From Chloroflexota bacterium (GTDB lineage Bacteria > Chloroflexota > UBA6077 > FW602-bin22 > JAMCVK01), in contig JAMCVK010000035.1 in assembly GCA_023475225.1 (NCBI GenBank), positions 75,212 through 112,147 on the forward strand: a DNA stretch of 36,936 bases, written 5' to 3'. Positions 1 to 36,936 of this stretch are shown here, in pieces. Position numbers and translations under genes: made by a program. The notes beneath the pieces are model-generated. The model was not told the DNA's origin and did not search any database. It saw only the letters and a program-made list of their open reading frames with translations. Positions within the stretch are counted from its first letter, which is position 1; the number at the start of each line of letters is the position of its first letter.

Positions 1-291
1 AAGCTGCTCTCCGGTTAGATTCTGATAAAGGTTCAACTCGCCAGGCAAATTACCTACCCGACGCTTTATCTCTGTAGACTGCTTCCGGCTATCGAGTCCA
101 AATATTTTGGCCTGACCCCTGGTGGGACGGATGAAATCGAGGAGCAAGCGGATGGTCGTGGTTTTACCAGCACCATTAGGACCAAGAAAGCCGAATATCT
201 CTCCCTCTTTCACCTCTAACGTGAGGTCCTCTATTCCCCGTACATGGTTGTAATACTTGGTTAGGCCATTAGTTTGAATTATCGTGTCCAT
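1..291 (-). CDS. ABC transporter ATP-binding protein (N-terminal part)
   Basis: Reading the minus strand from an ATG at 289-291 gives 97 codons, open to the window edge, so the gene is cut by the window and not necessarily broken. The N-terminus has the layout of an ABC ATPase: a beta strand with an aromatic A-loop (TKYYNHVRGIEDL), then Walker A GPNGAGKTT at about residues 37-45, then the start of the helical region and a Q-loop-like part ending in LYQNLTGEQL. This resembles drug or multidrug export ATPases (CcmA/DrrA type), where a membrane subunit usually follows. The signature motif and Walker B lie outside the window, so the substrate cannot be judged. It runs leftward, away from the small ORF at 378. 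Confidence 0.9.
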   Translation of the reverse strand, partial: MDTIIQTNGLTKYYNHVRGIEDLTLEVKEGEIFGFLGPNGAGKTTTIRLLLDFIRPTRGQAKIFGLDSRKQSTEIKRRVGNLPGELNLYQNLTGEQL

Positions 292-377
292 TTCATCCCT
301 ACGTCAGATGCTATTTATAATATATCAGCTTGCCTGAGGGGCGTCTAACACCTATTTTGATGAGACTGGAGGTTTGG

Positions 378-512
378 ATGGAAGCGTTGCTCTGGATCTT
401 GCAGCTAGGGGGCATTTTATCCATCTGGATCACTGCTGTAGGTTCGCTGTTGGCATTGGTCTTCTTCGTAGGCTGGTTTCTCTGGCGTATGCTGGGGATC
501 AAGCGCTTGTAA
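378..512 (+). CDS. possible small membrane protein, 44 aa
   Basis: A short reading frame starts at ATG 378, preceded by GGAGG at 370 (7-8 nt spacing). It encodes MEALLWILQLGGILSIWI and then a second strongly hydrophobic stretch, ending in RMLGIKRL. One long or two short membrane helices with a positively charged C-terminus fit a small membrane protein. It sits between the divergent ABC ATPase and the terminator of the convergent rnpB. I recognise no family. The Shine-Dalgarno sequence and hydrophobic composition are the only support, so it could be chance. Confidence 0.4.
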   Translation: MEALLWILQLGGILSIWITAVGSLLALVFFVGWFLWRMLGIKRL

Positions 513-519
513 AGGCACA

Positions 520-557
520 TGAACAAATGGGTGCTCTCTATCTCGGAGAGCACCCAT
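520..557 (-). terminator. terminator downstream of rnpB
   Basis: A perfect 12-bp inverted repeat (527-538 with 546-557, 7-nt loop) lies just beyond the 3' end of RNase P RNA. On the minus strand the stem is followed by TTTGTT, a short U-rich tail. It would end rnpB transcription and could also block read-through from the small plus-strand ORF. Confidence 0.7.
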
Positions 558-570
558 CTTATCTACTCGT

Positions 571-951
571 CCGAGTGTACCTGTAAGCCGAGTTCTGTTC
601 CCCAGCCCAATGGCTGGGGTGATGGTCATCTCTCTAGAACGTTGGTTACCCAACGCCTCCAGCGACCAACCCGAGGGCAAGGCGGGCCACCTTATCGCCC
701 TCCTATTTGGTCTTGCTCCGGGTGGGGTTTACCAAGCCGATCCAGTCGCCTGGACCGCTGGTAGTCTCTTACACTACCATTTCACCCTTACCACTACCAG
801 CTGACTCAAGGAGTCATCATCGTAGTGGCGGTTTGCTTTCTGTGGCACTTTCCGTAGGGTCGCCCCTTCTGGGTGTTACCCAGCACCCTGCCCTGTGGAG
901 CTCGGACTTTCCTCAGGCTACGATATGCCCGCGACCATCCGGCACACTCGA
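571..951 (-). ncRNA. rnpB: RNase P RNA (bacterial type A)
   Basis: The minus strand contains the conserved RNase P elements in the right order. These are a 5' P1 strand (CGAGTGT, near 950), the universal GAGGAAAGTCCGAGCTC block with CACAGGGCAGGGTGCTGG, a GGGTGAAATGGTAGTGTAAG segment in the middle, and the universal 3' ACAGAACTCGGCTTA block. The 3' P1 strand ACACTCG (572-578) closes the molecule by pairing with the 5' strand. The length of about 380 nt is normal. This ribozyme removes 5' leaders from pre-tRNAs. It follows rnhA on the same strand but has its own promoter and a terminator hairpin just after it. Ends are set from P1 pairing and may be off by a few bases. Confidence 0.95.
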
Positions 952-960
952 ACTAATATA

Positions 961-990
961 ATATTAGCCCAAAGGCTATCTTCTTGTCAA
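961..990 (-). promoter_or_regulatory. rnpB promoter
   Basis: On the minus strand a consensus TTGACA (985-990) is followed after 18 bp by TAATAT (961-966), placing the start of transcription about 10 bp before the RNase P P1 helix. The -35 box overlaps the last codons of rnhA, so rnpB is transcribed separately from inside the end of that gene. Confidence 0.7.
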
Positions 991-1383
991 ATTGCTGGAT
1001 TGCTTAGCCAGAGAATCAGCCCGGGCATTTCGCTGGCGAGGTACGTGTGTGATGGTAACCACTTCAAAATGCTTCAAGAGCCCCTTAGCCTGTTTGTAAA
1101 ACGAAAGAAGCACCGGATCACGCACCTTGTAAACGCCCTGCATCTGATTCACTACCAGCTGCGAATCCAGAAACAAATGAATCTCCCGCGCCTTCATCTT
1201 AAGGGCAGACTCAAGGGCCGCAATAAGGGCTCGATATTCAGCCTGATTATTAGTTGCCCGACCGATAGGGCGAGCTAAGCGCTTGAGCACATGCCCACGC
1301 TCATCTTGTATGACGACACCGATGCCCGCCGGACCGGGGTTGCTGCTGGCTGATCCATCGGCATAAATGAGAAGATTCTTCAC
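976..1383 (-). CDS. rnhA: Ribonuclease HI
   Basis: This 135-aa protein cleaves the RNA strand of RNA-DNA hybrids. All four carboxylates of the RNase HI site are visible: D9 in IYADGSASSNPGPAG, E49 in NNQAEYRAL, D73 in FLDSQLVVNQM and D123 in RNARADSLAK. The motif ITHVPR before the last one carries the usual histidine region. I chose the GTG at 1383 because it overlaps the stop of the upstream zinc-ribbon gene as GTGA, a standard translational-coupling arrangement. An upstream ATG at 1410 would add nine residues that do not look like RNase H. It lacks the N-terminal hybrid-binding domain and resembles the short RnhA proteins of Gram-positives and Chloroflexota. Confidence 0.93.
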   Translation of the reverse strand: MKNLLIYADGSASSNPGPAGIGVVIQDERGHVLKRLARPIGRATNNQAEYRALIAALESALKMKAREIHLFLDSQLVVNQMQGVYKVRDPVLLSFYKQAKGLLKHFEVVTITHVPRQRNARADSLAKQSSNLTRR

Positions 1384-2087
1384 CGTCCGGCCCACAGAAT
1401 GCGACCGCACATGCTACAGAAGACGAGCTCCCTGCTGGTACGGGCCAACTGTACTTCGTTCATGGGAAGATGGATGCGACAACCTTGACAGGTGTTCTGT
1501 TCCACCTTGGCTACGGCCTTGCCTCGCTTGAGAACTTTCAGGCGTTCGTAGATTTCCAGACTGTGTCTGCTCACACCTGCAGCAAGGGAATCTCTCTCCG
1601 CCCGTAGCCCGGTCAACGCAGCGACCAGGGAGGACTGTTGTTCAGTCAACTGTTTCTGCTCCGATTCCCATTCTTGTTTAACATGAGCCAAACGCTCTTG
1701 TTTCTCCCTCAGCCGTTCTCGCGTCTCGTCAATGGACAACATAATCTCTAAGAGGCGGTCTTCGGCCTTTTGTAGGGACCCTTTCAGATGCTCCACCTCT
1801 TTTTGTAATCCGGCGAGCTCTTTAGGATTCTTGATTCTATCGCCGTAGAGATTCCTTTCCAGACCATTGATCTTGTCTTTCAGGTCTTCGACATCCCACT
1901 CACGTTCACGCAGCGTTATCTCCTCGGCATGAAATCGCTTTTGCTGCCCCTCCACAGCCTGGCGGGCTTCTCGCAGTGTGGCTGATTCGCCCAGTCGACT
2001 CTCCACGTCACGAAGCCGAGCTGACTTTTCCTCAATCTCCAGATCGACGGTCTGTAAGCGAAATAGTACCTGGGCTTCATTCGTCAC
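1380..2087 (-). CDS. Coiled-coil protein with C-terminal C4 zinc ribbon
   Basis: This 235-aa protein starts with MTNEAQVLFRLQTVDLEI and is almost entirely charged coiled coil over residues 10-180 (many E, K, R and Q in heptad-like spacing). It ends in a zinc ribbon with C200xxC203 and C224xxC227. This is the architecture of the bacterial C4-type zinc-ribbon family (PF02591). Family members are proposed nucleic-acid-associated adaptors, but their role is not firmly known. The stop codon overlaps the start of rnhA by 4 nt, so the two are probably co-translated, hinting at work on nucleic acids. A weak promoter candidate (TTGCAC, 18 bp, TAATAT) lies upstream near 2137-2167 on the minus strand. 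Confidence 0.88.
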   Translation of the reverse strand: MTNEAQVLFRLQTVDLEIEEKSARLRDVESRLGESATLREARQAVEGQQKRFHAEEITLREREWDVEDLKDKINGLERNLYGDRIKNPKELAGLQKEVEHLKGSLQKAEDRLLEIMLSIDETRERLREKQERLAHVKQEWESEQKQLTEQQSSLVAALTGLRAERDSLAAGVSRHSLEIYERLKVLKRGKAVAKVEQNTCQGCRIHLPMNEVQLARTSRELVFCSMCGRILWAGR

Positions 2088-2233
2088 TGGTGGTAAGGCT
2101 CCTATCCCTCATGGCACTTGAAATAGTATTGCCACCCCAATATTATCACGGAGAGGAGACAGGGTGCAAGAATCACCCGCCCAAGCTAAGAGAGTAACGA
2201 ATATCGGGGAATGGTTAGCAGGAGCAGGGCATC

Positions 2234-2349
2234 TTGGCCGGAAGCGGCGAAGATGTTATACTAACTCCAGAAGGTTACTGACTCCTAAAATATCATTGCC
2301 GCCATATCATTGATTCTCATTGTCTGGTAACTCCAGCAGTAAATATATT
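2234..2349 (+). promoter_or_regulatory. candidate promoters of the rplI-dnaB operon
   Basis: The 292-bp gap between the divergent zinc-ribbon gene and rplI holds two sigma-70-like pairs pointing at rplI. They are TTGGCC (2234-2239), 17 bp, TATACT (2257-2262), and TTGTCT (2320-2325), 18 bp, TATATT (2344-2349). Neither is perfect; the second would give a leader of about 25 nt. I see no structured RNA or ORF in the gap. Confidence 0.4.
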
Positions 2350-2379
2350 CTAGGCTGATCAAAGAGGAAGGGATAAGGA

Positions 2380-2835
2380 ATGAAGGTACTTCTAGTTCAA
2401 GATGTAGATAAGCTTGGCAAAGCGGGTGAAATAAAGGAAGTGCGTGACGGCTATGGCCGTAACTTTCTCCTGCCACGTCGCCTGGCTGTATTAGCCACAG
2501 AAGCGGAGCGGAAAAAAGTGGCCAGTCAACTGGATATAGAGGCCAAGCGTCAGGTTAAAGCAGCGAGACGATCTGAAGAATTAGCAGAAAGATTGTCCGA
2601 GATAACACTAGTTTTCAAGGTGAAGGTGGGCGAGCAACACCGCCTCTATGGCTCCGTCACCAGCGCTGATATCGCCGAGGCACTTGGCCGACAGATAGGG
2701 CAACCGATTAACAAGCGCAAAATAGTGCTAGAAGAGCCTATTCGACATCTAGGTGAATACGAGGTACCAGTACGCTTATCCAAGCAGTCGACTCCCAGGG
2801 TGCGCTTAAGCGTCGAGTCTGAAGACAAAGGATAG
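2380..2835 (+). CDS. rplI: 50S ribosomal protein L9
   Basis: This 151-aa protein is full length for L9. The N-terminal rRNA-binding domain begins MKVLLVQDVDKLGKAGEI and continues with KEVRDGYGRNFLLPRRLAV, the L9 signature. A long central helix rich in K, R, E and A (about residues 42-75) connects to a C-terminal domain with the typical KLYGSVT-like motif, here HRLYGSVTSADIAEAL. A purine-rich ribosome-binding site (AGAGGAAGGG) precedes the ATG. dnaB follows after 25 bp, so L9 heads a replication operon, a pairing common across bacteria. Confidence 0.97.
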   Translation: MKVLLVQDVDKLGKAGEIKEVRDGYGRNFLLPRRLAVLATEAERKKVASQLDIEAKRQVKAARRSEELAERLSEITLVFKVKVGEQHRLYGSVTSADIAEALGRQIGQPINKRKIVLEEPIRHLGEYEVPVRLSKQSTPRVRLSVESEDKG

Positions 2836-2860
2836 AATCGATAAGCACAGGAGGCAATCA

Positions 2861-4204
2861 ATGAGCATAGTTGAGAAAAGCGTACCCCATAACATCGAGG
2901 CGGAGGAGGCGGTACTTGGATCGCTATTGATCGATAGCGATGCCATCGCCAAGGTTGCTCCGTTTCTTCGTCCAGAAGATTTCTATCGCGAAAGAAATGC
3001 TGTCATCTATGCTCTCCAGCTGGAGCTTTACGATCGACACGAGCCGGCCGACTTCGTCACCCTGTGCGATGAGTTGGAACGGCGAGGCAAATTAGAAGAG
3101 GTAGGCGGTGCATCCTACCTCACTTCGTTGATTAATGCCGTGCCGACAGCTGTGCACTGCGAACATTATGGGCGCATCGTTGAACGCTGTGCCATCATGC
3201 GGCGTCTAATCAGCGCTGCGGGCCAAATTGCGGGCATCGGTTATGAGGAGCCCAGCGATGCTGATTCAGCCCTCGACCGTGCCGAACAGATTCTCTTTGG
3301 CATCTCCCAGCGACGTTTGTCGCAAGAATTTGTTCCTCTCCACGTTGCTCTGAAAGAGTATTTCGACCAGATCGATTTCCTTCACCAACACAAGGGTGAG
3401 ATCGTTGGGGTGCCCACTGGGTTTCATGATCTTGATCTACTGCTAGGCGGCTTACATGGCTCGGATCTCATCATCTTGGCCGGGCGGCCGTCCGTAGGGA
3501 AGACAGGGCTAGCCCTATCCATTGCCCGCAACGCAGCCGTCAAATACCATATCCCAGTGGCCGTCTTCAGCCTGGAGATGTCTATGGAGCAGCTGGTGCA
3601 GCGTCTCCTGTGCAGTGAGGCAAATGTGGACTCCCAACGGCTTCGTACTGGCTATATCGATGAGTTCGAATGGCATCGTATCAGTCAGGCCTTCGGTGTA
3701 CTTTCGGAGGCACCTATTTTCATCGATGACACGGCCAGCATCAGCAGCCTGGAATTACGCACAAAGGCCAGGCGTTTGCGCGCTGAACACAATGTGCAAC
3801 TGATCATCGTCGATTACCTTCAACTCATGCAGGGTCGCGGTTTAGAGAATCGTGTTCAGGAGGTGTCTGAAATATCTCGCAGTCTTAAGGGATTGGCCCG
3901 CGAACTTGATATGCCGATCATAGCCCTCTCCCAACTGTCCCGCGCTATTGAGTCTCGTCAGGATCACCGACCCCTTCTTAGCGATCTACGTGAGAGCGGG
4001 GCTATTGAGCAAGATGCTGATCTGGTCATCTTTGTTCACCGTGAGGAGATCTACAACCCCAATACGGACAAGAAGAACATCGCCGAGATCATCGTGTCCA
4101 AGCATCGTAATGGGCCGATCGGACAGGTACATCTTCGTTTCTTCCCATCACAGACCAGATTCGCCGATTTAGAGGTCTATCGTCATCCCGAAACCGAGGA
4201 CTAA
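2861..4204 (+). CDS. dnaB: Replicative DNA helicase DnaB
   Basis: This 447-aa hexameric helicase unwinds DNA ahead of the replication fork. The N-terminal primase-interacting domain starts PHNIEAEEAVLGSLLID and runs to about residue 110. A linker leads to the RecA-like motor with Walker A GRPSVGKT at residues 208-215, the VFSLEMSMEQL motif, the Walker B segment LIIVDYLQLM, and the C-terminal DLRESGAIEQDADLVIF and SKHRNGPIG (arginine finger) motifs. All are intact and no intein is present. AGGAGG lies 7 bp before the ATG. The next genes encode DnaD-like and DnaC-like proteins, the likely loading factors. Confidence 0.97.
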   Translation: MSIVEKSVPHNIEAEEAVLGSLLIDSDAIAKVAPFLRPEDFYRERNAVIYALQLELYDRHEPADFVTLCDELERRGKLEEVGGASYLTSLINAVPTAVHCEHYGRIVERCAIMRRLISAAGQIAGIGYEEPSDADSALDRAEQILFGISQRRLSQEFVPLHVALKEYFDQIDFLHQHKGEIVGVPTGFHDLDLLLGGLHGSDLIILAGRPSVGKTGLALSIARNAAVKYHIPVAVFSLEMSMEQLVQRLLCSEANVDSQRLRTGYIDEFEWHRISQAFGVLSEAPIFIDDTASISSLELRTKARRLRAEHNVQLIIVDYLQLMQGRGLENRVQEVSEISRSLKGLARELDMPIIALSQLSRAIESRQDHRPLLSDLRESGAIEQDADLVIFVHREEIYNPNTDKKNIAEIIVSKHRNGPIGQVHLRFFPSQTRFADLEVYRHPETED

Positions 4205-4245
4205 GAAGGTGACCATATAGTCGTCGTACTTATCGGAGAAACGCG

Positions 4246-4965
4246 GTGAAAGGGTTTGCTGGCTTTCCGGCTGGGGCGATGAAATTCACACCCCTGCCGA
4301 ACCTTTTTTTCACGGCCTTATTGCCCCAAATCAATAATCTCAGCGAATTGAAAGTAACTCTCCATATATTCTGGGCACTTTATCAAAAGAAGGGTTTTCC
4401 GCGCTGTGTCACCCTGAGTGAACTGGTCAGAGATAACACTCTCCTCAGTGGGCTCCGCCTTGACGGCCGTCCCCCGGAAGAGGTCCTGCGAGATGGCTTG
4501 GAACTGGCCGTATTACGCGGCACCCTGTTGCATCTAGCGTCTGAGATAGGTGGTGTAGCGGAAGACCTGTATTTTCTGAATACGGCGCACGGTCGAGAGG
4601 TGATAAAGAAGCTCAGGAGTGGGGAGATCGACCTCGGCCAAATCGTTCTTGAGGAGGGGATCGGTTCTCCTTCCATAAGGGAGGAAAGACCCAATATATT
4701 CGTCCTCTATGAGCAAAACATCGGTTTACTCACACCATTGATTGCTGAAGAGCTCATGGAGGCAGAGAAGCAATATGCCCAATCTTGGATTGAGGATGCC
4801 TTCAAACAAGCTGTTGAATATAATAAGCGCAACTGGAGATACGTCCGTCGTATTTTAGAACGCTGGGCGCAAGAGGGGAGGGATGATGAAACAGGTGGGC
4901 GACGCTCTAAAAGGAATATCACTACCGAAGGGTACGGGCGCCACAAGTACAGGCAGAAAGGATAA
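4246..4965 (+). CDS. DnaD-like primosomal protein
   Basis: This 239-aa protein has a winged-helix-like N-terminal half. It begins MKGFAGFPAGAMKFTPLPN followed by LFFTALLPQI and continues LSELKVTLHIFWALYQKKG. A C-terminal DnaB2/DnaD-type helical segment carries YEQNIGLLTPLIAEEL, then WIEDAFKQAVEYNKRNWRY and VRRILERWAQEG, the hallmark of PF07261. DnaD proteins remodel origin or fork DNA and help load the replicative helicase. I kept the GTG at 4246 (GGAGAA upstream); an ATG at 4279 would drop 11 residues. The last 83 nt overlap the DnaC-like gene in another frame, so the two are almost certainly translationally coupled. Confidence 0.9.
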   Translation: MKGFAGFPAGAMKFTPLPNLFFTALLPQINNLSELKVTLHIFWALYQKKGFPRCVTLSELVRDNTLLSGLRLDGRPPEEVLRDGLELAVLRGTLLHLASEIGGVAEDLYFLNTAHGREVIKKLRSGEIDLGQIVLEEGIGSPSIREERPNIFVLYEQNIGLLTPLIAEELMEAEKQYAQSWIEDAFKQAVEYNKRNWRYVRRILERWAQEGRDDETGGRRSKRNITTEGYGRHKYRQKG

Positions 4966-5668
4966 GGCCGTAAGTACAGGCGAATGTCCCATCTGTGGGG
5001 GTGCTGGCTACCTGCGCGCCGATGTGCCACTTGGCGATCCCTTCTTTGGTCGCCTGGTGATGTGCGACTGCAAGATGAGTGAGTTGGAAGAGCAGCATCT
5101 ACAAGAACTCCAGGCTCTTTCCAAACTGGAGCCATTCAAACATAAGACTTTCACCAACTTCGATTCGACCATTAAAGGGGTGGAGACAGCCTGTCGTGAG
5201 GCCAGGAGATACGCTCGTGAGCCACGAGGTTGGCTTCTATTAATGGGTGGTTATGGCTGCGGCAAGACTCATTTGGCTGCGGCGATAGCCAACGAGGCCA
5301 TTAACCATCGCTTTGGAGTCCTTTTCACCGTCGTCCCTGACCTGCTGGACCATCTTCGCTCCACCTTCTCCCCCAATAGTGATAAACAGTATGATGAGCT
5401 ATTTGAAGGGATACGCACTACCCCGTTGCTTATCCTGGATGATCTGGGGACAGAGAGTGGGACTCCCTGGGCTAGAGAGAAACTCTACCAAATCTTTAAC
5501 CACCGCTATAACCACGAGCTGCCGACAGTTATCACTACCAACCGGGATCTGCGGGATATCGATGAGCGGATCACCTCTCGGATGTCTGATAGGGCTTTCT
5601 GTAAGATCATCTATATAGAGGCGAACGATTACCGGCTGAAGGAAAAGGGCAGCCGGCGGTATCGTTAG
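4883..5668 (+). CDS. DnaC-like helicase-loader ATPase
   Basis: This 261-aa AAA+ protein has a zinc-binding N-terminal region (C35xxC38 in CPICGGAGYL, C61xC63 in MCDCK). It then has Walker A GGYGCGKT (residues 122-129), Walker B LLILDDLGTE (about 180-189), sensor-I TTN in PTVITTNRDL, and the arginine-finger region ERITSRMSDR. This is the DnaC/DnaI family, which loads DnaB onto single-stranded DNA. The start lies inside the end of the DnaD-like gene behind GAGGGGAGGG. IstB transposition helpers share the ATPase core, but the zinc cluster and the place behind rplI-dnaB-dnaD favour a chromosomal helicase loader. It ends 12 bp before the convergent birA. Confidence 0.92.
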   Translation: MMKQVGDALKGISLPKGTGATSTGRKDKAVSTGECPICGGAGYLRADVPLGDPFFGRLVMCDCKMSELEEQHLQELQALSKLEPFKHKTFTNFDSTIKGVETACREARRYAREPRGWLLLMGGYGCGKTHLAAAIANEAINHRFGVLFTVVPDLLDHLRSTFSPNSDKQYDELFEGIRTTPLLILDDLGTESGTPWAREKLYQIFNHRYNHELPTVITTNRDLRDIDERITSRMSDRAFCKIIYIEANDYRLKEKGSRRYR

Positions 5669-5680
5669 GGATTTCAGTTG

Positions 5681-6472
5681 TTAGGAAGATTCTTGCAGAG
5701 AGACATCTCCAACCATAATACGCATCAACTGCTCGTTTACTCTTAACAGCAGAGTACCATCAATAGCTACATCCTCAACATAACCGAACAGCGTCCCTTC
5801 CCCTTGCCTGACCGTAACCCATTTATGGAGCATCATCAGACGGGAGCACCATTCATCATATAGATCCTTCCAGCGTCCCTCCCTGAGAGCCAGATAGCGT
5901 CCTTCTATTTGAAAGAGCAGATCCTGGAGTAAAGCAACTCTTGACACCGGCCGTCCCAGGGCTTGAGCCAGGCTGATGGCCGTCGTGGCAATCTCCGGGT
6001 AGGCTCTCACCTCAAAGTTTACGTTGAGGCCAAGTCCGACGATGACTGCAGCTACCTTATCGTCCTCTAATTCGACCTCAGAGAGGATACCGCCCACCTT
6101 CTTTCCCTGGATCAGAAGGTCATTTGGCCACTTGAGGGAACAGGCAAGGCCGCTGACCATCTCTATGGCTGCGGCGGCACCAGACGAACAGAGCGCCGTG
6201 ACCAGGAACAGCTCGGAGGGTAGAAGGGAGGGACATAGGAGAAGAGAAACCAACAAGCAGGTGCCAGCGGGAGCCAACCAGGGGCGTCCCAACCTTCCCC
6301 GCCCGCTTGTCTGCTCCTCGGCGATGACGACGAGTCCTTCCGGGGTTCCCTTTCTGGCGGCTTGTTTGGCAATATCATTGGTAGAGCCCACCGTTTGGGC
6401 GTAGATGATCTCCCGACCCAGCAGACTGGTGCGCAACCCGGCCCGTATGGCCTCGGCAGTCATCTTTTCCAT
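5681..6472 (-). CDS. birA: Biotin--[acetyl-CoA-carboxylase] ligase
   Basis: This 263-aa ligase makes biotinyl-AMP and attaches biotin to carboxylase carrier domains. The catalytic core is complete: GSTNDIAK, the ATP/biotin loop SGRGRLGRPW, KWPNDLLIQGKKVGGIL with the catalytic lysine, and VGLGLNVN. A small SH3-like C-terminal domain follows (EGTLFGYVEDVAIDGTLLL). The N-terminus is only about 20 residues, with no helix-turn-helix domain, so it is a class I, non-repressor BirA. No RBS is obvious beyond a GATAGG-like stretch before the ATG. It converges on the replication operon and lies downstream of the terminator-like hairpin that followed the ancestral tRNA-Arg gene. Confidence 0.95.
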   Translation of the reverse strand: MEKMTAEAIRAGLRTSLLGREIIYAQTVGSTNDIAKQAARKGTPEGLVVIAEEQTSGRGRLGRPWLAPAGTCLLVSLLLCPSLLPSELFLVTALCSSGAAAAIEMVSGLACSLKWPNDLLIQGKKVGGILSEVELEDDKVAAVIVGLGLNVNFEVRAYPEIATTAISLAQALGRPVSRVALLQDLLFQIEGRYLALREGRWKDLYDEWCSRLMMLHKWVTVRQGEGTLFGYVEDVAIDGTLLLRVNEQLMRIMVGDVSLQESS

Positions 6473-6547
6473 GCCTATCCTCTTTATTAACTCCTACCAG
6501 CATTCGGTGAGCCACCAGGAGCCTGCAAACGTTTTAGAATTCAGGTA

Positions 6548-6577
6548 AAACATTATGCCCCACCCTACTGGTGGGGC
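6548..6577 (-). terminator. terminator-like hairpin past the tRNA-Arg fragment
   Basis: GCCCCACC (6557-6564) pairs with GGTGGGGC (6570-6577) around a 5-nt loop. On the minus strand the stem is followed by ATAATGTTTTAC, a partial U-tract. It sits about 40 bp beyond the duplicated tRNA 3' end, which suits the original terminator of the tRNA gene before the 2.9-kb insertion. Confidence 0.55.
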
Positions 6578-6615
6578 TTCCGAAGTGGGTAACACCAGAT
6601 AGTGTACACAGTAGC

Positions 6616-6663
6616 TGGTACCCCTGGGGCGACTCGAACGCCCGACACGCGGTTTAGGAAACC
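6616..6663 (-). repeat. tRNA-Arg 3'-half duplicate, distal attachment site of the element
   Basis: These 48 bp are identical to 9560-9607, the 3' half of the intact tRNA-Arg gene, from the anticodon loop through the T arm to the encoded CCA. Identity stops abruptly at 6664 in the anticodon stem, and no 5' half follows, so this copy cannot make a tRNA. A perfect direct repeat of a tRNA 3' end at the far side of an insert is the classic footprint of tyrosine-recombinase integration into a tRNA gene. Confidence 0.85.
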
Positions 6664-6743
6664 ACCAAAGTGGCATTTGACCTATTCGGGCTCACAAGTA
6701 CCACTTCCGCGGCTTTTGAGCTGCCCTTTGGCAGTCAAGCAAC

Positions 6744-6771
6744 TTGACATTAACAGAAGTCGGCTTCTAAT
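6744..6771 (+). promoter_or_regulatory. promoter of the TPR gene
   Basis: A consensus TTGACA (6744-6749) is followed after 16 bp by TCTAAT (6766-6771), giving a leader of about 50 nt before the ATG at 6831. The promoter lies inside the element, so its cargo gene travels with its own expression signal. Confidence 0.6.
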
Positions 6772-6830
6772 TCAAGAGAAATTCACTGCTGGATACATGT
6801 TGTCGGCAAGGGGATGGAAGCGGTAGAATA

Positions 6831-9332
6831 ATGCCTAGTGAGATGCAGGATCGAGGCCGATCTCACCGGAGAGAAGAGCTTTCGATTGAGGCAAGGAGCA
6901 CGTCGGGATCTAACGTGACAAAGAAGAGCAAGCGAAGAAAGGAAAGGCGTAAGAAGTCAGCAACGGGGCATCCTCGCGTGCCCCCTGTGCGCTCCCGCGA
7001 AGAGATAGACAGGCTGCGGGATCTGTGGAGTCAGGGCAAAGAGGCCCAGGCCCTCGAAGGGGGCAAGAGATTGCTCAAAACCAGCCCCAAAGATCCTCAA
7101 ATCCACGTCGCCCTGGGCGAGTTCTACGCTAAATTCGGCCAACAAACCAAAGCCTTCAAGCATCTGGAGACAGCTGCACAGCTCCTACCCTTGAGCCCTG
7201 AAGTAGCTCTCCTGCAGGCTACCATTTACGAGGAGATGGGATTACACGCCCACGCCTTGCGCGCGGCACGATGCTATCTGTCTTTGAGACCCAGCGGTGA
7301 AGAGGCAGAGCAGGTAAGGCAAGTACTTTGGTTTATCGAGCCCTTAATAGCTAAGTGGGCAACAAGGTTCGATGTCTCTGTCAAGCGAATGAAACAAGGC
7401 AGCCTCCTCATGGAGGAGGGCCGGCTAGCTATCGCCAGCAACGATTTTGCCTACGGGCTTCGCTCTTCCCAAGCAGCCAGCCGCTTATTGCCAAAATGGG
7501 CCGTGCCTCGAAACAACGTTGCCCTGGCCCAGTTCTACTTGGGCAAGACCAAAGAGGCGATCACTACAGAAGAGGAAGTCCTCACCGACCTGGATCCGGA
7601 CAATATCCACGCTCTTGCGAACCTCATACACTTTCACGTGGTGCTAGGCCAGATGGAGCAGGCGCAGGCGTACGGCGATAGGCTGAAAATTCTCACGCCA
7701 GCTTTCTTCGATGACCATTTGAAGATGGCAGAGGCTTTTGCTTCGCTCAAACGAGACCAGGCCGTATACAATGTTTTGAGTGAGGCCAAGCCTACGGATG
7801 CCGGAGCAGAAATCGAAAGGGAGTGGCTCCTGGGGGTTGCGGCGGCGAACCTCAGAAAGATAGGGCAAGCACAGTCTCATTTGGCACGGGCAGACGTGGG
7901 AAGCGATGTGTTTCGCAGCAAAGTGGCAGGCCTCATCCGTCACGGCCTCCCTGGTCCCGGTAGGCGCTACCCCTATTACAGCGCCACCCGGTACCTACCG
8001 CAGCACATTTCCCAACGCGGAATAAGCCAATTAGGTGACCATGAGAAGGGAAGCGAACAAAGCCTGCGCGATCTCGCGAAGAGACACCCGGCGCTTATCG
8101 ACATCGCGGCGGAGTGCCTTTGGCTTCTGGACGACGAAGCGGCGAAGAGCGCTATAAACGATCTCAGGGATATCGGCGACGCGAAGGCCATAGATATTCT
8201 GCGATGCTTCGCTACCGGGCGGGTCGGCAGCGATGAGGCGCGGATGTATGCCGCGCTGGCCCTGTTTACCCTTGAGGCCGACCCATCCGGGGAACCCATA
8301 ACGATAATTAAGGATGGCCGGCCCACCCCTATGCGCCTCCATCGGTTTACTATAATTACGTCGAAAGCGCCGTCTTACACTCCAGAAATCGAGCGGATCC
8401 TTGAGCAGGCGATCATTGCCCAGCGGGAAGGCCACAAAGACAGGGCCGAGCATCTTTACAAGGAGATTCTGGCCAACAACCCGAACGTCAAGGAGGCCTT
8501 GGGCAATCTTGGTGTCTTGTACCTTTCTCAAGGGGATAGGCAGCGGGGCGAGGAATACCTTAGGAAGGCCCTTAAGATCGATCCGCTGTACGTCACTGCC
8601 CGCACCAACTTGGCCTCCATCCGTTTATCGGAGGACAGGATGAAGGAAGCGAAAGATTTGCTCCAACCGTTGTCCGAAGTAACCGAATTCCATGTAGAGG
8701 AGATGATCCGCTACCTCGGTGTAATGGCCCGCCTGGCCTTAGCCGAGGAGCATGTTGATGAGGCTAAGGGATATCTTAAGATTATGCTAGAGCTTGACCC
8801 CGACAATGAATGGGCGCGAAATGCCTTCACAAAGGCAGGGTTAGCCGACAGGTTTCTTCAAGCCAGGAGGCGATATAAGGAAAGGAAACAAAAGCAGCAG
8901 ATCTCTCCCAATGAGCCTCTCCTCTCCCTGTTGTCGAGGTACTCAAAGGATGCCCTCACCGGCATAGCTCGCGAGATATTCCTTAGGGCGATCAGCGGCC
9001 TAAAGAAGGATACTCTGATCTCCACCATCCGTGACCTTCTTCGCGATGCTGACGCCTTGGAAAAGGTTCTTCAAACCCTCAACGACGAAGATCAGGCCGC
9101 ACTAGGCTTCGTGCTCCAGGCTGGAGGTGTAGTGCCTCTGGCAGAGTTTGCCAAGAGGTACGGAGACGACGCTGACGAATCGCCCTACTGGAACTGGCAT
9201 GTTCCCAAAACCAGCCTCGGACGCCTCAAGGTTCGTGGCCTCCTGTTCGAGGGAACGTACAAGGGGCACGTGGTGCTAGTGATGCCGGATGAACTAAGGC
9301 TCGTTTGTCAGACGCTTATGAACTCCGCTTGA
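6831..9332 (+). CDS. TPR-repeat protein, cargo of the tRNA-Arg element
   Basis: This 833-aa protein has no signal peptide. The first 50 residues are very basic (KKSKRRKERRKKS), suggesting nucleic-acid or ribosome contact. TPR motifs follow at roughly 60-150 (QIHVALGEFYAKFGQQTKAF) and 190-300, then a less regular middle part. A second strong TPR block lies around 525-680 (EALGNLGVLYLSQGDRQRG). The C-terminus (about 700-828) looks like a helical domain plus winged-helix segment (LGRLKVRGLLFEGTYKG, VMPDELR) of a type seen in XPB-N-like and SEC-C-associated proteins. No enzyme motif is visible, so a scaffold role is likely. It is the only sizeable gene between the two tRNA repeats. An ATG at 6843 is an alternative start; the RBS (GGAAGCGG) is weak. 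The function is unknown. Confidence 0.85.
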   Translation: MPSEMQDRGRSHRREELSIEARSTSGSNVTKKSKRRKERRKKSATGHPRVPPVRSREEIDRLRDLWSQGKEAQALEGGKRLLKTSPKDPQIHVALGEFYAKFGQQTKAFKHLETAAQLLPLSPEVALLQATIYEEMGLHAHALRAARCYLSLRPSGEEAEQVRQVLWFIEPLIAKWATRFDVSVKRMKQGSLLMEEGRLAIASNDFAYGLRSSQAASRLLPKWAVPRNNVALAQFYLGKTKEAITTEEEVLTDLDPDNIHALANLIHFHVVLGQMEQAQAYGDRLKILTPAFFDDHLKMAEAFASLKRDQAVYNVLSEAKPTDAGAEIEREWLLGVAAANLRKIGQAQSHLARADVGSDVFRSKVAGLIRHGLPGPGRRYPYYSATRYLPQHISQRGISQLGDHEKGSEQSLRDLAKRHPALIDIAAECLWLLDDEAAKSAINDLRDIGDAKAIDILRCFATGRVGSDEARMYAALALFTLEADPSGEPITIIKDGRPTPMRLHRFTIITSKAPSYTPEIERILEQAIIAQREGHKDRAEHLYKEILANNPNVKEALGNLGVLYLSQGDRQRGEEYLRKALKIDPLYVTARTNLASIRLSEDRMKEAKDLLQPLSEVTEFHVEEMIRYLGVMARLALAEEHVDEAKGYLKIMLELDPDNEWARNAFTKAGLADRFLQARRRYKERKQKQQISPNEPLLSLLSRYSKDALTGIAREIFLRAISGLKKDTLISTIRDLLRDADALEKVLQTLNDEDQAALGFVLQAGGVVPLAEFAKRYGDDADESPYWNWHVPKTSLGRLKVRGLLFEGTYKGHVVLVMPDELRLVCQTLMNSA

Positions 9333-9551
9333 TTGTTTTTCAAGGACAGCATAGCCTTCCTCGAAGAGTCAGGTGGTGAACCCCAACAGGACCATCACAT
9401 AATGTTTGATGCTCTGGCTGAATTTAACCTCGGTTTGCTGTACGTTTGGCCTATGTTCGACCTCTTGGAGCAGCGGTTTCGGTCTCCCAAAAAGACCGCC
9501 GCTCCCCGATATCGCACAATATGTAGCATCTTGAAGCGGCCTGACCACTAA
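9333..9551 (+). pseudogene. in-frame extension after the TPR gene stop, probably a detached C-terminus
   Basis: Directly after the TGA at 9330-9332 the same frame stays open for 72 codons to TAA at 9549. The sequence looks protein-like (FKDSIAFLEESGG, MFDALAEFNLGLLYVWPMFD). There is no Shine-Dalgarno sequence, and the first possible start is a TTG directly abutting the stop. Two readings are possible: the TPR protein once ran to about 905 residues and gained a premature TGA, or the frame is open by chance. Selenocysteine read-through is unlikely because no stem-loop is evident just after the TGA. Confidence 0.35.
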
Positions 9552-9559
9552 ATATAGCA

Positions 9560-9607
9560 TGGTACCCCTGGGGCGACTCGAACGCCCGACACGCGGTTTA
9601 GGAAACC
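9560..9607 (-). repeat. tRNA-proximal attachment-site copy
   Basis: This is the second copy of the 48-bp direct repeat, lying within the intact tRNA-Arg gene. It is identical base for base to 6616-6663. The crossover must have occurred somewhere within this identity block. Confidence 0.85.
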
Positions 9608-9636
9608 GCTGCTCTATCCGCCTGAGCTACAGGGGC
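9560..9636 (-). tRNA. tRNA-Arg (CCT)
   Basis: The minus strand folds into a full cloverleaf. The acceptor stem is GCCCCTG with CAGGGGT. The D arm contains AGCTCAGGCGGATAGAGC. The anticodon stem GCGGT/ACCGC surrounds loop TTCCTAA (anticodon CCT, reading AGG), and the T arm is GGGCG-TTCGAGT-CGCCC. The 3' CCA is encoded (9560-9562). Its 3' half doubles as the attachment sequence of the element to its left, which restored the gene on insertion. Confidence 0.95.
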
Positions 9637-9817
9637 ATATAGAATTCTCCTGGTTGCAGAATCAGTACAGGTGAACATATCCTTTTAACCTGTTGTGTTA
9701 TAATTATATTTTAGGATGGGAGGTTCGTCAATCAGAATCGCCATCCCAAGTGTAGCTCACTATTTCTGCTAATCGTCACCTCGCTGGAAGAACTTAAGAG
9801 GCTGAAAGGGATAGCTC

Positions 9818-10177
9818 ATGAAGGGTTTCTTAAGATGGTTGGCCTTGCTCCTTGCACCACTGTTTGCCGCCAGGCTCATTGACCTCATCTTGAGGACGCC
9901 TTGGGGGAAGAATCTGGCAGAGCAGACCGACAGTCGCTTTCTCACTACAGGAAAGGGTAGAGGGCTGATCGGGAAGTACACCAAGAAATTCATTAAGGTT
10001 TTAGCCCGCACGGTGGAGCGACGACGTCAGCGGGCCACAAAAGTGGGGATGGAACCCCTGGCCCAGGGCACTGGCTGGGTTGGCCTGTTAGCCGATGTGG
10101 CCGAGCTCATGTTGGCTACTGGTACTATGATCAAGGTGGTGACCGACTTCCTAAAAGAGAAGCGGCGCACTACTTAA
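9818..10177 (+). CDS. hypothetical protein, 119 aa, N-terminal membrane segment
   Basis: The frame starts at ATG 9818 behind AAAGGG. The first 25 residues (MKGFLRWLALLLAPLFAARL) are hydrophobic with an arginine, forming one membrane helix or an amphipathic anchor. The rest is basic and helical, with a KYTKKFIKVLARTVERRRQR stretch and a second apolar segment near 87-110 (GLLADVAELMLATGTMIKVV). I recognise no family. It stands alone between tRNA-Arg and the convergent nuclease-like gene. A TATAAT lies at 9699-9704, but I see no matching -35. Confidence 0.6.
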   Translation: MKGFLRWLALLLAPLFAARLIDLILRTPWGKNLAEQTDSRFLTTGKGRGLIGKYTKKFIKVLARTVERRRQRATKVGMEPLAQGTGWVGLLADVAELMLATGTMIKVVTDFLKEKRRTT

Positions 10178-10235
10178 TTGGTTTCATAGCCCGTAAAGCA
10201 AGAACACGTAGTAGCGGAGGTCATCCGGGCTGAAA

Positions 10236-10691
10236 TCACTCAGGAAATTCCGTCTCGATGAGCTCATAGCTTATGTTACCTCGAGAGATCGCTTCTTTAA
10301 GAAGACGTTCCTCTTTCGTTAGCCTTGGCCTTTTTGATGTTTTGACTTCTACAAAAACTACCTTAAGAGGGTGTTCAAGGCTGCCATCTCTTAACGCACT
10401 ATACCCATCAAAAACGACCAGGTCTATAGGGGAACCAATGAAACGAGCATCAGATGGGTTATACTTGAAGATGGGCAGCAGCGGTGCAAACTGTTCGCCA
10501 ACTTTGCCCCTTATAACAGCGCGGCTGTCTTCAACCGCTTGTTGCCGTATCCGGTCCATCCATTCTGCTTGCATAGCCTGGAATCTGGCCTCGTATTCTT
10601 TTTGTAGCGAGGACTTGAGCAAGGAGCTTGTGGCTAGAAATCCTATGACCAAGCCTACAAGAAGGGCAATAATAACCCAAATTATATCCAT
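10236..10691 (-). CDS. membrane-anchored Holliday-junction-resolvase-like nuclease
   Basis: This 151-aa protein begins with a single membrane helix (MDIIWVIIALLVGLVIGFLA) and a short charged coiled coil (residues 27-60). A compact PD-(D/E)XK-like domain follows, with E66 in GKVGEQF, D90 in GSPIDLVVFDG and E115-V-K117 in VVFVEVKTSK. This is the layout of the Endonuc_Holl family (PF10107), annotated as related to archaeal Holliday junction resolvases. The nuclease activity is inferred from the motif pattern; I know of no firmly established role for the anchored bacterial forms. A strong GGGGGAGGA precedes the ATG. Convergent with the 119-aa gene. Confidence 0.82.
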   Translation of the reverse strand: MDIIWVIIALLVGLVIGFLATSSLLKSSLQKEYEARFQAMQAEWMDRIRQQAVEDSRAVIRGKVGEQFAPLLPIFKYNPSDARFIGSPIDLVVFDGYSALRDGSLEHPLKVVFVEVKTSKRPRLTKEERLLKEAISRGNISYELIETEFPE

Positions 10692-10780
10692 TATGCGTCC
10701 TCCCCCTTGTCCAAAGTTGCTCTCTTGGCTGGGCTCGAAGAATGATAATGCTCCCCCATGGAAGCTCGGGTTAGTGTGCT

Positions 10781-10817
10781 ACAAAAACGAAGGGGCACGG
10801 CCTTGATACCGTGCCCT
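10781..10817 (-). terminator. terminator of the tRNA operon
   Basis: GGGCACGG (10793-10800) pairs with CCGTGCCC (10809-10816) around an 8-nt loop. On the minus strand the stem is followed by CTTCGTTTTTG. It lies 10 bp beyond the CCA of tRNA-Glu, the last gene of the cluster, and is a good intrinsic terminator. Confidence 0.85.
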
Positions 10818-10826
10818 GAGGTCATT

Positions 10827-10903
10827 TGGTAGCGCATACCGGATTCGAACCGGTGATCTCCTCCTTGAGAGGGAGGTGTCCTAAGCCGCTAGACGAATGC
10901 GCC
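10827..10903 (-). tRNA. tRNA-Glu (CTC)
   Basis: Acceptor GGCGCAT/ATGCGCT, anticodon stem CCTCC/GGAGG with loop CTCTCAA (anticodon CTC, reading GAG), and T arm ACCGG-TTCGAAT-CCGGT. CCA is encoded. It is the last gene of the six-tRNA run and is followed by a terminator. Confidence 0.95.
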
Positions 10904-11095
10904 ATGCCCTTCGCGCTGGCTGCACTATACCGCCTCTCCACTCTATTTCCCCAGTTGATGGCCGGTGGTTATGTAGGGGACCCACACCCAGCGATCGACG
11001 ACAGGTCAGCATAGCCCCTAAGCGGGGGGAGACTATCATCCGTGATGCCCTGGTACTTGAGAGGCTCCAACTCTTACGACAAAATGGAGCGCTCT

Positions 11096-11183
11096 TGGTG
11101 GAGGGGGCAGGATTCGAACCTGCGTAGCCATCTCAGGCGACAGATTTACAGTCTGTTGGTATTAGCCACTCACCCACCCCTCC
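11096..11183 (-). tRNA. tRNA-Tyr (GTA)
   Basis: Class II tRNA with a long variable arm (CGCCTGAGATGGCTA). Acceptor GGAGGGG, anticodon stem ACAGA/TCTGT with loop CTGTAAA (anticodon GTA), T arm GCAGG-TTCGAAT-CCTGC, CCA encoded. About 190 bp separate it from tRNA-Glu; I see nothing recognisable in that spacer. Confidence 0.95.
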
Positions 11184-11259
11184 AATCAAGCCCAGGCTGA
11201 AGACACACCGCCCTTTGAGCCAAAAAGGGAGGCAACCGATCGAGGTCCCAGCCCAGGCT

Positions 11260-11336
11260 TGGAGCGGGAGAAGGGACTCGAACCCTCGACAACCTACTTG
11301 GAAGGCAGGCACTCTAACCATCTGAGTTACTCCCGC
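11260..11336 (-). tRNA. tRNA-Gly (TCC)
   Basis: Acceptor GCGGGAG/CTCCCGC, anticodon stem CCTGC/GTAGG with loop CTTCCAA (anticodon TCC, reading GGA), and T arm GAGGG-TTCGAGT-CCCTT with one weak pair. The discriminator is T and CCA is encoded. Confidence 0.95.
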
Positions 11337-11339
11337 TTT

Positions 11340-11425
11340 TGGTGCCGAAGGAGAGATTTGAACTCTCACGGGCGTTTGCCCACTACGCCCTGAACGTAGC
11401 GCGTCTGCCTTTCCGCCACTTCGGC
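11340..11425 (-). tRNA. tRNA-Leu (CAG)
   Basis: Class II tRNA with variable arm TGGGCAAACGCCC. Acceptor GCCGAAG/CTTCGGC, anticodon stem CTACG/CGTAG with loop TTCAGGG (anticodon CAG, reading CTG), T arm GAGAG-TTCAAAT-CTCTC, CCA encoded. Only three bases separate it from tRNA-Gly. Confidence 0.95.
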
Positions 11426-11432
11426 CCAACGG

Positions 11433-11506
11433 TGGGCGAGATAGGGCTCGAACCTACGACCTCACGGATGTGAACCGTGCGCTCCAACCAACTGAGCTAC
11501 TCGCCC
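11433..11506 (-). tRNA. tRNA-Val (CAC)
   Basis: Acceptor GGGCGAG/CTCGCCC, anticodon stem CACGG/CCGTG with loop TTCACAT (anticodon CAC, reading GTG). The gene ends ACC followed by G, so CCA is not fully encoded, unlike all the other tRNAs here. It therefore needs a CCA-adding enzyme. Confidence 0.93.
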
Positions 11507-11637
11507 AAATATTCCTGTATTGAGGGCCTAGGAGAGAGACAATGAACCAGCACCGCTACGACCCAGCTAAAACAGGAGAATTCCTCTCTGGCCCTCCTTA
11601 ATTCAAGTAGTAGGGACACGTTGCGCCGTGACCTTGC

Positions 11638-11712
11638 TGGTGGCAGCGGGTGGATTTGAACCGCCGACCAAGGGCTTATGAGTCCCCTGCTCTACCACTG
11701 AGCTACGCTGCC
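11638..11712 (-). tRNA. tRNA-Met (CAT), elongator type
   Basis: Acceptor GGCAGCG/CGCTGCC is fully paired, so this is not the initiator, which would have an unpaired first base. The anticodon loop CTCATAA carries CAT. CCA is encoded. The T stem has one C-A mismatch. A CAT anticodon could also be a lysidine-modified Ile tRNA; the overall sequence looks like elongator Met, but I cannot exclude Ile2. It is the first gene of the operon, just behind the promoter. Confidence 0.88.
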
Positions 11713-11728
11713 ATATCTCTACAGCGAG

Positions 11729-11757
11729 ATTATAACAAATGCCCCTTACCATGTCAA
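11729..11757 (-). promoter_or_regulatory. promoter of the tRNA operon
   Basis: On the minus strand, perfect TTGACA (11752-11757), exactly 17 bp, then perfect TATAAT (11729-11734). This full-consensus promoter sits about 10 bp before the first tRNA, as expected for heavily transcribed stable-RNA genes. Confidence 0.92.
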
Positions 11758-11821
11758 GGTTTCCAAAGCAGGCGACCGAGCAAGTCTCTTAGCAAGGGCT
11801 TCCATCCTCGTCTCGGCTCAC

Positions 11822-11850
11822 TCGCCAAACAGCCAGCCATACGTTATAAT
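11822..11850 (+). promoter_or_regulatory. promoter of the Lon-like protease gene
   Basis: TATAAT (11845-11850) is preceded after 17 bp by TCGCCA (11822-11827; 4 of 6 consensus). It lies about 30 bp before the GTG start. I see no heat-shock (CIRCE) repeat around it. Confidence 0.55.
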
Positions 11851-11878
11851 AAATGAAACAAACGCTAAGGAGGCAGGT

Positions 11879-14296
11879 GTGGAAGAGGTTCCCATCGAGA
11901 AGCTGAGGAGGGTTTGCGATCCCCAATGCTTGGGGTTCCAAACAACCGCGGAGCTGGAATCTGCCCAGGACATCATCGGTCAAGAGAGGGCTGTGCGTTC
12001 TCTCCAGTTCGGACTAGGGATTCAGGAACAAGGCTTCAACATCTACGTCTCTGGTATCCCTGGCACAGGGAGAACTACGGCGGTCAGGTCCTTCCTGGAG
12101 AGATTGGCCAGGGATAAGGCGGTACCCCCTGATTGGTGTTACGTTAATAATTTCCGCGAGCCCTATCGCCCTAAGGCCCTCAGGCTCCCCTCGGGTTGGG
12201 GGAAACAACTGCAAAGAGATGTGCGCCGCTTGATAGAGGGGGCACGTATCACGATACCCAAAGCCTTCGAGGGAGAAGAATACGCCGCCAAGCGGGAGGA
12301 AATCGTGACCGCTTTCCAGCGACAGCGGGGGGAGCTTTTCACCAGGCTGGATGATGAGGCTCGTCAGGAGGGATTCGTTATCCAGAGCACCCCCATGGGG
12401 CTCCTTATCATTCCTGTCGTAAACGGTAAGCCCCTTAGCGACCAGGAATTCATGTCGTTAAGTGCAGAAGCCAAGGAAACGATAGCCAAAAAGCGAGAAC
12501 GACTGGAAACGGAACTAAAGGCGGCGGTGAGGCAGGTGCGAGGTTGGGAGAAAGATTCTCAGGAGCAACTAAGGAAGCTAGACCAACAGGTCGTCCTTAA
12601 TGCAGTAGGCCATCTGATCGCCGACCTGATTGAAAAGTATAAAGAGTTCCCAGAGGTTGTAACCTATCTACACGAGGTGCAGGAAGACATCGTCGAAAAC
12701 TTCGCCCAGTTCAGACCAGAAGCAGAGCCCCAACCCTCCTCTCCCCTCCCCACCCCCTGGTTGAGAGAGCTGGCCTTCCGAAAATACGAGGTGAATGTCG
12801 TGGTGGATAACGCTGAGGCTCAGGGAGCACCTGTAGTTATCGCCTTGAATCCGACCTACACCAACCTCTTCGGACGGATAGAAAAGGAGGCTCAATTGGG
12901 GGCCCTGGTGACCGACTTCACTTTAATTAAGGGTGGTTCCCTGCACAAAGCCAATGGCGGCTATCTCGTCCTTCCTGTGGAGGATGTGTTGCGCAACATC
13001 TTCTCTTGGGATGCCTTAAAAAGAGCCCTCAGAAATAACGAGATCGTCGTCGAGGAGGTGGGGGAGCGCCTGGGCTTCGTCGTCACGAAGAGCCTGATAC
13101 CAGAACCTATCCCCCTGGAGGCCAAGGTGATCCTCATCGGTAGTCCGTTGCTCTATCATCTCCTCTATACCTGGGACGAAGATTTCAATGAACTCTTCAA
13201 AGTCAGGGCTGATTTCGATAGCCGGATGGATTGGACAGAAAAGAATGTTAGAGATTATGCCACTTTCATCTGCACCTTGTGCCATAAAGAGAACCTGAAG
13301 CAAATGGAGAACTCGGCTGTGGCTAAGGTTGTGGAGTACGCCGCCCGCCTCGCCGAGGATCAGAAAAAACTCTCCACTAAGTTCGCCGAGACGGCCGACA
13401 TCATACGCGAGGCCACTTTCTGGGCCACCCAAGATGGCTCCCCTTATGTGACCAGCGCTCACGTACAGCGGGCCATCGAGGAGAAGGTTTACCGTGCTAG
13501 CCTCATTCAAGAGCGAATTCAGGAGATGATCGAACGCGGTACGATCATGATCGACATCGCCGGGGAAGCGGTAGGACAGGTAAACGGATTGTCAGTTATC
13601 GATATGGGAGATTTCTCCTTTGGACGGCCGGTCAGGATCAGTACCAGTATTGGCTTGGGAAGGGAAGGAATCATCGATATTGAGCGAGAGGCAAAGCTCG
13701 GTGGACGTATCCATACTAAAGGTATGCTGATCCTGAGCGGCTACTTAGCCAATAAATATGCCCAGAACAAACCCTTAACCCTCGCCGCACGCGTTGTTTT
13801 CGAGCAGAGCTACGAAGAGGTGGAGGGAGATAGCGCCTCCAGCGCCGAGCTGTATGCTCTACTATCCCACCTGTCTGGGCTGCCCATTAAACAGGGATTA
13901 GCTATCACCGGTTCCGTCAACCAAAAAGGGGAGATTCAAGCTATCGGTGGTGTCAACCAGAAGATCGAAGGCTTCTTCGATGTCTGCCGAGCCAAAGGAC
14001 TGTCCGGCGAACAAGGAGCCCTTATCCCCCAGAGCAATGTAAAGAACTTGATGCTCCGGGAGGATGTGGTGGAAGCGGCCAAAAAAGGCCAATTCCACAT
14101 CTATCCTGTGCAGACCATCGACCAGGGGGTCTCCATCCTGACTGGAGTTGAGGCGGGACAGATGCAGGAGGATGGGAAATTCCCGGAGGGCACTGTCAAT
14201 GCCCGGGTGGACCACCGCCTGCGCGAGATGGCCGAGGGCTTACGAGGCTACCTCAGGGAAGAAAAACCTGAGGCCAAGACGGCCCAGGAAGGATAG
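11879..14296 (+). CDS. Lon-like ATP-dependent protease (AAA_32 / S16 family)
   Basis: This 805-aa protein is a substrate-degrading protease with fused AAA+ and Lon domains. Walker A GIPGTGRTT is at residues 59-67. A long charged helical insertion (about 110-260) replaces the LAN substrate domain of classical Lon. The proteolytic domain (about 560-750) has serine S652 in EGDSASSAELYALL and lysine K695 in GGVNQKIEGFF, 43 residues apart as in E. coli Lon (679/722). It belongs to the YcbZ/LonB-like group (PF13654 plus PF05362). It lacks a membrane anchor, so it is cytosolic. The GTG at 11879 follows AAGGAGG closely. The next gene starts 4 bp after its stop. Confidence 0.93.
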   Translation: MEEVPIEKLRRVCDPQCLGFQTTAELESAQDIIGQERAVRSLQFGLGIQEQGFNIYVSGIPGTGRTTAVRSFLERLARDKAVPPDWCYVNNFREPYRPKALRLPSGWGKQLQRDVRRLIEGARITIPKAFEGEEYAAKREEIVTAFQRQRGELFTRLDDEARQEGFVIQSTPMGLLIIPVVNGKPLSDQEFMSLSAEAKETIAKKRERLETELKAAVRQVRGWEKDSQEQLRKLDQQVVLNAVGHLIADLIEKYKEFPEVVTYLHEVQEDIVENFAQFRPEAEPQPSSPLPTPWLRELAFRKYEVNVVVDNAEAQGAPVVIALNPTYTNLFGRIEKEAQLGALVTDFTLIKGGSLHKANGGYLVLPVEDVLRNIFSWDALKRALRNNEIVVEEVGERLGFVVTKSLIPEPIPLEAKVILIGSPLLYHLLYTWDEDFNELFKVRADFDSRMDWTEKNVRDYATFICTLCHKENLKQMENSAVAKVVEYAARLAEDQKKLSTKFAETADIIREATFWATQDGSPYVTSAHVQRAIEEKVYRASLIQERIQEMIERGTIMIDIAGEAVGQVNGLSVIDMGDFSFGRPVRISTSIGLGREGIIDIEREAKLGGRIHTKGMLILSGYLANKYAQNKPLTLAARVVFEQSYEEVEGDSASSAELYALLSHLSGLPIKQGLAITGSVNQKGEIQAIGGVNQKIEGFFDVCRAKGLSGEQGALIPQSNVKNLMLREDVVEAAKKGQFHIYPVQTIDQGVSILTGVEAGQMQEDGKFPEGTVNARVDHRLREMAEGLRGYLREEKPEAKTAQEG

Positions 14297-14300
14297 AATA

Positions 14301-14570
14301 ATGACGAATTTAAAATTACAACGTCCTATCGAGTGGAAACGGACAACGACCCAATACGTGGCCATCCTTCAGACAGCTGAGCGTTTTGAGCCCGGTTCTA
14401 TTCGGGAGATCGCCCGAGACGGGCCGGAAACGATCCTTGGTGGAATACTCCGTGGTACCAACAAGATGGACTGGTATGCCTTAGCCTACAGCCGTAGCGA
14501 GTTGGATTTCACTGAGGCCAAAGAGCTGGCCAAGCGCGCTTTAGAGAGACGTCGTGAGCAGACACCGTAG
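14301..14570 (+). CDS. hypothetical protein, 89 aa, coupled to the Lon-like gene
   Basis: The ATG at 14301 is 4 bp after the protease stop and preceded by AGGAAGGA, which lies inside the end of the protease gene, so expression is coupled. The protein is soluble and charged, with an amphipathic C-terminal helix (FTEAKELAKRALERRREQTP) and a central GPETILGGILRGTNKMDWYA. I do not recognise the family. The tight coupling makes an accessory role for the protease possible, but that is inference only. Confidence 0.7.
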   Translation: MTNLKLQRPIEWKRTTTQYVAILQTAERFEPGSIREIARDGPETILGGILRGTNKMDWYALAYSRSELDFTEAKELAKRALERRREQTP

Positions 14571-14618
14571 GAATAACCGTCGGTCAGGCCACCTATGTGC
14601 ATCGTTTGCAGAGATCCC

Positions 14619-15623
14619 CTAGGCTGACCTCCTTGGCCAGGCATGGATAGGGGGTATATCCAACATGGTGAGGAGTCCGGCCGGGGCAGCGATGACTTGG
14701 GGTACAGCGTTCAATACCACGGCCGCCGTAGCTAAGTCACCATGTACACCACCCTTGATAGTCATATCCACGTCAGGTGCGCCCATGATAAAGATAGAGT
14801 CCTGAGGGCTTGTGGCCCCAAGGTACATCTGGAGCTCAAGTCTGATCCGCTCTTCCCCTTTAGTCAGTCCCTGTCCAATCTGTTTCACACCCAGCGCATG
14901 TCCCGGCGGCACCTCTATATACTGGCTGCGTACCACCTTTTCAGCGATTACCGGCTCTACAGTTTCCTTCACCTCATCCAGCGGCCAACCGAGGGCATCA
15001 GCTACCATCATCATCGACTCCCTGAGCCCAACGTGGCGTACTGCTCTTTCAGCCACCCTCCGCTGAAACTGGGCCACGCTCAGCCCTGCGCCGATCTTCT
15101 TCTGGAGGGGCAGGCGGCGCAGAGAGGCATCAACGATGCGCCTCACCCATATGCGCCGTACCTCGCGGCAGACGCCGCTCAGAAAAATAGGTAGAGCATC
15201 CATTAAGAAGCCCGGATTGATGCCGGTGCCCAGGATGGATACGCCGTTCTGCTTGGCCATCTGGCCAAGCTCCTCGGCTATGTCCGGATGTTGAGCCTTA
15301 GGATAGGCCATCTCTTCACAGGTGGAAATAACATTCATCCCTGCCTGTAACACTTGACGTAACTGAGGCAATGTTTGGTGCAGATAAGAGCCGGTTGAGT
15401 GGAAGACGATATCAGCCTTACTGGCCTTAAGCACAGCTTCCGCATCACCGGACACCTTGATGCCCAGGCGCCAATCCAGACCGGCCACATCACCAAGGTC
15501 ACGTCCTGCCTTTTGGGGATCGATGTCGATAGCCCCAGTGAATTCGATACCCCGTTGCAAAGCAAGCTCGATGATAGCACTGCCAATAGGTCCCACACCG
15601 TATTGGATAGCTGTAGTAGCCAT
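14619..15623 (-). CDS. DapB-fold NAD(P)H-dependent dehydrogenase (diaminopentanoate-dehydrogenase-like)
   Basis: This 334-aa oxidoreductase has an N-terminal Rossmann segment (IQYGVGPIGSAIIELAL, then AIDIDPQKAGRDLGDVAG) like dihydrodipicolinate reductase. Its C-terminal half lacks DapB motifs but resembles 2,4-diaminopentanoate dehydrogenase-type proteins (GTGINPGFLMDALPIFLSG, EVPPGHALGVKQIGQG). Those enzymes deaminate or reduce amino-substituted acids with NAD(P). An AGGAG lies before the ATG. It is last in the minus-strand catabolic run, 51 bp after the second aminotransferase, so it probably acts on the product or substrate of that enzyme. The exact reaction is unknown. Confidence 0.8.
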   Translation of the reverse strand: MATTAIQYGVGPIGSAIIELALQRGIEFTGAIDIDPQKAGRDLGDVAGLDWRLGIKVSGDAEAVLKASKADIVFHSTGSYLHQTLPQLRQVLQAGMNVISTCEEMAYPKAQHPDIAEELGQMAKQNGVSILGTGINPGFLMDALPIFLSGVCREVRRIWVRRIVDASLRRLPLQKKIGAGLSVAQFQRRVAERAVRHVGLRESMMMVADALGWPLDEVKETVEPVIAEKVVRSQYIEVPPGHALGVKQIGQGLTKGEERIRLELQMYLGATSPQDSIFIMGAPDVDMTIKGGVHGDLATAAVVLNAVPQVIAAPAGLLTMLDIPPIHAWPRRSA

Positions 15624-15674
15624 AAAGTGCTCCTCTTGTAGATATTTTTCGGGGGAAATTCAGGGGATCGCCGT

Positions 15675-17048
15675 CTATCCGCCCAGCAGCCCCTCTGCGG
15701 AGAGAGCATCTACGGTCATTTCAAGGGCCCTTACTGTCCTCTCTACGTCTTCCTGAGTGTGTGCCGCAGATAGCATTCCTCCACTGCCGAGCAAATCCAC
15801 CCCTCCATCAAGTAATGACCGGCGCAAGGCGTGACTAAGAGGGGATGGAAGACCACGCAGGGCACTGGGGGAATGGCTGCACAGGCTTCGATCACATTTT
15901 CCCCGTTTGGGACACTGTCCAAGGAAGATGTGAAATACTGAGCTTTCGCCGTAAACACAACCCGGCGCCCCTCGCCGATCGATGATAGCGTTCATCTCCA
16001 TCCGAAGCTGGGCCGCTAATCGGTCGGCCACCCGCTGTGGTTCGCCAGTAGAAGCAATCTGTAAAATGGCGATGCCAGCAGCCGCGGAGAGAGGATTGGC
16101 ATTGAAGGTGCCATGATGGGGTGGACGGGCAAGGTTGTCCTGACCACCTCTCTCCATATCCAGCAAAGACATAATATCGACTCGCCCAGCCACGGCACCA
16201 CCCGGTAGACCCCCGGCCAGGATCTTAGCCAAACAGGTGAGGTCAGGACGCAGGTTGTACAGCGCTTGAATGCCACCAGGCGACCAGCGAAAACCGGTAA
16301 TTACCTCATCGAAGATGAGAACATTGCCAAATTTTTGGGTCAAAGTGGGCAGCCCCAGGAGAAAGTCTGTCTGGAGGGGTATCGTGCCCCAGCCTGCACC
16401 AGAGGGCTCGAGGATAACCGCCGCTATGTCCTTGTCTTCAGATAGGATACGCTCCAACCCGGCCAGATCGTTGGCTGGAGCAACGACGAGCAGATCAACA
16501 ACACCATCAGGTATGCCCGCAATTGAGCGTCTATCGAAGGGAGGGCGTATGGCCGGCGCCAGATAGTCGTGCCAGCCGTGAAAATGTCCTTCGAACTTCA
16601 GCACCCTGGTTCTTTTTGTCCAGGCTCGTGCCAGGCGGATGGCCAGCATGGTGGCCTCGGTGCCTGAGGCCGTGAATCTGACACGCTCAGCGGAAGGGAA
16701 GAGCCGCTGTACGAGCTGCCCCCATTCTATCTCCAGCTCGTGGCATGCCCCCCAATGAGTTCCCTTGGCTGCTTGTTGAGTGATGGCTTCAACGATGGCC
16801 GGATGGCCGTGGCCGAGCAGGAGAGCACCATGTCCCATCGCATAGTCAACGTACTCTTTCCCATCCACATCGTATTTGCGCGAACCCATCGCTCTGTTGA
16901 CATAAATCGGGAAAGGGCGGAGAAAACGATTGTCATGGGTAACGCCGCTGGGGAAGACCTTAAGGGCGGCAGCATATAACTGCCCAGAGTTGGGGTGAGT
17001 TAGGCTGTAGTGCTCAACCGCCGTTTCTGGGATGGGAGATGTATCCAT
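15675..17048 (-). CDS. Class-III PLP aminotransferase (glutamate-1-semialdehyde-aminomutase-like)
   Basis: This 457-aa PLP enzyme is fold type I. It shows the GSA-like N-terminus (FPSGVTHDNRF, VDGKEYVDYAMGHGALLLGH), the phosphate-binding SGTEATMLAIRLARA (128-142), the cofactor aspartate in LIFDEVITGFR (about 245) and the Schiff-base lysine K275 in CLAKILAGGLPGGA. It is not convincing as true HemL: the flanking genes are catabolic, no tetrapyrrole genes are near, and two related enzymes lie in the same region. The C-terminal part has an unusual cysteine-containing insertion (GQCPKRGKCDRSLCSH, about 375-390). The ATG abuts the permease stop with no gap, behind AAGGAGGA. Confidence 0.88.
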   Translation of the reverse strand: MDTSPIPETAVEHYSLTHPNSGQLYAAALKVFPSGVTHDNRFLRPFPIYVNRAMGSRKYDVDGKEYVDYAMGHGALLLGHGHPAIVEAITQQAAKGTHWGACHELEIEWGQLVQRLFPSAERVRFTASGTEATMLAIRLARAWTKRTRVLKFEGHFHGWHDYLAPAIRPPFDRRSIAGIPDGVVDLLVVAPANDLAGLERILSEDKDIAAVILEPSGAGWGTIPLQTDFLLGLPTLTQKFGNVLIFDEVITGFRWSPGGIQALYNLRPDLTCLAKILAGGLPGGAVAGRVDIMSLLDMERGGQDNLARPPHHGTFNANPLSAAAGIAILQIASTGEPQRVADRLAAQLRMEMNAIIDRRGAPGCVYGESSVFHIFLGQCPKRGKCDRSLCSHSPSALRGLPSPLSHALRRSLLDGGVDLLGSGGMLSAAHTQEDVERTVRALEMTVDALSAEGLLGG

Positions 17049-17966
17049 CTAATACTTAAGTCCTCCTTCGGTTAAGCCTCTGATAATGTAGCGTTGGAAG
17101 ATGGCCACCAGGATTAATATTGGTATCGTTCCGATTACCGCGGCGGCGAACATGCGCTCATATGCCGTCCATTCCTCACCGATGAAGTGGGCCATCCTCA
17201 CGGGGAAGGTCTTAGTGGCTGTACTGGTCATCACCGAGGCGAAGAGGAACTCGTTCCAGGCCCCGATGAAGGCAAAGATACCAGTGCTGATGAATCCAGG
17301 AGCCGATAAGGGCAAAACGACATGTATGATAGCCCCCAGACGCGAACAGCCATCAACCCGGGCTGCATCCTCGATTTCGGCAGGGATGGACACGAAGAAG
17401 GCTCGCAGTAGCCAGATAACGTAGGGTAGATTGAAGGTTAAATAAGCAATGATCAGACCCTGGTAGGTATAGATCAGACCCAAATTGCGCATGGTTACAT
17501 ACATAGGGATCAAAATAGCCATACCCGGTAGCATCTGCGTAGCCAGGATGAGCACAAAAAGAGTGTTCTTGCGGGGCAACTGCAGGCGAGCGAAGGCGTA
17601 AGCAGCCAAGGAACCGAGGCACAAAGCGGCTAGGGTTGTGAAGGTGGCCACTATAGCGCTGTTCCGTAGCGAGGCGAGTAAAGTGGGATCGGCCAGTATC
17701 TCCTGGTAGTTTTTCAAATAAAGCATCGTCGGAAACCAGGTGGGTGGCCTGGAGAAAAGTTGGGCTCTGGTCTCGAAGCTGGAAAACAAGGTCCAGACGA
17801 AGGGGGCCACGACGTAGACGGCTAATAGCCACGCCCCGATCGTAAAGGCTACCTGTGCTAAAAATTTAGAGATAGCCTTTCTGCGCAGCGTCCATCTAGC
17901 CGGCAATTTAACTGTGATGGCCTCATCAGTCTGGGCCAATAAGTTCCTGCGTCGTGGTTCGTTCAA
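17049..17966 (-). CDS. ABC transporter permease, MalG type
   Basis: This 305-aa inner-membrane protein has about six membrane helices. The first is at roughly 37-58, and later segments include LAALCLGSLAAYAFARL and a C-terminal AVIGTIPILILVAIFQRYI. The EAA loop that docks with the ATPase reads EIEDAARVDGCSRLGAI (about 200). It belongs to the CUT1 carbohydrate and polyol uptake permeases. The start is a TTG at 17966 with AAAGGG upstream. With the MalF-type permease and the binding protein it forms one importer, although about 500 bp of repeat-rich DNA separates it from the binding-protein gene. It is followed without a gap by the aminotransferase. Confidence 0.93.
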   Translation of the reverse strand: MNEPRRRNLLAQTDEAITVKLPARWTLRRKAISKFLAQVAFTIGAWLLAVYVVAPFVWTLFSSFETRAQLFSRPPTWFPTMLYLKNYQEILADPTLLASLRNSAIVATFTTLAALCLGSLAAYAFARLQLPRKNTLFVLILATQMLPGMAILIPMYVTMRNLGLIYTYQGLIIAYLTFNLPYVIWLLRAFFVSIPAEIEDAARVDGCSRLGAIIHVVLPLSAPGFISTGIFAFIGAWNEFLFASVMTSTATKTFPVRMAHFIGEEWTAYERMFAAAVIGTIPILILVAIFQRYIIRGLTEGGLKY

Positions 17967-18123
17967 TGTTTCCCTTTCGAAGATGGTTAAGGTCTTTCTT
18001 TATAGAGTGTCAAACATCTCCCCCCAAACCCCCCACGGGGGGTTCAAGGTAGCCCTTCCTGCGGAAAGACCAAAGGGGCTGCGCCTCCTTGGAACCCCTG
18101 GGGAAGATGCCCTCACCCCCTGA

Positions 18124-18162
18124 CCCCCTCTCTCGTCCCCCCAGGGGGGACGAGAGAGGGGG
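18124..18162. repeat. perfect 19-bp inverted repeat
   Basis: The left arm 18124-18142 (five C, TCTCTCGT, six C) is the exact reverse complement of the right arm 18144-18162 around a single A at 18143. Such a cruciform-capable palindrome is far beyond chance. It could slow transcription between the binding-protein and MalG-type genes. Confidence 0.85.
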
Positions 18163-18414
18163 AATAAAGAACTAGGGCGGGGCCCTAGAACCCTCCAAGG
18201 AGGAAATACCCTCCTTGACCACCCCTTATTCCTTGCGGGAGAGGGGGAATAAAGATTTAGGGGTACCCCAAACTCCAGCAGAAGGGCTTTGCCCCTCTGC
18301 CCCCCATCCAGCGGGAGAAAGGGAGATATGGGCTGTGTCCCCCCATGCCATCCCAGCAGTAGGGCTGTGCCCCCTTGGAACCCCCGCTGTTCGATAGTCT
18401 CTTCTCCAGGAGGG

Positions 18415-18453
18415 GCTGCTGTGATTCCCGCTGAAAAGCGGGATCACAGCAGC
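18415..18453 (-). terminator. strong 3' hairpin after the binding-protein gene
   Basis: GCTGCTGTGA and CCCGCT pair with AGCGGG and TCACAGCAGC (one-nucleotide bulge, 4-nt loop), 12 bp past the stop of the solute-binding protein. No U-tract follows, so it is more likely an mRNA 3' stabiliser or attenuator than a simple terminator. Such an element would keep the binding-protein message more abundant than the downstream permease message. Confidence 0.65.
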
Positions 18454-18464
18454 CATAATCCCGG

Positions 18465-19784
18465 TTATTTCTTGCCCAAGATCTTCAAGGTGGCCTTCTC
18501 CGCGTCGGCCAGCGCCTCCTTGGGCGACTTTTGCAGGCGCAGGGCAGCCACTATTTCGTTAGCCACGGCCGTGTTGATCTCACTTTGCTGCGGTACAGTG
18601 ACGGCCATGCCCATCGGATACTTCATCTGCTCCGCAGCCATCAACGCGGCCGGATACTTGGCCTGCACCTCAGGATCCTTCAGCAGGTCTGGAATGGTCG
18701 GAATGCGCCCGATGCCGATGGCCATCTTCTTCTGTTGCTCGCGGCTACAGACGAACTTGGCCCATTCCCAACCCCACTCCTTCTTCGTCGAGGCGGCCGG
18801 GATGCCCACACCACCCTGCTCGCTGAAGCCAGCGCTGCGCAACTTGCTGCCAGGGGCGAGGGCCACATCCACCTTCCCAATCACCTTAGACTTGGCCGGA
18901 TCAGCGGCCATCGTGAGCGTGGGCGGTGTGCTGATCATCATGGCCACACGGCCCTGGATGAAGATGTCCGTCATCGGGCCGGTGGTAGCCATCTCGAACG
19001 AGCTGGGGTCAACACTTCCATCCTTGATCATATCTACCATAAACTCCAGAGCCTTCAGTCCCTCTGGAGAATTAAAGGTGGGGGCATCATCCTTCATAAA
19101 TTCCCCACCCTCAGCCCGCAGGCGTACAGTGAACATGTTGACGGAGAGGAACCCCCCATAAGTAGCGATCCAGCCATATTGCGGTGGCTTGGTCAACTTC
19201 TTGGCCATAGCCCTCACATCGTCCCAGGTCGTCGGCGGCTCCTTGAAGCCGGCCGCAGCCAGGAGCTCCTTATTGTAGTAGAACTGCCAGAGCCAAATGT
19301 AGCGGGGAACACCATAGATCTTACCCTTATAGCTCAGGTAATCGAAGGCTTTGGGGTAGTTTTCCGCCTTCATCTCCTTAGTGACCCACTTATCCAGCGG
19401 CTCCAACCAGCCCTTCGGGGCGAACTCCCCCACCCAGTCATCCCGCACGTGCACGGCATCATACTCGGCACCACCAGCCATAAACGAGGCCAGGAACTTA
19501 TCATGCAGCTGGGGGAAGGGGACCGACTCATACTTCACCTTGATGCCTGTTTTCTTGGTGAACTCCTTAGCCTGGTTCACCCAGAAATCGTAAACATCAT
19601 AGGGCCAGGTGATCTCTTTTACGAGGGGCGTTGGTGTCGCCGCGGGCGGACCTGGGGCACAGGCTGAGAGAAGGGCAGCTACACTGGGGATGGAGAGCCC
19701 TAAGGCCGTAGCTCGCACGATGAATTCCCGGCGACTGATCTTCCCTTGCGTGAACAACTTGGTCAGCCTATCAACTTCTTGCAT
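18465..19784 (-). CDS. ABC transporter substrate-binding lipoprotein (CUT1 family)
   Basis: This 439-aa protein captures substrate outside the membrane. The N-terminus has a twin-arginine pattern (SRREF, R18-R19), a hydrophobic stretch and a lipobox ending in C42 (LLSAC), so it is a Tat-type or Sec-type lipoprotein anchored on the cell surface. The mature part is a type 1 extracellular solute-binding fold (PYDVYDFWVNQAKEF, VPFPQLHDKFLASFMAGG, WDEV-like PTTWDDVRAMAKKL). Family members bind sugars, polyols or glycerol phosphates, but specificity cannot be read here. The ATG follows AGGAG. It lies between its two permeases and no ATPase gene is present. A TGGTTGA/TCAACCA hairpin (19808-19826) lies shortly before the RBS. 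Confidence 0.93.
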   Translation of the reverse strand: MQEVDRLTKLFTQGKISRREFIVRATALGLSIPSVAALLSACAPGPPAATPTPLVKEITWPYDVYDFWVNQAKEFTKKTGIKVKYESVPFPQLHDKFLASFMAGGAEYDAVHVRDDWVGEFAPKGWLEPLDKWVTKEMKAENYPKAFDYLSYKGKIYGVPRYIWLWQFYYNKELLAAAGFKEPPTTWDDVRAMAKKLTKPPQYGWIATYGGFLSVNMFTVRLRAEGGEFMKDDAPTFNSPEGLKALEFMVDMIKDGSVDPSSFEMATTGPMTDIFIQGRVAMMISTPPTLTMAADPAKSKVIGKVDVALAPGSKLRSAGFSEQGGVGIPAASTKKEWGWEWAKFVCSREQQKKMAIGIGRIPTIPDLLKDPEVQAKYPAALMAAEQMKYPMGMAVTVPQQSEINTAVANEIVAALRLQKSPKEALADAEKATLKILGKK

Positions 19785-19965
19785 CGCCTCTACTCCTCTC
19801 TTTCAGTTGGTTGAGCAAATCAACCATTTCAAAAACTACTCCCCTACAACACGCCGCGTCATCGTCTCTCCAATTGTTTGCCTAAATCTTTATCTCACCT
19901 CCTCTAATAGATGGCATTCAGAAATGCTCCTCAACCTCTGGTCCCCCCTCCTGCTTTGCAGTCGG

Positions 19966-20892
19966 CTATTCCTCAAAACCGCGTAACACGATGAAATATA
20001 GCCAGGTCAACGTCAGGATCACCATCGTGATGAGATAAGCCACAGCCGAGCCATAACCGAAGTTGAAAAACTGGAATGTCTGTTGATAAGCATAAACGTT
20101 CAGGACCATAGTAGCATCTAGTGGACCACCTTTGGTAAGCACCCAGATGAGATCAAAGGTCTTAAGGGCCCACATCGTCTCTATAACCATAAGGACGAGG
20201 ATAACTGGCTTCAGCCAGGGTAAGGTTATGTGGCGAAAGCAGGCCCAGCCCCCGGCCCCATCAACCATGGCCGCATCCTCTAGCTCACGGGGAACAGTCT
20301 GTAGCGCGGCCAAAAGCATTAAGGCTGCAAAGGGGACGGCCTTCCAAACGTCAGCGAAAATTATCACGGCCATGGCCTCTCTAGGCTCAGCCAGCCAGAC
20401 GTGATAGCGGTCGATCAAACGTAGGTTAGATAGGATGGCATTCAGGACGCCGAAGTTACCGTGGTAGATCCAGCCCCACACCAGGGCATTGACGACGTAA
20501 GAGAGGGCCCAGGGGATGAGAAAGAGAACCTTGAATATCCGTATCCCAAAAAGGGCTCGGTTCAGAACCAGGGCCAGCACCATAGCGATCAGCATTATGC
20601 TGGTAACGCGAAAGACGCTATAGATAAAGGTCTGGGAAAGAGTTTGCTGTAGTCGAGCATCCTCCAGGAAAGCCAGGTAGTTGCGTAAGCCTATGAATTC
20701 GTATCCTACCCGGCCACCCACTACGATTACATTCTGAAAGCTCAGGAAGAGGGCGTATCCTACCGACCAGCCGATCAATACCAGGAGCACCAGCAGGCTG
20801 GGAGCTAGGAACAATAAGGCTAGTCCCCTCTCTTTCAATAGAGACTCGAGGCTCCTCTCCCGCAACAGATCGGGAAGTGCTACGACCCTCAT
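19966..20892 (-). CDS. ABC transporter permease, MalF type
   Basis: This 308-aa permease has about six membrane helices, starting with LALLFLAPSLLVLLVLIGWS. It carries the EAA loop ELEDAAMVDGAGGWACF followed by RHITLPWLKP (about 205-230). It pairs with the MalG-type permease at 17049-17966. A good RBS (GAGGTGAGAAGG) precedes the ATG. In transcription order it comes first, followed by the binding protein after a 181-bp gap and then the second permease. The 60-bp gap from the nucleoside phosphorylase suggests one transcript. The absent ATPase is presumably a shared MsmK-like subunit encoded elsewhere. Confidence 0.93.
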   Translation of the reverse strand: MRVVALPDLLRERSLESLLKERGLALLFLAPSLLVLLVLIGWSVGYALFLSFQNVIVVGGRVGYEFIGLRNYLAFLEDARLQQTLSQTFIYSVFRVTSIMLIAMVLALVLNRALFGIRIFKVLFLIPWALSYVVNALVWGWIYHGNFGVLNAILSNLRLIDRYHVWLAEPREAMAVIIFADVWKAVPFAALMLLAALQTVPRELEDAAMVDGAGGWACFRHITLPWLKPVILVLMVIETMWALKTFDLIWVLTKGGPLDATMVLNVYAYQQTFQFFNFGYGSAVAYLITMVILTLTWLYFIVLRGFEE

Positions 20893-20951
20893 TCCTTCTC
20901 ACCTCATGCTCGTGGAAACAATGCTCAAACCCTGTACAATGCTTGACTAGT

Positions 20952-21722
20952 TTATGACCCCTCTTCAGCTAAAATCTTCACCGCCTCAATGGCAATTTGT
21001 ATCTCCCGCTCCTCAGCCTGGCGGAAGAGTGGCTCCGTTGCTGGTGTCTTTCTCTCCCGCCGGATGACATTCCCGTCGATGGCTACGATCGCACCCGCTC
21101 GCCAACGCCGTAGCGTAGCCACGACGAAAACGGCTGAACACTCCATCTCACCAGCCAGAACACCAGCCTGATGCAGTAGTTCCAGGTGACCCTCAGGCTT
21201 CTTGGCATAGAAGGCATCTCCAGATGAGCCCAAGCCTATGTGCACGGGATACCCCAACCTCCTGGCAGCGCGCACCAAGGCGTCCGTGACGGTGCGATCG
21301 GCCATAGCTGGGAATTCGGGCGGCAGGTATTGGCGAGAGGTGCCCTCGCCGCGGTAGGCGGCCGTGACAACCACTATATCGCCCGGGTTAACATTCTCCT
21401 GCATCCCTCCGGCGGAGCCTACCCTGATGAAGGTGTCAGCCCCTATCTTGCCTAATTCCTCAACAGCGATGGCCGCCGAGGGGGACCCAATGCCGGTAGA
21501 GCATACGGACATCTGCACCCCGTCAACTTCCCCAGTATAAACTACATACTCTCGATTCTCGGCCACCTTGCGCGCGTTTTGGAAATGTTCAGCGATCCGC
21601 CTGGCCCTGGTGAGGTCGCCAGGCACAAAGACATACCTGGCCACATCGCCTTTCCGACAGAGAATATGCGGCTGGACCTCCTCAAATTCAGAGCCCTCTA
21701 GGGGAACAGCGCCTTGCATCAT
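20952..21722 (-). CDS. Nucleoside phosphorylase (uridine phosphorylase family)
   Basis: This 256-aa enzyme belongs to the PNP/UDP family, which splits a nucleoside with phosphate into base and (deoxy)ribose 1-phosphate. Visible family marks are the phosphate-loop glycine and arginines (VFVPGDLTRARRIAE), VCSTGIGSPSAAIAVEELG, FIRVGSAGGMQ and the nucleoside-binding GEMECSAVF. Length and the order of motifs match hexameric uridine phosphorylases, but base preference is not certain and methylthioadenosine-type substrates are possible. AAAGGAGAGG precedes the ATG. It follows the second amidohydrolase by 8 bp in the same run, which gives the cluster its nucleoside flavour. Confidence 0.88.
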   Translation of the reverse strand: MMQGAVPLEGSEFEEVQPHILCRKGDVARYVFVPGDLTRARRIAEHFQNARKVAENREYVVYTGEVDGVQMSVCSTGIGSPSAAIAVEELGKIGADTFIRVGSAGGMQENVNPGDIVVVTAAYRGEGTSRQYLPPEFPAMADRTVTDALVRAARRLGYPVHIGLGSSGDAFYAKKPEGHLELLHQAGVLAGEMECSAVFVVATLRRWRAGAIVAIDGNVIRRERKTPATEPLFRQAEEREIQIAIEAVKILAEEGS

Positions 21723-21730
21723 CCTCTCCT

Positions 21731-23095
21731 TTAAGTGAATTGACTAACTATAGTATATAGCTGCGGTGCCCTTTCTACTACTTGTCGCCGAATCTCTTCC
21801 TCATCGACAGTCAGCATGCGTTGTTTTTCCATCACTAACTGGCCATTAACAATAACCGTTTCCACGTGCTTGCCCCGCAGGCACTTGACGATGGTGAAGA
21901 TCGGATCATACATCGGCTGCGCGTCCAAATCGGCTGTATCCAGGATGATCACATCAGCCTTTTTGCCCGGCTCCAGGCTACCGATCTCCTTATCTAAGCC
22001 AACAGCGTGGGCGCCACCTATCGTGCTCATCGCCAGACAATCGTACGGCGAAGTGGCCTCACGGTCCAAATAGGGCGTGCCATAGTGGAGAACCTGCCCA
22101 ATGTGGGAGATGTTCATCGCCTGAAAGAGATCAATACTGCCTCCCGAAGCACCGTCGGAGCCGATGCCCACCGCTATCCCCAAACGGCGCATCAAGGGCA
22201 GTTTGGTCATGCCCAACCCGGTGAAGTTGCCTGAGGGACAATGGGCCACCTTAACCCCATGTTCAGCGTAGAGCTCCACTTCCCGATCAGAGAGAAGGAC
22301 CGAATGAGCAGCCAGGAGGCGAGGGCTCAAGGCACCGATCTTTTTCAAATACTCCGCCGGTCTCAGGTTATGCTTCTTGATGGCGTACTCAATCTCATAG
22401 GTTCCCTCAGCCAAGTGGGTTTGGATCATCGTATCATATCGTTCAGCCAACCTGGTAAAATCCTGGAAAAGTTCCGGGGTACAGACGATGATCTGACGGA
22501 GGGAGAAGCAACCCTTGACCAGGTCGTCACCTTTCCCAGGCCATCTTCTGACCAGGTCCACGTTTTTGGCCATAGCCTCCTCCGTGGAGAAGACCATATT
22601 ACGAGGCAGCTCGGGGTCCGGCATATCCATCGTCGATTCGGCCAGGAGGCCACGAATGCCAACTTTTTCCATGGCCCGAGCCATCTTGTGTGGATGCCGT
22701 CCACCGTGCTCGGAGATGCAGGTCGTCCCCACCCTGATCATATTCGTGTAGGCCGCTATTCCGCTCAGATAAACATCATCCTCATTAAGACGAGACTCAA
22801 AGGGGATAAAATAGTTCTTCCAGATAGGAAAACGTACCTGACCGCGTCGCGCAATATCGGCAAGCATACTGCGCAGGAACTGCTGGCAGGTGTGATAATG
22901 GGCATCAATGAGACCAGGCATAACGATCTTAGCGGTCGCATCGATCTCCCTGTCGGCCTTATGCCGACTGACAATCTGGCTGCTTGGACCAACCTCAACG
23001 ATGCGTGCCCCCTGGATGAAGATGGCCCCATCCTCGATAATCTGTTCACCAGCCATAGTGACGACAGTCCCATTACGGATTAGTATGGAAGGCAT
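21731..23095 (-). CDS. TRZ/ATZ-type amidohydrolase (second of a tandem pair)
   Basis: This 454-aa metal-dependent hydrolase is of the deaminase and chlorohydrolase group. The N-terminal beta-sandwich begins MPSILIRNGTVVTMAGEQII. The TIM barrel carries the first metal pair H66-x-H68 in PGLIDAHYHTCQQF, a third histidine in THLAEGTYEIEYA, the catalytic histidine of LLAAHSVLLSDREVELY and the aspartate of GIGSDGASGG. The last strand leads to GSLEPGKKADVIIL, typical of the family. Substrates of relatives include adenosine, SAH, guanine and s-triazines; this one cannot be assigned. RBS AAGGAGTAGGAG. It starts 3 bp after its paralog ends, so the two are coupled. Confidence 0.9.
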   Translation of the reverse strand: MPSILIRNGTVVTMAGEQIIEDGAIFIQGARIVEVGPSSQIVSRHKADREIDATAKIVMPGLIDAHYHTCQQFLRSMLADIARRGQVRFPIWKNYFIPFESRLNEDDVYLSGIAAYTNMIRVGTTCISEHGGRHPHKMARAMEKVGIRGLLAESTMDMPDPELPRNMVFSTEEAMAKNVDLVRRWPGKGDDLVKGCFSLRQIIVCTPELFQDFTRLAERYDTMIQTHLAEGTYEIEYAIKKHNLRPAEYLKKIGALSPRLLAAHSVLLSDREVELYAEHGVKVAHCPSGNFTGLGMTKLPLMRRLGIAVGIGSDGASGGSIDLFQAMNISHIGQVLHYGTPYLDREATSPYDCLAMSTIGGAHAVGLDKEIGSLEPGKKADVIILDTADLDAQPMYDPIFTIVKCLRGKHVETVIVNGQLVMEKQRMLTVDEEEIRRQVVERAPQLYTIVSQFT

Positions 23096-23098
23096 CTC

Positions 23099-24436
23099 CT
23101 ACTCCTTACGACCAAGAATTTTCCTCATCTGCTTGCCGGCCGCCGCCATGATTGCCTCTTCATCTAGGTAAGTGAACTCGCGATCCTTCAGCACCAAGCG
23201 CCCATCGATGATTACATCGCTGACATCTCGAGGGGAAGCGACCATAACCAGGGTTTGCAACACGCTGCGTGTCGGATAGAAATGAGGCTGTCGCCAATTA
23301 AGAAGCACGATGTCGGCCTTCTTGCCTTTCTCCAGGCTGCCGATCTCCTCATCCCAAAGCAAGGCTCGTGCCCCATCAATAGTCACCATGCGGAAGAGGT
23401 CTGGAACGGGCAACGCCCGTGGATCAAAAATCGGCAATCCGTGGCGAGCTTGCATAGCACACTTCAGTATACGCATAGCCCCGAAAAGGTCAAGGTCAGC
23501 CGTATGCGCCCCATCGTTGCCTAACCCGATACACGTCCCTAAGGCCTTCATCAAGGGCGTCTTCGTGAAACCCTGATTAGTCAGGTTAGCTATGGGGCAG
23601 TGAATAACCTTGACCTGCCTCTCCGCTAACAGCTTCACTTCACGGTCAGCCAGTTGCACAGCGTGGGCAGCCAGCAGATTCGGGCCTAGAATCCCATGGG
23701 CATCGAGATATTCGGCCGGGCGCAGCCTGTAGTTGACCAAACAATGCTCAACCTCCCTGAGGTGCTCGGCCAGATGGATATGGATGCCCGTGTTATATTC
23801 TTTGGCTGCGGCCGCAACCAATTCCGCCAGTTCGGGAGAGGTAGTCATAGGGCTGGTCACCGAAAACCAGATACGTACACGCCCATCGGCTGAATCGTGG
23901 AACTGCCTGTAGAGGTCCTCAGTCTTACGCACGGCAATCGGCGCCGCATCCTTGAATATTTCAGGGATGAAATCGCCACAATCTCGCGTCATGCGCGTGA
24001 TGGCCGCTCGCATCCCCGTTTCATGGACAGCCCGGATGACGGGCTCCATATCCCCGCTGCCAGAATCGGCGAAGGTGGTGATACCAGCCTTAATCATTTG
24101 CAGGCAGCAGAGCATGGCCGCCTGATAACGATCGTCTGCATCTAGCCGACTCTCATAGGGCACAAGGATACGTATCCAAACGATCGGGTACTCATCAACG
24201 ATGCCACCACGTAAGAACTGTTGCACGGTATGAGTGTGCCCATCCACCATACCTGGCATGGCCAGCTTGTCTCGCGCTTCCAAAACGGCCTTGGGTTGAT
24301 ATCTCGTCTCGATATCAGACAGCTGACCAATATCCGCAATCTTATCCTTAGTGATGGCAATGGCCCCCTCATCCAAAACCGTCAGGTCTGGAAGGATGAT
24401 CTGACAGCCCCTAATCAGCAGGTCACACTCTGACAT
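23099..24436 (-). CDS. TRZ/ATZ-type amidohydrolase (first of a tandem pair)
   Basis: This 445-aa paralog of its downstream neighbour has a beta-sandwich start MSECDLLIRGCQIILPD and metal ligands H67-x-H69 in VDGHTHTVQQFLRGG. It also has the histidine of IHIHLAEHLREVEH, the catalytic histidine of LLAAHAVQLADREV and the aspartate of GLGNDGAHTADLD, and the family C-terminus GSLEKGKKADIVLL. All metal-site residues are present, so it is probably active. I chose the ATG at 24436 because GAGGTGGG precedes it. The longer start at 24487 would lie deep in the aminotransferase gene. It overlaps that gene by 14 nt. Both paralogs keep distinct active-site loops, suggesting different substrates. Confidence 0.9.
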   Translation of the reverse strand: MSECDLLIRGCQIILPDLTVLDEGAIAITKDKIADIGQLSDIETRYQPKAVLEARDKLAMPGMVDGHTHTVQQFLRGGIVDEYPIVWIRILVPYESRLDADDRYQAAMLCCLQMIKAGITTFADSGSGDMEPVIRAVHETGMRAAITRMTRDCGDFIPEIFKDAAPIAVRKTEDLYRQFHDSADGRVRIWFSVTSPMTTSPELAELVAAAAKEYNTGIHIHLAEHLREVEHCLVNYRLRPAEYLDAHGILGPNLLAAHAVQLADREVKLLAERQVKVIHCPIANLTNQGFTKTPLMKALGTCIGLGNDGAHTADLDLFGAMRILKCAMQARHGLPIFDPRALPVPDLFRMVTIDGARALLWDEEIGSLEKGKKADIVLLNWRQPHFYPTRSVLQTLVMVASPRDVSDVIIDGRLVLKDREFTYLDEEAIMAAAGKQMRKILGRKE

Positions 24437-25868
24437 GCTTCCCACCTCGATTATTGTATTCAGATTTACCCCATGAATGATGGACAATCAGACAGTCCTT
24501 CTTAAACTGGGCTAAAACGGGGCTCATCTCCTCCAACAATGAACTACGAACAGCCTCGATGGCCAGCTGTATTTGGGCCTCTGTCATAGGGGTTGAAATG
24601 TTAAGCATTCCACGTCGGGCGATGTATATGCCACGGTTCAGTAATGACAGGTGTAAGAGATGGATCAGGTCCTTATTCGCCATCGCCGCTGTTCGATAGT
24701 CACAGACCTCAAGCGGTGTAAAATGGATATTGAGCAGTGAACCGATGCCGGTTACCTGGGACTCGATCCCCAGGTCGCTGAAAACCTCTTGAATACCCTG
24801 GCGCAGCTTATGGCCAAGAGAGTTAAGCCTGGCGATGACCGGAGTGGTCAGTTTCTCCAGGGTTACAATTCCTGCGGTCATCGATATCGGATTACCGTTA
24901 TAGGTGCCCGATTGATGGAGCGGTTCCGGGCTTTCAGGATCGTACATAGCCATGATGTCCTCGCGTCCACCGAAGGCTCCGATGGGGAAACCCCCACCGA
25001 TCAGTTTACCGAAGACCGTAATATCCGGCTTTACGTTGTAATATTGTTGCGCGCCACCCGGCGTCAGTCTCATGGTCTGGACCTCATCAAAGATGAGTAA
25101 GAGGCCGTTCTCAGCCGTTACTTCTCTTATAAAGGTCAAGTAATCGTCTTGGGGAGGGATGACCCCGGCTGTCCCCAATACTGGCTCGATGATTATGGCC
25201 GCCAGGTCATCTTTGTTTCGCTCTATCGCCCGTGCTGCTGCCTGCTTATCATTGAAGGGCACAATTAATACCTCGCCAAGCACCCCTTCCGTTATACCCT
25301 TGCTCTCCGGGACCGGCTTAGGCTCAGTAGGAGGTCCGGCACGGCCCAAATCTGGTTGGATGCTTATATCAACGACATCATAGGCTCCGTGATACGCCCC
25401 TTCTACCTTGAGGACCTTGCTTTTCTTGGTGAAGGCTCGCGCCGCCCTGATGGCATTCATCACCGCCTCCGTACCAGAGTTACAGAAACGAATCTTCTCC
25501 ACAGACGGTACGCGCTGACAGATGAGCTGGGCCAACCGCTGTTGACTTTCGCTGGGGGCCGCATATGCGCTGCCCTTCCGTAGCTGTGCGCTGACAGCCC
25601 GCACCACATCAGGATGGGCGTGGCCCAGAATCAGCGCCGTATAATTGTTCAGAAAGTCGATGAGTTTATGTCCATCAACATCCAGTAACTCATAGCCTCC
25701 GGCCTGAGCGATATAGGTTGGATAGGGTCTGAAATAGGTGACGCTGCGCGTGTCACCCCCAGGGAGATGCTGGCAGGCCCGCTGGTGCAGCTCTCTCGAC
25801 CTGGGGGTGCGTTGTAAATAGGCTTCTTCGATAGCCCGTCTTGTCCAATCAAGAATTATGGGGTCCAC
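24423..25868 (-). CDS. Class-III PLP aminotransferase (GSA-aminomutase-like), first gene of the catabolic run
   Basis: This 481-aa PLP enzyme has the GSA-like N-terminus (HLPGGDTRSVTYFRPYP, LLDVDGHKLIDFLNNYTALI), the cofactor-binding CNSGTEAVMNAIRAARAF (129-146), the aspartate in LIFDEVQTMR (about 261) and the Schiff-base lysine K288 in VFGKLIGGGFPIGAFGG. True HemL carries its own conserved residues and sits with heme genes; neither holds here, so it is more likely a transaminase or aminomutase of a small amino compound. The start is GTG behind GGAGG (8-nt spacing). It heads the nine-gene minus-strand run, divergent from the PucR gene. Confidence 0.9.
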   Translation of the reverse strand: MDPIILDWTRRAIEEAYLQRTPRSRELHQRACQHLPGGDTRSVTYFRPYPTYIAQAGGYELLDVDGHKLIDFLNNYTALILGHAHPDVVRAVSAQLRKGSAYAAPSESQQRLAQLICQRVPSVEKIRFCNSGTEAVMNAIRAARAFTKKSKVLKVEGAYHGAYDVVDISIQPDLGRAGPPTEPKPVPESKGITEGVLGEVLIVPFNDKQAAARAIERNKDDLAAIIIEPVLGTAGVIPPQDDYLTFIREVTAENGLLLIFDEVQTMRLTPGGAQQYYNVKPDITVFGKLIGGGFPIGAFGGREDIMAMYDPESPEPLHQSGTYNGNPISMTAGIVTLEKLTTPVIARLNSLGHKLRQGIQEVFSDLGIESQVTGIGSLLNIHFTPLEVCDYRTAAMANKDLIHLLHLSLLNRGIYIARRGMLNISTPMTEAQIQLAIEAVRSSLLEEMSPVLAQFKKDCLIVHHSWGKSEYNNRGGKHVRV

Positions 25869-25947
25869 AGCTCAAACCTCCATAGACAGCATACACAATA
25901 AAAAGATGATCTCCAAGTATCGTAATGTCTACATTTTAGGGACAGGA

Positions 25948-25966
25948 AATGTGCAAACTGCACATT
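25948..25966. promoter_or_regulatory. perfect 8-3-8 palindrome, likely operator in the divergent region
   Basis: AATGTGCA (25948-25955) and TGCACATT (25959-25966) are exact reverse complements around AAC. The site lies between the catabolic run and the PucR-type regulator, about 50 bp upstream of the regulator's -35. A symmetric 19-bp site beside a regulator gene is a natural binding site for it, but no PucR consensus is applied here. Confidence 0.6.
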
Positions 25967-26014
25967 ATTCAGCCTCATACTCGCTTATTTTGAGCCTTAT
26001 TTCGCCCCAAATTA

Positions 26015-26043
26015 TTGACAATATGCCTTGGGAGAATTATACT
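26015..26043 (+). promoter_or_regulatory. promoter of the PucR-type regulator
   Basis: Perfect TTGACA (26015-26020), 17 bp, TATACT (26038-26043), giving a leader of about 60 nt before ATG 26111. The regulator is thus likely expressed strongly by the housekeeping sigma factor, with the palindrome at 25948 placed for activation or autoregulation. Confidence 0.82.
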
Positions 26044-26110
26044 GATGATTAAGGAGATTGAACGAAGTTCCTGCTTTTTGGTCATCGTGTCCTAACTAGG
26101 GAGTGAACTT

Positions 26111-27802
26111 ATGTTCATTACAATCAGTGAAGCCCTGCAACTAACTTCTCTACAGCAGGCTGAGGTCGTCGCTGGCTGGTCCCGACTTGATAACAAAATA
26201 GCGTGGGTACACTGTTCAGACCTTCCTGATGTTGGGCAATGGCTGCGGGGTGGGGAGCTGGTCATCAGCACAGGATTGACTATACTCTCCAAAGATACGG
26301 CCAGGTCGCTTGTGCAAAGTGTCTCCGAGGCTGGCGGCGCTGGTTTGTTAATCGCCCGCGATCCTTGCCTCACCCCAGAGGTCATTGATGAGTTAATCGC
26401 CTCCGCCATTCGCTATTCCCTGCCTCTCTTGTTGATCCCAAAAGAGGTTCGTTTCGTTGATATCACGGAGGAGATCTCCAAGGCGATCATCCAGAGGGAA
26501 TACGAGGAATCAAAACGCTCTAAGTATATTTATCGGCGCTTTGTAGAGGCTATGTTAGGTGGCAAGGGACTATCGGCCATCCTCCGCATGTTGGGGCTGG
26601 CCTTAAAGTGTCCGGTGCTGGCTCTGGACAAAGAGTTCAATCTCTTGGCCGAGTATTCTGAGAACATACCTGTAGATAGGATTTGGGCTGATGTTCTAAG
26701 GCAACAGAGGTTCTCCACCGACCTTCTTGCCAGCCTAGATGAGGCTGGACTTCTGAGCAAGATTCGTAAGAGTCGCAGTATCGCTGAGATAGGCCGCTAT
26801 CCTTCTGCCGAAGACATCGCCCATACCGCCAAACCGATCCTACTCAAAGGAGAGGTTTATGGCTTTCTTCTTTTGGGACAGAGCTATGACAAGCTAAGCA
26901 ACCAAGATCTAGTTCTGGTCGAAGAGGCTGCCAATGTTATTACCATAGAGTTGATTAAGGAGAGAGAAATCCACGAGATCGATAGTAGACTCAGCAACCA
27001 GCTCTTTGACGATGTTCTCAGTGGCAGCTATGTCTCAGCAGAGAGCATCAAGCGGAGAGCAAGTTTCCTCGGCTATGATTTCTCCCAACCCTATCAGATA
27101 TTGACCATACAGATCGATGAGATTGAGAAGCTCCGTACCGATCATAGGGATAAAGGTGAGGCCTTCGTTAGTCATATTAAACGACGCTTCTTCGATGCGG
27201 TGAAAGAAACCCTGGCCACAGCCAGAGCAGCGGTGATGCTCACGCACCGTGATGACTACATTGTTATTTTTTATTCGCTGAGCCAAGGTGATAGCGGCTC
27301 AGCCCATACCTTGGCCGAACAGATCAGGCAAAACGCGACGCCAACCCTTGGGAATACCGGAGTATCGATCGGCCTCAGCAACCGACATACCGGTGTTGCT
27401 GAGATACAGACAGCCTATCGTGAGGCGGAGCAGACCTTACAGGTGGGTAGAATGGTCTGGGATACCAGTACAATCATCGAATACGAGCAGTTGGGCATCT
27501 ATCAACTTTTTCTGCATAGGGATGGGAGGGAAGAGATCGACCGTTATTGGGATCGCTACATCGCTAAGATTGAAGAAGTTGACCGCAAACATAACAGCGA
27601 TCTAATTCGAACGCTGGAAGAGCTCTTTCGCAGGAATGGCAACCGCAGCCGGACAGCCAGGGCGCTTTACATCCATAGGAATACCCTAGACCAGCGCCTA
27701 GCCAAGATAGAGAAGATATGCGGGCTAGATCTAGAGAACGCCGATGATAGGCTGAAGTTGCAACTGGGGCTCTGGCTTAAGCCATTGCGCACCCTACGCT
27801 AA
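26111..27802 (+). CDS. PucR-family transcriptional regulator
   Basis: This 563-aa regulator has the complete PucR architecture. The N-terminal PucR ligand domain (about 1-125) begins MFITISEALQLTSLQQAEVV and continues WLRGGELVISTGLT. A middle GGDEF-like/CdaR domain lies around 300-460 (YQILTIQIDEIEKL, GVSIGLSNRHTGVAEIQTAY). The C-terminal helix-turn-helix (about 505-560) carries RNGNRSRTARALYIHRNTLD followed by QRLAKIEKI, the PucR HTH_30 signature. Relatives act as activators of purine, allantoin, sugar-acid or amino-acid catabolism genes. It is divergent from the catabolic run and followed on its own strand by SDR, aminotransferase and alcohol dehydrogenase, so it is the likely controller of both arms. 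AGGGAG precedes the ATG. Confidence 0.93.
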   Translation: MFITISEALQLTSLQQAEVVAGWSRLDNKIAWVHCSDLPDVGQWLRGGELVISTGLTILSKDTARSLVQSVSEAGGAGLLIARDPCLTPEVIDELIASAIRYSLPLLLIPKEVRFVDITEEISKAIIQREYEESKRSKYIYRRFVEAMLGGKGLSAILRMLGLALKCPVLALDKEFNLLAEYSENIPVDRIWADVLRQQRFSTDLLASLDEAGLLSKIRKSRSIAEIGRYPSAEDIAHTAKPILLKGEVYGFLLLGQSYDKLSNQDLVLVEEAANVITIELIKEREIHEIDSRLSNQLFDDVLSGSYVSAESIKRRASFLGYDFSQPYQILTIQIDEIEKLRTDHRDKGEAFVSHIKRRFFDAVKETLATARAAVMLTHRDDYIVIFYSLSQGDSGSAHTLAEQIRQNATPTLGNTGVSIGLSNRHTGVAEIQTAYREAEQTLQVGRMVWDTSTIIEYEQLGIYQLFLHRDGREEIDRYWDRYIAKIEEVDRKHNSDLIRTLEELFRRNGNRSRTARALYIHRNTLDQRLAKIEKICGLDLENADDRLKLQLGLWLKPLRTLR

Positions 27803-27830
27803 AAAGCTATGAATCTACGCAAATCGACCA

Positions 27831-27850
27831 TGTCCTACTTGCATAGGACA
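27831..27850. promoter_or_regulatory. 7-6-7 inverted repeat upstream of the SDR gene
   Basis: TGTCCTA (27831-27837) and TAGGACA (27844-27850) form a perfect inverted repeat about 60 bp before the SDR start, in the 106-bp gap after the PucR-type gene. It could be an operator for the plus-strand arm or a small hairpin. Its sequence differs from the palindrome at 25948, so if both are operators they may bind different proteins. Confidence 0.45.
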
Positions 27851-27908
27851 CCACGCAAGTGGGTGTGGACGATGGGAGAGCTATTCAATGCTCTAGTAAG
27901 GGGTTAGT

Positions 27909-28676
27909 ATGGTTATGAATCTAAGTGGCAAAGTGGCCATAGTAACAGGGGTATCCTCCTCAAGGGGAATAGGCCGCGCTGCTGCCCTGGCCCTGGCCAC
28001 TGCCGGGGCCGATATGGTAGTCATCGCTGGACATAATATCGAGGGAGCCAGAGAGGTGGCCAGGGAGATTGAAACCTTGGGACGCCGCTCCCTGGCCCTT
28101 CGGGTTGATGTTACTGATGGGAGGCAGATTGTCCATGCTGTGGAAGAGACACTGGCTCACTTCGGGCGCATTGATATCCTCGTCAATAATGCCGGGGCGA
28201 CCCAAAAGGTCGGCCTTCTGGAAATGACTGAGGACGATTGGGGACACATAATCGCCGTTAATCTCAAAGGCACCTTCCTTTTCACAAAAGCTGTGTTACC
28301 CGTGATGATCAAACAGCGAAGCGGTCGAATCATCAGCATCTCCTCCATATCGGCCAAAAGGGGAGGAGGATACTATGGCGGTGCCCACTACTGTGCGGCC
28401 AAGGCTGGGGTACTTGGTTTCGCCAAGGCTGTGGCCAGGGAGATGGCCCCCTATGGCATAACGAGCAACGTCATCTGCCCCGGCACTATAGATACCGACT
28501 TCATGGGGGGACCGCTGTTGCCGGAGAGAAAAGAGGCTATCCTGCGCGATTTACCCTTGGGACGACTCGGCCGACCAGAGGATATTGCTAACGCCATCCT
28601 TTTCCTCGCTTCAGATGAGGCCGAATGGATCACTGGCGAGGTTATGGATGTCAATGGGGGAGCTCACATTGACTGA
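27909..28676 (+). CDS. SDR-family oxidoreductase
   Basis: This 255-aa short-chain dehydrogenase/reductase has cofactor motif TGVSSSRGIGRAAAL (about 14-28), NNAG at about 92, catalytic serine S148 (SSISA) and Y161-x-x-x-K165 in HYCAAKAG. The C-terminus DVNGGAHID is typical of FabG-like enzymes. It interconverts a hydroxyl and a carbonyl with NAD(P). Substrate unknown. ATGs at 27909 and 27915 are both possible; AAGGGG precedes the first. It starts the plus-strand arm beside the PucR gene and is followed 29 bp later by an aminotransferase, so the two may act in sequence on one carbon chain. Confidence 0.92.
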   Translation: MVMNLSGKVAIVTGVSSSRGIGRAAALALATAGADMVVIAGHNIEGAREVAREIETLGRRSLALRVDVTDGRQIVHAVEETLAHFGRIDILVNNAGATQKVGLLEMTEDDWGHIIAVNLKGTFLFTKAVLPVMIKQRSGRIISISSISAKRGGGYYGGAHYCAAKAGVLGFAKAVAREMAPYGITSNVICPGTIDTDFMGGPLLPERKEAILRDLPLGRLGRPEDIANAILFLASDEAEWITGEVMDVNGGAHID

Positions 28677-28705
28677 GATACAAAAACTACTTTAGGGAGG
28701 TCCTT

Positions 28706-30082
28706 ATGGGTGGTAAGCTCTTCCGCGCTGAGGTCGACGCCGCCTATCGAACCTTTGTCCACGGTGAAGGCATCTACGTGTTCGACGCTGAGGGAAAACG
28801 GTATTTGGATGCAGCTGCCGGTGTTGGGGTAGTATCACTGGGCTATGGGGTGAACGCAATATCCAAAGCTATTTACGAGCAATCCACCATGATTCCCTTC
28901 GTCCACGGCCTGCGTTTTAACAATACCGCCCTGCTCGAGCTAGCCGAGAAGGTGGCTGAGATCGCACCACCCAGCCTTTGCTGGTCCTTCTTTGTCTGTG
29001 GCGGATCTGAGGCAGTGGAGACGGCCATCAAGCTGAGCAGACAATACTATTTAGAGATCGGTAAACCGACGAAATACAAGGTTGTTGGTCGATGGCAGGG
29101 CTTTCATGGCAACACTATTTTGGCTCTATCTATAGGAGGGCACATGGGACGACGAAGTCGCCATACACCATTGCTGGCTGATCATCCGCACATCCCTCCG
29201 GCCTATTGTTATCGCTGCCCCTTCGATAAAAACTATCCAGGCTGTCAGATAGATTGCGCCTGGGCCCTCGAGGAAACGATTCAGAAAGAGGGAGCAGACA
29301 AAATCGCCGCCTTCATCGCCGAACCGATCGTCGGCGCTGCGGCTGGAGCAACGGTGCCCCCTGCGGAGTATTTTCCTATCATCAGGCGCATCTGTGATAA
29401 ATATGACGTGCTCTTAATCGTTGACGAAGTGATCACCGGATTTGGTCGGACGGGCCGCAACTTTGGTTTCGAACATTGGGCCTTCTCGCCAGACATCATC
29501 ATTGCTGGCAAGGGCATCAGTGGAGGCTATGCTCCCCTGGGAGCCGTAATCTTCGCCGACAAGATTGCTGAGGCCTTCAAAGCAGGATCAGGTCGGTTCG
29601 AACATAATTTTACATACGCCGGCAACCCGATCTCTTGCCGGGCCGGGGTGGCCGTACTGAACATTATCCAACGGGAGAACATAGTCCACGCTGCAAAGGA
29701 AAGCGGAGAATATCTTTTCTCCCTGCTTGAGAGAGTGAAGGATATGCCTTACGTGGGTGATGTGCGAGGCCGTGGGTTGCTGGCTGGCATAGAGCTGGTG
29801 TTTGATAAAGAGACCAAAGAGCCATTCCCACCGGAAGCGAAGGCCTATCGCCTTATCGATCAGCTTGCCCTGGAGCAGGGGTTGATCATCTACGCCGGGG
29901 ATGGAACCATTGATGGCCTGCGTGGTGATCACTTTCTCCTGATGCCACCACTTGTCATAACCAAGCAAGAGATTGAGGAGATGATTGCCCTTCTAACAGA
30001 GACCTTGAAGCGCTTCGCAGCTGTGATGAGTAGCCGTACTGCTCCTATCTCAACGGTATTACACAGGTCATGCCCACAGTAG
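28706..30082 (+). CDS. Class-III PLP aminotransferase (omega-amino acid type)
   Basis: This 458-aa enzyme has the class-III pattern FDAEGKRYLDAAAGVGVVSLG, GGSEAVETAIKLSRQYY (99-115), LLIVDEVITGFGRTGR with the PLP aspartate at 240, and Schiff-base lysine K269 in IIAGKGISGGYAPLGA. Its shape is that of omega-transaminases (beta-alanine, taurine, putrescine, 4-aminobutyrate), unlike the two GSA-like enzymes of the minus arm. Four cysteines (C168, C171, C180, C184, in a CYRCPF...GCQIDC pattern) could bind metal; this insert occurs in some omega-transaminases. RBS AGGGAGG. The alcohol dehydrogenase starts 26 bp later, so the aldehyde formed by transamination could be reduced by that enzyme. Confidence 0.92.
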   Translation: MGGKLFRAEVDAAYRTFVHGEGIYVFDAEGKRYLDAAAGVGVVSLGYGVNAISKAIYEQSTMIPFVHGLRFNNTALLELAEKVAEIAPPSLCWSFFVCGGSEAVETAIKLSRQYYLEIGKPTKYKVVGRWQGFHGNTILALSIGGHMGRRSRHTPLLADHPHIPPAYCYRCPFDKNYPGCQIDCAWALEETIQKEGADKIAAFIAEPIVGAAAGATVPPAEYFPIIRRICDKYDVLLIVDEVITGFGRTGRNFGFEHWAFSPDIIIAGKGISGGYAPLGAVIFADKIAEAFKAGSGRFEHNFTYAGNPISCRAGVAVLNIIQRENIVHAAKESGEYLFSLLERVKDMPYVGDVRGRGLLAGIELVFDKETKEPFPPEAKAYRLIDQLALEQGLIIYAGDGTIDGLRGDHFLLMPPLVITKQEIEEMIALLTETLKRFAAVMSSRTAPISTVLHRSCPQ

Positions 30083-30108
30083 ATTTAATTCTGTAAGGGA
30101 GATAATCG

Positions 30109-31263
30109 ATGAGGAGACTATCATTCTTTAGAACACCCACGAGCGTTATTTACGGTATTGGCGCAGCCCAAAAGGCTGGCGAAGCTGTCCGTAATTTTGG
30201 TGTTGGCAAAGTGCTATTGGTGACAGATAAAGGGGTCAGCGAAGCAGGCCTAACAAATGGGGTCAAGTCCTCCTTAAGGACAGCCGGGATGAAATTCGCT
30301 ATCTTTGATAAGGTCGAACCGAACCCCTCTATTGAAACAGTGGAGGCTGGACTGCTTGCTCTGAGGGAGTCGGCCGCTGAGATCATCGTTGGCGTGGGGG
30401 GTGGCAGCGTCATTGATACCAGTAAGGCTATCGCCATTCTAGCTACGAACGGTGGTAGGATAAGCGACTACGAGGGGGTCGACAAGGTTCCTCAGCCGGC
30501 ACTGCCCGTGATCGGCCTCCCCACCACCGCTGGCACGGGGAGCGAGGTCACGATCAACGTGGTAGTCACTGACCGAGTCAGAAAATTTAAATTCACTATT
30601 GTCAGCCCTAATGCGGCGGCCCGCCTGGCCATCCTGGACCCTCTACTCACTGTCTCTATGTCCCCCAGGCTCACTGCGGCGGTAGGTATCGATACCCTTG
30701 CCCACGCCATTGAGTCCTACGTTTCTTTGGCATCTTATCCGGTCACAGAAAGTCTGGCCCTGGGGGCGATCAGACTCGTAGCCTGTAACCTCCCCACCGC
30801 CGTCGCCCACGGGGACGACCTTCAGGCAAGGGATAATATGCTGATGGCTTGCCTGATGGCCAGCCTCGCTTTCAGCAACACTCGTTTGGGCAACTGTCAC
30901 GCGATGTCTCACCCCCTGGGAGGCTATTTTGATATTCCCCATGGCATAGCCAATGCCATCCTTCTGCCCCATGTAATGGAGTTCAACCTCACCAGTGTAC
31001 CCCAAAAATTCATTGATATAGCCGTAGCTATGAGTGAAGAGGTCGCTGGCTTGCCGGTAGAAGAGGCAGCGTTCAAGGCTGTCTCGGCCGTCAAGCACCT
31101 CTGTGAGCAGATCGGCATACCAGGGACTCTCCGTGAGGTTGGCGTCCAGCCAGAAGCCATTCCGGCCATGGCCCAGGATGCGATGAAAAGCGGCAACATC
31201 CTGGTCAATCCACGTAAGACAGAACTGGGAGACATAGTTCGGCTATTTGAGAAGGCCCTTTGA
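30109..31263 (+). CDS. Iron-containing alcohol dehydrogenase
   Basis: This 384-aa group III alcohol dehydrogenase has NAD(P)-binding GVGGGSVIDTSKAIAIL (about 94-110) and PTTAGTGSEVT. Iron-site residues are D195 and H199 (GIDTLAHAIESYV), H264 (NCHAMSH) and H278 (IPHGIAN), spaced as in FucO (196/200/263/277). It interconverts an aldehyde or ketone and an alcohol; relatives act on lactaldehyde, 4-hydroxybutyrate and 3-hydroxypropionate semialdehyde. It follows the omega-transaminase on the same strand and probably removes or regenerates its semialdehyde. Last member of the plus-strand catabolic arm, with only 25 bp before radC. Confidence 0.94.
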   Translation: MRRLSFFRTPTSVIYGIGAAQKAGEAVRNFGVGKVLLVTDKGVSEAGLTNGVKSSLRTAGMKFAIFDKVEPNPSIETVEAGLLALRESAAEIIVGVGGGSVIDTSKAIAILATNGGRISDYEGVDKVPQPALPVIGLPTTAGTGSEVTINVVVTDRVRKFKFTIVSPNAAARLAILDPLLTVSMSPRLTAAVGIDTLAHAIESYVSLASYPVTESLALGAIRLVACNLPTAVAHGDDLQARDNMLMACLMASLAFSNTRLGNCHAMSHPLGGYFDIPHGIANAILLPHVMEFNLTSVPQKFIDIAVAMSEEVAGLPVEEAAFKAVSAVKHLCEQIGIPGTLREVGVQPEAIPAMAQDAMKSGNILVNPRKTELGDIVRLFEKAL

Positions 31264-31287
31264 TACCTTTCACCCCGCAGCCGACCT

Positions 31288-32094
31288 GTGGTAGAATACG
31301 CCTTGCGGCAGAGAGGTAAGGGTAAGACACTTTCCTCTCTCAAATCTAGCACAAGAGGGAAGATCAGAACGAAAAAACGAAGAGTTCGTGAGGGGCAGAA
31401 AGGTCTCTATAGCCCAACGATCAAAGACCTGCCGTCGAACGAGCGTCCCAGGGAGCGGTTGCTTAACCACGGCCCCACTTCTCTATCTACCCCTGAACTG
31501 CTAGCCATCATCCTGAGCACTGGTCGGCACGGGGAGATGGTCACCGATATGGCCCGCAACCTGCTTCTGGAATTCGGTGGGCTTTGGGGGCTGGCCCGCG
31601 CTTCCATCGCTGATCTTTGTGCTCGCAAGGGGCTGAAGCAGGCTAAGGTCTCGCAGCTGAAGGCGGCGTTAGAGCTGGCTAGGCGCTTGCGTCAGGAAGA
31701 GCCAGAAGAGCGTCTTCAAATTAGATCGCCAGCCGACGTGGCCGATTTGCTCCTCCTGGAGATGGCCATCCTGGAACAGGAACAATTCCGCGTCATCCTC
31801 CTGGATACGAAGAATCGCCTCATCGCCGTCCGGCGAGTCTACGACGGTAGCCTTAACGCTTCCCTTATTCGTGTGGGAGAGGTCTTCAAGGAAGCCGTCC
31901 GCCAGAACGCCGCGGCCATCATCATCGTACATAACCATCCCAGCGGCGATCCTGCCCCATCTTCGGAAGATATCCAGGTTACGGCCCAGATCGTCGCCGC
32001 TGGTCGTCTTCTGGATATAGAAGTTCTAGATCACCTTATTATTGCCGGACAACACTGCCTCAGCTTGAAGGAAAAGGGGTTGGGTTTCGCCTAG
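31288..32094 (+). CDS. radC: RadC-family JAMM-domain protein
   Basis: The protein has the UPF0758/RadC fold. A helix-hairpin-helix-like N-terminus ([24 protein letters not shown]-like segments) leads to a JAB1/MPN metalloprotease-like core with H215-x-H217 and D228 in [16 protein letters not shown] and E in GEVFKEAV. The old link to DNA repair is weak, and the metal-site activity is not established. From the GTG at 31288 it would be 268 aa, about 40 longer than usual; the extra N-terminus is very basic ([12 protein letters not shown]). No other ATG or GTG exists in frame before the conserved part, and a TAGAAT-like -10 lies right at that start, so the true start is uncertain. Confidence 0.88.
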
Positions 32095-32150
32095 CTATGG
32101 CCAGACAACAAGCAAATGGGAAGCAGACTTACAGAAGATAAGGGGAAGAG

Positions 32151-33689
32151 ATGCCCGTATACCTTTTAGGTATAGACATTGGTGGAACCGGATGTAAGAC
32201 GACTCTTTATACTAAAGCCGGGGAAGAGGTAGCCAGCGCCTATCGCGAGTATCAGATGGAGAGCCGCAGGGTGGGTTGGGCTGAGGAGGACCCAGATGAG
32301 TGGTGGAGGGCGACGGCCTTGACCATTCGTGATATCCTGAACAGACCAGATGTTGTCCCTCAAGATATAGCCGGCATTGGCGTAAGCTGCACCAATGCCC
32401 TGGTTGCTGTTGATGATCAGGGAACACCCCTTCGTCCGGCCATCATGCTCTGGGATCAAAGGGCAACTTCCCAGGTTGATTGGCTAACTCAGAATGTAGG
32501 GATCGAGCTGATTCTCGGTATAGCTGGCAACAATATCGGTCCGGGTACATTCTCCCTACCCTCTATTCTCTGGATCAAGGAGCATGAGCCGGAGATATTT
32601 GCTCGGACGAGTAAGTTCCTGGTGCCTACCGGATTTATCGTCCACAGGCTAACCGGACAATTCACCATCGATTTCTCACGGGCCTCAACCACCTTGCTCT
32701 TCGATATCAAGAACCTCTGCTGGTCCGAGCAGATTTGCCAGGCCACTGGGGTGCCGTTAGCTAAGCTTCCCTCACTGTATCCCTCTACAGACATCGTTGG
32801 AACAGTAACAAACGCAACGGCCCTTGATACTGGGTTGCTAGCTGGCACTCCGGTGATCGCTGGATGCATGGATACGGTGTCGGCCGCGCTGGCTATGGGG
32901 GCCATCGAGAGCAATCAATCGTTCATCATTATGGGGACAGCCGCACGACTGGCCGCTTGCCTCTCCAGGCCTACCTTTGATCACCATTTCCTGAACTGTG
33001 TCTATGCCCAACCTGGCCTGTGGTTAACCATCGCAGCAATCAACGGAGCCGGGACCTCATTACGCTGGTTCAGGGATACTTTTGGTCAGTTAGAGTGCGT
33101 CTTAGCCAGGGAGATCGGAGCTGACCCATACGATCTTCTGTGTCAAGAGGCTGCCCAGTCATCTTCCGGTGCCCACGGCGTCATCTATTTGCCTTATATC
33201 GCGGCCGAACGCTCACCCATCTGGGATCCCTATGCGAGGGGGGTCTTTCTGGGCCTGGCCCTGGCCCATAAACGCTCTGATATTATACGGGCCATACTGG
33301 AGGGCGTGGCCTACGCCGTGAAGCACAACCTGGAGATATTTGAAAGTGAGCTCGGGATAAGAGTACCCTTGCTCCGTATCGGTGGGGGAGGGGCACGCAG
33401 TGCCATATGGCGGGGCATCATTGGTGATGTAACGAACCGTCAAACCGTCTATTGTGCGGTCAAAGATCCTGAGACTCTAGGCGCAGCCGTGTTAGCTGGC
33501 GTAGGGGCTGGCCTCTACGAGAATCTTGAAGACGGCGTGAGACAGAGCGTACGGACAGCTGAAGAGACGTGGCCTAGCCAAGCAGCTCAGGCTATCTACG
33601 CAGAGGGTTTTGAGTTATATAAGGATATTTATAAGGCCCTTAAGCCGTATTTTAAGCTTCTAAGCGAGGCACAAGCCTCAAGGGGATAG
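32151..33689 (+). CDS. FGGY-family carbohydrate kinase (xylulokinase-like)
   Basis: This 512-aa kinase phosphorylates a sugar or polyol with ATP. The N-terminal phosphate-1 region GIDIGGTGCKTTLYT, the central GVSCTNALVAVDDQGTPLR with RPAIMLWDQRA, and the C-terminal ATP segment (GGGGARSAIWRGIIGDV) are in place. Segments such as YLPYIAAERSPIWDPYARGV resemble xylulokinases. It lacks an isomerase neighbour, so the substrate is open; given the nearby CUT1-type importer it could act on the imported sugar or on pentose released by the phosphorylase, but radC separates it from that cluster. AGGGGAAGAG precedes the ATG. Confidence 0.9.
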   Translation: MPVYLLGIDIGGTGCKTTLYTKAGEEVASAYREYQMESRRVGWAEEDPDEWWRATALTIRDILNRPDVVPQDIAGIGVSCTNALVAVDDQGTPLRPAIMLWDQRATSQVDWLTQNVGIELILGIAGNNIGPGTFSLPSILWIKEHEPEIFARTSKFLVPTGFIVHRLTGQFTIDFSRASTTLLFDIKNLCWSEQICQATGVPLAKLPSLYPSTDIVGTVTNATALDTGLLAGTPVIAGCMDTVSAALAMGAIESNQSFIIMGTAARLAACLSRPTFDHHFLNCVYAQPGLWLTIAAINGAGTSLRWFRDTFGQLECVLAREIGADPYDLLCQEAAQSSSGAHGVIYLPYIAAERSPIWDPYARGVFLGLALAHKRSDIIRAILEGVAYAVKHNLEIFESELGIRVPLLRIGGGGARSAIWRGIIGDVTNRQTVYCAVKDPETLGAAVLAGVGAGLYENLEDGVRQSVRTAEETWPSQAAQAIYAEGFELYKDIYKALKPYFKLLSEAQASRG

Positions 33690-33705
33690 TTTTTACCCTG
33701 GAATA

Positions 33706-33754
33706 GGGGCATCCCCCATTCGGTAGAAGAAGCCTTACCGATGGCCGGGTGCCC
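33706..33754. repeat. imperfect hairpin between kinase and YtxH-like genes
   Basis: Outer arms GGGCA-CCC and GGG-TGCCC and inner arms TTCGGTA and TACCGA-like bases pair around a loop of about 10 nt. No U-run follows. It may act as a weak barrier between the two genes or be a chance structure. Confidence 0.4.
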
Positions 33755-33789
33755 TTGACTATGATAGTTGTAGAAGGGAGGAGCTAAGT

Positions 33790-34038
33790 ATGTTCAGTCA
33801 AGCCAGGACTACGATGGTCTTCTTAATTGGGGTTCTCATCGGATTGTTGACTGCGCCCAGCTCGGGACGGAGAATACGGCAAAATCTTATCCAGAAGGGG
33901 GCCATCTTGTTAGGGATGCCCCCCAGACCAGAGGAGCTCAGGGAGGCCATAAAAGATATAGAGCAAGAAATAAAGGTGCTGGAATTTGAAAAGGAGAGGC
34001 TAGAACGACTGCTTGAGAGGCCAATCGAAGAGCTCTAA
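33790..34038 (+). CDS. YtxH-like membrane protein, 82 aa
   Basis: This short protein begins with a glycine-rich membrane helix (FLIGVLIGLLTAPSSGRRIR), the layout of YtxH/gas-vesicle-like small proteins. A charged coiled coil follows (AIKDIEQEIKVLEFEKERLE). It is probably anchored in the membrane with the helix pointing into the cytoplasm. The role of this family is unclear, often stress related. A strong GGGAGG precedes the ATG. Confidence 0.75.
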   Translation: MFSQARTTMVFLIGVLIGLLTAPSSGRRIRQNLIQKGAILLGMPPRPEELREAIKDIEQEIKVLEFEKERLERLLERPIEEL

Positions 34039-34067
34039 TCACTACAATGGGCCTCCGGGATGCTTTC

Positions 34068-34110
34068 AGGTCATCGTTAAGTTAAGACTTGCTCAACGAT
34101 GACCTCTTTT
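34068..34110 (+). terminator. terminator between YtxH-like and THEP1 genes
   Basis: AGGTCATCGTT (34068-34078) pairs exactly with AACGATGACCT (34095-34105) and is followed by CTTTT. It should stop transcription from the left. It lies only 12 bp before the NTPase start, so that gene must be read from within or beyond this element. Confidence 0.75.
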
Positions 34111-34121
34111 AGGTAAGGGCA

Positions 34122-34661
34122 ATGAAGAGCGCTTTTCTGATCACTGGAAAGCCTGGCGTCGGAAAAACCTCGGTCATAAAAAGGATGGTAAATGCCTTGG
34201 GATGGACAGCCGGTGGCTTCTACACCGAGGAGATACGGGTGAAGGGGAAACGAGAGGGATTTCACATCATCACTCTGAACGGAGAGACAGCTATCCTAGC
34301 TAGCATTCATATTCATAGCCCTTTTCGCGTCAGCCAGTACGGCGTTGACATGGCCAGCCTGGAGAATGTGGCTGTAGCCGCTCTCCGTCGGGCCAGGCGG
34401 GAAAATGAGGTGATAGTCATCGATGAAATTGGCAAGATGGAGCTATTCTCACCCAGCTTCAGGGAAGCTGTATTGGAGGCGCTAGAGAGTGGTAAACCGA
34501 CATTAGGCACTATCACCCTTAGCCCACATCCCTGGGCCGATCGGATCAAGCAGCATCCTCGGGTGCAGTTGATTCACCTGACCGAAACGAATCGGCAGGA
34601 GGTAACCGAACAGTTAAAGCACTGGCTGCAAGAGTTTTTCGCTTCGAAGGATATATGTTGA
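34122..34661 (+). CDS. THEP1-type nucleoside-triphosphatase
   Basis: This 179-aa P-loop NTPase has Walker A GKPGVGKT (residues 9-16), the family motif GGFYTEEIRVKGKREGF and Walker B VIVIDEIGKMELFS (about 98-111). This is the NTPase_1 family (PF03266), related to human cancer-related NTPase and archaeal THEP1, which hydrolyse NTPs slowly with unclear physiology. A possible RBS (GGTAAGGG) lies in the flank of the preceding terminator. The next gene starts 41 bp after it and may be co-transcribed. Confidence 0.9.
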   Translation: MKSAFLITGKPGVGKTSVIKRMVNALGWTAGGFYTEEIRVKGKREGFHIITLNGETAILASIHIHSPFRVSQYGVDMASLENVAVAALRRARRENEVIVIDEIGKMELFSPSFREAVLEALESGKPTLGTITLSPHPWADRIKQHPRVQLIHLTETNRQEVTEQLKHWLQEFFASKDIC

Positions 34662-34702
34662 GGACAGTAAGGCCATGTTCTGCTGATCCAGGGTGACGAG
34701 GA

Positions 34703-34954
34703 ATGAGTGGGAAGACGACCAGTTGCCAGTTCTCGCTGTACCCATTAAGGAAAGAACATATCGGTGAGATCTTAGAAGAGGCTATCCAAGAGATAAGTAA
34801 TCTGCCATTAACTTATCAAATGGGGGCAATGAGCACACACATAGCTGGGGATGAGGAACAAATCTTTCAGGCGCTGAAGCTAGCCTTCCATAGAGCTGCT
34901 GCTTATGGGGATACAGTGCTCGTAGCCATCGTGTCCAATGCCTGTGAGGGTTAG
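34703..34954 (+). CDS. YkoF-like / MTH1187-type thiamine-binding protein
   Basis: This 83-aa protein resembles the thiamine-binding family that includes YkoF and MTH1187. It shows an N-terminal strand CQFSLYPL, a GAMSTHIAGDEEQIFQALK segment and a C-terminal AAAYGDTVLVAIVSNACEG, all typical. Members bind thiamine or hydroxymethylpyrimidine, and several work with thiamine-related ABC importers. None of those is visible here. RBS GAGGA before ATG. It converges with aspS, 5 bp between ends. Confidence 0.78.
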   Translation: MSGKTTSCQFSLYPLRKEHIGEILEEAIQEISNLPLTYQMGAMSTHIAGDEEQIFQALKLAFHRAAAYGDTVLVAIVSNACEG

Positions 34955-34959
34955 AACAG

Positions 34960-36726
34960 TTAAGGTTCGCTCGGGCGAAGGTGTAGCTCTCGTAACCTCT
35001 CCGGCGATATCGGTGACGGAGCACCGGTCATCAGCTCGACTGCGCTTTGCGTTTTGGGAAAAGCGATTACCTCCCGAATGTTCTCCTCGCCAGCCAATAA
35101 CATAACGAGACGGTCGATCCCTGGGGCGATGCCTCCGTGGGGTGGGGTGCCATATTCAAAAGCCTCCAATAAATGACCAAACATGGCCTGAGAATCCGCA
35201 TCAGACATACCAATCAGGCGGAAGATTTTCTCTTGAATAGCGCGGCGATGGATACGGATGCTCCCCCCACCTAACTCAACCCCATTGCAAACAATGTCGT
35301 ATTGTTTGGCCCTTACCGCCGCGGGGTCGGCATCTAAGAGGGGCAAATCCTCGTCCATCGGGCTGGTGAACTGATGATGCTTAGCCTGGTAGTGTCCCTC
35401 CGTTTCATTCCATTCCAGCAACGGCGTCTCAATGATCCAGGCAAAGGCGAGGACATCGTCATCCATAAGATGGAGGCGACAGCCTATCTTCAAACGAAGG
35501 TTGCCTAGCGCCTCGGCCACGATTGAGGCGTGATCGGCGATGAAGAGTAAAAGGTCCCCTGTTTCGCCTTCCATGCGCTCAACGATTCTCTCTAACTGAG
35601 CCGCGCTGCAGTGCCGCGTGAGGGGAGATTTGATCCCGTCAGCGGTGATGGCCAGGGTGATCAGCCCCTTAGCCCCATAGGCGCTGGCCAGCCGCGCCAG
35701 CTCATCCATCTCCCGACGCGTCAAGTCTGCACCACGGGGGAAACGGATCCCCTTGACCTGTCCTCCTGCGGCGATGGCTGAAGCAAAGATAGAGAAATCT
35801 GTCTGGACTACGATATCAGATATATCCGTCAAATGGAGCCCAAAACGCAAGTCTGGTTTATCAGTACCATACCTTTCCATCGCCTCCTGGAAGGGTAGTC
35901 GGGGAAAAGGAACGCTCTGAAGGCGTTTATCGGTCAAGGCCGTCACTAATTCAATCAATAGGCTCTCTGTAAGCTGGAGGATGTGCTCCTGATCCGCGAA
36001 TGACATCTCTATATCCAGTTGAGTGAACTCTGGTTGACGGTCGGCCCGCAAGTCTTCGTCGCGAAAGCAATGGGCGATCTGGTAGTACCGCTCGAATCCA
36101 GCCACCATCAGCAATTGCTTATACTGTTGAGGCGATTGAGGAAGGGCATAGAAATCGCCAGGATGGAGGCGACTTGGCACAAGATACTCCCGTGCTCCTC
36201 CAGGGGTCTCCTTCACTAAGATGGGCGTCTCGATCTCAATGAAACCACGCTCATCCAACCAATGGCGAATGAAGCGCACGACCTGATGGCGCAGGTGCAT
36301 ATTCTGCTGTAAGCGAGCGCGCCGCAAGTCCAGATAACGATATTTGAGACGCAGCGCCTCGTCCACCTCAACATTCCCGTTAATGTAAAATGGGGGTGTT
36401 TTGGCCAGGTTAAGGACTTCTGCCTCCTCAACGAGCACCTCGATCTCCCCTGTGGCCAGTTCTGGATTTTCTGTGCCCTCTGGCCGTTTGGCGACTGTAC
36501 CGCGAATGGCCAGGACATACTCTGGTCTTACGGCATTGGCTATGCTGTGGCTACCCATCGAGATCGCTGGATTGAAGACTAATTGGGTCAATCCAAAGCG
36601 ATCCCTGAGATCAATGAAGATAAGCCCACCGTGAGCCCGGCGCCGGTGCACCCAGCCAGCAAGAGTTACGACTTTGCCAACATCAGCTATGCGCAACTCT
36701 CCACAGGTATGACTTTTTTGCAACAC
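34960..36726 (-). CDS. aspS: Aspartate--tRNA ligase
   Basis: This class II aminoacyl-tRNA synthetase of 588 aa has the N-terminal OB anticodon domain (GWVHRRRAHGGLIFIDLRDR), motif 2 with FRDEDLRADRQPEFTQLDIE, a bacterial GAD insertion (about 290-420) and motif 3 GIAPGIDRLVMLL. It makes Asp-tRNA; whether it is strict or also charges tRNA-Asn is not evident. I place the start at GTG 36726 because GGAGG lies 5 bp before it. A longer start at 36777 would code through a GC hairpin (ARPPPKAVAVHV) absent from the family. A start at ATG 36738 would put the SD inside the gene. Confidence 0.93.
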   Translation of the reverse strand: MLQKSHTCGELRIADVGKVVTLAGWVHRRRAHGGLIFIDLRDRFGLTQLVFNPAISMGSHSIANAVRPEYVLAIRGTVAKRPEGTENPELATGEIEVLVEEAEVLNLAKTPPFYINGNVEVDEALRLKYRYLDLRRARLQQNMHLRHQVVRFIRHWLDERGFIEIETPILVKETPGGAREYLVPSRLHPGDFYALPQSPQQYKQLLMVAGFERYYQIAHCFRDEDLRADRQPEFTQLDIEMSFADQEHILQLTESLLIELVTALTDKRLQSVPFPRLPFQEAMERYGTDKPDLRFGLHLTDISDIVVQTDFSIFASAIAAGGQVKGIRFPRGADLTRREMDELARLASAYGAKGLITLAITADGIKSPLTRHCSAAQLERIVERMEGETGDLLLFIADHASIVAEALGNLRLKIGCRLHLMDDDVLAFAWIIETPLLEWNETEGHYQAKHHQFTSPMDEDLPLLDADPAAVRAKQYDIVCNGVELGGGSIRIHRRAIQEKIFRLIGMSDADSQAMFGHLLEAFEYGTPPHGGIAPGIDRLVMLLAGEENIREVIAFPKTQSAVELMTGAPSPISPERLRELHLRPSEP

Positions 36727-36743
36727 GCAAGCCTCCATTACAT

Positions 36744-36774
36744 GCACGGCCACCGCCTTTGGCGGTGGCCGTGC
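36744..36774 (-). promoter_or_regulatory. perfect 14-bp GC hairpin at the 5' end of aspS mRNA
   Basis: GCACGGCCACCGCC (36744-36757) pairs without mismatch with GGCGGTGGCCGTGC (36761-36774) around a 3-nt loop. It begins about 5 nt from the predicted transcription start and ends 8 nt before the GGAGG. It could protect the 5' end or shape access of ribosomes. No T-box elements are visible, so tRNA sensing is not supported. Confidence 0.7.
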
Positions 36775-36785
36775 CATTCGGGCAC

Positions 36786-36814
36786 ATTATACTATCATTG
36801 AGAATATTTGTCAT
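36786..36814 (-). promoter_or_regulatory. aspS promoter beside the IS end
   Basis: On the minus strand, ATGACA (36809-36814), exactly 17 bp, perfect TATAAT (36786-36791). Transcription should start near 36779. The -35 lies 18 bp past the transposase stop, within the presumed non-coding end of the IS, so aspS may be driven by an IS-derived or hybrid promoter. Confidence 0.75.
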
Positions 36815-36831
36815 CGAACTGTACTCGTTCG

Positions 36832-36936
36832 CTACCTCCGTGACACCACCTCCTTTCTGCCGTGATGTTGGTTCCAGGCATCGAGGAACTCCTTGGGCGT
36901 GAGGTAGTCCAGGGCCTGGTGGGGCCGGATGGTGTT
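36832..36936 (-). mobile_element. C-terminal end of an IS transposase (IS3/IS481-like integrase)
   Basis: Reading the minus strand from the window edge gives 34 codons and a TAG stop at 36832-36834. The peptide reads NTIRPHQALDYLTPKEFLDA and then WNQHHGRKEVVSRR. The motif RPHQALDYLTPxEFL is the hallmark C-terminus of DDE integrase-type transposases of the IS3/IS481 groups. The rest lies outside the window, so I cannot tell whether the IS is intact. The element points at aspS and its end carries the likely -35 of that gene. Confidence 0.85.

Follow-up and report, generated by a model that had tools for sequence, protein, structure and literature searches.

A 2.9-kb segment at tRNA-Arg(CCT) of a Chloroflexota bacterium as the probable remnant of an integrated element

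Cis-mobilizable elements (CIMEs) are elements that have lost their integration and transfer genes and have kept both attachment sites, their parent having been conjugative or mobilizable (PMC5704250). The cargo-bearing CIMEs of Streptococcus salivarius measure 1.2–13 kb (PMC7563491), and a passage of the same paper cites 215 CIMEs at the tRNA-Lys(CTT) site in 303 Streptococcus agalactiae genomes.

A 2.9-kb segment at tRNA-Arg(CCT) in the genome of a Chloroflexota bacterium (GCA_023475225.1) is built much like the Streptococcus CIMEs, among them the S. agalactiae elements at the tRNA-Lys(CTT) 3′ end. It has both attachment repeats and a cargo gene, it carries no recombinase, conjugation or other transfer genes, and its size falls within the range given above. 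It differs from the Streptococcus elements in that no second element lies in tandem with it, and accretion is not observed. The resemblance is thus one of working state, as the name CIME presupposes a conjugative or mobilizable parent and nothing is left here to tell. A first-pass annotation of the locus had regarded a single-gene island of this kind as unusual, a judgement that is not supported, given the frequency in Streptococcus of attachment-site-flanked remnants that contain cargo only (PMC7563491). The element is real but of an ordinary kind, such cargo-only leftovers being common.

Layout of the segment and its flanks

The analysed window, a stretch of 36,936 nucleotides, comprises bases 75212–112147 of contig C35 (JAMCVK010000035.1) in an assembly of 50 contigs that is approximately 97% complete. 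The features of the segment are listed in Table 1. Its two ends are defined by an exact direct repeat (48 of 48 bp), both copies of which are read on the minus strand. The copy proximal to the tRNA spans the anticodon arm through the encoded CCA of an intact tRNA-Arg(CCT) gene, so the repeat represents the 3′ half of this tRNA, as the first-pass annotation had proposed. Past the end of the tRNA the two copies stay alike for a few bases, apart from a one-base indel, which gives 98% identity over approximately 52 bp. Exactly two copies of the repeat occur in the 2.74-Mb genome, even when three mismatches are allowed, and the chance of a 48-bp match within 6 kb is negligible. Identical copies of this length are compatible with a divergence of up to approximately 6% (95% bound); the integration event therefore need not be old, and it may be recent.

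Table 1 Features of the segment and its flanks, in window coordinates.
Feature	Position	Strand	Basis
birA-like biotin protein ligase gene, in the flank beyond the island	5681–6472	−	PF03099, E = 1.1e-21
Terminator-like hairpin, between the distal repeat and birA	6557–6577	−	Position; count of such sites in the region at chance level
Attachment repeat, distal copy (orphan tRNA 3′ half)	6616–6663	−	Exact 48-bp repeat
Left inner end, non-coding, no integrase remnant	6664–6830		Remnant searches
Cargo gene, 833-aa TPR protein, long form	6831–9332	+	ORF, Pfam TPR families, family alignments, structure model (pLDDT 80.7)
C-terminal SAP-like and winged-helix module of the cargo	8880–9329	+	Seven long forms, SAP matches, model pLDDT 85.7, weak fold matches
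Right inner end beside the tRNA, non-coding, no remnant; relatives have an integrase gene here	9333–9559		Remnant searches, relatives
Attachment repeat, tRNA-proximal copy (tRNA 3′ half)	9560–9607	−	Exact 48-bp repeat
tRNA-Arg(CCT), intact target gene	9560–9636	−	ARAGORN
tRNA-Arg promoter-like site, TTGACG-17-TATAAT (11/12)	9703–9731	−	Sequence match

Along the reading direction of the tRNA, promoter-like site, tRNA, 2.9-kb insert, orphan 3′ half, hairpin and birA follow one another. Insertion of an element into the 3′ end of a tRNA gene, with displacement of the original end and its terminator, would give this arrangement. The hairpin is probably that terminator, a call that rests on its position, such sites being no more frequent in the region than by chance. 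With the insert removed, the tRNA, hairpin and birA form a coherent arrangement, in keeping with the earlier description, the hairpin lying where a displaced terminator would be expected. A search of 29 genomes of the class by way of birA did not find the gene beside tRNA-Arg in the relatives. On the other side of the tRNA, between it and a cluster of six more tRNA genes, the window contains a gene of the PF10107 family of Holliday-junction-resolvase-related endonucleases (10236–10691), the product of which has an N-terminal hydrophobic stretch.

The insert has ordinary base composition and holds a single substantial gene, encoding a TPR-rich protein. The gene itself is confirmed, in line with the prior description of one promoter and one large TPR gene; the promoter is weak, consisting of two 9/12 matches at 6800–6832 that reach the start codon, in a region with 3 promoter-like sites against 1.7 expected. 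The inner ends on either side of the gene, of 167 and 227 bp, were taken as non-coding; a 72-aa frame at 9333–9551 matched no family. No integrase remnant was found in either end by blastp of six-frame translations against the ORFs around the recombinases of the same genome, the only two small blastp matches being the tRNA sequence itself. A profile of ten local integrases (hmmsearch --max) detected no remnant across the whole element. Five tyrosine recombinase matches occur in the genome, all on contigs other than C35, and the absence of an integrase from the element, already noticed in the first pass, was thereby confirmed. The two inner ends have no arm-type repeat of at least 8 bases in common (1.0 expected). 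The segment also lacks the make-up of a phage satellite, having a single TPR gene in place of an integrase with replication or phage-interference genes; comparison with PHROGs gave no more than four matches, all of them weak and of unknown function and located within or close to the TPR region.

Integrase genes at the same tRNA in other Chloroflexota

Four other genomes have a tyrosine-integrase gene or a remnant of one at tRNA-Arg(CCT), where none is found here: G007 and G009 belong to the same order, G018 to the same class and G248 to the same phylum. When the phylum's 30 best tRNA-Arg(CCT) loci were inspected, 3 had an integrase reading frame within 1.5 kb; G009 was examined separately. The phylum-wide tRNA survey scored only two candidates per genome and therefore cannot count duplicated tRNA halves in general. 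The integrases end 58–214 bp from the tRNA 3′ end and are oriented towards the tRNA. All four are apparently broken or reduced to remnants: those of G007 and G018 contain a frame change (overlapping frames), that of G009 consists of the C-terminal half only and lies beside a transposase gene, and that of G248 is an 88-residue remnant. In relatives with metagenome-derived or fragmented assemblies, part of this damage could be assembly error.

A close counterpart is found in G248, a complete single-contig genome, where a 5.1-kb island (L137 8360–13506) is bounded by a 54-nt repeat of the tRNA-Arg(CCT) 3′ half. The same tRNA, with nearly the same attachment core, therefore bounds a second integrase-poor island, which likewise carries cargo and no working integrase. 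It differs from the present segment in its greater size, in the lower identity of its repeats (91%), in the integrase remnant that it has kept and in its cargo, which by eye includes a sigma-70-like gene. In the orphan tRNA half of this island, the changes affect both sides of the T stem and keep it paired. The same tRNA of G248 has another integrase gene on its 5′ side (L137 13560–14753), which seems intact and is followed by genes resembling a phage or plasmid replication module.

In G010, of the same order, the end of contig C85 and the start of contig C109 (L122 and L123) overlap by 107 identical bases, and C109 begins in the anticodon arm of tRNA-Arg(CCT). This suggests a fork of the assembly graph at the attachment core, possibly reflecting a polymorphic integration site in that population. 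Taken together, the integrases of the four genomes, the repeat in G248 and the overlap in G010 identify tRNA-Arg(CCT) as a recurrent attachment site in Chloroflexota, of which the segment in the window is the most reduced case.

A further element occurs in the same genome as the segment, at tRNA-Arg(TCG) (L057 1428–8795, on G000:C25), where 7.2 kb separate two copies of the tRNA, with an 84-nt repeat of 90% identity. It shares with the segment the host, the choice of a tRNA-Arg target and the flanking tRNA repeats, but has a different core sequence and keeps a tyrosine integrase gene and a D5-type primase gene. It also has a perfect 23-nt repeat near both ends, whereas the inner ends of the segment share no 8-mer. 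In the tRNA copy on its integrase side, the 3′ half and the acceptor stem no longer match.

The cargo protein and its family

The cargo family was found in 11 of 400 genomes of the phylum at E = 1e-25. In a maximum-likelihood tree its members separate, with support of 100/100, into a short form of approximately 660 aa and a long form of approximately 830 aa, the window protein occupying a long branch inside the long-form group. The long form has approximately 150 additional C-terminal residues, the mean column identity of which is 53%, against 45% for the whole protein. This C-terminal module is conserved in seven long forms. Its first part is SAP-like, with a SAP domain match in one member (E = 0.0011) and a match to a thyroid autoantigen chain, 1jjr (E = 0.0013), presumably Ku70; a winged helix follows in the confident structure model. 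Fold matches of the module include MarR- and ArsR-type regulators and chain 2 of TFIIH-containing complexes, none of which reaches E = 0.001. The whole protein retrieved only generic TPR superhelices, with TM-scores of approximately 0.2, and no catalytic domain was found in it by sequence. The protein is probably a nucleic-acid-bound TPR scaffold or regulator. SAP-like/winged-helix modules also occur with different partners in other proteins of the phylum (L142–L150); these are 440–570 aa long and by eye show no TPR repeats, and G324 has two of them.

A search of the genome contigs with the single protein gave no matches, and an alignment-based search gave six. There is no second copy of the C-terminal module in the host genome. 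The other 28 genomes of the class have no long form at the thresholds used, so the gene was probably acquired horizontally, despite the ordinary base composition of the insert. The long-form proteins of Anaerolineae and Thermoflexia (L086–L091) have the same full-length domain layout, including the SAP-like and winged-helix C terminus, but are only 23–31% identical to the window protein over their full length, and their genes are chromosomal, with no tRNA gene in the stretches examined.

The family is patchy in Chloroflexota and elsewhere chromosomal and, in the stretches examined, away from tRNA genes. The exceptions are a homologue located 4 kb from tRNA-Asn and a short form on the 3′ side of tRNA-Thr (G257, L078); the latter was considered as a second case and rejected, as no tRNA repeat was found there. 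Phages and viral contigs yielded no matches to the protein, and plasmids yielded two partial TPR matches only.

Origin of the segment

Integration itself is well supported. The segment is best explained, with a probability of roughly three in four, as the remnant of a tyrosine-recombinase element at tRNA-Arg(CCT) that has lost its integrase and kept one cargo gene. Such an element would have integrated into the 3′ half of the tRNA and rebuilt the gene with its own copy of that half, so that the original 3′ half, the terminator and birA came to lie beyond the insert. Internal deletion would then have removed the integrase gene and the rest of the mobility genes, leaving both attachment repeats and one cargo gene. 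The island would now be passive and, as described for cis-mobilizable elements, would exit or spread only if a recombinase with matching specificity arrived. The decaying integrases at the same tRNA in relatives, one of them, in G248, sharing the attachment repeat, argue for this reading, and two suggestions of the first-pass annotation, integration into a tRNA 3′ end and a minimal decayed island with its cargo still intact, gain weight from them. Against the remnant reading stand the ordinary base composition of the insert, the identity of the repeats, by which the event may be recent and leave less time for decay, and the failure to find an empty site or an intact parent element among the genomes examined, which include no other member of the same family.

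Movement in trans, which had been offered in the first pass as the work of a helper, is improbable. The segment would in that case be a non-autonomous element of 2.9 kb, still mobile as a unit, with both repeats recognised by a recombinase acting in trans and the TPR protein as the sole payload. The identity of the repeats over 48 bp, the intact cargo ORF, the lack of debris from other mobility genes and the presence of other tyrosine recombinases in the genome would all suit such a unit. The unit was, however, found nowhere else: the genome has no further copy of the core or of the cargo C-terminal module, the 48-bp core is absent from viral contigs and the protein from phages, the inner ends share no repeat, and homologues of the cargo, the tRNA-Thr and tRNA-Asn cases apart, do not lie near tRNA genes in the stretches examined. 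It is simpler to suppose that the element decayed and retained a cargo gene. A more specific form of the same proposal is less probable still, namely that the single-gene element remains trans-mobile at tRNA-Arg(CCT) as a satellite reduced to one scaffold gene, its TPR/SAP-like/winged-helix protein binding its own ends or the helper machinery, or acting against phages. Proof of movement in trans would make the segment a single-gene satellite of unusually small size.

That the segment is a defence island of which a single anti-phage gene is left, with the TPR protein as effector or sensor, is very unlikely. The combination of TPR and nucleic-acid-binding parts is compatible with such a role, and one homologue (G396) lies beside genes that by eye resemble those of Fic, VapC and AbiEii-type proteins. 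The other homologues, however, are found among metabolic and membrane genes in ordinary chromosomal settings, no catalytic domain was found in the protein by sequence, and PADLOC and NCBIfam gave generic TPR cross-matches only; no known anti-phage system was matched beyond short TPR overlaps, with PDC-M71B and PrimPol. The anti-phage role suggested in the first pass thus found no backing. Equally doubtful is a non-mobile origin, in which a resident gene became enclosed between two copies of the tRNA 3′ half through local duplication or illegitimate recombination: it would accord with the ordinary base composition and the missing integrase, but the copy runs from anticodon arm to CCA, as is typical of attachment cores, the same tRNA half bounds the G248 island with an integrase remnant at the tRNA, and integrase genes abut this tRNA in three more relatives.

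At tRNA-Arg(CCT) of Chloroflexota, integrases are thus found at several stages of decay. The long-form TPR family, with its conserved SAP-like/winged-helix C terminus and no assigned function, offers a modest target for study. Read as a decayed island, the segment illustrates how a member of an ordinary chromosomal gene family can become the last cargo of an island.
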